From contig JAPPGG010000014.1 of NCBI GenBank assembly GCA_028875055.1, positions 134,722-198,721 of the forward strand: DNA of 64,000 bases, given 5' to 3'. Shown here piece after piece: positions 1-64,000 of this stretch (within the stretch, counting starts at the first letter, position 1; each line of letters opens with the position of its first letter). This DNA comes from Chloroflexota bacterium (lineage in GTDB: Bacteria; Chloroflexota; Dehalococcoidia; Lucifugimonadales; UBA3495). The notes beneath the pieces were generated by a model. It ran no database searches, had not been told where the DNA came from, and worked only from the letters and a program-made list of their open reading frames with translations. A program made the position numbers and the translations under genes.

Positions 1-302
1 CATCCACTATTGCCCTCTCCCACCATGAAACGGAGCGACCGGAAAACCGGGGCCTCCACCGTACCCCGTACACCAGAGCCTCTCGGGGCCGGAACCCCTT
101 GAAATGGCTGCAGGAAAGCCCACATCTCGGAGAAATTCAGGCCGCCAGGAAGACATCTTCAAATACGAAATGAGCCAGATGAGACTGAGTTACGGGAAAA
201 ATTGTGCTTTCTACTCATTCCAGCGCATTCCGTGTCTGACGAGGCTGTCCTGCCTTCGCCGCGGCGAACCTCTGGCCATCGCAACATTACCTGCTTCAAG
301 AG
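1..302. other. Non-coding window edge, nothing recognised
   Basis: Downstream of the minus-strand phosphoesterase gene. Short open frames here have no recognisable protein motif and no ribosome binding site, so I call no gene. The stretch includes a small inverted repeat (ccgg aaaa ccgg near 40-50) and an A/T-richer part at 150-220 but no convincing terminator. Confidence 0.5.
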
Positions 303-1046
303 CTAAACCCCGTGGTCCAGCCGGTCTATCAGGCTCCTGGGCAATCCCGCAGTCCGCATCTTTTCCTGGGTAGCGGCCCTGGCATATTCCACCCTGTGCC
401 GTTCCAGGAAACCCGAAGACTCGGGGTCTTCCTGAACGTAAATTGCGTAGCTTGGCCTGGGGTCGTAGTCCCGAGGCTGTCCCACGCTTCCCGCATTTGC
501 GATTAGGCGCCGCTCATCCAGGGCAAAGGCCTCCTGCTCGGAAAACTGTACGAACCTGGGCCCGTCCCGGTTTTCCAGGCACAGAAATGGCAAGTGCGAG
601 TGCCCTACCAGGCAGTAGCTGGTGGTCAAGCGGCCAAAAGTGCTGGCGGCGGCCTCTTCGTTCAGCAAATATTCCCGCAGGGGCGCGCGCAAGCTCCCGT
701 GCACCAGGGTGAAGGCGCCGGCGGTAGCCACTTCGGGAAGGTCGGCCAGGAAACTCCGGTGTCCCTCGGGCAATTGCCGGGCGGTCCAGTTCGCGGAATA
801 GGCCGCGGCGCTGTTGAAGTCCGCGCTCTCCCGAAGGTCCAGGGCGGCACGGTCATGATTTCCCGCGACCGATACCAGGGGAAAAGACTGAAGCAAGTCC
901 AGGCAGGCGGCAGGGTCGGGACCATACCCAACCGAGTCGCCCAGGCACCAGATCACATCGAAACCGCCCCTGCCCTGGGCGTCGGCAATCACCGCCTCCA
1001 GAGCTTCCAGGTTGGAATGAATGTCGGAAACAATCAGGGCACGCAT
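303..1046 (-). CDS. Calcineurin-like metallophosphoesterase (YfcE/MJ0936-like)
   Basis: Cytosolic dimetal phosphoesterase of 247 residues. The full set of metal-binding blocks is visible in order: SDIHSN (Asp8, His10), GDSVGYGPDP (Asp37), GNHD (Asn63, His64), a HGS block near residue 115 and GHSH near residue 147. There is no signal peptide. This small family contains phosphodiesterases and phosphatases whose substrate cannot be read from sequence. The gene stands alone, divergent from the asparaginase gene. The ATG start gives the canonical N-terminus MRALIVSDIH. The fold and activity class are secure, the substrate is unknown. Confidence 0.85.
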   Translation of the reverse strand: MRALIVSDIHSNLEALEAVIADAQGRGGFDVIWCLGDSVGYGPDPAACLDLLQSFPLVSVAGNHDRAALDLRESADFNSAAAYSANWTARQLPEGHRSFLADLPEVATAGAFTLVHGSLRAPLREYLLNEEAAASTFGRLTTSYCLVGHSHLPFLCLENRDGPRFVQFSEQEAFALDERRLIANAGSVGQPRDYDPRPSYAIYVQEDPESSGFLERHRVEYARAATQEKMRTAGLPRSLIDRLDHGV

Positions 1047-1336
1047 AAACCGCCGCCGGATCCGTCTCGTGGGTAAGCCATAATTGACTTGACCCTGAAT
1101 TGGCCGTAGTCTGCCAGAGAATCGTTAAGATTATATTAACAGAACAGATTCTGCCCACCTGGGCGGACGCGAAAACGGGACTGTGTCTCCCGGACCGGCA
1201 TGTGCCTGTGGCGCAGCGCAACAACTGTCAAGCCCTCAACCCTGTTTGAACGAACTTCGAGCCAGGACTGTTGCCACCGATAACGCCCTCCCAATAATAA
1301 GGAAGCCCGAACAATCCACCACCGACAGGAGTTCAA

Positions 1337-2341
1337 ATGAACGCTTCAAAACCCTCGATTGCCATAGTCGCCACCGGAGGCAGCATCGCCGGAGTGGGCC
1401 CTGACAGGATGGACTTCATCCTTTACCCCGAACTGGGAGAGCACATTACCATTGAACAATCTCTCCAGCGCATCCCGGAGGCCAACGACATCGCCCACAT
1501 TTCGTCGGAAGACCTGGTCAGCGTGGGAAGCACGGCAATAGGACCGGAGGAATGGCTGAGCCTGGCGCAACGCATAAATGAACTGGCGCAGGACAACAGC
1601 ATTGACGGTGTTGTCGTTACCCACGGAACCGCGACCCTCGAAGAGACCGCCTATTTTCTCCACCTGACCGTCAAGTCCGGCAAGCCGGTGGTAGTAACCG
1701 GGGCCATGCGTCCCCCCACTGCCCTGGGGACCGACGCCGACCTGAACCTGCTTGACGCCATCCGGGTGGCGGCCTGCCCCCGCACGGGAGGGCTGGGCGT
1801 TCTTACCATTTTGAACAACGAAATCCAGTCAGCCCGGGATGTGGTCAAGACCAACACCTTCCGCGTGGAGACTTTCAAGCCCAACGAGCTGGGGTTCCTG
1901 GGGTACGCCGACTCCGACGGTGAGGTTGTTCTGTACCGGGCGCCCCTGCGCAAACACACCATGGAAACCGAGTTTGACGTAACCGGCAAGGACACGCTTC
2001 CCCGGGTTGATATCGTTTACTGCCACGCCGGCTCCGACGCGTTGTTGATTGACGCGGTGCGCTCCAACAAGTCCGATGGCCTGGTCCTGGCTGGTTTTGG
2101 CGGGGGCAGCTTCCCGCCCAAGGCCATCGAAGCGGCGGCGGAAGCCGTCAAGGAGGGGATACCGGTAGTCCTTGCGTCCCGCTCCATTGCGGGCCGGGTG
2201 GTAATGACCCCGCGCAAGGCCGAGCAGGGGTTTATTGTCAGCGACAACCTCCAACCCCAAAAGGCCAGGATTCTGCTAATGCTGGGGTTGACGTTGACAA
2301 ACAGCCGCGACGAAATCCAGCGAATGTTCTCCGAGTACTGA
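1337..2341 (+). CDS. Type I/II L-asparaginase family protein with altered catalytic Asp
   Basis: 334-residue asparaginase/glutaminase family enzyme. This family hydrolyses L-asparagine to aspartate and ammonia. The first active-site block ATGGSIAG carries the nucleophile Thr13. The second block reads THGTATLEETA, with Thr98 and Ala99. The catalytic Lys is kept in DVVKTNT (Lys171). Family members normally have HGTDT, so the catalytic Asp (Asp90 of E. coli AnsB) is Ala here. No signal peptide is present, so the protein is cytosolic. A good AGGAG ribosome site lies about 6 bases before the ATG. The fold assignment is firm. Because the Thr-Lys-Asp relay is incomplete, true asparaginase activity is uncertain. 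Confidence 0.85.
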   Translation: MNASKPSIAIVATGGSIAGVGPDRMDFILYPELGEHITIEQSLQRIPEANDIAHISSEDLVSVGSTAIGPEEWLSLAQRINELAQDNSIDGVVVTHGTATLEETAYFLHLTVKSGKPVVVTGAMRPPTALGTDADLNLLDAIRVAACPRTGGLGVLTILNNEIQSARDVVKTNTFRVETFKPNELGFLGYADSDGEVVLYRAPLRKHTMETEFDVTGKDTLPRVDIVYCHAGSDALLIDAVRSNKSDGLVLAGFGGGSFPPKAIEAAAEAVKEGIPVVLASRSIAGRVVMTPRKAEQGFIVSDNLQPQKARILLMLGLTLTNSRDEIQRMFSEY

Positions 2342-2399
2342 GGCTCGAAAACGGACAAATGTTTGCCATTGGCCCCGTCCTGCCACACCCTGCCAGAAC

Positions 2400-2430
2400 G
2401 TGACGCCGACGTATGAATTGGGTGTATAAT
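2400..2430 (+). promoter_or_regulatory. Candidate sigma70 promoter of the MFS gene
   Basis: A perfect TATAAT at 2425-2430 with a weak GTGACG/TGACGC -35 at 18-19 bp spacing. It lies about 75 bases upstream of the transporter start and separates it from the asparaginase gene. Confidence 0.4.
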
Positions 2431-2507
2431 TTGCGGCAATTCGCTTACGAAATTTCCAACCCGGCCAATGGGCTATGGTTAAACCGGCAATCTGAATAGA
2501 GCAGGTG

Positions 2508-3863
2508 ATGAATTTGGCAGCGACCACAGCAATGGCCCCGCCTGCGGGCCAGGAAAAACGCACTAAAGACTCGGTGATGGCCACCACCGTCATCGGGGCT
2601 CACGCCTTTGAGCACTTCTACGCCCACACCATCCCGTTCCTCGCCGCCATCATTGCGGCAGACCTGGGTCTGGGCGCATTCCAGGTTGGGTTAATTGTCG
2701 TAGTCCGGTCGGTCTTCGGCGGCATTACCAGCACCGCCGGGGGCTTCCTGGTTGACCTTTTCCACCACCGCGTTTCGTGGGTGCTGTCCATCAGCGCCTT
2801 TAGCATCGGTGTTGGCTACCTGGTCATGTCCGTGGCGCCAACCTACGTGTTGATACTGGCAGCCCTGGCCCTGGGTTCCATGGGGAGCGCCCTCTGGCAC
2901 CCGCCAGCCCTGGGCCTGCTGGCCCGGCGTTTTCCGGAGCGCCGGGGCCTCTTCATTTCCATGCACCGGTCCATGGGCAGCATTGGCGACGTTCTGGGCC
3001 CCATGGTGGCCGGAGCGCTGGTAGCCGGCGCCCTGGCCTGGACCCTGAGCAGCGGGGGAGTGGAAAGTAACCTTTTCTCCTGGCAGATGCCCTGGGACGC
3101 CATAAGCTGGAGGTGGGTGCTGGGATTCAGCACGCCCATAATGTTCACCTCCAGCATCGTGATTTTCTTCCTGCTGCGGAATGCGGGAGGGGCCAAGCCC
3201 GAGGACTTCGACCTGGGCAAGCGCGTGCGGGAAAACTGGGCCGGCATGGTTGACGCCTTTAAGGGCACGGGGATGTGGGCCATCTTCACCGTTTCCGCAG
3301 TGCGTGGCATGGCCGACCGTTCCCTGGTTTTCCTTGTGCCCCTCTACCTGACCCAGGCTTTGGGAGTAGCGCCCTTCCAGGCCGCCTCCCACGTGGCATT
3401 GATGGTTGGCCCGGGCATTGTGGCTGGCCCCCTGATCGGCGCCCTGTCTGACAGAATCGGCCGCCGGGCCATCATCATATTCGTCATGGCCGTCACTACC
3501 GTCCTGACCCTGGCGATAATCTGGAGCGGCCAGCAAACCGGCGAGTACAATTACTGGATTACCCTGTTCGTTGCCATCTACGGCATTCTGAACTTCTCGG
3601 TAAATAACCTCACCCAGGCCGCAGCCGCCGACATTGCGGCTGGAAGACGGCTGGAATCCAGTTTCCTTGGCCTGATGTGGGGCAACAACACCTTCTTCGG
3701 CGCTGCCGCCGCCCTGGTAATTTTCGGTTCCGTGGAGTGGTTCGACCAGAACAACGCCGGCTGGCAGTACGGTTTCTACATTACCGCCGGGTTCTATTTC
3801 ATCGGGCTGTTGGCTTCCCTCCTGATCCCCGGTAAGCCCAGAGCGCTGGCCCAGCCTGCATAG
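2508..3863 (+). CDS. Major facilitator superfamily transporter
   Basis: About 450 residues with around 12 hydrophobic helices, typical of MFS permeases. The inter-helix MFS signature is visible as GALSDRIGRRAIIIF in the second half. Family members are proton- or gradient-driven efflux or uptake carriers in the cytoplasmic membrane; no substrate can be read from sequence. A GTG at 2505 directly precedes the ATG at 2508. I use the ATG, and the difference is a single residue. The gene is followed by a clear hairpin terminator at 3894-3917, so it is monocistronic. No adjacent regulator or enzyme suggests its cargo. Confidence 0.85.
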   Translation: MNLAATTAMAPPAGQEKRTKDSVMATTVIGAHAFEHFYAHTIPFLAAIIAADLGLGAFQVGLIVVVRSVFGGITSTAGGFLVDLFHHRVSWVLSISAFSIGVGYLVMSVAPTYVLILAALALGSMGSALWHPPALGLLARRFPERRGLFISMHRSMGSIGDVLGPMVAGALVAGALAWTLSSGGVESNLFSWQMPWDAISWRWVLGFSTPIMFTSSIVIFFLLRNAGGAKPEDFDLGKRVRENWAGMVDAFKGTGMWAIFTVSAVRGMADRSLVFLVPLYLTQALGVAPFQAASHVALMVGPGIVAGPLIGALSDRIGRRAIIIFVMAVTTVLTLAIIWSGQQTGEYNYWITLFVAIYGILNFSVNNLTQAAAADIAAGRRLESSFLGLMWGNNTFFGAAAALVIFGSVEWFDQNNAGWQYGFYITAGFYFIGLLASLLIPGKPRALAQPA

Positions 3864-3893
3864 GAAGGCCGCAAGAACAGGAAGAACTTCACA

Positions 3894-3917
3894 AGGGCGG
3901 GACTGGTTCCCGCCCTT
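3894..3917 (+). terminator. Rho-independent terminator after the MFS gene
   Basis: Perfect 8-bp GC-rich stem aagggcgg/ccgccctt with an 8-base loop, followed by the T-rich agtatttgtct. It isolates the downstream RNA gene from the transporter transcript. Confidence 0.7.
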
Positions 3918-3957
3918 AGTATTTGTCTGCAATTTATACCAATTTGGTCAAAATCTA

Positions 3958-3986
3958 TTGACAGCGGTATCGCAGCATGTTAGCCT
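3958..3986 (+). promoter_or_regulatory. Sigma70-like promoter of the candidate RNA gene
   Basis: Perfect -35 TTGACA (3958-3963), 17-bp spacer, -10 TAGCCT (3981-3986). The predicted transcription start is about 3993. It sits just after the transporter terminator and no plausible ORF follows, so it most likely drives a non-coding RNA. Confidence 0.5.
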
Positions 3987-3992
3987 GAATAT

Positions 3993-4312
3993 AGAACAAG
4001 AAGGGCATGAATGCCCGGACTGTTCCGAAATCCGGTAAGGAGGTTGGATATGGTTAAAGTTTTCGAACATTGCCATAAATGGATCTTCCCTTGTAGCGTC
4101 CCTGCCGGTTCGGAAAGGAGTGGATAACCCTTAAAGGGGATGCTTCAGAAGCGGCAGGGCTACAGAACGAAAAGCAAGTCCCGCGCAGATACCAAGCGAA
4201 CTGACATCCTTGGTGAGTTGCCTCAGGAAGGGTACATCCGGTAATAAAACCGGAATAGCGGGAATGCGAAGCGAAAGCAAATCAGGGCCCGGTAGGTTTA
4301 CCGGGCCCTGAT
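3993..4312 (+). ncRNA. Candidate orphan structured non-coding RNA, about 320 nt
   Basis: The segment lies between a promoter-like site and a 14-bp terminal hairpin and has no credible ORF. Several helices can be drawn directly: GGGCAT/ATGCCC (4003-4016); TATGG/CCATA closing an inner GTT-TTCG-AAC hairpin (4049-4077); a long helix TGTAG+CCCTGCCG (4092-4107) with CGGCAGGG+CTACA (4152-4164) enclosing CCCT/AGGG; ACCAAG/CTTGGT (4191-4214); TCCGGT/ACCGGA (4237-4254); and the terminal stem. The length would suit RNase P, tmRNA or a large regulatory RNA. However, the universal RNase P strings (such as the 3' acagaacccggc block) and the tmRNA TTCGA/CCA end are absent. The neighbour downstream is convergent, so it is not a leader of a gene. 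Identity is unknown to me. Confidence 0.5.
4281..4312. terminator. Strong 14-bp hairpin, probably a bidirectional terminator
   Basis: Perfect inverted repeat ATCAGGGCCCGGTA / TACCGGGCCCTGAT with a GGTT loop. Read on the plus strand it ends the candidate RNA, though no T tract follows. Read on the minus strand it lies 40 bases after mocA and is followed by atttgctttc, a better terminator context. Confidence 0.65.
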
Positions 4313-4351
4313 CGCTGTCGCGGGTTCCTCTTGTTTGTTGGTGACTGTGAA

Positions 4352-4990
4352 CTAGCCGGATTCACCCAGGGCAGCCCGATACTGCTCTGGAGTGTTGAGG
4401 TCCCACAATACCTCCCCCGTGTCCATTTCCACCCTCAGAATTCCTTCCTGGTGACGCCTCACCACCTCCCGTATTCCCTGGGTTGCTTCGTTAATGGCCC
4501 CAAGCTCTGTGATCAGGGCGGCATCGAACACCACCGGGTGACCACCCTTCCCGGCAAAGGCAGGAATGGTAATGAGCGGGCCGCTGGCACGGTGCTGGCG
4601 GAGCAGATATCCCACGGTTTCGGCGCTCCGGGGCTGGTCCACGTTCAACAACAGCAGGGTCCCGGGCAAGCGATCTCCCAGGGCGGCCAGTCCCGCCTTG
4701 ATTGATGTGGTTTTGCCCTGCAGATAGTGCGGGTTAAGGGTCCACTCCACACCCGGTTTCCCTTCTATCTCCGGCAGCAGCTCTTCGTAGCGGTGGCCGA
4801 GGACCACTATAACGCGGTCCACGCCCCCGCCGGACAATGCAGCTAACTGGTGGGAAAGCAGGGATTGGCCCTGCCATTGGAGCAGGGCCTTGAGTTCACC
4901 CATTCTTCGGGATTCTCCTGCTGCCAGGAGAATGGCTGCAGTTTCGGGCATAGTCGTTTCATCGCCCGGAGCGTGCGCTTCGTCGAGCAC
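4352..4990 (-). CDS. mocA: MobA/MocA-like molybdenum cofactor nucleotidyltransferase
   Basis: 212-residue NTP-transferase fold protein. The N-terminal nucleotide-binding loop reads LLAAGESRRMG followed by Lys (residues about 21-34), and a metal-binding block reads NVDQPR. MocA transfers CMP to molybdopterin to make the MCD form used by xanthine dehydrogenase-family hydroxylases; MobA uses GTP. The link to MocA comes from the adjacent xdhC. The GTG start at 4990 overlaps the xdhC stop (TAGTG). A second start, ATG at 4951, gives the conventional N-terminus MPETAAILLAAG and is as likely. It is the second gene of an xdhC-mocA pair and ends before a strong hairpin. Confidence 0.8.
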   Translation of the reverse strand: MLDEAHAPGDETTMPETAAILLAAGESRRMGELKALLQWQGQSLLSHQLAALSGGGVDRVIVVLGHRYEELLPEIEGKPGVEWTLNPHYLQGKTTSIKAGLAALGDRLPGTLLLLNVDQPRSAETVGYLLRQHRASGPLITIPAFAGKGGHPVVFDAALITELGAINEATQGIREVVRRHQEGILRVEMDTGEVLWDLNTPEQYRAALGESG

Positions 4991-6117
4991 TATACTTCAA
5001 TGGCGTCCTGGAAGCGCTCGGCCACCCGGTCCAGGTACCACTGGTCCATCTGCAAGGGGCCACCCTTGCCGCCGCGGCGGGTCATAATAATCTCGGCCAT
5101 TATGCTTACCGCCAGCTCTTCGGGCTGCAATCCACCAATATCCAGGCCAATGGGCGCGTGGACTTCCTTCAGTCGCTCCAGGCTCACACCCTGGTCCAGC
5201 AACCGCCGGTAAATCATCAAATTCTTCCGCCGGCTGCCCATGAGGCCGATATACCGGGCGCGGGTCTTCAGCGCCGATTCCAGGGCCATGTCATCGAACC
5301 GGTGCCCCCGGGTGGCAACCACAACAAAGGTGTTGACGTTAATGGACAGATCTTCAGACCACCGGTCATAGTTGGTAACTACCGTCTGTTCCGCATACGG
5401 AAATCGGTCTGGATTGGAGAATTCGGACCGGTCATCTACGATGAAAACCCGATATCCCAGCATGTTGGCCAAATCTGCCGTGGCTTTCCCCACGTGTCCG
5501 CCGCCGATGACCGCAAGGGTAGGCGGGGTGGTAAATCCTTCGACGAAGACCTCCACGCCTTCATCAGTGGCAAAGCTTTCCACCGAACCCACGTCGGCAA
5601 CCTGTCTAGCAGCTGCAACTGCCCGGTCGTCCAGCTCCTTGCTTCCCAGGGTACCTTCCACCGTGCCGTCCAGCAGAAGCAGCAGCTTGGCCCCCAGGTT
5701 GGGGTTGCCTTCGGGAACATTTACCACTGTGGCCAGCCCGACGGGATCGCCACCCTCGTAAGCATTGATCAAGCGACTGCCTATATCCAGGAAGGAATCG
5801 GGCTCCCACATGGGTTCCAGGTAAAAGTACATGGTTCCGCCGCAAACCAGCCCGTCGCGGGCGGCGATATCCTCGTTCAGGAAATAGTCCTTGAACTCCG
5901 GACCGCTGTGGTTGCGCAGCATCTCCCTGGCCGCGTACCAGATGTCACCCTCGACGCAGCCGCCACCCAAGGTGCCGACGCCGGTCCCGTCCTGCCTCAC
6001 AAGAAGCATGGAACCCGCCTTCTGGGGTGTGGAACCCTTGGTGCGGACCACCGTAGCCAGCACGCAGGGCTGCTGGTCTTCAAGCTGCCTTACAGTTTCC
6101 TGGATTACCTCTTTCAT
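4990..6117 (-). CDS. xdhC: XdhC/CoxI family molybdenum cofactor insertion protein
   Basis: About 375 residues. The N-terminal XdhC/CoxI domain shows KGSTPQKAGSML and GGGCVEGD. The C-terminal Rossmann domain shows AVIGGGHVGKATADLA followed by VDDR, and a YIGLMGSRRKN block. The family binds MCD/molybdopterin, protects it during sulfuration and delivers it to xanthine dehydrogenase-like apoenzymes; it acts in the cytosol. The ATG at 6117 is preferred. An upstream in-frame GTG at 6144 would add nine residues and has a poorly spaced Shine-Dalgarno sequence. It is coupled to mocA downstream by a TAGTG overlap. The client molybdoenzyme is not in this window. Confidence 0.85.
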   Translation of the reverse strand: MKEVIQETVRQLEDQQPCVLATVVRTKGSTPQKAGSMLLVRQDGTGVGTLGGGCVEGDIWYAAREMLRNHSGPEFKDYFLNEDIAARDGLVCGGTMYFYLEPMWEPDSFLDIGSRLINAYEGGDPVGLATVVNVPEGNPNLGAKLLLLLDGTVEGTLGSKELDDRAVAAARQVADVGSVESFATDEGVEVFVEGFTTPPTLAVIGGGHVGKATADLANMLGYRVFIVDDRSEFSNPDRFPYAEQTVVTNYDRWSEDLSINVNTFVVVATRGHRFDDMALESALKTRARYIGLMGSRRKNLMIYRRLLDQGVSLERLKEVHAPIGLDIGGLQPEELAVSIMAEIIMTRRGGKGGPLQMDQWYLDRVAERFQDAIEV

Positions 6118-6333
6118 CTTCCGCGCCTCAAGTGCGAAGTACACTTTCCCCGGGACTGAAGGTGGCGAATTCTCCCGCCTTCCAAGCCCAAGCTTAACAA
6201 ATTATACCCCTCCGAACAAACAGTTCAAAGCAAAAGTGGGAAGGGCCGAACGTCAATTGGCCAAAACTCAGGTTGATATCGGGATGAGTGAGGCGTCGTC
6301 GCTGAATAACCCCGTAACTCGCAGGGCTTTTGC

Positions 6334-6362
6334 TGGGAATCAGCAGCAGATTCAGCTATAAT
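6334..6362 (+). promoter_or_regulatory. Candidate promoter with near-leaderless start
   Basis: Perfect TATAAT at 6357-6362 with a weak TGGGAA -35 at 17 bp. The ATG of the next gene is at 6374, so the predicted mRNA has a leader of only about 5 bases and no Shine-Dalgarno sequence. Confidence 0.4.
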
Positions 6363-6373
6363 ATGTAAACTGT

Positions 6374-7078
6374 ATGACAAAGGTTGCCATCACCTCAGTC
6401 GATCTCCGCAACTCCCGTCGCTACGTAGAGATTATGGAGTCCCTGGGCGCGGAAATCTCCCTTCTGATCCCTCCCGACGACAGGGCCGTCCACCAGATTC
6501 TCGACAACATCGGTGGACTGATGCTTACCGGTGGCCCCGACGTGGACCCGGAACTATACGGCGCAACTGCGGACCCCGAGGCAAGCCTGGAGCTTTGTAG
6601 TCCCCTGGACGAACTGGAGCTGCGGATTCTGGACTACGCGCTGGACCACGACATACCGGTGCTGGCCATATGCCGGGGGATGCAGCTGCTGAACGTGGCA
6701 TTTGGCGGGCAACTCATCCAGGACCTGCCCGGGCACAAGGCGGTGAGAGACGACGGGAAGTGGCAGCCGGAGAAGCACCTCATTTATATGGCCCCGGGCG
6801 CCAAGTCGGCAGCCATCATTGGCAGCGCGGGCTTTTTCCGGGTTAACAGCCTGCACCACCAGGGACTAAGGGAAGCACAGCGCTCCCCAAAGCTTATGAC
6901 CAGCGCCTATTCGGTGGAAGACGGCCTGATAGAGGGTTTGGAGAGCCCAAACCACAGCTGGGTAATCGGGCTGCAGTGCCACCCGGAACGGCAGGATGAG
7001 GTGCCCCGCAGTTTCGCCAACCTGTTCGCCGGCTTTTACGAGCGGGCAGAAATGTACCTGGCCGGCAAGGATACTTAG
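6374..7078 (+). CDS. Class I glutamine amidotransferase-like hydrolase (peptidase C26, PuuD-like)
   Basis: 234 residues with the class I amidotransferase fold. The nucleophile elbow is AICRGMQLLNV (Cys100) and the His-Glu dyad is QCHPERQ (His203, Glu205). LTGGPDVDPELYG (about 51-63) is the block typical of peptidase C26 gamma-glutamyl hydrolases, such as PuuD, which cleaves gamma-glutamyl-GABA in putrescine breakdown. A substrate other than gamma-glutamyl-GABA is possible because no other puu gene is present. It lies upstream of gyrA with about 50 bases between. No ribosome site is visible; the promoter sits almost on the start codon. Confidence 0.85.
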   Translation: MTKVAITSVDLRNSRRYVEIMESLGAEISLLIPPDDRAVHQILDNIGGLMLTGGPDVDPELYGATADPEASLELCSPLDELELRILDYALDHDIPVLAICRGMQLLNVAFGGQLIQDLPGHKAVRDDGKWQPEKHLIYMAPGAKSAAIIGSAGFFRVNSLHHQGLREAQRSPKLMTSAYSVEDGLIEGLESPNHSWVIGLQCHPERQDEVPRSFANLFAGFYERAEMYLAGKDT

Positions 7079-7129
7079 GGCCCTGCTCTTTCATCATTCG
7101 CTGGCCCGGAATTCCAAGGAGCATCTGCT

Positions 7130-9769
7130 ATGGTAACTTCAGCACCCGTACCACCGTCCGGTGGGATAAGGCCCATCCGCATCGAAGAGGAGATGCGGAC
7201 TTCTTACCTCAGCTACGCCATGAGCGTCATTGTTTCGAGGGCGCTTCCCGACGTGCGGGACGGGCTGAAGCCGGTGCAGCGGCGCATTCTTTACGCCATG
7301 CACGATATGGGCATGCGCCCCAACCAGGCCCATAGAAAGAGCGCCCGGATCGTGGGCGAGGTATTGGGCAAGTTCCATCCCCACAGCGACACGCCAGTTT
7401 ATGACGCCCTGGTCCGAATGGCGCAGACCTTCTCCATGCGTTATCCCCTCATCGACGGGCAGGGCAACTTTGGCAGCGTGGACGGGGACCCGCCGGCGGC
7501 CATGCGGTACACCGAAGCGCGGTTGGCTTCCATAGCTGACGAACTGCTTTCCGATATCGACCTGAACACCGTTGATTTCTCCCTCAACTTCGATGACTCC
7601 CTGAACGAACCGGAGGTCCTGCCCAGCCGGATGCCAAACCTGCTGGTCAACGGGGCCACCGGAATTGCTGTGGGAATGGCAACCAACCTGCCGCCCCACA
7701 ACCTCGGAGAGATCTGCGACGCAGTCTGCCATGTTATTGACCACCCCAACTGCGTCACCGAGGACTTGATGAAGCTTGTTCCGGGGCCGGACTTCCCTAC
7801 CCATGGGTACATCCGGGGCAAGCAGGGAATCATTGATACCTACACCACCGGCCGGGGCCGGATTGTGATGGAGGCCAAGACCGAAATAGAGGAAATTCGG
7901 GGCGGTCGCCAGCGCATAATCGTCACCGAGCTGCCATACCAGGTGAACAAGGCTAACCTGGTGGAAAAGATTGCCCAGCTGGTCAGGGACAAGCGGGTTG
8001 AGGGCATTTCGGATATTAGGGATGAGTCCGACCGCCAGGGAATGCGGGTGGTCATCGAGTTGCGCCGCGACGCCCAGGCTAATATCGTCCTGAACAACCT
8101 CTATCGCCACACCGCCCTGCGCAGTTCCTTCAACGCCATTATGCTGGCCCTGGTGGCCGGCCAACCCCAGGTGCTGCCCCTCAAGCGGGCCCTCACCCTG
8201 TTCGTTGAGCATCGCCAGGAGGTCATTCGCCGCCGGTCAGAATTCCTGCTCCAGCGCGCCCGCGACCGGGACCACATACTGCAGGGCCTGCTGCTGGCCC
8301 TGGATGTGATGGACCAGGTAATTCAGATCATCCGCACATCCGCCGACGCCGAGAGCGCCCGCACCAACCTGATGGACGAATTCGACCTCAGCCAGGTCCA
8401 GGCGCAGGCTATTCTGGACATGCAGCTGCGCCGGTTGGCGGCCCTGGAACGGGAACGCCTCCAGAACGAGCACGACGAACTGCAGAAGACCATTGCAGGC
8501 CTGGAAGCCCTTCTGGCTGATCCCCGCAAGATTCTGAATGAGATCAAGAAGGAAACGCGCAAGCTCAAGAAGGACTTCGGCGATGCGCGCCGGACCCGTA
8601 TTGAAGTGGAAGAGGTTGGCGAACAGTCCGCCGAGCAGTTTATACCGCACCAGGATGTGATGATAACCCTGAGCCAGCGGGGCTACATCAAGCGGGTACC
8701 CTGTGATACCTACCGCACCCAGAACCGGGGCGGCAAGGGCGTCCGTGGGATGACTACCCGGGAAGACGACGCCCTGATGGACCTGGTGGTGGTGGATACC
8801 CATGACACGCTTCTGTTTTTCACCAACCGTGGCCGGGTGTATCCCCTGAAGGCCTACCAGCTTCAGGGAGACACTTCCCGTACCAGCCGGGGCACCCTGC
8901 TGGTCAACCTCATCCCCATCGCGCGCAACGAGCAGGTCCAGGCCATGCTGCCGGTGAAGAACGCCAGGGACAGTTCCATGCTTGTCCTGGCCACCAGGCT
9001 GGGCGAGATCAAAGCCCTCAAGGAAGGCGAGCTAACCAACATACGCCCTTCAGGCCTCATAGTGATGGACTTGGAGGACGGAGACGAACTGGTCGGCGTA
9101 TCCCAGGTCGGCGACTCCGAAGAAGTCGTAATGGTGACCGAAAAGGGACAGGCCATATTGTTCCAGTTCCGCAATTGCGAGGACCCAAGAAAGAACCTGA
9201 CGCCTCGTTCCCGTTCCGCGGGCGGGGTGAAGGGCATAAAGCTGGTTTCCGACGACAGGGTGGTCGGTATGTCGACGGTAACCCCGGAAGGCCAACTGCT
9301 GGTGGTGAGCGAGGGCGGCTACGGCAAATCAACCCCCTTGAAGAACTATCCACGGCATGGGCGCGGCGGCCAGGGAGTGCGCACCTTCCGGGTAAACGAA
9401 AAGACCGGACCGGTGGCCGCCTCCCGCGTGGTTACCGATGACGAGGGCCAGGAGGTCTTCATAATTTCCGCCAAGGCGCAGGTGGTGCGCATCAACCTGG
9501 AAGACGTGAAGGTGACTAACAGCCGGTACACCCAGGGGGTCATTGTCTGGCGCGACCGGGAGCCCGACGACTACGTTGCTTCGGTCGCCTGCTTCACGGA
9601 GAACGACTATTCCACCGGAGGAGCCGGCGCCGAGAATGCCACTGCCGCACAGCCGGAAGCGGCGGCACCAACCGAACCGGCCATGGAGGAATCGGACGAG
9701 GTTGAAGCTCTCGATGGAGTACCGGACGACGAACCCGCAGAGGGCGCCGCAACTGATGAGGACGATTAG
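7130..9769 (+). CDS. gyrA: DNA gyrase subunit A (type IIA topoisomerase)
   Basis: 879 residues. The breakage-reunion domain starts with [20 protein letters not shown], and the catalytic Tyr127 lies in AAMRYTEAR. The quinolone-determining region reads [12 protein letters not shown]: Ser86, Thr88 and Pro89 stand where E. coli GyrA has Gly81, Ser83 and Ala84; Asp92 (E. coli Asp87) is kept. A coiled-coil tower region precedes the C-terminal six-blade DNA-wrapping domain, which carries [10 protein letters not shown] as its GyrA-box equivalent. The tail is strongly acidic (residues about 835-879). Gyrase introduces negative supercoils using ATP with GyrB, which is not in the window. AAGGAG lies 8 bases before the ATG. 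A long hairpin follows. Confidence 0.95.
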
Positions 9770-9835
9770 ACCGCAGAGACAGGACCTGCCGTGAAGGCAT
9801 TGGCCTGACCCACCCCTTCACTTTTGCGAAAGTCT

Positions 9836-9877
9836 ATCAAGGGAGCTACCAGCTAAGGCGCTGGTAGCTCCCTTGAT
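9836..9877. terminator. 17-bp perfect hairpin after gyrA
   Basis: Perfect inverted repeat atcaagggagctaccag / ctggtagctcccttgat with an 8-base loop, followed by ttgcggttattta. It is one of the strongest hairpins in the window and ends the gyrA transcript. Its right arm overlaps the -35 of the next promoter. Confidence 0.8.
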
Positions 9878-9901
9878 TTGCGGTTATTTATCTCATATAA
9901 T
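9873..9901 (+). promoter_or_regulatory. Sigma70-like promoter of the alpha/beta hydrolase gene
   Basis: TTGATT (9873-9878), 17-bp spacer, perfect TATAAT (9896-9901). The -35 is embedded in the right arm of the gyrA terminator hairpin. The predicted leader is about 80 bases. Confidence 0.55.
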
Positions 9902-9988
9902 CTGTCGGGTTTGCATTTTCGATATAAATAAATGCCATGAATTTGACAATCCAGTCAGACCAGGGCACACAAATTCGGAGGAAACGAA

Positions 9989-10684
9989 TTGAAGTTGGTA
10001 TTTATCCACGGAGCGGGAAGTTCAAGCCTGGCCTTCTATTACCAACTGCAGCACTTCCGCAATTCCAAGGCGTTGGATCTGCCCGGCCATCCCAACGGTC
10101 AACCCTGTCCCAGCATTGAACAGTACCTGGAATGGGTCAGAGGATTTACGACCGCCCGCCGCTACAAGGATATGGTGATCTGCGGGCATTCCATGGGCGG
10201 CGCCATCAGCATGTTGTATGCCCTTCGCTATCCGGAAGAAGTCAAGGGTATCATCCTTATGGGTACGGGCGCCCGCCTGCGCGTTCACCCGGACTACCTC
10301 AAGCTGGGAAGGGAATCCGCAGAGGATACTTCGGAGTGGCTGGAAAACCAGATGGCCTACTACCCGGGGGTTGCACCCGATATGGTTCAGTCCCTGAAGC
10401 GCCGTTCTATGGAAATTGGGCCCAGCGTTGAACTCAACGACCTTATGGCGTGCGACCAGTTTGACGTGATGAACGAGGTGCAGAATATTGACCTGCCCAC
10501 CCTGGTGATCTGCGGTTCAGAGGACACAATGACACCCGTAAAGTACTCCGACTACCTGACTGACAAGATTTCCGGAGCCAGGAAGGTGGTTGTCCCGGGG
10601 GCGTCTCACTTCGTGCAACTCCAGAAATACAAGCAGGTGAACGCCAGCATCGAGGAGTTTGTGTCCTCCCTGAAACGAGGATAG
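9989..10684 (+). CDS. Alpha/beta hydrolase
   Basis: 231 residues with a minimal alpha/beta-hydrolase core. The oxyanion block FIHGAGSS lies near residue 5, the nucleophile elbow GHSMGG gives Ser68, the acid is in CGSEDTMTP (Asp near 182) and the base His is in PGASHFVQL. The protein is cytosolic with no signal peptide. It probably hydrolyses an ester or similar bond, but the family is too broad to name a substrate. The start codon is TTG at 9989, chosen because CGGAGGA sits 7 bases upstream and no ATG or GTG in frame fits the fold. It is monocistronic, between a promoter and a strong terminator. Confidence 0.85.
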   Translation: MKLVFIHGAGSSSLAFYYQLQHFRNSKALDLPGHPNGQPCPSIEQYLEWVRGFTTARRYKDMVICGHSMGGAISMLYALRYPEEVKGIILMGTGARLRVHPDYLKLGRESAEDTSEWLENQMAYYPGVAPDMVQSLKRRSMEIGPSVELNDLMACDQFDVMNEVQNIDLPTLVICGSEDTMTPVKYSDYLTDKISGARKVVVPGASHFVQLQKYKQVNASIEEFVSSLKRG

Positions 10685-10723
10685 GCAGTCTCCGGAAAAA
10701 AATTCCCGCGGGCGTAATCAAAA

Positions 10724-10758
10724 GCAGGCCGGGCACGCTACCAGCGTACCCGGCCTGT
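10724..10758. terminator. Bidirectional terminator between convergent genes
   Basis: Stem CAGGCCGGG/CCCGGCCTG with an inner ACGC/GCGT extension. It lies in the 105-base gap between the plus-strand hydrolase and the minus-strand flavin reductase, so it can end both transcripts. Confidence 0.7.
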
Positions 10759-10789
10759 TGCATTGCCAGCCGCAGTCCTCTTTGCCTGG

Positions 10790-11281
10790 CTATTCCTGGC
10801 GGTCGTTGGGGTGGTACCAGCGGCTCTTGTAAAACATCAGGGGATTGGCTTCTTCGTTGCGAATGACTTCCTTCACCTCTCCCATGTAAACGGTGTGGTC
10901 TCCGTAAACGTGGGAACCCACTACCTCACAGCCGAAGAACACCATGGAGTCGTCCAGCATCGGCAACTGGTCCTGGGCAATGGTGTAGTGATATTCGGTG
11001 CCCTCCTGCCGGTCCTCAGGCCGCTTGGCGAAATATACGCCCAGCTCTTCCTGGTCCTCTCCCAGGATGTTCACTCCAAACTTGCCGCTGCGCTCCACAT
11101 ACCCGTAAGTATGGGTACCGTGGGCGACGCAGATAAGCACCGTTGGAGGGTCCAGGCAAACTGAAGTAAAGGAGTTGGCAGTCATGGAGTGGGGCACTCC
11201 ATCGTCATCTATCGAGGTAACCACGGTCACCCCGGTGGCGAAGAGGGACATTGCCGACCTGAAATCATCTCTGCTAGTCAA
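10790..11281 (-). CDS. Flavin reductase-like (FMN-binding split-barrel) protein
   Basis: About 163 residues of the flavin reductase-like domain. The N-terminal block FRSAMSLFATGVTVVTS is followed by MTANSFTSVCLDPP and a GKFGVNIL segment, all family hallmarks. Members reduce FMN/FAD with NAD(P)H, often serving a two-component monooxygenase, or bind flavin as an oxidoreductase subunit. I choose the TTG at 11281: it has GGGAAGG 8 bases upstream, and a perfect TATAAT lies at 11312-11317, inside the longer open frame that would start at 11374. No partner monooxygenase is adjacent. Confidence 0.8.
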   Translation of the reverse strand: MTSRDDFRSAMSLFATGVTVVTSIDDDGVPHSMTANSFTSVCLDPPTVLICVAHGTHTYGYVERSGKFGVNILGEDQEELGVYFAKRPEDRQEGTEYHYTIAQDQLPMLDDSMVFFGCEVVGSHVYGDHTVYMGEVKEVIRNEEANPLMFYKSRWYHPNDRQE

Positions 11282-11311
11282 GTTCCAGACCTTCCCTTTG
11301 TGATTTGCCCA

Positions 11312-11340
11312 ATTATAACCCTTGCACCAGCAACCTGCTA
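11312..11340 (-). promoter_or_regulatory. Candidate promoter of the flavin reductase gene
   Basis: Perfect TATAAT on the minus strand (11317 to 11312) with only a weak -35. Its position supports the short TTG-started form of the protein. Confidence 0.4.
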
Positions 11341-11496
11341 CTACGTTCTCGGGGATTCCGCTGAAACTCTCCATGAGCCTCAGTCCAGGCCCTGCATCGT
11401 TGTGAGCGCAGGTCCCTCCAGGATGACTCGACGACTACATTGCTGACGTGAGCGCACCCGCCACCCAGGCCTGGCAGACCACGGAAGGCTGGACAG

Positions 11497-12471
11497 CTAC
11501 CGGGGCCAGGCCGCGAAGCATTCGCCAATCTCATCCGGCGCCGCAGCCCTGGCGGCTGACGCATCCAGCTTCAGCACAGTATCCGGTGGGATGAGGCCAT
11601 CGAACAGGTCAGGGTGGGTCAGTTGCGCCAGTATTTCCAGGCCCGTGACTATTCTCGGGCCGGGCACACTGAAATACACGTGGTCAATCAGGTACACCTC
11701 TCCTGACTGCACGGCCGGAAGAGATTCCCAACCCGCTTGAGAAGCCAGCCAGGGAATCTCGGTCTTGTGCCGGTCCAGGCCCGACGAGCACAGGTCCACA
11801 AACAGCTTTTCGGGAGCGTAGTCAACTACCTGCGTCCAGGTCAGGCGGGTGGCAGGGCAGCCGGGCTGGAACATGTCCATGACGCCACCCGCTCGCTGCA
11901 GGAGGTCTGGTATCCAGTGCCCGCCGACTACAATTGGATCAATTCCCTCCAGGGAAAAGACTCTTGGCCGTTTCCTCGCGGCGGCCAAAGTCCTTTCGAT
12001 TCGCCCTACCCTTTCCTCGAGTTCTGCGACCAGTTCCGATGCCGGCTGAGGGGCCCCGCAGGTCTTGCCCACCTCGCCTATGGATTGGAAAATCTCCGGC
12101 AAGGTCCGGGGATTGAGAACAACCACCTCCGGAGGCATGGGCATCTGTTCCACGGTGCGGCCTACCGTCTGCGCATCGACCTCGCAGAAATAGCATAGGT
12201 CCTGGGTCAGTACCACGTCCGGAGAGTTGTTGGAGATCCACTCTCCATCCAGCTCATAAGGACTCTCGCCAGCCTCCAGAATACGGCGCATCATTGCTTC
12301 CACTTCCTGGCTGGACAGCGTGTCGACATCAATCCGGCTTCGGCACACCACCGGTTTCTCCCTGACTTCCGGGGGATAGTCGCAGAGGTCGGTTACCCCG
12401 ACTATCTGATCACCCAGGCCCAGCGCATATAGTATTTCAGTGCCGCTGGGCAATAGAGAGCAAATTTCCAT
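11497..12471 (-). CDS. BtuF-like periplasmic-binding-fold corrinoid/iron-complex binding protein
   Basis: 324 residues of the helical-backbone metal receptor superfamily (BtuF/FhuD class III binding proteins). The N-terminus MEICSLLPSGTEILYALG begins directly in the first Rossmann-like lobe, with no signal peptide or lipobox. VGVTDLCDYP, NSPDVVLTQDLCYFCEV and a second lobe with GLEILAQLTHPDLF follow. Members with a leader deliver B12 or ferri-siderophore to ABC permeases. Leaderless versions are common beside cobalamin genes and may bind corrinoids in the cytosol. No BtuC or BtuD gene is adjacent. The cobalamin synthesis operon lies 2.5 kb away. Confidence 0.8.
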   Translation of the reverse strand: MEICSLLPSGTEILYALGLGDQIVGVTDLCDYPPEVREKPVVCRSRIDVDTLSSQEVEAMMRRILEAGESPYELDGEWISNNSPDVVLTQDLCYFCEVDAQTVGRTVEQMPMPPEVVVLNPRTLPEIFQSIGEVGKTCGAPQPASELVAELEERVGRIERTLAAARKRPRVFSLEGIDPIVVGGHWIPDLLQRAGGVMDMFQPGCPATRLTWTQVVDYAPEKLFVDLCSSGLDRHKTEIPWLASQAGWESLPAVQSGEVYLIDHVYFSVPGPRIVTGLEILAQLTHPDLFDGLIPPDTVLKLDASAARAAAPDEIGECFAAWPR

Positions 12472-12623
12472 ACTCCCTCACTCTTCCATCCGGACCACCA
12501 GAGCCATTCCGGCCCGATATAACATCCTGCTTATGGCAAACCACAAAATACATACTGTAGAATATTTGAAGGCCCGCATTGCCGAATCCCCGTTCGGTGT
12601 GCCGCAGCCTGTTCTCACCGCAA

Positions 12624-12652
12624 TTGACTCAAGGGCTCATCGCCCGGATTCT
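12624..12652 (+). promoter_or_regulatory. Promoter giving a probable leaderless mRNA
   Basis: TTGACT (12624-12629), 17-bp spacer, GATTCT (12647-12652). The ATG is at 12658, within the expected start-site distance, and no ribosome binding site is present, which suggests a leaderless transcript. Confidence 0.45.
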
Positions 12653-12657
12653 ACCAA

Positions 12658-13956
12658 ATGGACCAAGCTCAAACACAACCCCAACTGAACTGGAACATCC
12701 TGGCCTTCCTGCGCCTGGGAGCCTTCAGCTTTGGCATTACCGGTTTCTTCCTGACCATGGAAACCATCATCCTGCCGACGCTGGTATTGGACATCGCGCC
12801 TGAGGGGGCCAAGAACTCCATGCTGGGGGCCCTGGGGTTCAGCGGTCTGCTGGCCGCGGCCCTGGTACAGCCCATCGTCGGGTCTTACAGCGACCGCACC
12901 CGGTCTCCACTGGGCCGGCGCGTGCCTTACATGCTGGGGGGCGTGCTTTGCGTTTGCCTCGGATTGACCGGCCTGTCTTTCACCCTGACACTGATTTCAT
13001 TTCTGATTATCTGGATTTTCATCCAGGCGAACGCGGGCATCAGCAACGCCCCTTACCTGGCGCTCATCGGCGACCTGGTGCCGTCAAGTCGGATCGGGGC
13101 GGCTTCCTCCCTCAAGATACTTGCCGATGCCATGGGCGCGGTGGTCCTGGTTGCCGTTTGCGGCAGCCTCATCAGTTTCTACAGAGGGCCCGAATCCGTC
13201 GAATGGCTTCGCATCACCTTTGGGGTACTGGGCGGAACGCTGATTGTCACCGTGCTGGTCAGTTCATCCATTGCCGCTACCAGGGAAAGGGCCACAAGGG
13301 CCCTGCACAGAGGAGCGACCACTCTCAGGCATCCAACCCGGGGACTGCACCCTCACCTGCTGTGGTTTCTGCTTTCCAGGTTCCTGCTGATTACCGCCAC
13401 TTTCGTGTTTCCGACCTATGGACTTTTCTTCCTGCGGGACGTGGTGATGGTGAGCAATCCGGCGCAGACCCTGGGAACGGCCGTCATTGCCATTGGCGGG
13501 GCGCTGGCGCTGAGTCTCTACCCTGCGGTCTGGATATCCGACAGAATCGGGCGAAAGCCGGTCATCATTGGCGGGGCAGCGGGAGCGGCCGCAGGATCTA
13601 TCCTGATTTTCTGGGCTACAAATACCATTCAGGTAGTTGCCATTTCCAGCGTGATCGGGCTGTGTCTTGGTCCCGTCCTGAGCGCCAGCTGGGCGCTGGC
13701 CAACGAGATGGCGGTTCCGGGCCGGGAGGGACAGCACATTGCGATTGTCAACCTGGCCACCATTGGTGGAGCGGCCTTTTCCAAGACCCTGGGGCCACTG
13801 GTAGATCTGTCCAACCGCTTCGTATCCAACGATTCAGGTTACGCCGGTCTGCTGTTTATCTGCGCCTTCCTCTTTGTCCTGGGTAGCATCCTGCTCCTCC
13901 CCCTCAACCAGGACCACGAACAGGCCATCCGGGAAGAGGAACACGCCCTGGAATAG
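12658..13956 (+). CDS. Major facilitator superfamily transporter (sugar/cation symporter-like)
   Basis: 432 residues and about 12 transmembrane helices. After the second helix the loop reads GSYSDRTRSPLGRRVPYM, and the second half has ISDRIGRKPVIIGG; both match MFS A-motif loops. The SDRTRSPLGRRRP-like loop is typical of the glycoside/SLC45-type branch, so a sugar or related solute is possible, but this is weak evidence. It is located in the cytoplasmic membrane. The gene is transcribed from a promoter abutting its ATG and has no Shine-Dalgarno sequence. It converges on the HpcH/HpaI aldolase gene; a small ccggc/gccgg hairpin lies between them. Confidence 0.85.
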   Translation: MDQAQTQPQLNWNILAFLRLGAFSFGITGFFLTMETIILPTLVLDIAPEGAKNSMLGALGFSGLLAAALVQPIVGSYSDRTRSPLGRRVPYMLGGVLCVCLGLTGLSFTLTLISFLIIWIFIQANAGISNAPYLALIGDLVPSSRIGAASSLKILADAMGAVVLVAVCGSLISFYRGPESVEWLRITFGVLGGTLIVTVLVSSSIAATRERATRALHRGATTLRHPTRGLHPHLLWFLLSRFLLITATFVFPTYGLFFLRDVVMVSNPAQTLGTAVIAIGGALALSLYPAVWISDRIGRKPVIIGGAAGAAAGSILIFWATNTIQVVAISSVIGLCLGPVLSASWALANEMAVPGREGQHIAIVNLATIGGAAFSKTLGPLVDLSNRFVSNDSGYAGLLFICAFLFVLGSILLLPLNQDHEQAIREEEHALE

Positions 13957-14024
13957 GCGGTTCAGCGGCCGTCTCCAAGCCGGCAGCCAGCATGCCCGGC
14001 CCTGAGCCGGCCCGGTTGGCGGGA

Positions 14025-14783
14025 CTATCGTCCTTCCGCCGATACTTTTCCAAGGAACTCATTGGCCCCCCGGACAATCCAGGCGTTGAAGGATGTCATC
14101 AGGAAATTGACACCTTTCCCGATGTAATCCTCAACGTTAGCGTCGTTCACCAGGGTCCCGGCAGTCCTTCCTGACTCGACTATGCGAGCAAGGGCGCCGT
14201 CGATGGCTGCCTGCACCTCCGGGTGCCCGGGATTTCCCAGGTGCCCCATGGTCTGCGCCAGGTCAGTGGGAGCTACGAAGAAGACGTCAATGTCGTCAAC
14301 CTTCAGAATCTCGTCCAGGTTTTGCAGGGCCTCCACTTCCTCCAGCAGGACGATTACCATGCTCTGGTCGTTGGCTCCGTGAAAGTAGTCGGTCACGCCG
14401 TAGGACTGGCGGCCGCCGAACATTCCCCGGTACCCCAGTGGCGCATATTTTGACGACTGAGCCGCTTTTTCCGCTTCGGCCCTGGTGTTGATGTGGGGAG
14501 TAACAATGCCCATGGAACCCCGGTCCAGAGTACGGGTGATCAACCAGGGCTCGTTGGCATTTACCCGGGTAATGGGGGTGACCCCCCACAGGTCACAGGC
14601 CCGGGTCATATCCCCCAGCTGTTCCCACGTAACCCCGCCGTGTTCGCACTCCAGCCATATACCGTCGAAACCCAGCGGGCCAAGGAAATCCACCATTTCA
14701 GAGCTCAAGACCCCTGAAATAGTAACTGTAGGCTGGCCGCTTGCCAGCTTCTCCTTAAGGTTGTTTTTCCTGATCGATGGCAT
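14025..14783 (-). CDS. HpcH/HpaI family class II aldolase
   Basis: About 253 residues of the phosphoenolpyruvate/pyruvate TIM-barrel aldolase family. Visible blocks are the substrate-phase Glu/His in WLECEHGG, the ARG-type loop (NANEPWLITRTLD), the GYRGMFGGRQ segment, the metal-binding Glu in VLLEEVEAL and Asp in FFVAPTDLA. Relatives cleave 4-hydroxy-2-oxo acids (HpaI, GarL) to pyruvate plus an aldehyde, using Mg or Mn. I take the ATG at 14783, which has TGAGGA 6 bases upstream; an in-frame TTG at 14795 is the alternative. It is the last gene of the leuS-cbi run, 26 bases after cbiH, with no obvious role in B12 synthesis. Confidence 0.85.
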   Translation of the reverse strand: MPSIRKNNLKEKLASGQPTVTISGVLSSEMVDFLGPLGFDGIWLECEHGGVTWEQLGDMTRACDLWGVTPITRVNANEPWLITRTLDRGSMGIVTPHINTRAEAEKAAQSSKYAPLGYRGMFGGRQSYGVTDYFHGANDQSMVIVLLEEVEALQNLDEILKVDDIDVFFVAPTDLAQTMGHLGNPGHPEVQAAIDGALARIVESGRTAGTLVNDANVEDYIGKGVNFLMTSFNAWIVRGANEFLGKVSAEGR

Positions 14784-14820
14784 ATTGTTCCTCAACTCTC
14801 GATTGAGCTCATAAGCTTCG

Positions 14821-15615
14821 CTATTCGGTCCTGACTTTTTCCTCGTAGCCTCGGGGCGTCACCATCTTGCCGTTCAAAACATAGCTGGTGGAATTGCCGA
14901 TGATTACGGTCGTGAACATGTCCACTTCGGCCGCCTTCTCTTCGAGACTGCCCAGGTCGGTAAGCACAATGCGCTGGTCATCGCGGTATGCTTCACGGAC
15001 CAGCCCGACGGGCGTGTCCGGCTCCCGGTGTTCCAGGAGAATCCTGCGGGCTTCCAGCAGCTGCCAGTCCCGGCGGCGGCTGCGTGGATTGTAGAGCGCC
15101 ACCACAAAGTCGCCCAGGGACGCGGCTTCCAGTCTCCGCTGAATCGTTTCCCAGGGCGTCAACAGGTTGCTGAGACTTATGGCGCAGAAGTCCTGCATCA
15201 GGGGGGAGCCCAGCAACGACGACGCCGATTGCAGGGCGGAGACACCGGGTATGGTGACCACGGCCGGCGATTCTCCATCCCAGTTCCGGTCCGTCAGGAC
15301 GCGGAATACCGGGCCTGCCATCCCATATACCCCTGCGTCGCCCGAAGAAACTACTGCTACGCTGGCGCCGTCATAGGCCAGGTCCACGGCGCGGCTGGCT
15401 CTTTCCAGTTCCTGGCCCAGTTCCATGGAGACAACTTCCTTGTCCGCAGTAAGGGATGCGATCTGCTCCATGTAACCCCGAAACCCGACCACAACCTCAG
15501 ATTCCTGCAGCGCCGCGACTGCGCCGGGCGCCAGCAGCGACGGGGCCCCTGGGCCTAGTCCTACCAAGTACAGGGTGCCATTCTTCCTGGCTTGTGCTTG
15601 ATCTTCCACAGGCAT
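14821..15615 (-). CDS. cbiH: Precorrin-3B / cobalt-precorrin-3 C17-methyltransferase
   Basis: 264 residues of the uroporphyrinogen/precorrin SAM methyltransferase fold. The N-terminal glycine loop is LYLVGLGPGAPSLLAPGA. SSGDAGVYGMAGPV and FVVALYNPRSRRRDWQL are the blocks that distinguish CbiH/CobJ. It methylates C17 and drives ring contraction in corrin synthesis. Neighbours are cbiG upstream (28 bases) and the aldolase gene downstream. In the anaerobic pathway CbiH, CbiF and CbiG act in sequence, which fits the gene order. No C-terminal Fe-S ferredoxin extension is present. Confidence 0.9.
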   Translation of the reverse strand: MPVEDQAQARKNGTLYLVGLGPGAPSLLAPGAVAALQESEVVVGFRGYMEQIASLTADKEVVSMELGQELERASRAVDLAYDGASVAVVSSGDAGVYGMAGPVFRVLTDRNWDGESPAVVTIPGVSALQSASSLLGSPLMQDFCAISLSNLLTPWETIQRRLEAASLGDFVVALYNPRSRRRDWQLLEARRILLEHREPDTPVGLVREAYRDDQRIVLTDLGSLEEKAAEVDMFTTVIIGNSTSYVLNGKMVTPRGYEEKVRTE

Positions 15616-15643
15616 TTTCCCTATCAGACGCGTTTTGGGCCGG

Positions 15644-16822
15644 TCATTCGGTGGGGATTCGGGCGACCGACAGTGTGGCCCGGTCCGTTTTCCGGCGCGT
15701 TACCAGGAGACGTTCCGCCCCGGAGGCCAGCAACGCCGCCGGTTCTGAAACACCCCATACGCCCAGCAACCCGTGGGCAACCGCCGATGGAGTAGGAAGG
15801 CCTTCCCGCTCTGCGCCGGCTGCAGCCTTTGCGTTGACTGAATTCCTTGCAAAGACGCCATTCAGGTCGTCGGCGCCATAACATACCAGGGGCACCTCGT
15901 ACTTACCGGCCAGTTCGATGAGCCCCGCTTCGTCTCGTTTGATTTCAGCGGTGGCTATGCACTTCACGCTCTTCTTCGACAGGTCGGCGGCCTCTAAAGA
16001 GGTGGCCAGGAGGTCTTCCAGGTGTTGGGCAGACACTCCCCGCCGGCAACCCATCCCGACTACCAGGCTCTTCGGGCGGTACACTACGGACGGAATGCCC
16101 TCCGCGTTCAGCTCGAGAGCTTCTCCCAGGACACTCTCCCGGTCGCTGATCAACATGGCGGCCGAACAGCCGGTGCTGACGATTTCCGCGACAGACGCAC
16201 TTGACCTTAAGTTTGCCGAAGCTGTGCTACCCAAATAAAGCCAGCCCCGCTCACCGGCTTCCTGGCAGACGCCCACCGGTTCTCCGTTAATGACTGCAGC
16301 GCTGACCCGGGTAATGCTGACAGAGTCTGACTCCATTTCCCAACCATACTCCCTGCCCAGCAGGTCAACGGCGACGGTATTCTTGACATGAGATGCCGAA
16401 GTAATAACCGCGGTGGCGCCCAGCACAGAGGCAAGTTCCTGGGCCAACTCGTCGGCGCCGCCGGTGTGACCCGACAGCAGGCTGACCGCGAAACGCCCGG
16501 CATCATCTATGCAAACAACCGCAGGGTCATGGCGCTTGTGCTGAATCAACGGGGCAACCAGGCGAACCGCCGCCCCCACGGGCAGAAACAAGACGAGCCG
16601 CTGACAACTCTCGAACACGCGGGCTACAGCCGCCCTCATGGGGAGGGGAAAGGTTTCCAGGCGGCTGACTTGCCCAGGGGAGACCAGTTCCGCATACCGG
16701 TCAACGACGTGCAATGAAACGTCACCGGTCATTCGGGAGGCCAGCTGAGAGGCCAGGCGCACGCCGTCCCTGGACACGGCCACCAACGCGGTTCTCGGCG
16801 CTTTTTCGGTGACGCTGTCCAT
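15644..16822 (-). CDS. cbiG: Cobalt-precorrin-5A hydrolase CbiG
   Basis: About 392 residues. The N-terminal half has the CbiG block LFLPVGAAVRLVAPLI and LLSGHTGGADELAQELA; the middle has the VGTD-like linker; the C-terminal third (CobE-like) has VVGMGCRRGVSAQHLEDLL. CbiG opens the delta-lactone of cobalt-precorrin-5A and releases acetaldehyde, a step specific to the anaerobic route. Its presence, with CbiD and CbiX, marks this as the oxygen-independent pathway. The ATG at 16822 is preferred; a TTG at 16855 in frame is possible. It lies between cbiF and cbiH on one transcript. Confidence 0.88.
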   Translation of the reverse strand: MDSVTEKAPRTALVAVSRDGVRLASQLASRMTGDVSLHVVDRYAELVSPGQVSRLETFPLPMRAAVARVFESCQRLVLFLPVGAAVRLVAPLIQHKRHDPAVVCIDDAGRFAVSLLSGHTGGADELAQELASVLGATAVITSASHVKNTVAVDLLGREYGWEMESDSVSITRVSAAVINGEPVGVCQEAGERGWLYLGSTASANLRSSASVAEIVSTGCSAAMLISDRESVLGEALELNAEGIPSVVYRPKSLVVGMGCRRGVSAQHLEDLLATSLEAADLSKKSVKCIATAEIKRDEAGLIELAGKYEVPLVCYGADDLNGVFARNSVNAKAAAGAEREGLPTPSAVAHGLLGVWGVSEPAALLASGAERLLVTRRKTDRATLSVARIPTE

Positions 16823-16869
16823 CGCAAGCTCACGTGCCGGCCGAGACTCCGGCAATCCCGCGCCGGGAA

Positions 16870-17736
16870 TCAGTCCCCGACGGCCTCGTCGCTGACTCCG
16901 GCCGGCGACAGGTCGGCATCCCCGCTTGCGGCGTCCCGATCGCGGGAGCGGCGGAAGAGGTGAGTGTAAGTTCCCGAATAGAGGTGGGAGGTGGCGAATT
17001 CCTCGTCCGAGATCAGGGACGGGTCGCGCAGGTCCGGGTCCACGGCCTTGCCCACGAAAATCAGGGCCTGGCGGGTTATCTTGGCGTCCCGCACCTTGGC
17101 CGAAATGTCCTCAAGGGTGCCTCTTATGAACTGCTCGTCTTCCCAGCCCACCCGGTATGCGATTGCCACGGGGGTGTCCTTGGCATAACCGGCGGCCTCC
17201 AGGTCGCGAACAATGCGGGGCATCCGGGTAATGCCCAGGAAAATAATCAGGCTGCAGCCGTGGGCAGCCAGGTCCCGCAATTGTTCCCGGGGTGGCATGG
17301 CTATCCGACCCTGGGCACGGGTCATGATAATGGTCTGGGTTACATCGGGCACCGTTAGCTCGGCCTTCAGTTTGGCGGCAGCGGCAAAGGCTGCGCTCAC
17401 GCCGGGGATTATCTCATAGTCCACTCCCGCGCCTTCCAGCACCCGCATCTGCTCCAGCATGGCGCCGTAAACCGATGGGTCGCCGCTCTGGATGCGGGCA
17501 ACCGACTTTCCATCGGCGGCGGCAGCCAGGGTTACCTCCATGATTTCGTCCAGGTCCATGTCCTTGCTGCCGTAAACCTGGGCGCCTTCTTTGGCGAAAT
17601 CTACAATTGAAGGATGTACCAGCGAATCGGCATAAATGACTACATCCGCCTCTTCGATGAGCCTCTTCGCCTTGAGGGTCAACAACTCGGGGTCGCCGGG
17701 GCCGCCCCCTATGAAATAGACCTTGCCTGCTGCCAT
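16870..17736 (-). CDS. cbiF: Cobalt-precorrin-4 C11-methyltransferase
   Basis: 288 residues of the precorrin methyltransferase fold. The start VYFIGGGPGDPELLTLKA has the SAM-binding glycine loop; ARIQSGDPSVYGAMLEQM and YEIIPGVSAAFAAAA are CbiF/CobM hallmarks, as is TIIMTRAQGR. It adds the C11 methyl group. The C-terminal 40 residues (DRDAASGDADLSPAG region) are a low-complexity polar tail outside the fold. It starts 4 bases after the cbiL stop, so translational coupling is likely. Confidence 0.9.
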   Translation of the reverse strand: MAAGKVYFIGGGPGDPELLTLKAKRLIEEADVVIYADSLVHPSIVDFAKEGAQVYGSKDMDLDEIMEVTLAAAADGKSVARIQSGDPSVYGAMLEQMRVLEGAGVDYEIIPGVSAAFAAAAKLKAELTVPDVTQTIIMTRAQGRIAMPPREQLRDLAAHGCSLIIFLGITRMPRIVRDLEAAGYAKDTPVAIAYRVGWEDEQFIRGTLEDISAKVRDAKITRQALIFVGKAVDPDLRDPSLISDEEFATSHLYSGTYTHLFRRSRDRDAASGDADLSPAGVSDEAVGD

Positions 17737-17740
17737 GGTT

Positions 17741-18466
17741 TCACCTTTTGATAATCAGTAGGGAGAAATAGTCCAGGTCCTCTTCGGTAAGCTGGTGCAG
17801 GTCCTGAACAACCTGCTCACTTTCGGTTGTGGCCCTCCGGACGTAAATGCCCTTGCCGGCCAGCCCCAGGCTTTCCAGGTTGGCCAGGGCATCCAGCAAT
17901 ACGCGGTTGACCTTCATCAGCACAATGGTGTCGTAGTTGGCTATGGCTTCCCGCAAATCATCTATGCCGTAAACCGCCGGAAGAATGGCGAGGCGCTGGC
18001 CGTGGGTCACCAGGGGAAGGCTGGCTCGCGCCGCAGCCGCCATAACGGATGAGACGCCGGGAATGATTTCTACGGCAATATCGGGATGGTTGGTGCGAAT
18101 GCTTTCCAGCACGTAGGAGAAGGTGCTGAAAAGCATGGGGTCCCCTTCGGTAATGAAGGCAACGTCCTGCCTCTCCATTAGCCGCTCTGCCAGCGATTCG
18201 GCCGCCGTTTCCCAGACCCGAGAAGCGGCTTCAGCGTCGTCAGTAGGAAATCCGAAGCGCAGCAATTCCTGGCGCTCCGTATCTATAAAGCGGCGGGCAA
18301 TGGACAGGGCATAGCTATCACGGCTGGTATCGGCATGGGGCGCGCAGATAATTGGCACGCTGGCCAGCACGCGCTGGGCCTTTATCGTCACCAACTCCGG
18401 GTCGCCGGGGCCCACGCCGATGCCATAAAGGCAACCATAATTGGGATTAACTGCTTCGGTGCTCAT
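17741..18466 (-). CDS. cbiL: Precorrin-2 / cobalt-precorrin-2 C20-methyltransferase
   Basis: About 241 residues. The start at 18466 (ATG, MSTEAVNPNYG) places the glycine loop GIGVGPGDPELVTIKA at residue 12 and overlaps the cbiT end by 20 bases; the open frame extends further upstream but without homology. FITEGDPMLFSTFSYVLE and VEIIPGVSSVMAAAA are family blocks. It transfers a methyl from SAM to C20 of (cobalt-)precorrin-2, the first methylation after metal insertion by CbiX. The cytosolic enzyme is the fifth member of the eight-gene corrin cluster. Confidence 0.9.
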   Translation of the reverse strand: MSTEAVNPNYGCLYGIGVGPGDPELVTIKAQRVLASVPIICAPHADTSRDSYALSIARRFIDTERQELLRFGFPTDDAEAASRVWETAAESLAERLMERQDVAFITEGDPMLFSTFSYVLESIRTNHPDIAVEIIPGVSSVMAAAARASLPLVTHGQRLAILPAVYGIDDLREAIANYDTIVLMKVNRVLLDALANLESLGLAGKGIYVRRATTESEQVVQDLHQLTEEDLDYFSLLIIKR

Positions 18467-19094
18467 CTGCCTCGTCCTCTGAAGACGGACATCCTTTCCA
18501 GGCGGATACAACAAAGACGGGATTGAGGGCTTCCAATCGCAACGACCCATCGGGCATTGGCCTGCTTTGCGCCGCGTTGATCATGCTGATTTCGGCCTGA
18601 AATCCCTTATTCTGGAACCACCGGTAAGTATCGTTGGTCCTTTCCAGTGTAGCGAAATTTGCTACAATGCGGCCCTTGGCCTGAAGCCGGTCCGCGCATT
18701 CCTGCAGTATGGATGGCAACTGGCCGCCACTCCCTCCCACGAAAACGGAATCGGGGTCGGGCAAGCTTGCCAAAGCCTCGGGCGCCATTCCCTCGACTAT
18801 CCGCACGTTGCCGGCGCTGAACCGATCTATGTTCGCCGACAACAATGGTATGCTTTCGGGGTCCCTCTCTATGGCATAGACCTGGCCCTGGTGGGCGATA
18901 GCTGCGGCCTCCACGGACACAGAGCCGGTTCCAGCCCCGATGTCCCAGACAATGCTGTCCGAACGCAACCCCAGGCAATAGAGACTTACCGCCCGCACCT
19001 CTCGCTTGGTAATCTGACCCCGCAGGGGACGGCGCTGGTCGAACTCGTCATCTCTGAGGCCCCAGGCGCGCTTCAGACCCGTCATTTCGTCCAT
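18447..19094 (-). CDS. cbiT: Cobalt-precorrin-6B C15-methyltransferase (decarboxylating)
   Basis: 215 residues with the class I SAM-methyltransferase motif WDIGAGTGSVSVEAA (about 50-64), VYAIERD and an FVGGSGGQLPSIL block. CbiT methylates C15 and decarboxylates the C12 acetate side chain. It is a free-standing CbiT. Its usual partner CbiE, often fused as CobL, is not in this window. The protein is slightly longer than archaeal CbiT (about 190) because of a polar C-terminal tail that overlaps cbiL. Confidence 0.87.
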   Translation of the reverse strand: MDEMTGLKRAWGLRDDEFDQRRPLRGQITKREVRAVSLYCLGLRSDSIVWDIGAGTGSVSVEAAAIAHQGQVYAIERDPESIPLLSANIDRFSAGNVRIVEGMAPEALASLPDPDSVFVGGSGGQLPSILQECADRLQAKGRIVANFATLERTNDTYRWFQNKGFQAEISMINAAQSRPMPDGSLRLEALNPVFVVSAWKGCPSSEDEADEHRSS

Positions 19095-19144
19095 GTCCGC
19101 ACCCTGCCAGGCTTCCGGGCAGCCGCCGTGACAAACTCCGCTGC

Positions 19145-20350
19145 CTAGGCCCCGGCACCGGCTGCCAGGGGGACCCCTTCTTCGGAAGTAGAGGCGTGAC
19201 CTAGCAGGTTGCCCTCAAAGTCAAAGCACAGAACGTCAACAATCAGGGCATCGGCATCGTCACCCAGTTGCTTCCGGCTTTCGTCGCAAACCATCCGGCA
19301 CATCAGCGGAAAGACGGATAGAAGGCCGTTGGCCTGGGCAATCTCCTGGAAGTGGCGGGCGCTGCTGGCCCCGCGGATCTCCTCCTGGATGTCTTCAGAC
19401 GCGCCGCACTGGGCAGCCAGTCCTGCCAGAAACTCGGTGTCCACCTGGTTCCCCGCCACGTGAGTAACGAAGTAACCCATGGCCATTTTCGACAGCTTGC
19501 CTACCATTCCCACGTGGGCAGCCCGCCCCACGTTGCGCATTACACAGCGCTTCATTGCCGGGCCGCTGAAAATTCCCGCCTCGATGTAAGCCATGTCCGG
19601 CAGATCCAGGTGGTTCCTGGCGTATTCCTCGCTGCGAGTGCCCGTGGACAACACCAGGTAGGAAAGGTCGTTGGTGGCCGCCACGTCGATGGCCAGGTGC
19701 ACGCTGGCCCTCCAGGCCGCCGTCGAAAAGGGCTGGACCACGCCGGTGCTTCCCAGGATGGAAATACCCCCCAGGACGCCCAACCTGGAGTTGGTGGTCT
19801 TCCCGGCGATTTCCTCGCCGCCAGGCACTGACACCTGCACCACAAATCCCGCATCGGATTCCAGGCCCTGGTCAGCGGCCGCCTGGGCTACGGACTCGGC
19901 TATCATCCGCCGCGGGACCCTGGTTACCGCGGGTTCCCCGACTTCTATCCCGGTTCCCGGCCGGGTCACTGTGCCTACTCCCGGGCCCCCGACAATGCGG
20001 ACACCGGCTCCATCCAGGCTGGTATCGCGCCAGACGGTAGAGCAAATTTCGGCGCCGTGAGTAACATCCGGGTCGTCGCCTCCGTCCTTGATCACGGAGC
20101 AGGTGACCCGTTCACCGCCAGGCTCCCGTTGGCAGCGGTTTACAGGGAAGGTAACGTCCTGGCCCACTGGCAGGTGAATTGTGACCTCGGTGACCGGCTG
20201 GCCGGACAGCAGACTCAGGGCCGCCGCCTTTGCGGCCGCGGCCGCGCAGGAACCGGTTGTGTAACCGGTGCGCAATTGCCTGCGCCGCACAGTCTGACGA
20301 CTGTAGTCGCTTTCCGGCCTTTCCTGTATTTCTGAATTCTCGGTCATCAA
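19145..20350 (-). CDS. cbiD: Cobalt-precorrin-5B C1-methyltransferase CbiD
   Basis: 401 residues. The diagnostic N-terminal block LRTGYTTGSCAAAAAKAA lies at about residues 26-43, followed by VIKDGGDDPDVTHGA and GEPAVTRVPRRMI. The C-terminal half contains GSTGVVQPFS and LVLSTGTRSEEYAR, and an HVGMVGKLSKMAMG block. CbiD methylates C1 in the anaerobic pathway and has no counterpart in the aerobic one. It begins 21 bases after cbiX. Two adjacent ATG codons are available at the start; the residues before residue 24 are probably disordered. Confidence 0.92.
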   Translation of the reverse strand: MMTENSEIQERPESDYSRQTVRRRQLRTGYTTGSCAAAAAKAAALSLLSGQPVTEVTIHLPVGQDVTFPVNRCQREPGGERVTCSVIKDGGDDPDVTHGAEICSTVWRDTSLDGAGVRIVGGPGVGTVTRPGTGIEVGEPAVTRVPRRMIAESVAQAAADQGLESDAGFVVQVSVPGGEEIAGKTTNSRLGVLGGISILGSTGVVQPFSTAAWRASVHLAIDVAATNDLSYLVLSTGTRSEEYARNHLDLPDMAYIEAGIFSGPAMKRCVMRNVGRAAHVGMVGKLSKMAMGYFVTHVAGNQVDTEFLAGLAAQCGASEDIQEEIRGASSARHFQEIAQANGLLSVFPLMCRMVCDESRKQLGDDADALIVDVLCFDFEGNLLGHASTSEEGVPLAAGAGA

Positions 20351-20371
20351 TCGATCGGCATTCTGTAGTTT

Positions 20372-21289
20372 TCAGCCCTTGCCCCAAACCTCGCGTACCC
20401 TGTCGGCAGCGACGTCAATCAGCCGGTCATCCACTCCCAGGGGTGGCGCGACGGTCATGGACACCGACGGGTAGGTCTCCCGAAGCTGGGCAAGGGTTCC
20501 CAGCACGTTTCGGGTAAGAATCAGTCCGGGGAAGAAGATGTACGGAGCGCAGATGATGCTCTTGACTCCGCGTTCTTCCACCAGGCGGGCCGCCGCAAAC
20601 TCCATCGTAGGGTCGCCATAGTGGGATTGGGCCACATCCACGGCATATCCTTCTCCCATTCGGGACTCTACCATTCTTCCAAGTTCAGCCAGCCAGAGGC
20701 AGTCGTCGTATTGTGTGCGTGTGCCCGCCTTGACCAGCAGGATGCCCACGGGGGCGCCGTCCCGTGGCTCGGGCGCCGCCTGGCCCATGTTTCCGATTCG
20801 CTCCACTATCAGGTCCGCCAGCCTAGGGTCCGCCCCGAGCCCATCGGCCAGCTGCAGCTCAACCTGGGGCGACTGGGCCCGCACTTCATCAAGCATTTCG
20901 TCCATTTCTATTGTGGCATGCTTGCCATGCCCCAGGAGGTAGGGCAGCATTATTACTCGGTTCATGCCCTGCTGGGACAACACTCTCACCGCTTCGTCGG
21001 GGAAGGGCTCGATAAACTCCAGGCAGGACAACAGGACACTGGCCTGTTCCGAACCCAGCCGGTCCTGGAGCCTACGGGCCACCTCGCCCAGACCCTGGGG
21101 TGTGTTGGGACAGCGGCGGCACCAGGCGGGCCAGCCCGGCAGGTCGGCGACAGAACCGCCCCCGTTCGGCTGTCTGCCCTCTTCGGCAGCCGGTTGCTGC
21201 CAGGCACATGAGCATTCACGGGGACTGGCGCCCCGCTGGCTGCCATGTCCCAGGAGAATCACTCCCCAGGGCGTTTGGGTCTCGTTCAA
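20372..21289 (-). CDS. cbiX: Long-form sirohydrochlorin cobaltochelatase CbiX
   Basis: 305 residues holding two chelatase-like halves. The first half keeps both metal ligands, His15 in LLGHGSQR and His in LPYLLGHGKHA, so it is the active one. In the second half the equivalent blocks are LLVKAGTR and APYIFFPGL, lacking His, so it is structural. CbiX inserts cobalt into sirohydrochlorin, committing it to B12. An insertion after GHGS carries Cys26, Cys28, Cys57 and Cys60 (CSC and CRRC), which could bind a metal or Fe-S cluster. It sits between cbiC and cbiD on one strand. Confidence 0.85.
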   Translation of the reverse strand: MNETQTPWGVILLGHGSQRGASPRECSCAWQQPAAEEGRQPNGGGSVADLPGWPAWCRRCPNTPQGLGEVARRLQDRLGSEQASVLLSCLEFIEPFPDEAVRVLSQQGMNRVIMLPYLLGHGKHATIEMDEMLDEVRAQSPQVELQLADGLGADPRLADLIVERIGNMGQAAPEPRDGAPVGILLVKAGTRTQYDDCLWLAELGRMVESRMGEGYAVDVAQSHYGDPTMEFAAARLVEERGVKSIICAPYIFFPGLILTRNVLGTLAQLRETYPSVSMTVAPPLGVDDRLIDVAADRVREVWGKG

Positions 21290-21379
21290 GTCTTCACCTT
21301 ACCCAACAGTCTCTTACCCGGCAATTATCTTACACGACGATAATCTGCTGACCGGAACGGCAATTTCCAGGTCGCCCGA

Positions 21380-22030
21380 CTAGCACGCCGTCCGGGATCC
21401 GGCCAACTCCAGCAACGCGTTGACCGTAGCGGCGGCGGCAGAACTGCCACCCCTTCGTCCCAGAATCGTAATATAGGGAATATCCCGCCTTACCAGTTCT
21501 TCCTTGGATTCCGGGCAAGCCACAAATCCCACTGGCATGCCAATCACCAGCGCCGGAGAAACTTCCCCGGCGTCCACCAGGTCCAGAAGCGCCAGCAAGG
21601 CGGTCGGAGCATTGCCAATCGCAACAACGGCCCCGGCAACGTGAGGGGCCAGTTCCCTCACCGCCGCAACAGAGCGCGTTGTTCCTTCCCGTTCGGCCCG
21701 CGCCGCCACCTCCGGCGCATCAATCAGGCAACGAGTGGCCACTGACCTGCGCCGCAGGAGAGCCTTGGATATCCCCATTTCAACCATGCGAACATCCGTA
21801 ACGACTTCCCTGTTCGCCCTGATGGCGTCCAGACCCCTTTCTACCGCCCCCTCGCTGAAACGGACCATCTCGGCAATGGCTGGGTCGCCCTCGGCCCGCA
21901 CTATGCGGCAAAGAACGTAGTGCTCGTCCTTTGCCAGTTGCAGGCCGGCGGGCAGATCCGCCTGTACCATTTCCAGGCTCTGCCGGTCAATCTCCTCCGG
22001 CAGGAGGGCATACTTTTGAACCAGGGTCAT
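21380..22030 (-). CDS. cbiC: Cobalt-precorrin-8 methylmutase CbiC, catalytic His replaced by Arg
   Basis: 216 residues. The family layout is clear: an N-terminal P-E-I-x-x-x-S block, VTDVRMVEMGI, AIGNAPTALLALLDLV and VIGMPVGFV. CbiC/CobH moves the methyl group from C11 to C12 to form cobyrinate. The catalytic His (His43 of Pseudomonas CobH, in an R-x-x-H-A motif) is expected at residue 45, but the codon is CGG, giving CRIVRAEGDP. The rest of the active-site shell appears intact. It is the first cbi gene, 44 bases after leuS. Function is likely by context, but the His-to-Arg change calls it into question. Confidence 0.82.
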   Translation of the reverse strand: MTLVQKYALLPEEIDRQSLEMVQADLPAGLQLAKDEHYVLCRIVRAEGDPAIAEMVRFSEGAVERGLDAIRANREVVTDVRMVEMGISKALLRRRSVATRCLIDAPEVAARAEREGTTRSVAAVRELAPHVAGAVVAIGNAPTALLALLDLVDAGEVSPALVIGMPVGFVACPESKEELVRRDIPYITILGRRGGSSAAAATVNALLELAGSRTAC

Positions 22031-22074
22031 CGGCTATCACTAGTAAACAAGAGTGGCTGTGAAGGCAGCGGTCC

Positions 22075-24552
22075 TTATACCACTACCACGTTCACCAGCC
22101 TGCCAGGAACGTAAATGGCCTTGTCCACAACCTTGCCTTCCATATAGGGTTGCACCTTCGAACTCGCCAATGCCAGTTCGTTGGCCGTGGACTCATCAAT
22201 GTTGGCGGGGACCTCAATCCGGTCCCTCACCTTGCCATTGACCTGGACCACCAGGGTAATGGTCTCATCGGCGGCCAGGGACTCGTCCCATTCAGGGAAA
22301 CTCTGCTGGTGAATGCTGTAAGCATGACCCGTCCTCTCCCACATCTCCTCGGAAATATGGGGGGCTATGGGGGCCAGCAGCAACAGGAACTTTTCAATAC
22401 ACTCCCGCCAGGTATCCGGATCGACGCTGGCCTCAGCCCAGACCTTGCTCAGGTGATTCACCAGCTCCATCAGCGCCGCGATGGCAGTGTTGAACTTGAA
22501 CCGGTCCAGGTCGGCGTGGCACTTGCGCATGGTCTGATGCAGAATGCGCAGTGTATCCCTCACCGCCTGGGGGTCCGGAGCGCCTGTAGCCAGGTCCTGC
22601 GGATTGCGTTCCACCAGGGCCCAGACGCGGTTCAGCCAGCGGGCTACTCCGTTGATCCCAACGTCGCTCCAGGGCCCACCCTGGTCCCAGGGGCCGATGA
22701 ACATCAGGAAGCAGCGCACGGCGTCGGCGCCCATAACGCCGACCACCTCATCGGGATTTACCACGTTGCCCCGGCTCTTGCTCATCTTCTCATGGTCGTT
22801 GCCAAGGATAACGCCCTGGTTAAATAGGCGCAGGAAGGGCTCATCAAAGTCCAGCAGTCCTATGTCCCGCATTGCCTTTATGAAAAACCTGGAATAGAGC
22901 AGATGCATTACCGCATGCTCTGCCCCGCCCGTGTACTGGTCAACCGGAAGCCACTGCTTCAGAATATCCGGCACATACGGACCGCCCTCAAACCTGGGGC
23001 AAGTGTACCGGAGCATATACCAGGACGAATCCACGAAGGTGTCCATGGTGTCCGTCTCCCGGCGTGCCGGTCCCTGGCAACGGGGACAGGACGTATTCCG
23101 AAAGCCTTCATGGTCGGCCAGCGGCGATTCGCCCGTGGGCTTGAATTCCGCGTCTTCCGGAAGCAATACTGGCAGATCTTCTTCCGGAACGGGCACTATC
23201 CCGCAGGTGTCGCAATAGACTATGGGTATGGGCGTGCCCCAATAGCGCTGGCGGGAAATCAACCAGTCCCTCAACCGGTAGGATGTCGTTCGGTGGCCCC
23301 ACCCGTTGGTTTCCACATCAACGGCAATGGCCGACTTGCCTTCCTCATCGGTCATGCCCTCGTACTTGCCGGAATTGGTCATGAAGCCCGGGCCGATGTG
23401 CGCCGCGGTTGGCTCCGAGCCGTCCCAGTCTATGGGGGCAATCACCACCCGCACGGGCAGGCCGTACTTGCGGGCAAAGTCATAGTCGCGTTCATCGTGG
23501 GCGGGCACGCCCATCACCGCACCGGTGCCATAAGTAGTCAGAACGTAATCGGCGGTGTAGATGGGGATTCGCTCGCCGTTAAGTCGGTTGACGGCAAAGC
23601 TGCCCAAGGGCACTCCCGTCTTTTCTTTCTCGGTGGAGAGGCGTTCAATCTCCGATGTCTGCCTGGCCTGGTTTACGTAAGCCTCCACCTGCTCCCTCTG
23701 TTCCTCCGTGGTCAATTGAGGGACCAGGGGATGCTCGGGAGCCAGCACCAGGAACGTGACGCCGAAAATAGTGTCGATACGGGTCGTGAAGGTTCGGATT
23801 TCCCTTTCTTCCAGGCCATTGTGGGAAATGTCGAAGCTGATTTCGACTCCTTCGCTCCGGCCCACCCAGTTTCTCTGCATGGTGAGGATCTTTTCCGGCC
23901 ATTCGACCAGGCCGCTGAAGTCCAGCAGCTCGTCAGCGTAGTCCGTTATTTTCAGGAACCACTGTTCCAGGTCCCTGCGGGTAACTACGGCGCTGCACCG
24001 TTCGCAACTGCCATTGAGCACCTGCTCATTGGCCAGTACGGTCTGGCACGAGGGGCACCAGACAACCGGCGCGTTTGCCCTGTACGCCAGGCCGTGTTCC
24101 AGGAACTTGAGGAAAAACCACTGATTCCAGTGGTAGTATTCAGGCAGGCAGCAAATTACTTCCCGGTCCCAATCGTAAATTGCGCCGATGGACCTGAGCT
24201 GGCCCCGCATATTCTCGATATTGCTCATGGTCCAGCCGTAGGGATGAATGCCACGGCTGATGGCCGCATTCTCGGCAGGCAAGCCAAATGCGTCAAATCC
24301 GATGGGATGAAGCACGTTGTAACCCTGCATTCGGCGGAAGCGCGCGTGGCAGTCTGAAGGAGCCATGGCATACCAATGGCCGATATGGAGGTCGCCCGAG
24401 GGGTAGGGGTACATGGTCAGGTCGTACCACTTTGGTCGGGTATCGTCATCGTCCACACGGTACAGGTTGTCCTTTGCCCACCGTTCCTGCCACTTCCGGT
24501 CTATTTCGACCGGATTGTAGCGAAGTTCAACCTGTCGGGGCGCGGATGTCAT
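22075..24552 (-). CDS. leuS: Leucyl-tRNA synthetase
   Basis: 825 residues, usual length for bacterial LeuRS. The class I HIGH motif is at residues 56-59 in [12 protein letters not shown], the KMSKS motif is at about 587 in [10 protein letters not shown], and the CP1 editing domain contains [13 protein letters not shown] and [17 protein letters not shown] zinc-knuckle-like pair is seen in [10 protein letters not shown]. It charges tRNA-Leu and edits mischarged norvaline or isoleucine. A good GAGGTGA Shine-Dalgarno lies 7 bases before ATG. It stands first in the run that continues into the cobalamin genes. Confidence 0.96.
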
Positions 24553-25023
24553 GTCTTGTCACCTCTATGTGAGCGGCTGCCCCATATATTAGCACAGAAA
24601 AGGACGCCCCGCCGGAAACAAGGACTACGAAGTATGGGAGGAACATCCCTACGGTCCTCCGCCAGTTCGTGTAACTGCGGGAAGGGAAACAGCCCTTAGT
24701 CCGCCTGCCAAAGTCGCCGCAACCGCAAGCGAATTACAGGGGACAGCCGTCCGGTCCTCCGTCGCGCGAAGGGCCCTCTAATTCTCAAGGCCAATAGACC
24801 TAGCGGAGTACACCGAAACCCAGCGCCGCGGCGTAGTTACAGTCTTCCCCTGTTGGCGTTTTCGGGGAGGAGTTCCTTTCCCCCGGATGTCGCAAGCTGC
24901 GCCTATTCCTGACCTCGGTAGCCGGTCAACCATCAAGAATCTCCCGCATTGGGGCGCCGAGGGAGCTCCTGGCCTGGCAACTGCCGTGATTCCTGCTCGA
25001 ACCTATCATTTGCGGGGATTCAT
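24553..25023. other. Hairpin-rich intergenic region between leuS and trkH
   Basis: The divergent gap is about 590 bases. Besides the trkH promoter it holds many local inverted repeats, for example AAGGG/CCCTT at 24682-24697, CAGTT/AACTG at 24664-24678, GGAC/GTCC near 24740 and a palindrome cgccgcggcg near 24825. The string cggtcctccg occurs twice (about 24652 and 24752). It has no credible ORF. It may hold a structured leuS leader, but no T-box core (UGGUACC) could be found. Confidence 0.4.
24586..24594 (-). promoter_or_regulatory. Possible extended -10 promoter of leuS
   Basis: On the minus strand TGCTAATAT (24594 to 24586) is a TGn extended -10 with TAATAT and no clear -35. It would give a leader of about 25 bases containing the GAGGTGA ribosome site. 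Confidence 0.3.
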
Positions 25024-25052
25024 TTGACACCCGGATATGCAGAAACTAGAAT
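25024..25052 (+). promoter_or_regulatory. Sigma70-like promoter of the trkH operon
   Basis: Perfect TTGACA (25024-25029), 17-bp spacer, TAGAAT (25047-25052). Predicted start about 25059, leaving an 85-base leader before the GTG of trkH. Confidence 0.6.
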
Positions 25053-25143
25053 CGATATGACCTCTCCGACTCAGCCGGTTCACATTAGACAACCTTCTGA
25101 ATTGAATTAGCCCGGCTCATCAATTGCAGCGTCGAGACTACAG

Positions 25144-26607
25144 GTGAATCCAGACCCTCGCCGAAGACTTCACGACACCATAGTCCGGCTTCCCAGGGCG
25201 GAAGAACTCCGGCCCAGGGAAGTGGAGGAACCGGCAAGACGCCGGCCCAGGCAGATCTTTACCCCCCAGTTTATTCTCCTCTATGGATTCATCGGGCTCA
25301 TTGCCGTCGGCTCGGTTCTGCTGGCCCTGCCCGTGTCCGACGCAGCGGGACGGACCACATCCCCCATCGTGGCCCTCTTCACCGCCACCTCTGCCGTTAC
25401 CGTCACCGGCCACACTGCCGTCAGCACTGCCCAGCACTGGAGCTATTTTGGGCAGGCCGTGATTTTCGTGCTGATGCTGGCTGGCGGTCTGGGCTTTATG
25501 GCCGCCGCCACCTTTGTCCTGCTGATAATCGGGCAGAAGTCGTCCAGAATCTCCCAAGAGCTGGTTCTGCGGGAAACCATCGGGGAAGACCAGTTGGGCG
25601 GCCTGCTGGAAATAGTACGGAATATAGTAATCGTGGTCTTCATGATTTACGTCCTGGGCGCAGTTATTCTGCTCCCCAGCATTCAGGACCTCACCGGCTT
25701 CGGCCTGGTGGAATCAATGTGGCAGTCGATTTTCCTGTCCGTGTCCTCCTTCAACAATGCCGGCTTTTCCATCCTGCCGGAAGTATCAGATGCCCGCTCC
25801 CTGGCCATTTTGGACAATCAATGGCTAATTCAAAGCGCAATGGCGGTCCTCATTATCCTCGGGTGCATCGGGTGGACCGTCCTTGTTGACGTAAACCGGC
25901 GAAAGCGGTTTTCACGGTTTTCTCTGGATACCAAGCTGGTCCTCATAGGAAGTGTGGCCCTCTGGATTTTGGGATTCGGGGCCTATCTGCTGGCCAGCTA
26001 CCTGAGCCAGGAAAATCAGAACGACATTTCCCTTTTCGCCAGGTCCGGGGAAGCTTTGTTTCACTCCATCAGCGGGCGTACCGCCGGCTTCATAATCGCC
26101 GACTTCGGGGCGGCGGAGGACTTTACCAAGCTGGTATTCACCTTCCTGATGCTCATTGGCGGCGGAGCGGGCTCGGTGGCCGGCGGAATCAAGGTAAACA
26201 CCCTGATGGTGGTTGTGGCGGCTGTAATCTCCTCCATTCGGGCCCGGCCCCAGACGGAAGCCTTCGGCAGAGAAATTCCTCAAACCCAGGTCTTCAGGGC
26301 CCTGGCCGTTGGCGCCCTGGCGCTGGCCTTCATAATGATCACTGTCCCGCTGCTCACAATTACTGAAGCGGCTTCCCTTCGGTCTGGCGAGATGCACTTT
26401 CTTGACCTGTTCTTCGACACCGTCTCTGCCTTCGCCACCAATGGCTCGTCCACCGGCATTGTCCCTCAACTTGGCACAACCGGTCAGCTGATCTTCATAG
26501 GAGCCATGCTGATTGGCCGCATAGGCCCGCTTACACTTGCCCTGGCTTTGGCCCCAAAGGAAAAATTTCTGTACCGTTTTGCCCAGGAACGGGTTAGAAT
26601 AGGGTGA
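25144..26607 (+). CDS. trkH: TrkH/KtrB-type potassium uptake channel subunit
   Basis: 487 residues with four M1-pore-M2 repeats. The four pore loops with their selectivity glycine are readable: TVTGHTAV, SSFNNAGFSI, SGRTAGFI and FATNGSSTGI. A 35-residue Arg/Pro-rich cytosolic N-terminus (LHDTIVRLPRAEELRPREVE) precedes the first helix. It forms the membrane pore of a Trk/Ktr system gated by RCK subunits. The downstream genes provide those subunits. The GTG start is used; no strong Shine-Dalgarno sequence is seen. The length and short extracellular loops are closer to KtrB than to the larger TrkH. Confidence 0.88.
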   Translation: MNPDPRRRLHDTIVRLPRAEELRPREVEEPARRRPRQIFTPQFILLYGFIGLIAVGSVLLALPVSDAAGRTTSPIVALFTATSAVTVTGHTAVSTAQHWSYFGQAVIFVLMLAGGLGFMAAATFVLLIIGQKSSRISQELVLRETIGEDQLGGLLEIVRNIVIVVFMIYVLGAVILLPSIQDLTGFGLVESMWQSIFLSVSSFNNAGFSILPEVSDARSLAILDNQWLIQSAMAVLIILGCIGWTVLVDVNRRKRFSRFSLDTKLVLIGSVALWILGFGAYLLASYLSQENQNDISLFARSGEALFHSISGRTAGFIIADFGAAEDFTKLVFTFLMLIGGGAGSVAGGIKVNTLMVVVAAVISSIRARPQTEAFGREIPQTQVFRALAVGALALAFIMITVPLLTITEAASLRSGEMHFLDLFFDTVSAFATNGSSTGIVPQLGTTGQLIFIGAMLIGRIGPLTLALALAPKEKFLYRFAQERVRIG

Positions 26608-26619
26608 TGGAGGAAGGGG

Positions 26620-27312
26620 ATGAAGAAGCGCATTTGCGTAATAGGGATGGGCAGGTTTGGAATGGGCGCCGCCAGGGAGCTGTACCAGGCAGGCCACGAC
26701 GTGCTGGTTCTTGACATCGATGATGACAAGATCCAGAGCATGCTGGGGGCCACCACTTACGCAGTCCGAACCGACGCAACCAGTGAAGAAGCGCTTCGCC
26801 AGCTGGGTGTCAACGACTACGATGTGGCAATCCTGGCCCTGGGGGATGACAACGTAGAGTCCAGCATTTTGATTGCCATGGTTCTCCGGAGCATGGAAGT
26901 GCCCTACATAGTGGCCCGCGCCGCCAATCAGTTGCACGGCGAGGCGCTGCATAGAATCGGTGTCGGCAAGGTGGTTTACCCGGAGGAGGAAAGCGCCCAG
27001 CGCCTGGCCCATGTGGACTTCAACGCGGGCATTCTGGACTACATGGAGCTTCTGTCCAATGTAGGCATCAGCAAGGTCCGGCCCATGGCAGACATGGTGC
27101 GAAGGACTTTGGAGGATGCGGGACTGACTGGCGACAGCGGCGACGACTCCCTGACGGTAGTTGCCCTGCGCCGCGGCCGCAGACTTATCCTGAACCCTTC
27201 CAGGGAAGAAACTATAATGCCTGGCGATGTGCTGCTGGTTGCGGGGCCCAGCGAGCAGGTGGCCAAGGTGTTTACCCAGGATCAGATTAACAACCAGCTT
27301 GCAACGATTTAG
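26620..27312 (+). CDS. trkA: TrkA/KtrA-like RCK regulator of potassium transport
   Basis: 230 residues, one RCK_N plus one RCK_C domain. The Rossmann dinucleotide loop is VIGMGRFGMGAARELYQAG (residues about 7-25) with acidic VLDIDDD after strand 2, so NAD(H) or ATP/ADP binding is likely. The C-terminal RCK_C ends in MPGDVLLVAGPSEQV. Octameric rings of such proteins gate the TrkH pore on the cytosolic face. It starts 12 bases after trkH, with GGAGG and AAGGGG upstream of the ATG, so the two are co-translated. Confidence 0.9.
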   Translation: MKKRICVIGMGRFGMGAARELYQAGHDVLVLDIDDDKIQSMLGATTYAVRTDATSEEALRQLGVNDYDVAILALGDDNVESSILIAMVLRSMEVPYIVARAANQLHGEALHRIGVGKVVYPEEESAQRLAHVDFNAGILDYMELLSNVGISKVRPMADMVRRTLEDAGLTGDSGDDSLTVVALRRGRRLILNPSREETIMPGDVLLVAGPSEQVAKVFTQDQINNQLATI

Positions 27313-27333
27313 TAGCAGCCCCGGGGTGGTTGG

Positions 27334-27795
27334 GTGATATCGCGAAAGCACAGGGCCAGGATACTGACACCGGTCAATGGAACACCGGCCAGCAAGCACG
27401 CCTTCCGGTGGTCCTGCCAGTTGGCCCGGCACAGCCACGCCGACCTGATTGCCATTTACGTTTCGGAAGTTCCCATGGAGTACGCTGTCGAATCCATCAA
27501 GGGCCGCAGCAATTTGATGGAAGGGGAGGAAATCCTTCGCCAGGTGGAAAAGATTGCCGGCAGCGAGCACTGCAAGGTCGAGGCCAGCATGATTGCCGCG
27601 AGGAACGCCGGCCCCGCCCTGGTATTGGAGGCAGAGAGCAGGTTGGTTGACTTGCTGGTCGTAGGGCTTCCCTACCGGCAAGGAGTGGTTCCGGTCTCAG
27701 TTGGAAGCACTGCAGACTTTATCCTGAAGAATGCGCCCTGCCAGGTGATAGTTTCCAGGGAACCCGCCCTTTCCCATGCCGGATCAGAGGACTGA
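27334..27795 (+). CDS. UspA-like small protein in the potassium cluster
   Basis: 153 residues of the universal stress protein fold. It starts with a basic segment then ILTPVNGTPASKHAFRWSCQLA, and ends in VVGLPYRQGVVPVSVGSTADFILKNAPCQVIV, matching the Usp C-terminal G-x-x-S-V/T block that binds ATP phosphates. The usual G-2X-G-9X-G pattern is degenerate (no clear GxxG before GSTAD), so nucleotide binding is uncertain. Usp domains beside potassium transporters are thought to sense nucleotide state. The GTG start is used. The end overlaps the open frame of the following gene. Confidence 0.75.
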   Translation: MISRKHRARILTPVNGTPASKHAFRWSCQLARHSHADLIAIYVSEVPMEYAVESIKGRSNLMEGEEILRQVEKIAGSEHCKVEASMIAARNAGPALVLEAESRLVDLLVVGLPYRQGVVPVSVGSTADFILKNAPCQVIVSREPALSHAGSED

Positions 27796-27799
27796 CCCG

Positions 27800-28201
27800 A
27801 TGCAAATCCTCATCTACGGCTGTACCCGCCTCACCGACGCCCTTGCCCCGATACTGGTGCAGGACGGACACCAGGTGACGGTGATGGACCCGGACTCCGA
27901 CAGGCTGGCTCTTCTTCGAAAGCAGGCTGACGTGTCAACAGTGTGGGTTGCCGAGCCCCTGATGCTGGACTACCTGATGCAGGGCGACCTGGCCGGCTCG
28001 GAGGCATTCTTCTCCCTGACCGGCGACGACCACGAAAACATCCTGCTGAGCCAGATGGCATCGCACATATTCAATATTCCCAGGGTTATGTGCCACCTCT
28101 CCGACCCCCAGCTGCAAGACTTCTACCAGCCTCTGGGAATCGGCGTGCTGAACGGCGGTCCCGATTCGCTGAGCGCAGCCCGGGACTTGCTGGAAGAATA
28201 G
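27800..28201 (+). CDS. Stand-alone RCK_N (TrkA-N) domain protein
   Basis: 134 residues from the ATG at 27800, which has AGAGGA 8 bases upstream. It is a single Rossmann domain (MQILIYGCTRLTDALAPIL) with VMDPDSDRLALL as the acidic strand-2 end and SLTGDDHENILLSQMA as the RCK middle block. The usual glycine-rich loop GxGxxG is replaced by GCTRLT, so nucleotide binding may be lost or altered. No RCK_C domain follows. It probably pairs with the full TrkA-like proteins on either side as an unequal ring subunit. Confidence 0.75.
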   Translation: MQILIYGCTRLTDALAPILVQDGHQVTVMDPDSDRLALLRKQADVSTVWVAEPLMLDYLMQGDLAGSEAFFSLTGDDHENILLSQMASHIFNIPRVMCHLSDPQLQDFYQPLGIGVLNGGPDSLSAARDLLEE

Positions 28202-28210
28202 GGTCCTGCC

Positions 28211-28921
28211 ATGTTTGTCGTAATAGTCGGCTGCAGCGCCACGGGGTATCACCTGGCAAAACTGCTCATGGTAGCCCAGCACGAGGTCGTGGTGCTGGAG
28301 AAGAGCCAGGCCCGCTGCCAGTTGATGTGGGATGAACTGGGCAGCGTGGTGATGCAGGGAGATGGCACTGACCAGGTTGACCTGCGCAGGGCGGGCTTGA
28401 CCAGGGCGGATACAGTGGTGGCAGTCACTGACCGCGACGCGACAAACCTGGTAATCTGCCAGATGGCCAAGCTTTCCTTTTCGGTTCAGCGCACCGTAGC
28501 TATCATCAGGGATCCCAGAAACCAGACTATCTTTCGCGTGCTGGGCGTGGACTCCGTGGTGAACGTCGGCGATTTGGTCCTTGATACCCTGGAACGTACC
28601 GTGGTGGGAAGCAGCTTCAACCACCTGGCCTACCTGGGCGTACCCAATACTATGCTGGTCAGCATCACAATTCCGGAAGACGCGACAATAGTTGGCAGAA
28701 AGCTGGCTGAGGTTTACATTCGGGAAGAACCCAGCGACAATGGCAGCGAAGAGGAAGAGGAGGATTTCTTCCAGGGAAGTTTCGTCACCGTGGTCGTGCG
28801 CGGCGATCTGGCAATGGAACCTTCGAGTGAACTGGTACTCGAGGCCAACGACGAGATTTACGCCGTGACGACTTTCGCCGAGGAATCCCACCTCTACCAG
28901 AAACTGACCGGAATTTGGTGA
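28211..28921 (+). CDS. Second TrkA-like RCK protein with an acidic insertion
   Basis: 236 residues, RCK_N then RCK_C. The N-terminal loop is VVIVGCSATGYHLAKLLMV, VVVLEKSQARC follows strand 2, and VVAVTDRDATNLVICQMA is the RCK_N signature. RCK_C (from about residue 145) is interrupted by a very acidic stretch SEEEEEDFFQG near residues 180-190. Together with the first TrkA and the lone RCK_N this gives three different RCK proteins for one TrkH. The TGA stop overlaps the ATG of pheA (TGATG). Confidence 0.85.
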   Translation: MFVVIVGCSATGYHLAKLLMVAQHEVVVLEKSQARCQLMWDELGSVVMQGDGTDQVDLRRAGLTRADTVVAVTDRDATNLVICQMAKLSFSVQRTVAIIRDPRNQTIFRVLGVDSVVNVGDLVLDTLERTVVGSSFNHLAYLGVPNTMLVSITIPEDATIVGRKLAEVYIREEPSDNGSEEEEEDFFQGSFVTVVVRGDLAMEPSSELVLEANDEIYAVTTFAEESHLYQKLTGIW

Positions 28922-29751
28922 TGGTCAAACGATTGTCATACCTGGGACCTGCCGGTACCTACAGTGAGCAGGCTGCTTTTCTCTACGACTCACAGGCGGA
29001 ATTACTGCCCTTCCCCACTATTCCCGCCGTGTGCCGCGCCGTGTCCGACGGCGTTGCGGATGAAGGGATTGTCCCCATTGAAAACAGCATTGAAGGTTCC
29101 GTCGTTTACACCCTCGATTACCTGATCAGTGAAAGCGACCTCTCTATTTTCAATGAAGTGGTCCTGCCCATAGACCACTGCCTGATGATACGGCCAGGCG
29201 CCAATCCCCGGGACGTGCGAATCATCTATTCCCACCCCCAGTCACTGGCCCAGTGTCGCCATTTCCTGGAGAGCAACTTTCCCGGGGCGGAACCCATGGC
29301 CTCGCTAAGCAATTCTGCCGCCGTGTCCCACATGATGGAGAGCGCCGAGACGGCCGCCGCTATAGCCCCCCAAAGGGCAGCCGAACTCTACGGGGCGGAA
29401 ATCATTGGGAGGGGAATCCAGGACGTTACCAACAACGTCACTAGGTTTGTTCTCCTGGGCTGGCAGGACCATGAGCCTACGGGAAGCGATAAGACGTCCC
29501 TTTGCTTTACCTTCGCTGAGGACGCGCCGGGGTCACTGTACAGCGCTTTGGGCGTGTTTGCCACCCGCAACATCAACCTCGTAAAGATTGAGTCGCGACC
29601 CACCAAGGAGTCGCTGGGCAGGTATAACTTCCTGGTTGACTGCGAGGGACACCGGGAGAATGGCCTGTTGAAGGAAGCGCTCTCAGTCCTTCAGGGCCAG
29701 GTCAGCGACTTGAAGGTGTTTGGTTCCTATCCCCGCTGGAGAATGGCCTGA
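28921..29751 (+). CDS. pheA: Prephenate dehydratase
   Basis: About 276 residues, a monofunctional prephenate dehydratase. The catalytic block begins with YLGPAGTYSEQAA; GIVPIENSIEGSV and the NNVTRFVLLG block (Thr-Arg-Phe, catalytic) follow. The C-terminal ACT domain contains PGSLYSALGVFATRNINLVK and ESRP, the phenylalanine-binding site for feedback inhibition. It converts prephenate to phenylpyruvate for phenylalanine synthesis. No chorismate mutase domain is present. The ATG at 28921 overlaps the preceding stop codon, so it is translated with the potassium cluster although unrelated in function. Confidence 0.94.
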   Translation: MVKRLSYLGPAGTYSEQAAFLYDSQAELLPFPTIPAVCRAVSDGVADEGIVPIENSIEGSVVYTLDYLISESDLSIFNEVVLPIDHCLMIRPGANPRDVRIIYSHPQSLAQCRHFLESNFPGAEPMASLSNSAAVSHMMESAETAAAIAPQRAAELYGAEIIGRGIQDVTNNVTRFVLLGWQDHEPTGSDKTSLCFTFAEDAPGSLYSALGVFATRNINLVKIESRPTKESLGRYNFLVDCEGHRENGLLKEALSVLQGQVSDLKVFGSYPRWRMA

Positions 29752-29831
29752 GAAGGCCTGCTCTTCCCCTGCCGGGCATGGCATAAGCCCACAGTGTTGC
29801 CACCGTTGCTTTCGAGGCGGCCCGAGACCGG

Positions 29832-30116
29832 CTACTCCTGCCCGCTTCCTCGCTGAACTCTTTCGCGCACCCGCTCAACTACCCGATTGATATTCCCGAA
29901 CATGCTGAATGTCCTGGACACGTCCTTGGTGGTATCGCGCAGGACCACCGAGGTCTCCTCCAGATTGCGGGCAGTTCGGGTTAGCGACTTTATCGGGCCG
30001 ATCAGCTTCAAGGCTATAAAGGCTACGGTAATCAGAACCACAATCCATATGGACAGGGAAACGATTATCATCAAGTCTCTGATCAAGGCCACGTTCAACA
30101 GGGTGCTCTGGTCCAT
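29832..30116 (-). CDS. Small single-pass membrane protein of unknown function
   Basis: 94 residues. One hydrophobic segment at about 14-40 (DLMIIVSLSIWIVVLITVAF) is followed by a long polar helix with regularly spaced Thr, Arg and Val (residues 48-90) that could form a coiled coil. It resembles DUF948/YtxH-like stress or envelope proteins in layout only. It follows the large glycosyltransferase-like gene by 24 bases on the same strand and is the last gene before the convergent pheA. Function unknown. Confidence 0.65.
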   Translation of the reverse strand: MDQSTLLNVALIRDLMIIVSLSIWIVVLITVAFIALKLIGPIKSLTRTARNLEETSVVLRDTTKDVSRTFSMFGNINRVVERVRERVQRGSGQE

Positions 30117-30140
30117 GCCTGCTCCTTGCGCACTGCTGGT

Positions 30141-33100
30141 CTAAGGGGTGGGAAGGGGATCGTGGGCCAATCGGTAGATGGAAGTGTGCCCGTTGTCGTA
30201 AACCTTGACCATGGTGCCTAGCTGCGCCATTATATCAAACTTCCCCGTTCCCGCCCCGGGGTAAAAGACTCGCTCCAGGTCCCCGACCACCACGTAGCGC
30301 ACCTGGTACTTGGCCAGCAACTTGTGGGCCAAAGCCAGGTCTTCACTGCCATAAATCTGGGTAATGTCCCTGGCCCGCTCGTGAACCTCAGAGCCGTAGG
30401 GCCCCCGCTGTTGAATCTGGTGCCAGGGCCAGCCAAGCACAGTGGGCAGGCCGGTATATTTGGATATGCGGCCGCCCCACCGGTACTGTTCCGTGTGAGC
30501 CTCCAGGACTACCGGCGAGCCGGCAACATTGTCCTGGAGCCAGTGGATTGCCTCCCGGTCCCATTTCAGTTCCAGGGGCTGGTCTTTTTCCCAGTGAACT
30601 GCCTCTCCCATGTACTCCATGCCGTCCAGGGTGGGAGAAAGGGAATTGAATCGGTCCGCAACCCGGGCCTGCGTTCCCAGCAGCGGGTAAATCAGGCTGG
30701 CCAGCACCAGGATAGCCACAAACCCGAACCAGACCATCCGGGTAATGTCGAAGGGAAATGGGCGGAATCTGGCGTCGTACCACATTCTCCAGAGGAAGAA
30801 AGCGGATGCCAGGGCCAGCAGCACCCATGCTTCAAGGTAGTACTTGAAGAGGGTATTCATTCTCCCGATATCATCCTCGACTCGCACCAGGTCCACACCG
30901 ATGATGAGGCCCAGGGCCAAACCCGCCAGGACCAGGGGAAACACACCGTAGATCTGACCTCGTTCTCGGGAGGTAACGGCGTCCCAGGCTGCCAGCCCGC
31001 TCAGCGCCAGGATAACCGTCGTCACCGCAGCAGTGGCATATCCTGACAGGCCAAAGAAACCTGCCAGGGCCGCCCCCGCCAGGGCGTACATCCTCAGCCA
31101 CCGCCGGAAACTTCTGCGGTAGGCGTCCGTTTCCACGGCCTTATCCAGGTAGGAGAGGCCGAAGCTCGTCCCGAGAATGACGTACAGGGGCCGACGGGCT
31201 TGCCAAACAAGAAACGTCACGACAATGGCCAGAAACAGGCCATGAATCCCCAGGAAGTTGAGCAAAGGGGTCTTCCAGCGCGTGGCTTCCAAACCTGTCC
31301 CGAAGGTCTCGACGGCCTGATGGAAGGGCAGGAAAGCCAGCAGGCCCACAGCTGCAATAGTCGCCGCCATCAGGACAAAGGCCGTCGCTTTTCCTTTCGT
31401 GGACTCCCAACCTCGATAAGCAGCGATTCCGGCCGCCGCCAGGGCCAGCAGAAGGAAGCTCGGGTAGTCCCAGCTGTTGATGAGCCACAGCGAACCCACG
31501 GCCAGGCCCAGGGTTAACAAGACTGCCAGGTCCCAGGTCCATCCCAGCCTCCGGTAGCCCGCGGCCAGGCTTAGGCTCAACCCCACTGCAAGGATGGTAA
31601 AGGGAATGGCCATCATATGGGCATGCAGGTCGGCAAACAGGAAGCTGAAAAACGGAAACTCGGTAATGTGCCACGACACTTCCGAAGGCAATTCGCCGGT
31701 GTTCCACAACCAGAACGTCAACAGGTTAGGTTCAATGCTCTCCTGATTGGGCAGCATCCTGCTGCTGCGCCAGAAATCAAAGGCGAATACGGTGGCGCCT
31801 CCCTCGCTCAGCCTTCGGCCAACCCCTTGAATCAACTGTACAAGACCGTCCAGGTTTCCAATCACCGCCACGAACAGGGCAGCTGTCAGTCCCGCAGTAA
31901 TGGGACTCCTGACTGCGCGTTCCACTCTGGAGTATCCCTCTGCCGGGTTGACTGAATAGTCTCCCGCATATTCGGAGTCGGCTTCGATGTCGGCAACCGT
32001 GGAAAGGGAAGACGCGGCTGGACGGCGGGAACGCCTGAATCCCTCCGCCAGGTTGTACACCACCGAGTATGCTCCGGTGACGGTCAGGGCGAAGAGCAAG
32101 GGAACTGCCAGGTTGAAAGCAACGGCCGGTACAATACCGGTCAACCTGGCAGGAATGGCCAGAATGAAGTATCCCCAGTAGTAGTAATTGAGGTAACCGC
32201 CCGCAAACCAGGGGTCATAGGGTGGAAGCAGGCCCGACTTCAACACGGCATTGAAGTAGGCGAATTCCATGGGTTTTTCCCCGCCCCGGTAAGGATGCCA
32301 CAGGTCCGGGTTCAGGGAGCGGACGATCACGAATAGCAGCAGGGCTCCCAGGAACAGCGCTTCGGTAGTCGCCAGGACGCGCCACTTTGCCCTGATGAAC
32401 TCCCACATCTGGCGCCGGTACGCCAGCAACGCCAATCCGGACAGCCCCCCCATGGCAATCATTGCCGCCAGGAGCGCTCCAAGGGAAAACTCGATCAAGC
32501 CCAGGTTTACAATCAACCACGTTATGTAGGCCACTCCCAGCAGGCCTACTATCCGCGCCAGGACAATTCCCCGGTCGGCCAGCGGGCGAAACAGGAACAG
32601 ACACAACGGCAGGGAAATCAGGAAGATTACTTCTACCGCCAGCAACCACGCCAGGAGGGGCGCCTGGTTCGCCACACTGTCCCGATCGAATATCTCGGAC
32701 CAGGTACCACTCTCCCGTTGCTTCGCCCAGTCCACCTCCGAAAACTTAAGCGCGGTAATGGGCCTTGCCTGTCCGCCTGCCAATTTTCCAACCAGCGATT
32801 CCGCCGGCAGCTTATCTACGTTCTGGAACAGGAAAACGGTGGGGTGGTCATACCCGACTACGTTGTCATCGGCATAGCCCCAGTTTAGGGTTATCCCGCC
32901 AACGGGGTCGGCCGACGGCGGTTCCGGGCGTGGCAGACCCGTACGCCCAAACGGGTCGTCGGTTATGGTAACTCCCAGGAAACCGGGGTCAGATTTAAAC
33001 TCCCTCACCAGCCGGTATCCCAGTTCCCCGGCAAAAAGCTGACGATAGTACTCAACGGAAAGTGGGAAACGCTCCGGGTCGCTGGCCACGCTGACGTAGG

Positions 33101-34763
33101 GGCGCTGGCTGTAGAACACCACGTAATCGGACTCCGCCAGTCGCCCGGCCAACTCTGCCATTTTGCCGACGCCGTCGGGCTCGTAAGCGGGAAAGTGCCA
33201 CAACTGATATCTATCCACCAGTTCAGGGACGGAATCGTCCCAATGGTTGTCGTTGACAATGGGGGTGCCGGCAGGTACCTGCTCGTGTATCCACTGCGAG
33301 GCGACTACCGCGGGGTGAGGGTTCAGATAGACTCTCTGAAACGCTAGCGAATAGAACAGCGTGGAAACCACGACGGCCGCAACCAGGCCCCAGCACGCGT
33401 AGATCAATATACGCCGTCCGAGCGGATCGTTTCGCAGGTAAGACCACATCCTCTGAATGCTGTCGGCGGGTATGGCCAATGCCTGCTGGGGGCGGCCCAA
33501 GCTACGTCTTCGAGACACCCCTTCAGCCGTGCCGCGCAGGTAGAAGGGGGCCCACAGAAGCATTCGGCTGCCCAGCAGTATCATGAAAGGAATCAAGGCA
33601 AAGTAATAGCGCTGAAATCGGACCTCAAAGCTTTCCAGGAAGAGAATGCTCGGCACCAACCAGACCAGAATCAGAATGTCTGCCCGGCGGGCAAAGCTTC
33701 CCTGCCACACCAGTAAGGCAGAAAAGGCTATTGAACCCCAGGCAACCAATCCCAGCGGCGGACCCAACCCCCAGACCGCAGTCTGCTTGAACTGGTAGAA
33801 AAAGGTGGGCGTCCCAACGTATTGAATTGTAAAGGGCCACAGGCCGGCGTTTCGGGCCATATTTGTCTGCGCGGCCTGCTCCCCCAGAAAGTTGGACAAG
33901 TACAGCAGGGCATAGGGGGTAACCAGGAAGAAAACGGCCAGCGCTGCAGCCAGAGCAGTCAACGCATGAAAAAAGGTCTGCTCCAGGTCAGAACGCCTGA
34001 TCCCGCTCCGGCGCCCGTTACCGGAGTTCAGCAGCCGATACCAGTAACACAGGGCCAGGGGCAGGGCGATGGGAAGTATGCTCACCTTGGGAGCAAATGC
34101 CAGCCCCACCAGGACGCCCAGGACCAGCGAATCACGAAGCCTCGCCTTCTCCATTACCTGGAACATAGCCCAGAAGACTGTCAGTATCCAGAAAGCGGTA
34201 AAGGTCTCCGGCCTGAAGAAATGGCTGTGCTGAACGTGGATGACCGCGAGGGCTGTCAACGCAGCCGCCAGCAGCCCCACCCACGGACCGTAAAGCGGGC
34301 CGTAAATACGCCTTCCCAGCAGGTAAACCATGGCCACAGTTCCCACGTCGGCCAGGGCAGAGAGCAACCTGCCCACGTACCTCATATCCAGCGCATTAAT
34401 GTCGGTAAACAGCTCAATCAGGGACCGGAAGAATACAAGGACATAAATGAGGACGCTTCCTAGCGGAAACCAGTGGGGATTCAGGGGGCTGCGGTCAAAG
34501 TCCAGTATGGTGCGCAGGCCCGGAATGCCGGGCTCGATCTGGGGATGGTCCTTCAGGCAATTCTCAAAACCCCGACGCTCAGTAAGGATGTCGTACATGC
34601 AGCCGGCCCGCTGGTATAGAGAGCGTTCGTCAGGGTGAAACCCGTAGCCCGAGTCCCAGTTCAGCCCGTTCAGGCGCAGGGCAAGGGCAACCACCAGGAT
34701 GAGCAGCAGCAGGAAATGCTCCGCCGATGGCTGTGGAAGGCGAAGGTGGTTCAGCCGGCGCAT
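30141..34763 (-). CDS. Fused PMT-type glycosyltransferase and YYY/DUF2298 membrane protein
   Basis: 1,540 residues with more than 20 hydrophobic helices. The N-terminal part (about 1-650) looks like a GT-C/PMT-family transferase: after the first helix an extracytoplasmic GFHPDERSLY block carries the acidic catalytic-type residues, and MVYLLGRRIYG and HSHFFRPETFTAFW follow. The C-terminal part (about 820-1,540) is the DUF2298/YYY family: YYYWGYFI near 858, NSWDYPSFLL, HAHMMAIP and a final EHTEQYRWGGRI-type soluble segment. Such proteins occur in Chloroflexi and Archaea and are inferred to glycosylate proteins or envelope polymers from polyprenyl-phosphate sugars. GGGTGGAG precedes the ATG. It lies downstream of gapdh, behind its terminator. 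Confidence 0.85.
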   Translation of the reverse strand: MRRLNHLRLPQPSAEHFLLLLILVVALALRLNGLNWDSGYGFHPDERSLYQRAGCMYDILTERRGFENCLKDHPQIEPGIPGLRTILDFDRSPLNPHWFPLGSVLIYVLVFFRSLIELFTDINALDMRYVGRLLSALADVGTVAMVYLLGRRIYGPLYGPWVGLLAAALTALAVIHVQHSHFFRPETFTAFWILTVFWAMFQVMEKARLRDSLVLGVLVGLAFAPKVSILPIALPLALCYWYRLLNSGNGRRSGIRRSDLEQTFFHALTALAAALAVFFLVTPYALLYLSNFLGEQAAQTNMARNAGLWPFTIQYVGTPTFFYQFKQTAVWGLGPPLGLVAWGSIAFSALLVWQGSFARRADILILVWLVPSILFLESFEVRFQRYYFALIPFMILLGSRMLLWAPFYLRGTAEGVSRRRSLGRPQQALAIPADSIQRMWSYLRNDPLGRRILIYACWGLVAAVVVSTLFYSLAFQRVYLNPHPAVVASQWIHEQVPAGTPIVNDNHWDDSVPELVDRYQLWHFPAYEPDGVGKMAELAGRLAESDYVVFYSQRPYVSVASDPERFPLSVEYYRQLFAGELGYRLVREFKSDPGFLGVTITDDPFGRTGLPRPEPPSADPVGGITLNWGYADDNVVGYDHPTVFLFQNVDKLPAESLVGKLAGGQARPITALKFSEVDWAKQRESGTWSEIFDRDSVANQAPLLAWLLAVEVIFLISLPLCLFLFRPLADRGIVLARIVGLLGVAYITWLIVNLGLIEFSLGALLAAMIAMGGLSGLALLAYRRQMWEFIRAKWRVLATTEALFLGALLLFVIVRSLNPDLWHPYRGGEKPMEFAYFNAVLKSGLLPPYDPWFAGGYLNYYYWGYFILAIPARLTGIVPAVAFNLAVPLLFALTVTGAYSVVYNLAEGFRRSRRPAASSLSTVADIEADSEYAGDYSVNPAEGYSRVERAVRSPITAGLTAALFVAVIGNLDGLVQLIQGVGRRLSEGGATVFAFDFWRSSRMLPNQESIEPNLLTFWLWNTGELPSEVSWHITEFPFFSFLFADLHAHMMAIPFTILAVGLSLSLAAGYRRLGWTWDLAVLLTLGLAVGSLWLINSWDYPSFLLLALAAAGIAAYRGWESTKGKATAFVLMAATIAAVGLLAFLPFHQAVETFGTGLEATRWKTPLLNFLGIHGLFLAIVVTFLVWQARRPLYVILGTSFGLSYLDKAVETDAYRRSFRRWLRMYALAGAALAGFFGLSGYATAAVTTVILALSGLAAWDAVTSRERGQIYGVFPLVLAGLALGLIIGVDLVRVEDDIGRMNTLFKYYLEAWVLLALASAFFLWRMWYDARFRPFPFDITRMVWFGFVAILVLASLIYPLLGTQARVADRFNSLSPTLDGMEYMGEAVHWEKDQPLELKWDREAIHWLQDNVAGSPVVLEAHTEQYRWGGRISKYTGLPTVLGWPWHQIQQRGPYGSEVHERARDITQIYGSEDLALAHKLLAKYQVRYVVVGDLERVFYPGAGTGKFDIMAQLGTMVKVYDNGHTSIYRLAHDPLPTP

Positions 34764-34843
34764 ACTCCACCCTTCTCGAATAATCGAGACGGCAAGACGC
34801 CGGGGCTAGAAGGAACTGGTGAAAGTGGCAAGGGGAAAAACGC

Positions 34844-34890
34844 TTTGCGGAGAGGAACGACTCCCATAAGGCAAGGTTCCTCCCCGCAAA
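34844..34890 (-). terminator. Terminator downstream of gapdh
   Basis: 15-bp stem with one mismatch (tttgcggagaggaac / gttcctccccgcaaa), followed on the minus strand by gcgtttttcccc. It separates gapdh from the giant membrane protein gene. Confidence 0.75.
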
Positions 34891-34924
34891 TTATTGGCCT
34901 CGGTTTGAAAGCTGCCGGTCTGAA

Positions 34925-35938
34925 CTAGATGCCCTTGTCGCTCATGAACGAGCACAGGTCGGCAGTGCGGCACGAATAGCCCCACTCATTGTCGTACCAC
35001 CCCATAATCTTGACCATGTTGTCCTGCATCACAATTGTGGACAGGGCATCAAATATGCAGCTGTGGGAGTTGCCGCGCACGTCGGAACTGACAATGGGGT
35101 CCTCGGTGTACTGCAAGATTCCCTTAAGGGATCCTTCGGCAGCGGCCTGGAATGCCTGGTTCACTTCCTCCACCGTAACTCCCCGGGCAAGGTCAACCAC
35201 GAAATCGGTGACGGAACCCGTGGCAGTGGGCACCCGGAAGGCGATGCCATGCAGCTTGCCGTTGAGTTCGGGCAGAACCAGTCCCACAGCCCGCGCGGCG
35301 CCCGTGCTGGTGGGGATAATGTTCATGGCAGCGGCGCGAGCCCTGCGGAGGTCGGAATGGCGCTGGTCCAGAATAGCCTGGTCGTTGGTATAGGAGTGAA
35401 TGGTGGACATCAGGCCGTGTTCAATTCCAAAGGCCTCGTGCAGCACCTTAACCATGGGCGCAAAGCAGTTGGTGGTGCAGGAAGCGTTGGAAACTATGTT
35501 GTGCTTTTCCTTGTCATACTGGTCGTCGTTTACGCCCATTACCATGGTCAGGTCAACGTTGCTGGCGGGGGCGGAAATGATTACCTTGCTCGCCCCGCCC
35601 TGCAGGTGTCCTCCCGCAGTCTCTCCATCAGTGAAAATCCCGGTGGATTCAACCACCAGGTCCACACCCATTTCAGACCAGGGAATCCTGGCGGGGTCCC
35701 GCTCGGAGAAAACCTTGATATTGCGGCCATCGATGATCAGGTCGCCATTGTTGGCTTCAACTTGTCCCTGGTAAACACCGTAGCTGGTGTCGTACTTGAA
35801 CAGATGAGCGTTGGTCTTGTCGTCGGTCAGGTCGTTTACCGCCGCCACTTCCAGCTTGTCCGGGTACCGCTCCATGGTCGCGCGAGTGACGAGCCGCCCT
35901 ATCCTGCCAAAACCGTTGACTCCGATGCGAGTAGTCAT
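34925..35938 (-). CDS. gap: Glyceraldehyde-3-phosphate dehydrogenase, type I
   Basis: 337 residues from the ATG at 35938 ([15 protein letters not shown]). Catalytic Cys154 is in SNASCTTNC, and the general-base His lies in [10 protein letters not shown]. The NAD block is typical of NAD-specific enzymes, with Asp in [18 protein letters not shown] and [11 protein letters not shown] complete the family. It oxidises glyceraldehyde-3-phosphate to 1,3-bisphosphoglycerate in glycolysis. GGAG lies about 10 bases upstream. An in-frame start at 35953 is possible but less likely. It lies downstream of enolase and a small nested ORF on the same strand. Confidence 0.96.
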
Positions 35939-36040
35939 TGCTGTATTCTCCAATTTTCCTTGTCTGGGTAGCCGAGCTTATCGAACGGCTTCGATGTTTC
36001 CCAAGCCCTGGGGGTCAGCCCGTAAGTCAGCCCCGTTCTC

Positions 36041-36277
36041 CTATCTTCGCCAAATGAACCAGCCGTACACGTTCAGCCTGGCGCGGTTGACGTAGCTGGG
36101 CGTGGGGGATGACAACAGTCTCCCAAATCCTACAACTATCCTGCCCATCAGAACAATCAGCCACCAGGCAAAACGCAACAGGCGTTTCAGACCCTGGATG
36201 GCAAGGTAACGGGAAATTCGCCAGGCCAAATAGGATTTAGGTAGTTCCGTAACCTGCGTAGGCTCTGTTTCCGGCAT
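36041..36277 (-). CDS. Small basic membrane-associated protein overlapping the enolase 3' end
   Basis: 78 residues starting 40 bases inside the 3' end of eno, in another frame, with an excellent GGAGG 7 bases before the ATG. The sequence is very basic and aromatic: an amphipathic start, then AWWLIVLMGRIVVGFGRLL as a possible membrane helix (about 37-55), and an Arg/Trp-rich end (VNRARLNVYGWFIWRR). It resembles no family I recognise. The ribosome site and termination-coupled position favour a real gene. Overlap with enolase coding constraint is the main doubt. Confidence 0.5.
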   Translation of the reverse strand: MPETEPTQVTELPKSYLAWRISRYLAIQGLKRLLRFAWWLIVLMGRIVVGFGRLLSSPTPSYVNRARLNVYGWFIWRR

Positions 36278-37559
36278 ATACGGCCTCCGTCCCGAGTTCC
36301 GATTCTATGCGCAGAAGTCGATTGTACTTGGCTACCCGTTCAGACCGCGCCAGTGCGCCGGTCTTTATCTGTCCTACGTTCCATCCCACCGCCAGGTCGG
36401 CGATAGTAGTGTCTTCAGTCTCGCCGGAGCGATGGCTCATAACGGCGCCCCAACCGGCATCCCGCGTCATTCGCAATGCCTGGAGGGTTTCAGTAAGCGT
36501 ACCAATCTGGTTGGGTTTTAGCAATACCGAGTTGCCGGCGCCCTCATCGATACCCTTTTGTATTCGAGAAATGTTGGTTACGAACAGGTCGTCCCCCACC
36601 AGTTGGGCGGCCTTGCCCAGCCGGCTGGTCAGCTCAGACCATCCTTCCCAGTCATCCTCGTCCAGGCCATCCTCAATGCTGACAATGGGATAGGCTCGCT
36701 GCCATTCCTCGTACAGGTCCACCAGCTCCCCGGCCTCCAGGCTGGTGCCCTCCCGTTCCAGCACGTACCGGCGGGATTCCCGGTCAAACAATTCCGAAGC
36801 GGCCACGTCCAGGGTGAGCATCACATCCCTGCCCGGAACATAGCCGGCGGTCTCGATGGCCTGCAGCACCACCTCGATGGCATCCCGATTGGAAGGCAGC
36901 GACGGCGCAAATCCGCCCTCATCGCCCACATTCAGGTTGTGCCCCCCTGCCCTCAGAAGGCCTTTCAGGGCCTGGTATATTTCAGCCCCTGCCCTCAGCG
37001 AATCAGAAAAAGTGGGCAATCCCGCCGGGGAAACCATGAACTCCTGGATATCCGCCGAGTTGGACGCGTGCCGCCCCCCGTTCAGGATATTGAACATGGG
37101 AGCGGGCAGAGTAACCTGGCCCCCCTGGGCCAAATAGCGCCAGAGCTCACCGCCCGCGTCAGGATGGGCCAGGGAAGCCGCCCGGGCCGTGGCCATTGAG
37201 ACGGCAAGAACTGCGTTGGCCCCCAGGTTGCTCTTGGAGGGGGTCCCGTCCAGGTCCAGCATGGCCCGGTCAATGGCAGCCTGGTCAAAGGGGGAGTTTC
37301 CCTTAAGTGCGGGGGCGATGGCGCCGGCAATATTAGCAACGGCATTGCGCACTCCCGCGCCGCCAAATCGGTCGGCATCTCCGTCCCGCATTTCCAGGGC
37401 CTCGTAGCTGCCGGTGCTGGCGCCCGAAGGCACCGCTGCATGAGCCCTGGCGCCGTTGGACAGGCGGACCTCGGCCTCAACCGTGGGATTGCCCCGGGAG
37501 TCCAGGACTTCCCGTCCGAGAATTTCGGTTATGACGGCATTAGCATCGGGACTGGTCAT
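36237..37559 (-). CDS. eno: Enolase
   Basis: 440 residues. The catalytic features are GNPTVEAEV near the N-terminus, the GANAVLAVSMA loop, the Mg ligands in LDVAAS, SIEDGLDEDDW and GDDLFVTN, the catalytic Lys in LLKPNQIGTLTE, and the C-terminal SHRSGETEDTTIADLAVGWN plus QIKTGALARSERVAKYN. It converts 2-phosphoglycerate to phosphoenolpyruvate. It begins 111 bases after the LOG-like gene on the same strand. No strong ribosome site is visible before ATG. Confidence 0.97.
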   Translation of the reverse strand: MTSPDANAVITEILGREVLDSRGNPTVEAEVRLSNGARAHAAVPSGASTGSYEALEMRDGDADRFGGAGVRNAVANIAGAIAPALKGNSPFDQAAIDRAMLDLDGTPSKSNLGANAVLAVSMATARAASLAHPDAGGELWRYLAQGGQVTLPAPMFNILNGGRHASNSADIQEFMVSPAGLPTFSDSLRAGAEIYQALKGLLRAGGHNLNVGDEGGFAPSLPSNRDAIEVVLQAIETAGYVPGRDVMLTLDVAASELFDRESRRYVLEREGTSLEAGELVDLYEEWQRAYPIVSIEDGLDEDDWEGWSELTSRLGKAAQLVGDDLFVTNISRIQKGIDEGAGNSVLLKPNQIGTLTETLQALRMTRDAGWGAVMSHRSGETEDTTIADLAVGWNVGQIKTGALARSERVAKYNRLLRIESELGTEAVYAGNRAYAGYGTT

Positions 37560-37670
37560 TAGTTGCGCTCGCTCGCAGAGAATAGTGGGCGGAAAAGCGT
37601 CAGGAGCAGGGGACCCGTCGGTTCCTGGGCCCTCAACTCCCTGCCGGTTGCGGTGGTTCCGGCTACTGGA

Positions 37671-38162
37671 CTAGGCAACGGCGCCGGCAGAGGCCGCAGC
37701 CGCGATTGCCTTTTCCACGGCGTCCGCTGGGTCGCTGGCGGGCAAAACACCATCCACTATCGGGTCGCCGTCGCCTTTGATGGTCAGCGGCCAGCTGCTG
37801 AGGCCGACCACCGGAATCTTGGCGTCCAGGGCGTATGCGATTTCGGAAAGCGTGCCAAAGGCGCCGCCAATGGCAATACAGGCTTCCCCGGAATGAACGA
37901 CAATGATATTCCGGGCGTACCCCAGGGTCGTGTAAATGGGAATGTCCACGTAGGGATTGTATGGCGACCCCCGCCGCCCGGGAAGGATACCGATGGTAGT
38001 ACCGCCTTCCGCCTTGGCGCCCCGGCAGGCGGCCTCCATTACGCCGGTCATTCCCCCACAGGCAACCATGATGCCCCGCCTTGCCAGTTCCCGCCCGACT
38101 TCCTCGGCCAGGGCGGCGTGCTCGGGCTTGGCGGTGCTGCTGCCTATGACGGAAATAATCAT
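37671..38162 (-). CDS. LOG/DprA-fold nucleotide-binding protein (TIGR00725 type)
   Basis: 163 residues with a Rossmann-like fold of the SLOG/lysine decarboxylase-like family. VIGSSTAKPEH is the first loop, ACGGMTGVMEAACRGAK binds phosphate, and IGGAFGTLSEIAYAL is the PGGxGTxxE motif in altered form (IGG-A-F-GTLSE, keeping the key Glu). Relatives include cytokinin-activating LOG phosphoribohydrolases and uncharacterised nucleotide-sensing proteins. The bacterial TIGR00725 branch has no firm function. It sits between the DinB-like gene (13 bases) and eno. Confidence 0.75.
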   Translation of the reverse strand: MIISVIGSSTAKPEHAALAEEVGRELARRGIMVACGGMTGVMEAACRGAKAEGGTTIGILPGRRGSPYNPYVDIPIYTTLGYARNIIVVHSGEACIAIGGAFGTLSEIAYALDAKIPVVGLSSWPLTIKGDGDPIVDGVLPASDPADAVEKAIAAAASAGAVA

Positions 38163-38175
38163 CAGGTATCTATCC

Positions 38176-38688
38176 TCATTGCGCCGGATTTGGGCTCGAA
38201 TCCACTCCGGCTTTCAGCCATTCGGCGTGGTTCTGCCGCATGTACTCCACGTGCTCGGCTACATGCCGCTCGTAAACATCCAGCCAGTCCTCCAGGGTCA
38301 TGTCGCCGTTCTCAGGGTGGTAACAGGTGTTGGACCACGCCGATTCTGGCAGATTGTGAATCAGTTCCCAGGTGCGGCGGCGGAGTACCCGAAACAGTTC
38401 AAGGGCCCCTTCCGTATCCATGGAATGGTAATTCAGCGCCGACGCCCACTGGTTTTCGTCGTACGCCATCAACTCCAGCCCCGGCTCGGCAATGAGCCGC
38501 CGGCACCGTATGTAGCTGTTGGCTTCGCTGTCTGCAATATGTACCAGGTGCTCGTGGATGCTCCAACAACCATGCTCGTCCCTGAACTGCCACATTTCCC
38601 GTGGAAATTCCTCCAGGGCAGCCTCCAGCGCCTGATAAGCATTGCGGTAGGCATCCAATTTCTTTGCGCGGCTAACCGATGTCACCAA
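38176..38688 (-). CDS. DinB-family metal-binding protein
   Basis: 170 residues of the DinB/YfiT four-helix fold. The metal site is visible as His50 in HLVHIADSE and the pair His142 and His146 in YERHVAEHVEYM. Family members bind Zn or Ni and include bacillithiol- and mycothiol-dependent transferases as well as many proteins of unknown function. The start codon ATG gives a short basic leader (VTSVSRAKKLDAYR). It lies just after nuoN (27 bases), possibly on the same transcript by read-through. Confidence 0.8.
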   Translation of the reverse strand: MVTSVSRAKKLDAYRNAYQALEAALEEFPREMWQFRDEHGCWSIHEHLVHIADSEANSYIRCRRLIAEPGLELMAYDENQWASALNYHSMDTEGALELFRVLRRRTWELIHNLPESAWSNTCYHPENGDMTLEDWLDVYERHVAEHVEYMRQNHAEWLKAGVDSSPNPAQ

Positions 38689-38715
38689 CCGTCTCCTGGA
38701 ATCAAATGCCTCTTA

Positions 38716-40320
38716 CTAGCCGCCCTGCATAACGGCCGCGCTGGCGCTTTCGACCAGTTCCAGCAGCGGCGCGGGATAGACTCCTAGCCCCACTGTGGCC
38801 ACCAGCCCCAGGAACACCACCGCTATCAAGGCAACTGAAGGCCGTGGCAGGGGCACGTATTCGGAAGAAGGTTCGTGATGAGCTGCGGTATGAGTGTGCT
38901 CATCTACGCCGGCGGGGATGCCTTCTGCCTCAGTCTCGTCAACGACGGCATCTCCTGAGCTGTCCCCTCCGCCTTCCGCGGGGGCAGCCAGGGCCGGCTG
39001 AATGTACATCTGCCTGATCACCTGCAGGTAATAGTAGAGCGAGATCAAGCTCGTAAGTATGGCCAGTCCGGCCAGCCAGAGGTACCCTTCGTTGGCGACG
39101 GCGGTGAACAAGTAGAACTTGATGGTGAATCCTACAAATATGGGCAGTCCACTCAGTGAGAACAGCCCGATGGCAATGGCCATTGCCAGGAAGGGCTGCC
39201 GGTCCGCCAGGCCGGCCAGGTCCACAATCTCCTCCTGACCGGTGGCGTTGAAGAAGGCGATCAGGGCCGCGAACACCACCATGCTGGTAACCGAGTAACC
39301 CACAAGATAGAAGATTACCCCGTTTGCTCCCAGCAGAGAATCGGTGGAAAGAACAGCCGTACCGGCCAGGATGTAACCAACGTGGCCGACACTGGAATAT
39401 GCCATCAGGCGCTTCAGGTTTCGCTGGGCCAGGGCCACGAGATTTCCCACCAGCATGGACAACGCGGACAGCACGACCAGGATTATCTGCCACTGGTCCC
39501 ACCGGTCTGCTACCGGCACAAAAGCCTCGGCCAGCAGCCTGAGCACCAGGGCGAAGGCGGCGGCCTTGGATGCGATGGCCAGGTACGCGGTAATGGGCAG
39601 GGGGGCTCCCTCGTAAACGTCGGGCGCCCACATATGGAATGGGACCGCCGCCAGTTTGAAACCCAGCCCGGCAACAATCAATGCCAGCCCAGCCCACAGC
39701 GCCGGGCTAACATCGCCGGCGACCTTCAATTCCTCTCCTATGTCGGCAAACCTGGTTACGCCCAGGGTGCTGTAAACCATGCTTATGCCGTAAAGCAGTA
39801 TGGCCGAAGAGACCGCGCCAATGATGATGTACTTAAGGCTTGCCTCATTGGACTTGGGACTGCCCAAGGCATAGGCAACCATCACGTAAAGGCTGAAGCT
39901 CAGCAGCTCCAGGGAAATGTAGGCGGTCAGCAATTCCCGGGACATGGCCATCAGGTTCATGCCCAGGACCGAGAACAAGAGCAGTCCGTAGAACTCGCCA
40001 GGATGATTCAGGTACTGCCTGACATAGTCGATGGAACTCAGGATTACGAATACACCGATTCCTATGAAGAAGACCTTGAAGAACAGTGCATATTCGTCCA
40101 CCGCCAGCAGTCCGTTGTAAAGGGACTCGTCCACCCCCACCAGCATGGCGATGGAGAGAATCGCTATTCCGATTAATCCCAATACCGACAGCCACCCCAG
40201 CAGGTCCTTGCGTTCGTCCGGCAAAAACAGGTCCAGGACAAACACCAGCAGCGCAAACCCCGCCAGAACAAACTCCGGCGTCAGCAGGTATAGGTTGGCG
40301 GTCAGGTTCTCAGTACTCAA
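38716..40320 (-). CDS. nuoN: NADH-quinone oxidoreductase subunit N
   Basis: 534 residues with 14 or so membrane helices of the antiporter-like family. Conserved LSSIDYVRQ, YAYISLEL-like TAYISLELLSFSLYV and KLAAVPFHMWAPDVYEGAP (the helix with the proton-channel Lys and His) are visible, as is MAYSSVGHVGYIL. NuoN is one of three proton-pumping subunits in the membrane arm. An Asp/Glu-rich loop (residues about 445-475, with GGGDSSGD) is an insertion near the C-terminus. The start codon is TTG at 40320; a closer ATG does not fit the family N-terminus. Last gene of the nuo operon. Confidence 0.93.
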   Translation of the reverse strand: MSTENLTANLYLLTPEFVLAGFALLVFVLDLFLPDERKDLLGWLSVLGLIGIAILSIAMLVGVDESLYNGLLAVDEYALFFKVFFIGIGVFVILSSIDYVRQYLNHPGEFYGLLLFSVLGMNLMAMSRELLTAYISLELLSFSLYVMVAYALGSPKSNEASLKYIIIGAVSSAILLYGISMVYSTLGVTRFADIGEELKVAGDVSPALWAGLALIVAGLGFKLAAVPFHMWAPDVYEGAPLPITAYLAIASKAAAFALVLRLLAEAFVPVADRWDQWQIILVVLSALSMLVGNLVALAQRNLKRLMAYSSVGHVGYILAGTAVLSTDSLLGANGVIFYLVGYSVTSMVVFAALIAFFNATGQEEIVDLAGLADRQPFLAMAIAIGLFSLSGLPIFVGFTIKFYLFTAVANEGYLWLAGLAILTSLISLYYYLQVIRQMYIQPALAAPAEGGGDSSGDAVVDETEAEGIPAGVDEHTHTAAHHEPSSEYVPLPRPSVALIAVVFLGLVATVGLGVYPAPLLELVESASAAVMQGG

Positions 40321-40339
40321 AACGATCTAACGGAATCAC

Positions 40340-41902
40340 CTAGAACAGGCTCATTACCGAATCCACTCCCACGTTGATAACGCGGGTGAAGGGGGCCGGC
40401 CATACGCCGACAAACAACAATATCAGGACAAAGGCAGCGCCCACAGTCTTCTCCACTGGACTGGCGTCGGTCAGACCCTCCCAGCGGGGATCGGCTTCGC
40501 CAAAGAAGGTGCGCGCCAATAGCCTCAGGATGTAAATGGCGGTCAGCGCAGCGCCAATCACGGCCAGGATGGCAAAAGGCAAATAGGTCTTGAAGGCGCC
40601 CGTGAATACCATGAACTCGGCCACGAATCCGCTTAACCCCGGCAAGCCCAGGGAGGCCAGGCCGGCGATGGCAAAGAAGAAGCTGGCAAATCCCATCCGC
40701 TTCATCAAGCCATTCAGGATCGTTATATCGCGGACGTGGGTCCGTTCGTAAATGGCTCCCACCATGGCGAACATCAGGGCCGTCATTATGCCGTGAGAGA
40801 ACATCTGGAGCACCGCTCCCGTCAGTCCCACCGGGTGCAGCGTGGCTATGCCCATAATGACATAGCCCATGTGGCTTACGCTGGAGTACCCGATTATGTA
40901 TTTCAGGTCCCGCTGCGACATCGCCGAAATGGCGCCATACACCACGTTCACGGTGCCCAGGACGATCAGCACCGGCATCCACGCCTCGGCGCCCTCGGGA
41001 AGCAGCACCATACCCACCCGGATAATGCCGAAGGCGCCCAGCTTCATCAACACCCCGGCATGGAGCATGCTGACTCCTGTAGGGGCGGCCACGTGACCGT
41101 CGGGCGACCAGGTGTGGAAGGGCCACAGGCCCGCCAGCACGCCAAAGCCAATCATGAACAGGGGAAATACCCAGTTCTGGAAAGTGGGACTGAAGGCCCC
41201 TTCTTTGGAAAGCTCTCCCAGGATTTGCATGGAGAACGTGGGACTGCCGAACTGGTCCGACGCAACGTACATTGCCAGGATTCCAACCCAGATAAGGACG
41301 CTTCCACCCACCAGGACCAGCATCAGCTTCATCGCCCCGTATTCCTTGGGACGGTTGTATGAACCCAGGTCAAAGGGAAGGGGAATACCCCACAGCCGCT
41401 GCCGGTCGGCTTCGAAAATGGTGCTGCTGCCCCACACTCCGATGAGCAGGTACATGGGCAGCACCGCCAGTTCGTAGAAGAAAAACAGGAAGAAAAGGTC
41501 CTGGGCAACAAACACGCCGAAAACGCCGGAACCCAGGGCCAGCAGGAGAACGAAGAAGTCGCGAGACCTGTGCTTGATGGTCTGGGATATCAGCACCGCT
41601 CCGAACAGCACTATGCCGTTGAGCAGCACCAGGGTGGCGGCGATGCCGTCCATGGCCAGGTGGAGGTCAATGTTCAATGGTTCGTCCAGCCACTCGTAAA
41701 CCCGGACGAACTGGTAGCCTCCCGCGGCGAAGTCGTAACCCACAAAAAGGAACAGGGAAATAACCAGGGTAATCGCCGACACAAAAATGGCGAAATACCA
41801 GGCATCGTTTGGTCGGTTCCTGGGCAGGAACATGGACAATACTGCGCCGGCCAGCGGCACCAGTATCGTCAACAACAACGCCGATTGGTCAAAACTGTTC
41901 AT
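40340..41902 (-). CDS. nuoM: NADH-quinone oxidoreductase subunit M
   Basis: 520 residues of the antiporter-like subunit family. The helix-5 Glu appears in FLFFFYELAVLPMYLLIG, the discontinuous helix Lys in WPFHTWSPDGHVAAPTGVSM, and YSSVSHMGYVIMG follows. NuoM translocates protons in the membrane arm. It begins 18 bases after nuoL and ends 19 bases before nuoN. Length and motif content are normal. Confidence 0.95.
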   Translation of the reverse strand: MNSFDQSALLLTILVPLAGAVLSMFLPRNRPNDAWYFAIFVSAITLVISLFLFVGYDFAAGGYQFVRVYEWLDEPLNIDLHLAMDGIAATLVLLNGIVLFGAVLISQTIKHRSRDFFVLLLALGSGVFGVFVAQDLFFLFFFYELAVLPMYLLIGVWGSSTIFEADRQRLWGIPLPFDLGSYNRPKEYGAMKLMLVLVGGSVLIWVGILAMYVASDQFGSPTFSMQILGELSKEGAFSPTFQNWVFPLFMIGFGVLAGLWPFHTWSPDGHVAAPTGVSMLHAGVLMKLGAFGIIRVGMVLLPEGAEAWMPVLIVLGTVNVVYGAISAMSQRDLKYIIGYSSVSHMGYVIMGIATLHPVGLTGAVLQMFSHGIMTALMFAMVGAIYERTHVRDITILNGLMKRMGFASFFFAIAGLASLGLPGLSGFVAEFMVFTGAFKTYLPFAILAVIGAALTAIYILRLLARTFFGEADPRWEGLTDASPVEKTVGAAFVLILLFVGVWPAPFTRVINVGVDSVMSLF

Positions 41903-41920
41903 AGGTCAAACAAGTCCCGG

Positions 41921-43849
41921 CTACCTGGAAACCAGCCACCAGAAGATGGCCAGCCCGATCAGTCCCAGGGCCATGACCAGAACGTAGCTGTAAACGTAAC
42001 CGGTCACGTGATATTTGAGCTTCTCGCCCAGACCCCTGGTAATGTCACCGGGGCCATTGATTCCCACATCGTTCACCAGGGCACGATCAAACCAGGCCAC
42101 GAACCGCGAAAGCGACAGCACCACCCGGTCAATAGTCCACTGGTAAAGCTCGTCAACATAGTACCTGCCTTCGGCAATCTTCAGCGGCAGGGCAAATGTG
42201 CGACGCGCCCCTTCAAGGTTCACGCTCTTTCTCGCGTAGGCCAGGTACCCGTAGATAAAGGCCCCTACAGCCAGGACAGTAGAAACCGCCGCCAGCCAGA
42301 CTACGAACTCCAGCCCATGACCCTTTTCGTAGATGATGAAGTAGCCAATGCCGTCGAAAGCGCCGGGCCAGTTAAGGGCCGCCAGGCCGAAAAAGACGGC
42401 AAACACTGCCAGGAGTCCCATGGTGATGGACATCGTGGGTGGAGCGTCGTGGACGTGCTCAAAATGCTCCGCGAACTTTCCGTAAAACACCACGAACATT
42501 GCCCGGGCCATGTACAGCGCGCTGAGGAATGCCGTCAACAGGGTCAATACAATGAACACCGGATTCAGGTGATCATTAACGGCAATGAGAATCTCGTCCT
42601 TGCTCCAGAAACCCGCCAGTATTGGAATGCCGCCCAACGACAGGGCGCCAATGGAGAAAAGAATGGCGGTAACCGGCATCACCTTGCGCAGCCCGCCCAT
42701 CCTCCGGACATCCAGCTCTTCCGTGCTGTGCATAACGCTGCCTGCCCCCAGGAACAGCAGGGCCTTGGCGAACCCATGGGCCAGCAGGTGGAAAATTGCG
42801 GCAGTGTAGCCGGCCGCCCCCAGGGACAGCATCATCAGCCCCAGGTGACTGATGGTGGAATAAGCCAGAATACGCTTGAGGTCCGTAGCTACCAGCGCAA
42901 TAGTCGCGGCGCCCAGAGCGGTTATCAGACCGATTGTGGCGACCACCAGCATGGCAGTGTCTGAAGCGCTGAAAATCGGAAACGCCCGCGCCACCAGGTA
43001 AACACCGGCAGCCACCATCGTTGCGGCGTGAATCAGCGCGCTTACGGGCGTCGGACCTTCCATGGCATCGGGCAGCCAGACGTGGAAGGGGAACTGGGCA
43101 GACTTGCCCATGGCTCCCAGGAATAGCAACAGCGCAGAGAAGGTAACTACTCCGTCGCTTAGCTCGCCGCCCGCCACGGCCGCAAAGGTCTCGGACATGC
43201 TGAAACTGCCAACGTGACTCCACAGGAGCAGAATGCCCACCAGCAGTCCCACATCTCCGATTCTAGTGACTATGAACGCCTTTTTGGCGGCTTCCCTGGG
43301 CTCAGGACGTTCGTGCCAGAAGCCGATCAGCAAGTATGAACACAGGCCCACCAGCTCCCACGCCACGTAGAGCAACAGGAAGTTGTCGGCCAGGACCAGG
43401 GTGAGCATCGAGGCAATAAACAGGGCGTGAAAGGCATAGTACCAATCAATGCGGGGGTCGCCATGCATATAGCCGAGGGAGTAAATCTGGACCATCAGCG
43501 CCACGAAAGTGGCCAGCCCCAGCATGGACACCGTTAACGGGTCGATGGTTATTCCCCAGGCGATTTCTATTCGGTCGAAACCACTGGTATCCGCCCCGGG
43601 TATGCCGGCCTCAAACCAGGTAATCTGGAAATTGCAGGTGAGGGCCTTCGTACCCACACCTGTGGCGCACCCTTCGGTCTCCGGGGTGGCGGAGAGAAAA
43701 CCTGCAAACACTACCCAGAAAATTGCAAATCCGGCCAGGATGGCCAGGATAGCCAGCGGGGATCCCTTTCCGGGGAGCCGTTTCCCGAAGAGGATTATCA
43801 GAGGCACAACCGCGAAACTGATGACCGGAATCAGCCAGGCCCAAACCAT
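41921..43849 (-). CDS. nuoL: NADH-quinone oxidoreductase subunit L
   Basis: 642 residues, the longest pumping subunit, with a C-terminal extension that forms the lateral helix in known complexes. Hallmarks: YVAWELVGLCSYLLIGFW (helix-5 Glu), AQFPFHVWLPDAMEGPTPVSA, ATMVAAGVYLVARAFP and YSTISHLGLMMLSLG. The ATG start at 43849 (MVWAWLIPVIS) gives a conventional first helix. It follows nuoK after 75 bases. Confidence 0.96.
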   Translation of the reverse strand: MVWAWLIPVISFAVVPLIILFGKRLPGKGSPLAILAILAGFAIFWVVFAGFLSATPETEGCATGVGTKALTCNFQITWFEAGIPGADTSGFDRIEIAWGITIDPLTVSMLGLATFVALMVQIYSLGYMHGDPRIDWYYAFHALFIASMLTLVLADNFLLLYVAWELVGLCSYLLIGFWHERPEPREAAKKAFIVTRIGDVGLLVGILLLWSHVGSFSMSETFAAVAGGELSDGVVTFSALLLFLGAMGKSAQFPFHVWLPDAMEGPTPVSALIHAATMVAAGVYLVARAFPIFSASDTAMLVVATIGLITALGAATIALVATDLKRILAYSTISHLGLMMLSLGAAGYTAAIFHLLAHGFAKALLFLGAGSVMHSTEELDVRRMGGLRKVMPVTAILFSIGALSLGGIPILAGFWSKDEILIAVNDHLNPVFIVLTLLTAFLSALYMARAMFVVFYGKFAEHFEHVHDAPPTMSITMGLLAVFAVFFGLAALNWPGAFDGIGYFIIYEKGHGLEFVVWLAAVSTVLAVGAFIYGYLAYARKSVNLEGARRTFALPLKIAEGRYYVDELYQWTIDRVVLSLSRFVAWFDRALVNDVGINGPGDITRGLGEKLKYHVTGYVYSYVLVMALGLIGLAIFWWLVSR

Positions 43850-43924
43850 ATCAGGATTGGTCCTCCCTGACCGTATTCATCACATCGGGGGAAATCGTTC
43901 CGTGGATTGTCAAATTGGACAGCC

Positions 43925-44245
43925 TTACCATTTCATCAAGTTGATCTCGTCCACGTTGACTGTGGACCGATTCCGGTACATTCTCAAAATAATCGCCATC
44001 CCCAGGCCCACCTCGGCGGCCGCCACCGTAATTATGAAAATGGCGATAATATGTCCGTCAAAGTTGGCCCACCGCCCCGTCCCTTCCAGGTGCGATGCTG
44101 CCGCAATCAGGTTGATGTTGACGGCATTGAGCATCAACTCGATGGACATCACAATCAGGACCGCGCTGCGCCGTGCCATTACGCCATAGATTCCTATGGC
44201 AAACAGCGCTGCGCTCAATAGCTGGAATGCTACCAGGGGGACCAT
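43925..44245 (-). CDS. nuoK: NADH-quinone oxidoreductase subunit K
   Basis: 106 residues and three helices. The conserved membrane Glu residues are in MSIELMLNAVNINLI and TVAAAEVGLGMAIIL, both needed for proton transfer in NuoK/ND4L. The C-terminus RSTVNVDEINLMKW is typical. It starts 2 bases after the nuoJ stop, so translation is coupled. Confidence 0.96.
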   Translation of the reverse strand: MVPLVAFQLLSAALFAIGIYGVMARRSAVLIVMSIELMLNAVNINLIAAASHLEGTGRWANFDGHIIAIFIITVAAAEVGLGMAIILRMYRNRSTVNVDEINLMKW

Positions 44246-44247
44246 AG

Positions 44248-44736
44248 CTACCGGTTATCCTCCCCCGTGCGGGCGATGATGATCGCGCCAATCAACGCTA
44301 CCAGCAATACCAGTGACGCCACTTCAAAGGGTATTGCCCAGGTAGTAAAGAGGGAATTCGCCAAGTCCGCGAAGGCCGGGCTGTTGGGAGTTGTCTGGGA
44401 AAGGTTGTTGTCCAGAAATGCCGCGCCCAGTACCACCCCCACCGCAGCGGCCGCCACGGCGGCCAGGGGCCACTGCTTGTTATCGGAGATATAGGGGTAC
44501 TCGGCAGTGCGGGTGAGCATTATGGCGAAAATCAGCACTATGATGATGGCGCCGCCATAAATCAGGACCTGCACCAGCGCCAGGAATTCGGCAAACAGAA
44601 TCAGGTACAGCCCGGCGACGGCAACCAGCGAGACCAGCAGGAACAGGGCGGCGTGGACTACGTTGCGGGTAACCACCACGCCCAGGCCTCCGCCCAGCGT
44701 GAAAATTGCCAATATGATGAAGAGGAACCAGGACAC
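44248..44736 (-). CDS. nuoJ: NADH-quinone oxidoreductase subunit J
   Basis: About 162 residues and five helices: FLFIILAIFTLGGGLGVVV, NVVHAALFLLVSLVAVAGLY and LALVQVLIYGGAIIIVLIF are the NuoJ/ND6 hallmarks. I use the GTG at 44736 because GGGGG lies about 9 bases upstream and the first helix starts at once. The open frame extends 34 codons further without homology. A 459-base gap separates it from nuoI, unlike the tight spacing elsewhere in this operon. Confidence 0.9.
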   Translation of the reverse strand: MSWFLFIILAIFTLGGGLGVVVTRNVVHAALFLLVSLVAVAGLYLILFAEFLALVQVLIYGGAIIIVLIFAIMLTRTAEYPYISDNKQWPLAAVAAAAVGVVLGAAFLDNNLSQTTPNSPAFADLANSLFTTWAIPFEVASLVLLVALIGAIIIARTGEDNR

Positions 44737-45195
44737 GTCTATCGGCCCCCGCTTGAACGGCGCGGGGCAGAATCTATGCTCATATGAATGAATGCCATCA
44801 AGTGTATTGGAAACTCGAGTGTGACCCGACTGAATCACGGTGCGGCCGTCCGCCGACCCGGTGTTCAGTGAAATAACCTGATTGCGCGCTTGAGAAAACC
44901 CTCTTTCCTTCCAGGCATTTAAGGCAAATCACCGACCGATGCCAGCAGCACACAGGTGGCGGAACCCCAGCCCAGGGAGTGCGCCTTTACCGTCTCCCTT
45001 GCAAGGCCCCCACCTCGCGGGGGCTTAATCCCCCGCTTCTTCAGATAACCGTCAGTGCTTCGCTGGCAGGTACAGTAAGCCTGGCGCCTGCCCTACCATT
45101 TCAGATTACGCTCGTCCTCTCGCCTGGGGATATCTCTTACCTCTGCGGTTCCTTCCTGGACGGGCCGGATTTCCGGCAACAGTCGGGCAGCCGGG
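44737..45195. other. Unusually long gap inside the nuo operon (nuoI-nuoJ)
   Basis: No convincing ORF. On the minus strand it contains two GC-rich inverted repeats, GCCCCC/GGGGGC at 45006-45024 and AGGGAG/CTCCCT at about 44973-44999, neither followed by a clear T run. It could be an RNA-processing or attenuation site or a remnant of an insertion. Confidence 0.45.
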
Positions 45196-45759
45196 CTAGT
45201 CCCCTTCCTGGGCTGCGGCAGCAGGTTCCTCGCTTTCCGCCGCGGCGGCCTTGGCAGCATCCTCTGCCTCTTTCTTTGCCTTGGCCAGAACGGTGGGCGG
45301 AATCCAGGCCGTCTCCCGCTGGTACTTCTTGCCGATATCCAGCAGGGCGGGAAGGTCAACCCTGTCCCCGTTTCGTTCGTAAGTGCTCATTTCGTGCTCA
45401 TGGCTCATCACAATGGCATCGAAATTGCACAGCTCCACGCAAATCCCGCAAAGTATACAACGGTTAAGGTTAATTTCGAAGTAGTCAACTATCTTTCGCC
45501 GGTGGCTCTTTCCCTCCTCATTCAGAGGGTTGTCCATCATGCTGGCCGACATGCACTGCGTCGGGCAGTTGCGTATGCAGACCATGCAGCCCGTACAGAA
45601 GGGTTCATCCACGTCATTGTCCCAGGTCAGCGCGGGAAATCCCATAAACCTGGGCTGAACCGGCGTGGGCTGTTTCGGATACTCGCGGGTAACTGGCTTC
45701 TTCAGCCCCTGGAACGTGGATGCCAGGGTCAACATCATACCCTTTACGCTGTTCAGCAT
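45196..45759 (-). CDS. nuoI: NADH-quinone oxidoreductase subunit I (2x 4Fe-4S)
   Basis: 187 residues. Two ferredoxin-type clusters: Cys55, 58, 61, 65 (CTGCMVCIRNCP) and Cys101, 104, 107, 111 (CILCGICVELCN), giving N6a and N6b. The spacing is normal, although Asn follows the last Cys in place of the usual Pro. It carries electrons toward NuoB. The C-terminal 40 residues are Ala/Glu-rich (AAAAESEEPAAAA) and likely disordered. It follows nuoH by 20 bases. Confidence 0.95.
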   Translation of the reverse strand: MLNSVKGMMLTLASTFQGLKKPVTREYPKQPTPVQPRFMGFPALTWDNDVDEPFCTGCMVCIRNCPTQCMSASMMDNPLNEEGKSHRRKIVDYFEINLNRCILCGICVELCNFDAIVMSHEHEMSTYERNGDRVDLPALLDIGKKYQRETAWIPPTVLAKAKKEAEDAAKAAAAESEEPAAAAQEGD

Positions 45760-45779
45760 ATCCTAACTCCTGGCTCGCG

Positions 45780-46979
45780 CTATCCGGTCTGACGGGAGGC
45801 TTGCCGCTGCGCCGCCTGGGCAGCCTGCCGCGCCTTGACTTCCGCTATCCTGCGGGCCGGCTCCATCATCTTCCGATAGACAATGTAGCCCACAACCACA
45901 ATGCCGGTCAACGACATCAGGGTAAGGGTCCAGGCGGGCCAATCGTAAAATAGATAGACCGCCGTAATGACAATTGCATAAAAAGACAGGGGTACCATTG
46001 CCTTCCAGGCAAAGGCCATCAACTGGTCAATACGCAACCTGGGGAAGGTGCCTCGTATCCAGAACACCACCAGGATTACCGCATAGACCTTGATCAGGAA
46101 CCAGACCAGGTGCAGCAGCGGCCCCAGCCAGGCAACATCCGGCAGGGAAGGCAGCCACGACAGGGCAGCCGCGCCCCAGGGCCACGACCATCCCCCCAGG
46201 AAGAGCAATACAACCAGCGCCGCTATGGCAAAGGTGTTGATGTACTCCGCCAGGAAGAAAACCGACCAGTGCGCGCCGCTGTATTCCACGAAGGGGCCGC
46301 CCACCACCTCGGACTCGGCGTGGTAGATGTCGAAGGGGGTCCTGCCGACTTCGGCAAGGCCGGCTATGAAGAATACCACCATGCCCAGGGGGAGCAATGC
46401 CGCGTATGGTATCTGCTGCTGGCTGGCAACTATCACCCTTAAATCCAGGGACTGGGCCAGCATTCCCACCGCCACTACCACCATGATGACGGGAATCTCG
46501 TAGCTGATGAGCTGGGCCGCCGAACGCAGGCCCCCCAGTACGCCATACTTGTTGGCCGATCCCCACCCTGCCAGCACCAGGCCTAGAATTCCCACTACGG
46601 CGAAGGCCGTAATGTAGAAGAGACCCAGTTCCAGGTTTCGCAGTACCAGGCCTTCCGCGGCGGGAATGGTAACCCAGATCATGAATGCGGACAGGACTAC
46701 GATCACGGGCGCCGCCCAGAAAATGGCCCGGTCCGACGAGGTAGGGATAATGTCCTCTTTCAGGATGAGCTTGACGGCGTCTGCCACGGGCTGCATCAGG
46801 CCGAAAAGCCCGGTCCGCGTGGGACCCAACCGCAATTGAAGACGACCCAGGGCCTTCCGCTCCAGCCAGGTCAGCGACAAGACCACCACCGACAGCCCGG
46901 TAAACATGGCGAGCAGGGCCACCACCATCCAGGCTACTTCAAGGAGCGTTACCGCCAGGAAAGGCGCGGCAATAGTCAC
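45780..46979 (-). CDS. nuoH: NADH-quinone oxidoreductase subunit H
   Basis: 399 residues, eight helices. WLERKALGRLQLRLGPTRTG and GLFGLMQPVADAVKLILKED form the quinone-site loop, AEVGRTPFDIYHAESEVVGG holds the conserved acidic cluster, and YTRGTFPRLRIDQL-like RGTFPRLRIDQLM ends the core. The GTG start at 46979 shares its G with the nuoD TAG stop (TAGTG), so the two are coupled. A Gln/Ala/Arg-rich tail follows the last helix. NuoH links quinone reduction to proton movement. Confidence 0.95.
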   Translation of the reverse strand: MTIAAPFLAVTLLEVAWMVVALLAMFTGLSVVVLSLTWLERKALGRLQLRLGPTRTGLFGLMQPVADAVKLILKEDIIPTSSDRAIFWAAPVIVVLSAFMIWVTIPAAEGLVLRNLELGLFYITAFAVVGILGLVLAGWGSANKYGVLGGLRSAAQLISYEIPVIMVVVAVGMLAQSLDLRVIVASQQQIPYAALLPLGMVVFFIAGLAEVGRTPFDIYHAESEVVGGPFVEYSGAHWSVFFLAEYINTFAIAALVVLLFLGGWSWPWGAAALSWLPSLPDVAWLGPLLHLVWFLIKVYAVILVVFWIRGTFPRLRIDQLMAFAWKAMVPLSFYAIVITAVYLFYDWPAWTLTLMSLTGIVVVGYIVYRKMMEPARRIAEVKARQAAQAAQRQASRQTG

Positions 46980-48121
46980 TACCGGTCCACCTCCCCCAGC
47001 ACAATGTCCAGGGACCCCAGGATTACCACCGAGTCGGCAATCCAGGATTCGCACAGCAGCCGCTTTATGGCCGACAAATTGCAGAAAGACGGCGGCCGTA
47101 CCTTCAGCCGGTATGGCCTGTCCGTTCCGTTGCTGACCAGGTGGACAGCTATCTCGCCGCGGGGGTTCTCCGCCCGCACGTAAACCTCGCCTGCAGGGGG
47201 CCGAATCAACCGCCGGCCCAGGGAGGAGACCACTTCGCCCTCGGGAATCTGTTCCAGCGCCTGTTCGATGATCTTCAGGGATTCGTACATTTCCTGGACC
47301 CGCACCCAGTGCCGGTCCCAGCAGTCGCCATCCAGCCCCACCGGGATATCAAAGTCAAAGCGGTCGTAAACCGAGTAGGGCTGAGCCTTACGGACGTCAT
47401 ACTCCACGCCGCAGCCGCGCAGGCACGGGCCGGTAAACCCGAAGTCAATGGCCTCTTCGGCGGAAATCGAGCCAACGTCCTTCAAGCGGGTCAGGAAAAT
47501 TTCGTTGAAGGTCAGAATACGGTCGCTCTCTTCCACGTCCTCCTTCAAAAGAGGAAGCAGATCGGCGATGAGTCGCTCAAAATTGTCCGGCAGGTCTTCC
47601 TTGACCCCCCCGATGCGGAAGTAGTTGTGCATCATCCGGGCGCCGGATATAGCCTCAAACAGGGACTGTATCCGTTCCCGCCCGCGAAAAGCGAACATGG
47701 TGGGGGTCATCGCCCCGGCGTCCAGGCCAATGGTTCCCACGTACAGCAGGTGGCTGGCGATGCGGTTCAATTCGCACAGGATAACCCGAACGTACTCGGC
47801 CCGCTCGGGAACTGCCAGTCCCATCAACTTCTCAACGGCCTGGCAGTACACAAGCTCATTGTTGAAATTGGCTACATAGTCCATCCGGTCAAACAGCGTA
47901 ATGATCTGGTGATACTGTTCGCCTTCACACAGTTTCTCCGAGCCGCGATGCAGGTAGCCAATGTGCGGCTCTACATCGACAATCTTCTCCCCATCGACCC
48001 ACAGCACCATGCGGAACACCCCGTGGGTAGAGGGGTGCTGTGGTCCCATGTTGAGAAGCATCTCAACGGGTTCGGCATTCATTTGTGCCTGGGCAGCCAG
48101 GCCTGTCCGGTTTTCCGCCAT
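46979..48121 (-). CDS. nuoD: NADH-quinone oxidoreductase subunit D (49 kDa)
   Basis: 380 residues. GPQHPSTHGVFRM is the quinone-site loop (conserved His), HRGSEKLCE and FDRMDYVANFNNE follow, and the end carries PPSFCNLSAIKRLL, WIADSVVILGSLDIVLGEVDR. It derives from the Ni-Fe hydrogenase large subunit and forms the quinone pocket with NuoB. NuoC and NuoD are separate genes. It is preceded, unusually, by two HicB-like ORFs. Confidence 0.96.
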   Translation of the reverse strand: MAENRTGLAAQAQMNAEPVEMLLNMGPQHPSTHGVFRMVLWVDGEKIVDVEPHIGYLHRGSEKLCEGEQYHQIITLFDRMDYVANFNNELVYCQAVEKLMGLAVPERAEYVRVILCELNRIASHLLYVGTIGLDAGAMTPTMFAFRGRERIQSLFEAISGARMMHNYFRIGGVKEDLPDNFERLIADLLPLLKEDVEESDRILTFNEIFLTRLKDVGSISAEEAIDFGFTGPCLRGCGVEYDVRKAQPYSVYDRFDFDIPVGLDGDCWDRHWVRVQEMYESLKIIEQALEQIPEGEVVSSLGRRLIRPPAGEVYVRAENPRGEIAVHLVSNGTDRPYRLKVRPPSFCNLSAIKRLLCESWIADSVVILGSLDIVLGEVDR

Positions 48122-48160
48122 CTTGTTTTCAGTCAGCCGCTCTTTGCCGGTTCCTTGGGA

Positions 48161-48430
48161 CTAGAGAAACTCGATCCGGGGTTCTTTGGGGGGAGTGACC
48201 AGGCTGCTCATCCACACCTCATCGTCATCGTAAAAGCCCGCATCAATCAAAACGTCATCCAGTATTCCCAGTTCCTCGCAGTCTTCCAGGTAAGCCGAAA
48301 TTTCGCTCCTGAGGGCGCTTCGGGCCTCGTCCGCCGTGTCGCCAAACCCCGTTATCACCAGTTCGGGACAATAGGCCATGTAGTGGCCGCCCTCACGGGT
48401 CTCTTCAATCTGATAAACAATCTTGTCCAC
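48161..48430 (-). CDS. HicB-like small protein, second of two in the nuo operon
   Basis: 89 residues. The sequence fits the HicB_lk/UPF0150 partial RNase H-like fold: YQIEETREGGHYMAYCPELVI, then GDTADEARSALRSEISAYLE as the family helix. No DNA-binding C-terminal domain is present (the end is DDDEVWMSSLVTPPKEP). In toxin-antitoxin pairs HicB neutralises the mRNA-degrading HicA, but no HicA-like ORF is next to it. It lies 39 bases before nuoD in the same direction. It may be an orphan antitoxin or a reused ligand-binding domain. Confidence 0.75.
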   Translation of the reverse strand: MDKIVYQIEETREGGHYMAYCPELVITGFGDTADEARSALRSEISAYLEDCEELGILDDVLIDAGFYDDDEVWMSSLVTPPKEPRIEFL

Positions 48431-48484
48431 TAGGTCACGCCGGGAAGCATTCTGCCAGGCAAAGACTCCATCTTCTTTCCTGTT

Positions 48485-48730
48485 CTATTCGACGAATTCC
48501 AGCTGCAGCTCGGTATCCTCTTCAACCCCTGGAAAACCGGCGCTGGCCAGCGCTTCCCCGAGAATGCTCTTTGCATCCTGCACTTCAATCCAGTACCGCA
48601 CCTGGTTTATCAACTCGTCCTGGGCGGCCTCGATTGTTTCTCCTTCACCCTCCAGACCCAGCGCTTCTATCGCAGCAAAATACCTGCCGTCCTGCCACAC
48701 AACCCTGGCTGTCAGGACGGTTGGTTCCAT
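48485..48730 (-). CDS. HicB-like small protein, first of two in the nuo operon
   Basis: 81 residues from the ATG at 48730, four bases after the nuoC stop. It has a beta-strand start LTARVVWQDGRYFAAIEALG, then GETIEAAQDELINQVRYWIE as the HicB-type helix, and an acidic C-terminus. It is more diverged from HicB than the next ORF but shares the strand-strand-helix plan and the ASAGF-type end (the other has DAGF), suggesting tandem duplication and divergence. No toxin partner is present. Tight coupling to nuoC suggests expression with complex I. Confidence 0.65.
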   Translation of the reverse strand: MEPTVLTARVVWQDGRYFAAIEALGLEGEGETIEAAQDELINQVRYWIEVQDAKSILGEALASAGFPGVEEDTELQLEFVE

Positions 48731-48734
48731 TGAC

Positions 48735-49265
48735 CTAGAACTCCCGGTACTCGTAGAACGGGTAGCTCTTGCGGCCCGGGTGGCCGCCGAATCCTTCATA
48801 CAGCAGCAGGGGTGACGGGTCCGGATTACCCTCAAAGGTCACGCCAAACAGGTCGCTTGCCTCCCGCTCGTACCACTCTGCGGCGGCCCACACCCCCGAA
48901 ACCGAAGGCAGCACCGGATTCTCATAGGGGACGCTGGTCTTAATTGCCAGCGTCTGCTCCCGCTCGAGCGAGTGCAGGAAATAGACCAGCTCGAAATGCT
49001 CCTCGTAATCAACGCAGGACAGGCAGTGGAGCATCTTGAGGTCGAGGGAGGAATCGGTCTTGGCCAACCGGCATACCTCTTCGATGCCAGCGGCTTCCAC
49101 GGTAATCTGGGGAAGGTCGGACAGGAGACCCCGTTCCGGGCTGAAGTCGCTGAACAACTCTGCCGCGGCCTCCAGGGTTCTAAGGCCGGTTTCAGTAAGA
49201 ACCGAATAGTCAGGCTGTTCGGGTTCAGCCTCAGCGTCGTGAGCGGCGTGGCGGTTAGCGGCCAC
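48735..49265 (-). CDS. nuoC: NADH-quinone oxidoreductase subunit C (30 kDa)
   Basis: 176 residues. The end carries the family signature [18 protein letters not shown] and [37 protein letters not shown] is the central block. It scaffolds the hydrophilic arm with NuoD. The first 30 residues ([11 protein letters not shown]) are polar and poorly conserved. It overlaps the nuoB end by 11 bases, so the two are coupled. Confidence 0.94.
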
Positions 49266-49785
49266 TGTTTTTGGCGTCCTGCATAATTTTTTCCTGAAGC
49301 TTCAGGATACCAAACAACAGAGCTTCGGGACGGGGTGGGCAGCCCGGCACGTAGACGTCCACCGGGATAATGTGGTCAACTCCCATTACCACCGAGTAGG
49401 ACCGGTAGTAGGGACCGCCGTTGGTGGCGCAACTGCCCATGGCGATTACCCACTTGGGGTCGGGCATCTGTTCGTAGAGCAGCTTGATAGGTTCGGCCAT
49501 CTTCTTGACCACCGTGCCCGCCACAATCATCACATCCGACTGGCGGGGCGACGGCCAGGTGACGACCCCGAACCGGTCAAAGTCATGGTGGGCCATATAG
49601 GTGGAAATCATTTCGATGGCGCAGCAGGCCAGCCCGAAACTCAACATCCAGAGAGAGGACTTGCGGGCCATGCCGAAAAGCTGCTCGCTGGTGGTTGTAA
49701 CCACGCCTGGTACTTTCCCCGCCGTCGCCTGCGTCAGCAGACTGGGGGCAGGCTGATTCCCGGGTCCCAGGATTATTTCTGCCAT
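49255..49785 (-). CDS. nuoB: NADH-quinone oxidoreductase subunit B (N2 cluster)
   Basis: 176 residues. The four N2 ligands are Cys54 and Cys55 (GLACCAIEM), Cys119 (MGSCATNGG) and Cys149 (VPGCPPRPE). It passes electrons from the Fe-S chain to quinone. The start overlaps the nuoA end by 13 bases. An N-terminal extension of about 30 residues precedes the core, with SSLWMLSFG next to the cluster. Confidence 0.96.
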
Positions 49786-50165
49786 TCAAGGACCCCTTTC
49801 TTCCAGCCGTAGATTATGGCAAAGAACAGCACGCCCAGGAACAGCACCATGGCATAGAAGGGAATGGAATTACCCAGGTCCCGCTGTTCCAGGAAAATTA
49901 CCGCCCAAGGAAACAGGAACACCGCTTCCACGTCAAAAATGAGAAACAGGATGGCGAAAATGTAAAATCGCAGGTTGATGTTGGACCAGCTGAATCGCGC
50001 CGGCTCAATACCACATTCATAGGTGGACAGCTTGGTTGCGGAAGGTCTCCGGGAGGAGAGTATGCGGCTGGCGAAAAACATGCCACCGATGGCTACCAAT
50101 GCCACGATTCCGGAGAGGGCAACCATCGTCCAGTTGCTGGCATAGATGTTGGGGTCGAAAGGCAC
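49773..50165 (-). CDS. nuoA: NADH-quinone oxidoreductase subunit A
   Basis: 130 residues, three helices. [40 protein letters not shown]-type features are split here as [11 protein letters not shown] and [13 protein letters not shown], the hallmark ND3 loop and acidic helix. The start is GTG at 50165 ([12 protein letters not shown]), with a weak GGTAGG upstream. It is the first gene of the operon, about 40 bases after the predicted transcription start. Confidence 0.95.
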
Positions 50166-50477
50166 TTACCTACCGCCAGGTAACAAATTCACCGATTCAA
50201 AGCCGAACAGATAATATCACCGGGCCTGGGGGGTGTCAATTTGGCCGGACAATTACAATGGCCCTGGCCAATGGTAACAGTTCAGAGTTGATGAGTCACA
50301 GCAGCCAGGGACCCGCAATTTCGGCCCGCAAGCCGATACCGCTGATGGCATATGGGCATCTCACCCCTGCTTTTTCTCGCCATTACCACGGTCGCGGAGT
50401 GGAATCGATACGCCCAATTTAGATGCTTGCCAGAGCAGGCCTTTCCGGTCCCGACAGTGTGCCGGAGAATCAGTCTT
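50166..50477. other. Intergenic region upstream of nuoA
   Basis: 312 bases between the CinA-like fusion gene and nuoA. Apart from the nuo promoter at 50211-50239 I see no ORF or clear hairpin terminator. Confidence 0.5.
50211..50239 (-). promoter_or_regulatory. Sigma70-like promoter of the nuo operon
   Basis: On the minus strand: perfect TTGACA (50239 to 50234), 17-bp spacer, TATTAT (50216 to 50211). Predicted start near 50204, leaving a 40-base leader to the nuoA GTG. Confidence 0.6.
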
Positions 50478-51623
50478 CTAACCCCTCGTCCTCAATTCCG
50501 TGGAAGAGATATCCGCGCGAAACTGGGCTTCCGGGATGGCCTGGAATAGGGGCTGAAACCCCTGGGGCACCGGAGTCTCGTCCAGTGTTCTGAAATTGCC
50601 GTCCACCTGCCGTCCCGCCACCAGGAACCGGCAGCCCCTGGCCCAAATTTCCGCCAGGGCCGTCAGCATGGTCGTTTCCGAGTTGCCGTAGTACCTGGGG
50701 TCTATCAGTCGAATCATCGTATCCCAGCCAATTACAAAGACACCCCCGGGAAACAACTCCGACTTCTGCCAGAAAGTGGGCGTGCGGGTCAGCGCAACCC
50801 GACCAAGACCCTCTAGCCCCTCCAGGCGGCGCCGAATCTCGGATTCCTCCAGGGGCGGCTTGTCCACGTTCAGCACAGCCAGCTCGTACACCACTTCCAG
50901 TCCAGTCATTAGCCTGGCTATTTCAGCCATCTTTAAGTGACCCTCGTGGAGCGGATTGAAGGAACCGGGCAGCACTGCCACCGCTCCGGCGCTCCCGCCG
51001 TCCGCCGCCGCCATTTCTCCGGTGACTTGCACCATCACCATGTCGGTGTCGCCGGACAGCAGTCGCTGGACGGGATTTGGGTGCGCGAGGGACTCCACTA
51101 CAGGGTTCTCAGCATCGGTGAAGCCTATGTCAATCTCCGCCTCCACTCCGTACGCCTCGGCCAGCACCTGAATCAACAGCCTGCTGACCACCTCTTCTTC
51201 GCCGGTCCGGCCTCTCTTTCCCTTGTCCAGCTTGAGGTTGTAGCTGGTGGTCCCCTTCTCATCCCAAATCGCGATGCATGCCCGGTGGTCTCCCCGCTTG
51301 GGACGATCTGTAGCAATGGTGGCGGTGCAGGCCACGCCTACTACCGGCGAATCATCCTCCAGCAGGGTCAACCCCCGCCGATAGGCGGCTCTGGCCATGT
51401 CCCTGGCATTTTCGGGGGAGACGTACTGGGCAGGCTCCTGTCCCACCAGGTCGATCATGGACAGGCGACCGTAGGGCACCAGTGTTTCCAGCAGGGTTCG
51501 CGACGCGCCGGAAACGCCCAAGAGCCACGACATGGCCCCGCTGCCTGCCCCGGCAACCGCCAGCACCGACTTGTGGGGGGTCCCGTGTATCCCGACAATA
51601 GCCTCTTCTATCTGACTGTCCAT
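50478..51623 (-). CDS. CinA C-domain-like and NMNAT-like nucleotidyltransferase fusion
   Basis: 381 residues. The N-terminal part (about 1-170) resembles the CinA C-terminal amidohydrolase domain (NMN deamidase): AGAGSGAMSWLLGVSGASRTLLE, GVACTATIATDRPKRGDHRA. The C-terminal part (from about 213) is a nucleotidyltransferase of the NMNAT/PPAT type: PGSFNPLHEGHLKMAE with HxGH-like E-G-H, GWDTMIRLIDPRYYG, and the terminal ISSTELR motif that binds ATP phosphates. Together they suggest an NAD precursor salvage or repair enzyme, by inference only. It starts 2 bases after the flavin-fold gene upstream, so the two are probably linked. Confidence 0.75.
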   Translation of the reverse strand: MDSQIEEAIVGIHGTPHKSVLAVAGAGSGAMSWLLGVSGASRTLLETLVPYGRLSMIDLVGQEPAQYVSPENARDMARAAYRRGLTLLEDDSPVVGVACTATIATDRPKRGDHRACIAIWDEKGTTSYNLKLDKGKRGRTGEEEVVSRLLIQVLAEAYGVEAEIDIGFTDAENPVVESLAHPNPVQRLLSGDTDMVMVQVTGEMAAADGGSAGAVAVLPGSFNPLHEGHLKMAEIARLMTGLEVVYELAVLNVDKPPLEESEIRRRLEGLEGLGRVALTRTPTFWQKSELFPGGVFVIGWDTMIRLIDPRYYGNSETTMLTALAEIWARGCRFLVAGRQVDGNFRTLDETPVPQGFQPLFQAIPEAQFRADISSTELRTRG

Positions 51624-51624
51624 T

Positions 51625-52230
51625 TCAGTCCCCTGGGACGCCCCGTTTTCCCGGGGATGGCGTCCATGGTGAATAATCTATCTGGTCCATATTTTCCAGG
51701 GAAGTCTCAATCTCTTTGCTCATCCTGGCGTTCCAGGCATCATTCCACTCCTGGGGAATCAGGCGGCGGGCCTCGCGCCAGGAAATCGGCAAGGCATCAG
51801 GGTCTGAAGCCCCGCCTACAACGTCCGCCAGGAAGCAGGTCATATCGCCGCCGTCCATGGCATTGATCACCCGGCATTCCAGGTAGCCCATGCAGCCAGA
51901 AAGCAGTGGGGCGCCGGTAGCTCCAGTTGAGTACTCAATTCCAGCCAGCTTGTCCCTGTCAACTCCCGAAACCAGGCCAAAGTCCCGTATCATGTGCAGC
52001 TGTTCGGGGGTAATGAAGTTCAGGGCGAACACCCCGCTCTGGGTTATTTGCAGGTGACTGTAATTACCCTTGTATATCTGGACCAGCACTCTCGGCCGCT
52101 GGGGAACAATTGATGCGGCGGAAATTGCCACGGCAATCTGGGCGTTGACCCTTCCCTGCCAACGGGTGGTCACGGCGGCCAGGGGCGCCCATAGCCGGCC
52201 CATGATTGGAGCGATTTCCCGGTATTCCAT
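51625..52230 (-). CDS. Flavin reductase-like domain protein
   Basis: 201 residues of the FMN-binding split-barrel fold. ITRWQGRVNAQIAVAISAASIVPQRPRVLVQIYKG-like blocks (read here as VNAQIAVAISAAS and RPRVLVQIYKGNYSH) match the flavin reductase-like family, as does SGVFALNFIT and the GAPLLSGCMGYLECRV segment. The substrate is unknown. GGAAGGA lies just before the ATG. It is co-transcribed with the CinA-like fusion gene (stop and next ATG separated by one base), which hints at a flavin or nicotinamide link. Confidence 0.75.
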   Translation of the reverse strand: MEYREIAPIMGRLWAPLAAVTTRWQGRVNAQIAVAISAASIVPQRPRVLVQIYKGNYSHLQITQSGVFALNFITPEQLHMIRDFGLVSGVDRDKLAGIEYSTGATGAPLLSGCMGYLECRVINAMDGGDMTCFLADVVGGASDPDALPISWREARRLIPQEWNDAWNARMSKEIETSLENMDQIDYSPWTPSPGKRGVPGD

Positions 52231-52294
52231 CTGGTCCTTCCGGTGACAGAGTCATCCGCTGAGTTCGCAGCAGGGCCTGCCCGTATCTGAAAGG

Positions 52295-52323
52295 AGTTTA
52301 GCACCGGGTTATCGGCTTGTCGA
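52295..52323 (-). promoter_or_regulatory. Promoter of the flavin-fold/CinA-like operon
   Basis: Minus strand TCGACA (52323 to 52318), 17-bp spacer, TAAACT (52300 to 52295). Predicted leader about 58 bases to the ATG at 52230. Confidence 0.5.
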
Positions 52324-52513
52324 AGAACTCTTCCTCGCTGGCAACGTAGAGATTCAGGTGGCCTACAGTAGCCAGGGAGGGGGCTGGAGCCCGTCCTGAC
52401 TACATTTCGACCGCTCAGCCTGTGCAATACCACCTGAATGAATTACCACCTGAAATTGAAGGCTTCCCTCCTTTCCCCGCTCTCCGCTGCGCGCAAGGCC
52501 TTATGGCAAAGAA

Positions 52514-52543
52514 ACAGGGAGCGGGCCCTTCCCCACTCCCTGT
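52514..52543 (-). terminator. Terminator downstream of the TolB-like gene
   Basis: Stem acagggag/ctccctgt, followed on the minus strand by ttctttgcc. It ends the lipoprotein transcript about 75 bases after its stop. Confidence 0.6.
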
Positions 52544-52615
52544 CAGAATTCCGGTTTCACTTCCGTATTTTCGCCCCGATGGCGTGCCGCCAATCGGGTT
52601 TTCTCCTGGCCTCGT

Positions 52616-53671
52616 TTACCAGTCGGGCATTATGTCATCCCCGCCGTTCTTGGTCAGACGGCGCTGCTCGGAACCGTCGGCATTCATCACCAGGATATCG
52701 GCCGAGCCGTAGAGGTGGGTAACGAAGACCATCTGCTTCCCGTTGGGAGACCAGACGGGGGACACGTCGTCGGCCTTATTGCTGGTAAGCCGCTTCTGGT
52801 TTGCCCCATCGGCCTGCATGGTATATATCTCTGGATTACCGTCCCGGTGGGATACAAAGGCCAGAGTCTTACTGTTTGGGTGCCAGGCCGGAGCGTAATC
52901 GTCGAAACCTCCGTGGGTTAACCGGGTCTCATCCACCCCCTGGTCCCAGCTGTTGTCATCCGTGGGCTTGGCCAGGTAAATCACCCTGGCGTCCTCCTGC
53001 TGCCGCACGAAAGCTATGTGCTTCCCGTCGGGAGACCAGACCGGGTGAAAGTCCTGGTTATCCGTCAACCGCACCAGGTTTACTCCTGACGGATTTCTCA
53101 GCCACAGACCCCTCTCCTCCTCGGGGTCCATATTGTAGAAAAGCAGCCATTCGCCGTCCGGTGACCATTCCCCCAGTTCTTCGGTGGGTCCATCGAAAGT
53201 AACCTGGTCAATCTCCCTGCTCTCCACGCCTATCGAATAGATTTCGGACCCGCCATCGCCATCTTCCGCCGATTCCGATACGTAGGCCAGGATGGGTTCA
53301 TCCGGGGCCCATCGGGGCGAACTGTCCAGGCCCGGGTTGTTGGTCAGTCTCCTCAGGTCCTGCCCTTCCCTGGAAATTACATTTATCTCCTTGTCCCCGG
53401 ATTCCCGGGACACATAGGCGATCAGATTGCCATCCGGCGACCAGCGGGGTTCCTCGTCAGGGCCGCTGTTATTGGTCAGCCGAGAGGACTCCCCGGACTC
53501 GGCATCAACAACGTAAATCTCCCGGTCTCCATCCGTGTCGGAAACAAACACTATCTGGTTGTTCCCTGAAGAAGGAAATGAGCAACCTGCCAGCAGGGCA
53601 ATCGCCAGCGCCATAACCGCCCACAGTACGGGCCGAAATGCTGATAAGGTAACTCCCAGCTTCGCCGCCAT
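52616..53671 (-). CDS. TolB-like beta-propeller lipoprotein
   Basis: 351 residues. The N-terminus is a lipoprotein signal: basic start, hydrophobic MALAIALLAGC with lipobox Cys30. The mature part is a series of WD40-like PD40 repeats, each with the hallmark RWSPDG/VWSPDG motif (for example EEPRWSPDGNLIAYVS, ELGEWSPDGEWLLFY, PVWSPDGKHIAFV, PVWSPNGKQMVFV), giving a six-bladed propeller. It would be anchored outside the cytoplasmic membrane. TolB itself works with the Tol-Pal system, absent here, so this is a general scaffold or sensor. GGGAGGTGG precedes the ATG. Confidence 0.88.
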   Translation of the reverse strand: MAAKLGVTLSAFRPVLWAVMALAIALLAGCSFPSSGNNQIVFVSDTDGDREIYVVDAESGESSRLTNNSGPDEEPRWSPDGNLIAYVSRESGDKEINVISREGQDLRRLTNNPGLDSSPRWAPDEPILAYVSESAEDGDGGSEIYSIGVESREIDQVTFDGPTEELGEWSPDGEWLLFYNMDPEEERGLWLRNPSGVNLVRLTDNQDFHPVWSPDGKHIAFVRQQEDARVIYLAKPTDDNSWDQGVDETRLTHGGFDDYAPAWHPNSKTLAFVSHRDGNPEIYTMQADGANQKRLTSNKADDVSPVWSPNGKQMVFVTHLYGSADILVMNADGSEQRRLTKNGGDDIMPDW

Positions 53672-54423
53672 TCCGCACCACCTCCCAAAGGAAAACAGTC
53701 CGGCAATCCCCTTGCCGTAACATCAATACCTGTCCCCAGACTACGACAAACTACCCTTGGCCTGCCCTACGCATTATGTACACTTTCTTGCCATTTTTGC
53801 CGGCCGTCCCCTTCGGCTTGCCAGCCTTGTTCGGTTGTGCCCCGGATTTTCTGCCCCTGCCAGGCGAGGCTCTCCCACCTCGGCCCCTGGAGTCGCCCAA
53901 TATCCCTTTCCGGTTTCGAACGGCTGACACTTTCCCTTACCTTGCAGCGTAACCCTTGTTTAACATGGAACAAATGGCCCGAGAATGAAGGGGCTCAAAC
54001 GGCCAAAGACCCTGCCCACAGCAGCCAGCAACTCCTGGCCAGAATCCCTATCCATTAAAGCCCTGCAATTCACCGTTTGATCTCATTTACCCTCGTCAGA
54101 GAGAAACGCTCCAGGTACAAAATGAGGTCAAATGAGACGAGATGAAGCGAAGTTTCATTTTTTTCTGCATGGCTGCATTTGGGCCACCCGGTCCCATTGC
54201 CCTGCCTTACCAATTAAGCACAACTGATCAACTCCGTTGGCAGCGGCAGTGCGTATCCGTTTCCTGCCCGATGCTCTCAACCTTGACAAGGAATTTGGCC
54301 TTCATTACCTTTACACCCATCCAAAGGGCTGCCGACTTCCTCAACCCCTGTAACCTGTACCCCTGTAACCTGTTGCGGTGGAGGGATTGGCCGTCAGCCA
54401 AAACCGGCACGGGAGGTAAGCCA
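53672..54423. other. Long intergenic region upstream of the amidohydrolase gene
   Basis: 752 bases between divergent genes. An open frame runs in phase into the amidohydrolase from 54142 but its residues show no homology and lack a ribosome site, so I start that gene at 54424. Features seen: repeated aaatgag/ctcattt strings at 54083-54135 that can pair, and a 15-bp tandem repeat at 54344-54373. No promoter could be placed with confidence. Confidence 0.5.
54344..54373 (+). repeat. Two tandem 15-bp repeats
   Basis: The unit acccctgtaacctgt occurs twice head to tail, about 50 bases upstream of the amidohydrolase start codon. A slippage-prone site in the leader region. Confidence 0.8.
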
Positions 54424-55674
54424 ATGAAAGCCCTGGTTGGAGCAAACCTGATTGACGGCACCGGCGGACCGGTTGTAAACGACGCCACGGTCCTCATCGA
54501 CGGGGAACGCGTAGTCGAAACAGGTCCTCGCCAGACCGTTTCATTCCCTCAGGGCACGGAGGTCATTGACATCTCCGGCATGACCCTGATGCCGGGCATG
54601 ATCGACTGCCACGACCACCTGGCATCCAAGGACTACGGCCTGGCCAGCCGGATGGGTTTTGACGCGCCCCTGTCCCTCCAGCACCTTCGCACCGCCAAAG
54701 TCCTGGAACAGACGCTGGAAGCCGGCTATACCTGCGTCCGCGACGGCGGCGGCCTTGACGCCGGGTTCAAGCAGGCCGTGGAGCAGGGCCTGTACCCGGG
54801 CCCCCGCCTGGTAATCTCCGTTGCGATAATCTCGCCCACCGGCGGGCTGGCCGACAAGGTCACCGCCTCCGGTCAGTGCTACCCCCACGATGATCCCATG
54901 ATCCCTTCGGGGGTTGCCGACGGGGACGACCCGGTGCGCGCCAAGGTTCGGGAAATGTGCCGGGTGGGCGCCGACGTTATCAAGTTCGCCACCACTGGCG
55001 GCGCCAGTTCCCGCCCCGGCCACGGCCCACTGGACATTGCCTTCGGTCCCACCGAGGTGAAAGCCCTTGTCGATGAGTCTAAGGCGCTGGGAAGGCGCAC
55101 TATGTGCCATGCCGTGGGCGGCCCGGGCCTCAGGATGTGCGTCGAGGCCGGCGCCCACTCGGTGGAACACGGCTGCTACCTCGCCGAGGACCCGGACCTT
55201 CTGAAGATGATGGCCGACAAGGGCATCTTCCTGGTGCCTACCTTTGAAATCTACGAGTTCCACGCTACCCTCAGCGCGCCCCACATGCAGGCTCGCTCCC
55301 GCGCCCTGATGGATATTCACCAGGACACCCTTCACAAGGCGCTGGCGGCCGGCGTCAAGGTCGTTGCCGGCACCGACGCCGGCGGTTACGTTCACGGCGA
55401 CAACGCGAGGGAGGTCCAGATCCTGGTGGAAAAGGGAATGTCCAACATGCAGGCCATTCAGGCGTGCACCGGCTGGGCCGCCGAGTGCGTTGATATGGAC
55501 CGGGACATCGGCACAGTAGCCAGGGGCAAATATGCCGACCTGCTGGTCCTGGATGGCGACCCCCTGAAGGACATCGAGGTTCTTCGCCGTCCCGAGAACA
55601 TCAAGATGGTGATGAAGGGTGGTCAGGCGGCGGTGGACCGCCTTCCGGTCCGGGAAGCGCAGAAAGTAGGATAG
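54424..55674 (+). CDS. Metal-dependent amidohydrolase (imidazolonepropionase/prolidase-like)
   Basis: 416 residues from the ATG at 54424, which has GGGAGG 8 bases upstream. Metal ligands of the amidohydrolase superfamily: DCHDHLASK (HxH variant His-Asp-His), DVIKFATTGG with the bridging Lys, HAVGGPG and SVEHGCYL His residues, and VVAGTDAGGYVHG with the catalytic Asp. The composite-domain strands flank it (LIDGTGGPVVNDATVLIDGERV and the C-terminal GKYADLLVLDGDPLKDI). Relatives hydrolyse cyclic amides or dipeptides such as Xaa-Pro or Xaa-Lys. Substrate unknown. It precedes trmD by 70 bases. Confidence 0.87.
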   Translation: MKALVGANLIDGTGGPVVNDATVLIDGERVVETGPRQTVSFPQGTEVIDISGMTLMPGMIDCHDHLASKDYGLASRMGFDAPLSLQHLRTAKVLEQTLEAGYTCVRDGGGLDAGFKQAVEQGLYPGPRLVISVAIISPTGGLADKVTASGQCYPHDDPMIPSGVADGDDPVRAKVREMCRVGADVIKFATTGGASSRPGHGPLDIAFGPTEVKALVDESKALGRRTMCHAVGGPGLRMCVEAGAHSVEHGCYLAEDPDLLKMMADKGIFLVPTFEIYEFHATLSAPHMQARSRALMDIHQDTLHKALAAGVKVVAGTDAGGYVHGDNAREVQILVEKGMSNMQAIQACTGWAAECVDMDRDIGTVARGKYADLLVLDGDPLKDIEVLRRPENIKMVMKGGQAAVDRLPVREAQKVG

Positions 55675-55744
55675 CCGCTGGCGGAAAATGTTTGACTCCG
55701 GGCCGGCCTTCTTTATCGGGCCGGCCCGGTATATTTGCAAGGCA

Positions 55745-56518
55745 ATGAACTTTCACGTACTGACCCTATTCCCCGAGGCTTTTGAGGGCCCCGTCCGCCA
55801 CAGCATGCTGGGCCGGGCCATTCAGCGCGGCCTGATTTCGGTTCAAATCACCGACATACGCTCTTACACCCACGACGCTCACGGGACCGCCGACGACTAC
55901 CAGTTCGGCGGAGGCCACGGGATGGTCCTCAAACCCGAACCGGTCTTTGATGCCGTCGCCGACACCCTGGCGCCCTATTCGCCTGAGACCAAGGCTGAAA
56001 TGCCCGTTGTCCTGCTGTCCCCTCAAGGACGCAAGCTGGACCAGCAACTGGTGCTGGAACTGGCAGCGTCACCCGGCATGGCGTTGATCTGCGGCCACTA
56101 CGCGGGGGTGGACGAGCGGGTACGGACCAACCTGGCATCCCACGACATCAGCATTGGAGACTACGTCCTCACGGGCGGCGAACTGGCTGCCATGGTAGTT
56201 ATTGACGCGGTATCCCGATTTGTCCCCGACGTGGTTGGCTCAGCCGACAACGTGCAGGAGGACTCCATCACTTCCGGCCTGCTTCAGCATCCCCTCTATA
56301 CCCGGCCCGCAGAATTCCGAGGCATGGAGGTGCCCGAAGTCTTGAGGTCGGGGCATCATGCCGAAATCGACCGTTGGCGTCGTCAGGAGTCCCTGCGGCG
56401 TACCCTGGAGCTGCGCCCGGACCTGCTGGAGTTCGCGGATCTCTCCCAATCCGACCGCAAATACCTCTCCCAGCTGGGCTACCATCGAACAACTTTGGAG
56501 AATGAGTCCACGGGCTAA
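55745..56518 (+). CDS. trmD: tRNA (guanine37-N1)-methyltransferase
   Basis: 257 residues from the ATG at 55745 (MNFHVLTLFPEAF). SPOUT-fold knot blocks are present: DDYQFGGGHGMVLKPEPVF, LICGHYAGVDERV, and SIGDYVLTGGELAAMVVIDAVSR, plus the C-terminal SGHHAEIDRWRR. It makes m1G37 in tRNAs reading CNN codons and so prevents frameshifting. The usual neighbours rimM, rpsP and rplS are absent. An in-frame ATG at 55688 would add 19 unconserved residues. Confidence 0.96.
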   Translation: MNFHVLTLFPEAFEGPVRHSMLGRAIQRGLISVQITDIRSYTHDAHGTADDYQFGGGHGMVLKPEPVFDAVADTLAPYSPETKAEMPVVLLSPQGRKLDQQLVLELAASPGMALICGHYAGVDERVRTNLASHDISIGDYVLTGGELAAMVVIDAVSRFVPDVVGSADNVQEDSITSGLLQHPLYTRPAEFRGMEVPEVLRSGHHAEIDRWRRQESLRRTLELRPDLLEFADLSQSDRKYLSQLGYHRTTLENESTG

Positions 56519-56542
56519 CGCCCATGAGACCGGCTACAACGA

Positions 56543-57043
56543 ATGTCCAAAGCAGATTTCAGGTTTCGTACCAGTGTCCGAGTCCGGTGGATGGAGTGTG
56601 ACGCTCAGGGCATTGTCTTCAATGGGGCTTATCTCGGTTACCTGGAAGTGGCCCAGGCAGAGTACTTCCGCAACCTGGGCTTTTCCATATACCGCATCGC
56701 CCAGAATGGTTACTTCGACAGCGCGGTGGTCAAGGCCGACCTGGAGTTCAAAGCCCCGGCGCGGGTGGACGATGTTCTGGAGCTTCACGCCCGGGTGGAA
56801 CGCATCGGCAACACCAGCCTGGCCCTGTTAGTGGAAATCTACCCGGAAGGAGAGGAGCGGCATCTCACAACAATCGAGGCCGTTTACGTTGGGTTTCACG
56901 CCGACACCGGGGCCACCAAGAGAGTTCCCGACGCCATCAGGGCCCTGGTGGACCACTTTGAAGCGACGGGAGAAGTACTGGAGCTTTCGGGTTTTCCCGA
57001 ACTGGAAGAGGCAGCCAGGCAACAGCCGCCTGTGGAAGGCTAA
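56543..57043 (+). CDS. Hotdog-fold acyl-CoA thioesterase (4HBT/YbgC-like)
   Basis: 166 residues. VRVRWMECDAQGIVFNGAYLGYLEVAQAEYF is the hotdog core, read here as ECDAQGIVFNGAYL with catalytic Asp20. It hydrolyses acyl-CoA or hydroxybenzoyl-CoA-type thioesters; chain preference cannot be told. The gene converges on speE and their ends overlap by 4 bases. It starts 24 bases after trmD on the same strand. Confidence 0.85.
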   Translation: MSKADFRFRTSVRVRWMECDAQGIVFNGAYLGYLEVAQAEYFRNLGFSIYRIAQNGYFDSAVVKADLEFKAPARVDDVLELHARVERIGNTSLALLVEIYPEGEERHLTTIEAVYVGFHADTGATKRVPDAIRALVDHFEATGEVLELSGFPELEEAARQQPPVEG

Positions 57044-57954
57044 ATCATGAAGACCGGGGACTCGTCCAGGTTAATGCGGGTCTCCTGGGCGATACCGGTG
57101 CGCAGGAACTTGGGCAGGTTGAACATGCTCTGGTGGGTTTCGCCGTCGTAAAAGTCAAGCTCCCGGCCTGTCCGCTCCGCCAGCAGCCGGTTGACGTCAT
57201 CGGCATCCAGCCTGGGTATCGGCGAGTCCGAAGCGATGTTAAACCCCCACAATGTCTGGAAGGCCGGCACGTGCAACTGGCATCCCACGCAGTGCTCAAA
57301 AACCCCCGATAACGTGCGGTGTATTGTGGTGAAACATTCCTGGTGGCTCAGCAGCCCCGCCGGGCCTGACTGGGTGACCAAAATACCCCCGGGGTTAAGC
57401 CTGGCCCTGGCGATCTCGTAGTACTCCCTGGTGTAAAGCAAGTAGGCCGGACCGCCTTCCAGCGGGTCCACCAGGTCCATCACCATCACGTCAAAACCGT
57501 CGCCAGGCCGCGCCAGGTATGCCCGCGCGTCCTCGTGCAGCAACTGTACCCTGGGATCGTCAAAGGCGCCCTGGTGATGCCTGGGCAAATGCTCGCGGCA
57601 AAGGGACACAACCTGCTGGTCCAGGTCGATCATAACCGCCCGCTCTACGGATTTGTGGGAAAGGACTTCCCGCAGGGTGCCGCCCTCGCCGCCGCCGCCG
57701 ACAAAGACATTGACGGGATTCGGGTGAAACAGCATGGCAGGGTGAACCAGGCCCTGGTGATAAACGTGCTCGTCCCTTTCGGTGGACTGGGTCTTGCCAT
57801 CCAGGACAAGACTGCGACCGTAAAGATCCGACTCAATGACTTCTACGTGTTGGTACTGGGTACGGCCGGAAAACAGGACCTGCTGTACCCTCAACATGAC
57901 CGCAAGGTCGGGATAGACTGTTTCGACCAGCCACTTTCCGGTAAGTTCTTCCAT
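57040..57954 (-). CDS. speE: Spermidine synthase (polyamine aminopropyltransferase)
   Basis: 304 residues. An N-terminal beta-hairpin domain with QYQHVEVIESDLYGRSLVLDG features (seen here as QYQHVEVIES and SLVLDGKTQSTERDE) precedes the Rossmann core: HPNPVNVFVGGGGEGGTLRE binds decarboxylated SAM, VMIDLDQQVVSLCRE follows, and VMDLVDPLEGGPAYLLYTREYY holds the catalytic Asp. It transfers an aminopropyl group to putrescine. It lies 24 bases after speH, forming a polyamine operon. Confidence 0.92.
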   Translation of the reverse strand: MEELTGKWLVETVYPDLAVMLRVQQVLFSGRTQYQHVEVIESDLYGRSLVLDGKTQSTERDEHVYHQGLVHPAMLFHPNPVNVFVGGGGEGGTLREVLSHKSVERAVMIDLDQQVVSLCREHLPRHHQGAFDDPRVQLLHEDARAYLARPGDGFDVMVMDLVDPLEGGPAYLLYTREYYEIARARLNPGGILVTQSGPAGLLSHQECFTTIHRTLSGVFEHCVGCQLHVPAFQTLWGFNIASDSPIPRLDADDVNRLLAERTGRELDFYDGETHQSMFNLPKFLRTGIAQETRINLDESPVFMI

Positions 57955-57978
57955 TTATGCCGGGGGAAACCTCATCCC

Positions 57979-58344
57979 TTAAATGCCCACCGGAAGGGAA
58001 AGCAGGCCCCTTCGGACTTCCTTTATCTCGGGCGCCGTCGATTCAAACAGGTCTATGAGAACCTTGGCGGCGTCTCGGGGCTGGAAAGAGGAACCACAAG
58101 TGAAGATATCGGCAGCGGCGTAGTTAAACTCCGGCCAGGTGTGGATGGAAATGTGGGACTCGGCGATAGATAATATGCCGGTGACCCCTTGTGGACTGAA
58201 CTGATGGAAAGATTCGCCGATTACATGCGCCCCCACGCCTTCGGCAGCTCCATACAGTGCATTTCGGACGTGGTCCAGGTTATCAAGGAGTTGAGGGTTA
58301 CACTCCTTGAGTTCCAACAAAAGGTGCAGACCTAGTACATTCAA
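57979..58344 (-). CDS. speH: S-adenosylmethionine decarboxylase proenzyme (type 1b)
   Basis: 121 residues, typical of the prokaryotic class 1 enzyme. The proenzyme self-cleaves at Glu62-Ser63 in SIAESHISIHTWPE to make the pyruvoyl group; His68 and Cys83 (FTCGS) are the processing and proton-donor residues. It supplies decarboxylated SAM to SpeE. The start is TTG at 58344, with AGGAGGG about 8 bases upstream; no ATG fits. It is transcribed from a good promoter at 58406-58434. Confidence 0.93.
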   Translation of the reverse strand: MNVLGLHLLLELKECNPQLLDNLDHVRNALYGAAEGVGAHVIGESFHQFSPQGVTGILSIAESHISIHTWPEFNYAAADIFTCGSSFQPRDAAKVLIDLFESTAPEIKEVRRGLLSLPVGI

Positions 58345-58405
58345 TCACCTGCCCTCCTCTTCATTATCGGGGAGTTACCCCCTGAATAACGGGAAACGAT
58401 TGTAG

Positions 58406-58434
58406 ATTTTATATTTATTTCCTCTTGCAATCAA
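58406..58434 (-). promoter_or_regulatory. Sigma70-like promoter of speH-speE
   Basis: Minus strand TTGATT (58434 to 58429), 17-bp spacer, TAAAAT (58411 to 58406). The short leader before speH contains a GGGG/CCCC hairpin next to the ribosome site. Confidence 0.6.
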
Positions 58435-58583
58435 TACCTTGCCTCCACCAATTGCGGAATTGCCCGCAAAACGCTGCGTGGTCCCATCATACTCCGCCCC
58501 ATTGAACCGGTGGAAAATGCTTTCCGCGCAAATCTGTCAAGGAACCCCATCCGCCTCTCTTTCACTCTTCGACCAGGACCCCG

Positions 58584-58815
58584 CTACTGTCGGTAGCTGT
58601 TCAGAGTTGGGGTTTCCCCCTCACCCCTGCCCCTCTCCCTGAGGGAGAGGGAAGAAATATTCTCCTTACGAGAGGCGCGGCCGGATGGGTTACCAAATAC
58701 AGAGCCAATTGACTGGGATGAATCCACCATCAGAGATGATCACCCCTCTCCCTATGGGAGAGGGGCCGGGGGTGAGGGCATTCCCCCCAACTCTGAACTG
58801 TTACTACTGTCGTTA
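58584..58815 (+). mobile_element. MITE-like element with long inverted repeats and 9-bp target duplication
   Basis: The two ends match as inverted repeats for about 55-60 bases: ctgttcagagttgggg at 58597 on the left and ccccaactctgaactg at the right end (58785-58800), followed inward by ccctcaccccc and a nested palindrome ccctctccct-gag-ggagaggg on each side. The element spans about 58593-58803 (about 210 bp) with no ORF. It is flanked by the direct repeat CTACTGTCG at 58584-58592 and 58804-58812. This fits a non-autonomous DNA transposon moved in trans by a transposase not found here. It lies between speH and the PHP gene promoter. Confidence 0.75.
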
Positions 58816-58820
58816 TGTCA

Positions 58821-58849
58821 TTGACTGTTTCTGCCGGCGCCGATAAAAT
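58821..58849 (+). promoter_or_regulatory. Promoter giving a leaderless PHP mRNA
   Basis: TTGACT (58821-58826), 17-bp spacer, TAAAAT (58844-58849). The ATG at 58858 falls on the predicted start site and there is no Shine-Dalgarno sequence. The MITE ends 9 bases past its target repeat, directly upstream of the -35. Confidence 0.6.
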
Positions 58850-58857
58850 CGGGCAAC

Positions 58858-59556
58858 ATGGCACGAATTTTTGATCTGCACATTCATACGACAAGAGGCA
58901 GCGCCGACAGCAACCTGTCCCCCGAAGACCTCATTCTGGAGGCGGAACGCCTTGGCCTTCGGGGACTCTGTATTACAGAGCACAGCGGTCCCTGGGACCG
59001 TCACGAGTTCGAATGCTTCGCCAGCCTCCATAACGTTGTCCTGATAAGGGCAATGGAGGCGGACACCGACATGGGACACATGCTGGCCTTCGGAATGGAT
59101 CGCTACCAGTCTGGCTTCCACAAGGCGGAGGTCCTGTGCCGCGCCGCCCGCGCCGAAGGTGGATACGTTGTCAGCGCCCACCCCTTCCGCGGGGTCCTCG
59201 GGAAACACATGCCCCAGCGACCTTATCTCTACCGGTCCCTGCCCGGCGAACCCCTTCCGGTTATCCCGGAGGAAGCGCTGGAGCATCCGGTTTTCAAGCT
59301 GGCGCACGCTGTTGAGGTGGTCAACGGCGGAACGTCCGACGAGGAGAACGGTTTCGCCATGGAAGTAGCCAGCCTGTTGAAAATGCCGGTAACCGGCGGA
59401 AGTGACGCCCATTCCGTTCAGGGGCTCGGACGCTACGTAACTGCCTTCGCCGACGAAATCAACACGGAAGCGGAATTCCTGACCGCCCTGCGGTCGGGTA
59501 AATTCTTCCCCGCAGTCGGACTGAGGACCGGGCAGTTGCGTCCCTACACCGGCTAG
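58858..59556 (+). CDS. PHP-domain phosphoesterase
   Basis: 232 residues. The metal ligands of the polymerase and histidinol phosphatase fold are present: DLHIHTTRGSADS (His8, His10), ITEHSGP (Glu41, His42), MEADTD (Glu67), SAHPFRG (His108) and GSDAHSVQG near 200. Members of this short family include 5'-3' exoribonuclease/pAp phosphatase-like enzymes (TrpH) and histidinol phosphatases; I cannot choose. Trinuclear metal catalysis in the cytosol is expected. It is a likely single-gene transcript with a leaderless start. Confidence 0.85.
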   Translation: MARIFDLHIHTTRGSADSNLSPEDLILEAERLGLRGLCITEHSGPWDRHEFECFASLHNVVLIRAMEADTDMGHMLAFGMDRYQSGFHKAEVLCRAARAEGGYVVSAHPFRGVLGKHMPQRPYLYRSLPGEPLPVIPEEALEHPVFKLAHAVEVVNGGTSDEENGFAMEVASLLKMPVTGGSDAHSVQGLGRYVTAFADEINTEAEFLTALRSGKFFPAVGLRTGQLRPYTG

Positions 59557-59668
59557 CTCGCTGTCCGCGCTTTGTCCCATGCGCCCAGCCTGGCTGCCCT
59601 GGCATAGCCCTGTTGACGCTCCCCTTTCCACGGTCGCTCGATCTTAGATTGATTGCGAGACGGACTAA

Positions 59669-62575
59669 ATGACCCTGGACCAATCCTCCACAACAGTCCC
59701 GGTTATGAACCAGACTTTTGTTGCCCTGGACCTGGAAACAACGGGACTGGACGCCGACCGGGAGCGCATCATCCAGGTGGGGGCGGTCAAATTCCGGGGA
59801 GACCAGGTCCTGGACCGCTTTGAGACCTTCGTAAATCCGGGGCGTTCCATACCGGATTTTATCCAGCGCCTTACCGGAATTCGCCCCGATCAGGTCAACC
59901 GCGCGCCCCATTTCTCTTCGGTAAGCCAGGGTATTGAAGAGTTTGTGGCATATCATCCCGTGATAGGCCACAACGTAACCTTCGATCTCCGTTTCCTGGA
60001 AACTCACGGTCTCAAACTGGACAACACTCGGTACGACACCTGGTACCTCGCCTCCATTCTTCTGCCCCGCGCCAGCGAATACTCCCTGGGCTCCCTGGCC
60101 CGCCGGTTCGGGCTGGAACACGAGCGCGCCCACCAGGCAATCGACGATGCGGACGCCACCAGGCAGCTGTTCGTCGCCCTGCTGCGCGAAGCTCAAAAGC
60201 TTGACCCGGCGCTGCTGCAGTATGTCCTCTACCTCGCCAGTCGCAGCAATTGGGACGTCGCCAACCTCATTGGTGGACTGGAAATTGGTGGACTGGAAGC
60301 CAGTCCCGCAACCAACGGAGCCGCCGACAGCAACGGCGAGAATCCTCCCTTGTTCAGCCTCACCGGCCTGGACTTTAGCCGCCTTGCAGCCCGCCTGGGG
60401 CGTCCAGAACGCCGCCGGTTCGACGAGGACCTCAGCCACATTACCGAGGAAAAAGTAGCCGGCCTCCTGAACTCCGGCGGACCCTTTGACGAAGCCTTCG
60501 ACGGTTTCGAGTTCCGCCAGGAACAGGTGGATATGCTGAGCGAAGTCGCCCGGGCCATATACGGGGGAAAGAAGCTCATCGTAGAGGGCGGCACCGGTGT
60601 CGGCAAATCCATGGCCTACCTGTTGCCGGCCGCGCTTTTCGCCGCTGCCCGGGGACTGCGCATAGTAATCTCCACCAACACCATTAACCTGCAAGAACAG
60701 TTGATGCGCAAGGACATTCCGGCTGTTATAAAGGTGCTGGAAGACTCTGGCCTGGTGGAGCGGGGCCTGATCAAGGCCACCCAGCTCAAAGGGCGCGCAA
60801 ACTATCTTTGCCTGCGACGCTGGAACTACCTGGCCAACAATGATGCTCCCTCGGTGGATGAAACCCGGCTGCTCGGCAAGACCGCGGTCTGGCTGCAGGA
60901 TACCGTGGAGGGGGACCGCGCCGAAATCAACCTTTCCGGCAGGGACTACTTCACCTGGAACAAAGTGTCCGCCGGGGAGCGGGGCGGCTGCCCGGGTCTG
61001 AGAAGCGGCAGCGCAGCCTGTTTCCTGCGCAGCGCCCGGGAACGGGCGGAGCAGGCCCATATCGTGGTGGTCAACCACGCGCTGCTCTTGTCGGATGTGG
61101 CCTATGGTGGCGGCATCATTCCCGACTACCAGTACCTCATCGTGGACGAGGCTCATAACCTGGAGGAGGAAGCTACCCGGCAATTTGGCTTTCAACTGAC
61201 GCCCGACATCCTGGGCGACGTGACCGACCTGCTTTCCCGCCTGGCCCGGGAAACCAGGCTGACGCTGAACTCACTGGAGTTCAAAGAGGCCGTCAGGCAG
61301 AACGGTGATGCTCTGGTTTCCGAAGCAGAGGAAATGGCCCCGCGCCTGCGCCAGAACTGGAGCGAAATGTGGGCGGCAATCCTCAGGTTTTTCAGGGCCC
61401 AGGAGGGGAATTCCGACGATTTCCTGATAACCCCCCGGTCCCGCAGCCATCGAAGCTGGGCCGAGGTAACAACGTCCTGGGAAAACGTGGACGTGGGATT
61501 GGGCAACCTCTCCCAGTCCCTGGGCAAGCTCTATTCTTTCATCCACGAGACTGAATTTCCCGGCTCAGAGGACGAAAGTTCCCCCGCATCCACCAGGGGC
61601 AACCAGACTTCCTTTCTTTCGGAATGCAACGCCATCCAAGGAAACCTGGACAAGATCCGCGAGCAGCTTTCTTCAATCATCAGCAGGGACGACCCGGTGC
61701 AGATCCACTGGCTGAAACTGGACCAGGCCAGAGACGAGGTCAGCATGAATTCCGCCCCACTGGAAGTTGGCCCCGCCCTGCGCCAGCGATTGTTCGACGA
61801 AAAGGAAAGCGTCGTCCTGACCAGCGCCACCCTCAGCACCCAGGGGACCTTTGATTACACCCGCCGCCGCCTGGACCTTCCCGAAGACAGCCAGGAACTG
61901 CTGGTGGGCTCTCCTTTTGACTACCGCAAAGCCGCCCTGCTTATGGTTCCCGAAGATATGCCGCAACCGCAGACGGAGGGCTACATCGAAGGCGTAAGCC
62001 GGGCGATAGTGGACGTATCCACGCAGCTTTCCGGGCGCACTATGGCCCTGTTTACCTCACACTCGGCCCTGCGCAACGTGGCCAACCGCATTCGCAACCG
62101 CCTGGAGCAGCAGGGCATCGAAGTCCTGGCCCAGGGCGTGGACGGTGGCCCGGCCCAGCTCAGCCGGCGTTTCATCGAGAACCGGAAGTCGGTTCTCCTG
62201 GGAACCAGCAGCTTCTGGGAAGGAGTGGATTTCCCCGGCGGCGTCCTGCGCGCCCTGGTCATCACCCGCCTCCCGTTCCAGGTACCGACCGATCCCGTGG
62301 TGAAGGCCCGGTCAGACCAGTACGATAATGCGTTCAATGACTTTTCAATTCCCCAGGCGGTCCTTCGCTTCCGGCAGGGCATGGGACGCTTGATACGAAA
62401 CAAGGGCGACAGCGGCGCCATAGTGGTCCTGGACAAGCGCATAACGGGACGAAACTATGGGCAGGCTTTCCTTCATTCAATTCCTCCCTGCACGCTGAAA
62501 CCCAGCAGCCTTTCCAATCTGGGAATCCAGGCGGCCCAGTGGATAGAAGAGGCGGACCGTGGAACTGCGCGTTGA
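59669..62575 (+). CDS. DinG-like exonuclease-helicase fusion
   Basis: 968 residues. The N-terminal DEDDh exonuclease domain (about 12-190) begins FVALDLETTGLDADRERI and has YHPVIGHNVTFDLRFLE and HQAIDDADAT. The C-terminal XPD/DinG superfamily-2 helicase has Walker A EGGTGVGKSMAYL (about 307-318), DEAH in VDEAHNLEEE (about 492), and motif VI RQGMGRLIR. The Fe-S cysteines are Cys381, Cys441 and Cys451; the fourth (DinG Cys199 position) is Ser446. Such proteins unwind and trim DNA in repair. A 15-bp tandem repeat in the linker encodes IGGLE twice. The 3' end overlaps the glycosylase gene by 17 bases. Confidence 0.9.
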   Translation: MTLDQSSTTVPVMNQTFVALDLETTGLDADRERIIQVGAVKFRGDQVLDRFETFVNPGRSIPDFIQRLTGIRPDQVNRAPHFSSVSQGIEEFVAYHPVIGHNVTFDLRFLETHGLKLDNTRYDTWYLASILLPRASEYSLGSLARRFGLEHERAHQAIDDADATRQLFVALLREAQKLDPALLQYVLYLASRSNWDVANLIGGLEIGGLEASPATNGAADSNGENPPLFSLTGLDFSRLAARLGRPERRRFDEDLSHITEEKVAGLLNSGGPFDEAFDGFEFRQEQVDMLSEVARAIYGGKKLIVEGGTGVGKSMAYLLPAALFAAARGLRIVISTNTINLQEQLMRKDIPAVIKVLEDSGLVERGLIKATQLKGRANYLCLRRWNYLANNDAPSVDETRLLGKTAVWLQDTVEGDRAEINLSGRDYFTWNKVSAGERGGCPGLRSGSAACFLRSARERAEQAHIVVVNHALLLSDVAYGGGIIPDYQYLIVDEAHNLEEEATRQFGFQLTPDILGDVTDLLSRLARETRLTLNSLEFKEAVRQNGDALVSEAEEMAPRLRQNWSEMWAAILRFFRAQEGNSDDFLITPRSRSHRSWAEVTTSWENVDVGLGNLSQSLGKLYSFIHETEFPGSEDESSPASTRGNQTSFLSECNAIQGNLDKIREQLSSIISRDDPVQIHWLKLDQARDEVSMNSAPLEVGPALRQRLFDEKESVVLTSATLSTQGTFDYTRRRLDLPEDSQELLVGSPFDYRKAALLMVPEDMPQPQTEGYIEGVSRAIVDVSTQLSGRTMALFTSHSALRNVANRIRNRLEQQGIEVLAQGVDGGPAQLSRRFIENRKSVLLGTSSFWEGVDFPGGVLRALVITRLPFQVPTDPVVKARSDQYDNAFNDFSIPQAVLRFRQGMGRLIRNKGDSGAIVVLDKRITGRNYGQAFLHSIPPCTLKPSSLSNLGIQAAQWIEEADRGTAR
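60269..60298 (+). repeat. 15-bp tandem repeat inside the DinG-like gene
   Basis: attggtggactggaa occurs twice in tandem, in frame, encoding IGGLE-IGGLE in the linker between exonuclease and helicase domains. A recent in-frame duplication or slippage site. Confidence 0.85.
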
Positions 62576-63464
62576 CCATCCCCTCGACCTGGAGGCCAGC
62601 CTCCTTGGCGGACAAGCCCACCGTTGGCGGCTGGAAGGGACCGAAGATGAACCCTGGTTCTCAGGAGTGGTGCGTGGCAACTTCATCCGCCTTAGGCAGA
62701 TGGACACCCACCGGGTCGAATTTCACGCTTCCCCCTGGCCCGAATCGTCGGTAATCCCCATCCTCCAGCACTATTTCCGCCTGGACGATGACCTTCCCTG
62801 CATCCAGGAGGACATCAGCCACGACTGGCGGGTCCGGGAAATGGTGGAAAAGTACCCGGGACTGCGCGTCCTGAGGCAGGAACCCTGGGAATGCCTGGTG
62901 GCCTATATCTGTTCCGCCAACTCAAACATCCAGCGCATCCACCAGGTACTGGAAAACATGGCCCAGGCCTTCGGCAGTCCGGTGGAACTGGACGGCCAGG
63001 TAAGGCACACTTTTCCTTCACCCGTTCAGCTGGTGGAAGCAGGGGAAATGGAATTGCGCCGGCTGGGACTGGGTTTTCGCGCGCCCTACGTGGACCGGGC
63101 AACGCGGGAAGTTGTGGAGGGTTCCCTGGACCTTAACGGCCTCGTGCGCATGCCCTACCCGCCCGCCAAGGAACGGCTGATGGAGTGCTACGGCATAGGC
63201 ACAAAGATAGCCGATTGCATCGCCGTTTTCTCCCTGGAAAAACTGGAGGCCTTCCCCATAGACGTATGGGTGCGCCGGGCCCTGGGAGAGTGGTACTTCC
63301 CAGGCGAGAAACCGCCGCCGGACCGGGAAATGCTTGCCTGGGCGCAGGGCTATTTCGGCCGTTACGCCGGCTACGCCCAGCAGTACCTGTTCCACGGAAG
63401 AAGACTGCAAAAGCGGGGGAAAAAGGGCACGGAGGAGTCTGCATCCGCTGAAAACGTGGAGTGA
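62559..63464 (+). CDS. ogg: OGG1-type 8-oxoguanine DNA glycosylase/AP lyase
   Basis: 301 residues. The helix-hairpin-helix and catalytic segment MECYGIGTKIADCIAVFSL has the Schiff-base Lys216, and AFPIDVWVRRAL has Asp235, with the same 19-residue spacing as human OGG1 Lys249 and Asp268. ICSANSNIQRIHQVLENMA is the second OGG1 block, and GLGFRAPYVDRA the third. It removes 8-oxoguanine opposite C. The N-terminal domain is the OGG_N antiparallel sheet. It starts with GTG at 62559 inside the end of the DinG-like gene. A Lys-rich tail (RRLQKRGKKG) follows. Confidence 0.9.
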   Translation: MELRVDHPLDLEASLLGGQAHRWRLEGTEDEPWFSGVVRGNFIRLRQMDTHRVEFHASPWPESSVIPILQHYFRLDDDLPCIQEDISHDWRVREMVEKYPGLRVLRQEPWECLVAYICSANSNIQRIHQVLENMAQAFGSPVELDGQVRHTFPSPVQLVEAGEMELRRLGLGFRAPYVDRATREVVEGSLDLNGLVRMPYPPAKERLMECYGIGTKIADCIAVFSLEKLEAFPIDVWVRRALGEWYFPGEKPPPDREMLAWAQGYFGRYAGYAQQYLFHGRRLQKRGKKGTEESASAENVE

Positions 63465-63510
63465 ACGTACTCCGCGCCTCGCCGCCTGCGGCTTGAATCC
63501 GCAAGGGCCC

Positions 63511-64000
63511 TTAAGGCCTCAGCAGCAATTTGCCGAAGAAGTTAGTCTCTTCCATGGTCTCGTGGGCGGTGGCGGCATCTGCCAGGGGGAACACCTGGTG
63601 TATGGCCGGCTGGATTACCCCTTTGTTCAGCATCTCCACTATCTGCCGCATGTCTTCCTTGCTGCCCATGAAGGTGCCGTAAATTTCAATCTGGCGGGTA
63701 AACAGCAGTCCCAAGTGTAGTTCCGCCCTCAAGCCCGTCGTGGCGCCGCAGATGGTATAGCGGCCACCGGGACGCAGGGAGTTGAGGGCGCTGGCGAAAA
63801 ACTCCGCCCCCACATGGTCCACCAGTACATCCGCGCCAACTCCGCCGGTCAGCGCCTTCACCCGTTCCGTAACGTCTTCATCCCTGTAGTTGATGACCTC
63901 ATCGGCCCCCAGTTCCCTTGCCTTGGCTGCCTTCTCTTCCGTGCTGGTGGTGGCGATAACTCTCGCGCCCACCACGTTCTTTGCCACCTGGATCGCCGCC
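63511..64000 (-). CDS. Zinc-type alcohol dehydrogenase/quinone oxidoreductase (partial)
   Basis: The visible 163 residues are the C-terminal half of a medium-chain dehydrogenase/reductase. AIQVAKNVVGARVIATTSTEEKAAKARELGADEVINYRDEDV is the Rossmann NADPH block; LVDHVGAEFFASALNSLRPGGRY, EIYGTFMGSKEDM and a typical ETNFFGKLLLRP end follow. The 5' part lies beyond the window edge, so the catalytic zinc ligands and start cannot be seen. No zinc ligand Cys or His is visible in the retained part. A quinone oxidoreductase (QOR) subfamily member is most likely. Confidence 0.85.
   Translation of the reverse strand, partial: AAIQVAKNVVGARVIATTSTEEKAAKARELGADEVINYRDEDVTERVKALTGGVGADVLVDHVGAEFFASALNSLRPGGRYTICGATTGLRAELHLGLLFTRQIEIYGTFMGSKEDMRQIVEMLNKGVIQPAIHQVFPLADAATAHETMEETNFFGKLLLRP

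Follow-up and report, generated by a model that had tools for sequence, protein, structure and literature searches.

We describe a family of free-standing RNA genes in the Dehalococcoidia that join a conserved micro-ORF, predicted to be translated and set at a fixed spacing from the first conserved hairpin, to a conserved multi-branched RNA domain. In the window (the whole 64,000-nucleotide stretch of a Chloroflexota contig analysed here) the RNA gene lies on the plus strand at ~3990-4312, spans ~320 nt, and forms a transcription unit of its own, strongly folded, with a promoter in front and a hairpin at its end. That these genes form a family, and that it has this two-layer nature, translated and structured, is on comparative grounds close to certain. 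Our preferred reading, at a probability of roughly 0.45, is of a stand-alone translated and structured RNA in which a ribosome pause on the micro-ORF would control a trans-acting RNA domain; the pause-and-switch mechanism itself is a tentative proposal.

The unit opens with a sigma-70-type promoter on the plus strand (3958-3986; TTGACA at 3958-3963, a 17-nt spacer, TAGCCT at 3981-3986), which the earlier note, made from the sequence alone, had placed after a transporter terminator. Both parts of that reading are borne out: the terminator hairpin (3893-3917) of a plus-strand MFS transporter gene (2505-3863) precedes TTGACA, and a TTGACA-like/TAnnnT pair stands at a similar distance upstream of most homologues, scoring at least 9/12 in 36 of 50 non-redundant upstream regions and beating 95% of shuffles in 28 of the 50. 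In the window, the ~300 nt between promoter and final hairpin hold no listed gene. The next gene, a MobA-like NTP transferase gene (4352-4990) with an XdhC gene after it, is on the minus strand and convergent to the RNA gene, as had also been claimed.

The unit ends in a 14-bp hairpin (plus strand, 4281-4294/4299-4312). This had been called a perfect hairpin and the RNA's own terminator; the hairpin is indeed perfect, but it has no clear plus-strand U-tract (CGCTGTCGC), although homologues often end in a U-tract at this point. Because the plus-strand U-tract is weak and the minus strand T-rich, the hairpin probably, to judge from its flanks, serves as terminator for both the RNA and the convergent MobA-like gene, and may mainly terminate the latter. 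Within 4281-4330, the minus-strand 3′ side of the hairpin reads TTTGCTTTCGC.

An SD, a short ORF, a hairpin and a terminator are also the anatomy of leader-peptide attenuators, and one might read the RNA as a leader acting in cis on a downstream gene, either as a riboswitch or as a uORF attenuator. We consider this very unlikely, and already largely refuted: the window's next gene is convergent, the downstream gene is often convergent among the homologues as well, and no same-direction downstream gene is conserved among them, in keeping with the previous judgement that the RNA is not a leader. The RNA gene thus departs from uORF leaders, which control a downstream cistron on the same transcript, and shares with dual-function sRNAs its own promoter and end and the lack of a downstream cistron. 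BLASTN relatives come from the window's own genus and from two further genera of its family; like the window copy, they are flanked by the MFS gene on one side and MobA/XdhC on the other. Between lineages the neighbours vary, and those that are shared represent local synteny (MFS, MobA-like and XdhC genes in two families, the window's among them; in a further group, an upstream RarA-like ATPase); beyond this, no neighbour gene is conserved among the homologous loci. At one locus (L025, genome G027) an RNase HI-like ORF sits between the MFS gene and the RNA, with the RNA-MobA order retained.

Homologues occur in at least 77 of the 393 sampled Dehalococcoidia genomes, counting matches at E 1e-4 or better to either of two structured models, R2 (built from 21 sequences; matches in 36/393 class genomes) and R3 (built from ten distant members; 62/393); this count is a lower bound because the filters were strict and the E-values rough. 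R3, built without the window's subfamily, recovers the window copy (19 bits, E 0.009) and scores up to 36.5 bits on other members of that subfamily. Of 250 genomes from the order, 46 gave a match to R1, a sequence profile from seven sequences; a few of these matches, among the weakest, were judged false (L067, L070 and L071, where R2 has no match and no conserved ORF was seen). Single weak R2 or R3 matches outside the class were left out of the counts. We found no related DNA in plasmids and phages, and a sequence-pattern scan of viral contigs for the micro-ORF region gave no match. Tandem copies of the RNA, ~260-570 nt apart, occur in distant lineages (L034, L048, L078, and L115, which is on the same contig as L082), and in L048 both copies have their own promoter.

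On comparative evidence, the 5′ third of the RNA is a translated micro-ORF, and the RNA is not purely noncoding. A Shine-Dalgarno sequence, AAGGAGG (plus strand, 4037-4043), precedes 25 codons and a TAA stop on the plus strand at 4050-4127 (MVKVFEHCHKWIFPCSVPAGSERSG), and the encoded peptide has a conserved core, W-x-F-P (Trp 4080-4082, Phe 4086-4088, Pro 4089-4091). The earlier note had taken the segment to be coding-free; this is wrong because the SD-preceded ORF, kept across the class under codon-level selection, passes coding tests (codon-column permutations) in both subfamilies. Nearly all aligned homologues carry AAGGAGG or a GGAGG-type SD, a start codon (ATG, GTG or TTG, and ATT in one) and a short ORF. 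The exceptional ATT is at L022 (genome G002), where relatives carry ATG or GTG; its SD is intact. The peptide is conserved from the window's genus to Dehalococcoides; examples from homologues are MVSLITLNHQWHFPCKRPVGGALAK, MVRKYVINHAWHFPEEGPAGLRGGVT, MKIVLLCCWIFPRVSSSLVGSKG and MEIIAVLCRRKFPCSCSLLVRGGVG. The ORFs are 15-46 aa long: codons 1-15 are conserved, the C-terminal tails (0 to ~30 residues) are little conserved, and some ORFs stop at, or one or two residues from, WxFP.

In a set of 19 dereplicated sequences, the BLOSUM62 score per residue pair over codons 3-15 is 2.99, compared with 0.65 ± 0.33 when columns are permuted (0/1000), and the same codons have no stop in frame against 10 and 19 in the other frames. 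The distant subfamily (28 representatives), read in the frame set by a 7-nt distance from the Pro codon to the hairpin H1, gives 2.56 against 0.53 ± 0.32 (0/1000), again with no in-frame stop. The ORF is partly paired, in an SD helix, a start-codon hairpin and H1, and could be taken for an accident of conserved helices in a purely noncoding structured RNA. We regard this as the least credible reading of all, as coding selection is seen in loop codons 3-8 taken by themselves, which are unpaired and lie outside the helices (1.10 against -0.21 ± 0.35 permuted, 0/1000), and stops are lacking in frame while many occur in the other frames. A translated ORF under selection, as in dual-function sRNAs, is what the comparison of sequences indicates.

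The core does vary: some distant members have R, L or another residue in place of the W of WxFP, and FP is lost in two divergent copies, L092 and the second copy in L115 (LCRWDEDS). Four loci of family f2 (L055, L056, L063 and L064) have CCATGGGCATACG at the start and an ORF running MGIRAVYVLHHRWHFPC, with the start-codon hairpin apparently changed. Three of the peptides were searched against Pfam, NCBIfam and PHROGs, with no match. Ribosomal frameshifting at UUCCC was considered and dropped: in the window no long product results from the other frames, and in several members a zero-frame stop comes directly past the site.

The RNA is also strongly folded. The segment 3989-4315 is far more stable than its shuffles (z = -4.5), and remains so without the final hairpin (z = -3.3); in neither case was any shuffle as stable. 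A 5′ hairpin, H0 (plus strand, 3994-4025), is predicted by RNAalifold from seven close homologues with some two-sided changes, and was not traced in the distant subfamily. In a predicted helix, CUUCC (4085-4089), within the Phe-Pro codons of the ORF, is a possible partner of GGAGG (4039-4043); covariation says little about this helix because it is mostly invariant. The start-codon hairpin (plus strand, 4050-4076), described for subfamily 1, pairs the start codon with codons 8-9 (AUGGU 4050-4054/GCCAU 4072-4076) in 79% of cells, with compensatory types such as ATG/CAT to GTG/CAC. The TTCG-capped hairpin at 4059-4068, listed in the earlier note, lies inside this larger conserved hairpin.

Hairpin H1 (plus strand, 4099-4160) pairs 4100-4107 with 4152-4159, and its 5′ arm encodes V-P-A-G of the peptide. 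In A8, an alignment of 59 sequences, 92.6% of its cells are paired, with two-sided changes in 13 of 15 pairs; of the long stem first proposed at 4092-4107/4152-4164, this part is conserved and the outward extension is not. Downstream is a multi-branched 3′ domain (plus strand, 4174-4267) closed by H3 (4179-4184/4258-4263; outer 4174-4176/4265-4267), for which A8 helices 3 and 4 are 96.0% and 98.7% paired with many two-sided changes. Inside H3, the plus-strand hairpin region H4 (4191-4235) varies in length; it contains the ACCAAG/CTTGGT helix that the earlier note had listed, and A8 helix 5 is here 74.7% paired with two-sided changes in all three of its pairs. H5 (plus strand, 4237-4254) is the TCCGGT/ACCGGA helix, likewise recognised before and found at 4237-4242/4249-4254; it is 88.4% paired in A5, an alignment of 21 sequences (helix 4), and 90.8% and 92.5% paired in A8 (helices 6 and 7). 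In subfamily 1 (e.g., L047, L032 and L036), a pseudoknot could join CCUC ahead of H5 to GAGG past H3, and CCAU/AUGG at the candidate site in L037 suggests compensation.

Homologues with compensatory changes, the check that the earlier note had proposed, were found. In A5, 87.4% of cells pair against 79.9% when shuffled, with 79 double-change cells against 33 expected; in A8, 91.9% pair against 77.0%, with 409 double-change cells against 122 ± 18, an alignment that leans toward structure, having been fitted to its own model. Sliding A8 by 1-3 columns drops pairing from ~92% to 41-60%. The same plan emerges when RNAalifold is run on an independent MAFFT alignment of the distant subfamily; there, 22 of 38 pairs show two-sided changes. 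Common to both subfamilies are the SD helix, H1 after the ORF core, the H3 domain with H4 and H5, and the final hairpin.

No Rfam family accounts for this RNA. At the gathering threshold, Rfam 15 (4,227 families) has no match to the RNA gene in the window, permissive settings gave chance matches, and at 28 homologous loci Rfam found nothing except neighbouring tRNA/tmRNA-like genes, a result that agrees with the suggestion of a new RNA family. As had been supposed, the RNA is neither RNase P RNA nor tmRNA: the genome's copies lie elsewhere, at G000:C50:21144-21628 (222.6 bits, with none at the locus) and G000:C4:30342-30695 (148.8 bits), respectively. The idea of a diverged 6S RNA did not hold up, the fold being multi-branched and the 6S model RF00013, which matches 6 of 14 control genomes, having no match at the locus or in the whole genome. 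6S RNA was not found in this genome (G000) although RNase P RNA and tmRNA were.

Several known systems resemble the RNA in part. Like tmRNA (RF00023) it is a structured RNA with an internal short reading frame, but it differs in having an SD and a start codon and in lacking a tRNA-like domain; like 6S RNA (RF00013) it is a free-standing structured bacterial RNA, but it is multi-branched, matches no 6S model and carries an ORF that appears translated. It shares with the dual-function sRNAs SgrS/SgrT, SR1/SR1P and VcdRP a stand-alone transcript with a small translated ORF and a structured part, and differs in its fixed ORF-hairpin spacing and class-wide spread; homology to them is not expected. 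With arrest-peptide and uORF leaders (TnaC, SecM, ErmBL/ErmCL; the ilvB uORF) it has in common a short conserved peptide, a hairpin within reach of the ribosome and unconserved C-terminal tails, but no downstream gene follows for it to control, and stalling is here a proposal. To our knowledge W-x-F-P is no known arrest motif. As a kind, peptide-encoding structured RNA is already known from such examples. The rdhA motif (WRC-34-1), in the main text of PMC11109978, is a structured RNA mostly from Dehalococcoides, with 18 representatives, immediately upstream of reductive dehalogenase genes, whereas the present family is located elsewhere and spans the class; the main text of a 104-motif survey (PMC2864571) has no Dehalococcoidia motif. 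On comparison with the main text of PMC11109978, both the family and its geometry, a fixed ORF-hairpin spacing with no gene downstream, appear to be new.

The geometry suggests how the two layers may be coupled. A 7-nt spacer (plus strand, 4092-4098) separates the Pro codon from H1; the frame that this spacing fixes is open in 28 of 28 subfamily 2 representatives, and the spacer is gap-free to H1 in A5 (subfamily 1). H1 starts 7-8 nt past the Pro codon, at 7 nt in both subfamilies by alignment; because the Pro codon ends 7 nt before H1, the hairpin stands 10-11 nt from this codon, as does the first standard H1 pair of the window (4100-4159), 11 nt from the first nucleotide of the codon. Bacterial ribosomes are known to pause when a stem-loop lies 11-12 nt beyond the first nucleotide of the P site (PMC7282821), and the H1 distance of 10-11 nt is close to this value, not exactly equal. 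The fixed spacing could instead be a product of RNA architecture, given that the Phe-Pro codons immediately ahead of H1 are the pairing partner of the SD.

We suggest that translation starts are masked by the ORF's own codons, the SD by the Phe-Pro codons and the start codon by codons 8-9; that a loaded ribosome would make the short peptide; and that the nascent W-x-F-P chain and H1 at the ribosome entry would jointly slow or stop the ribosome near the Pro codon. A ribosome held there would keep the H1 5′ arm open and so alter the folding or action of the downstream RNA domain, with an output most likely in trans, via the folded RNA, because no gene follows in the same transcript. When pairing of the H3 5′ arm with the H1 3′ arm was tested directly as a sign of such a switch, the signal was weak: 90/5000 and 74/5000 permutations, not far below the 170/5000 of a control pair.

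If the peptide instead acts after release, the RNA would be an ordinary mRNA for a functional microprotein, its structured 3′ region stabilising the message or controlling translation. Strong amino-acid selection, a good SD in nearly all members, and an own promoter with a single small product are what such an mRNA would have, but its last residues and length (15-46 aa) are unconserved, some ORFs end at WxFP or one to two residues from it, the peptides have no Pfam, NCBIfam or PHROGs match, and the 3′ domain is conserved as deeply as the ORF, unusual for a plain 3′ UTR; we judge this unlikely. A peptide whose role is played while still in the ribosome fits the sequences because of the spacing to H1 and the conservation of the N-terminal part alone. 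Dual-function RNAs are a known class (PMC8672173, PMC5521070), and the free-standing unit, varied neighbourhoods, tandem copies and combination of an ORF with an RNA domain would suit one of the SgrS/SgrT, SR1 or VcdRP type, in which base-pairing of the 3′ domain with target mRNAs would not depend on translation and the peptide would have a separate role. We think this improbable, since the conserved 3′ domain is nearly all covarying paired helix with no constant unpaired seed and independent functions would not need the fixed ORF-H1 spacing. The pausing model can also be taken further, to a stand-alone ribosome sensor in which an arrest-type peptide and entry hairpin read the translation state or a small molecule and the folded 3′ domain relays the signal in trans, with no cis gene; this version is doubtful, and we know of no described family with such a design.

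Retention across the Dehalococcoidia means that the RNA gene is probably important to these organisms, yet neither Rfam nor the protein-family libraries searched contain it. Were the ribosome-coupled model true, the RNA would amount to a leader-peptide mechanism detached from its gene, a kind of design of which we know no example. Copies are present in D. lykanthroporepellens BL-DC-9T, D. loeffleri W and D. mccartyi 195T, the last species being a chlorinated-solvent-respiring bacterium used in the clean-up of chlorinated solvents. The D. mccartyi 195 copy, which makes the RNA gene directly testable in that organism, is a model match at 1,395,148-1,395,354 on the plus strand; it adjoins a prephenate-dehydratase-like gene, and its micro-ORF starts with TTG and reads (M)EKLQALLCTWFFPCIGSSLVGVRGS.
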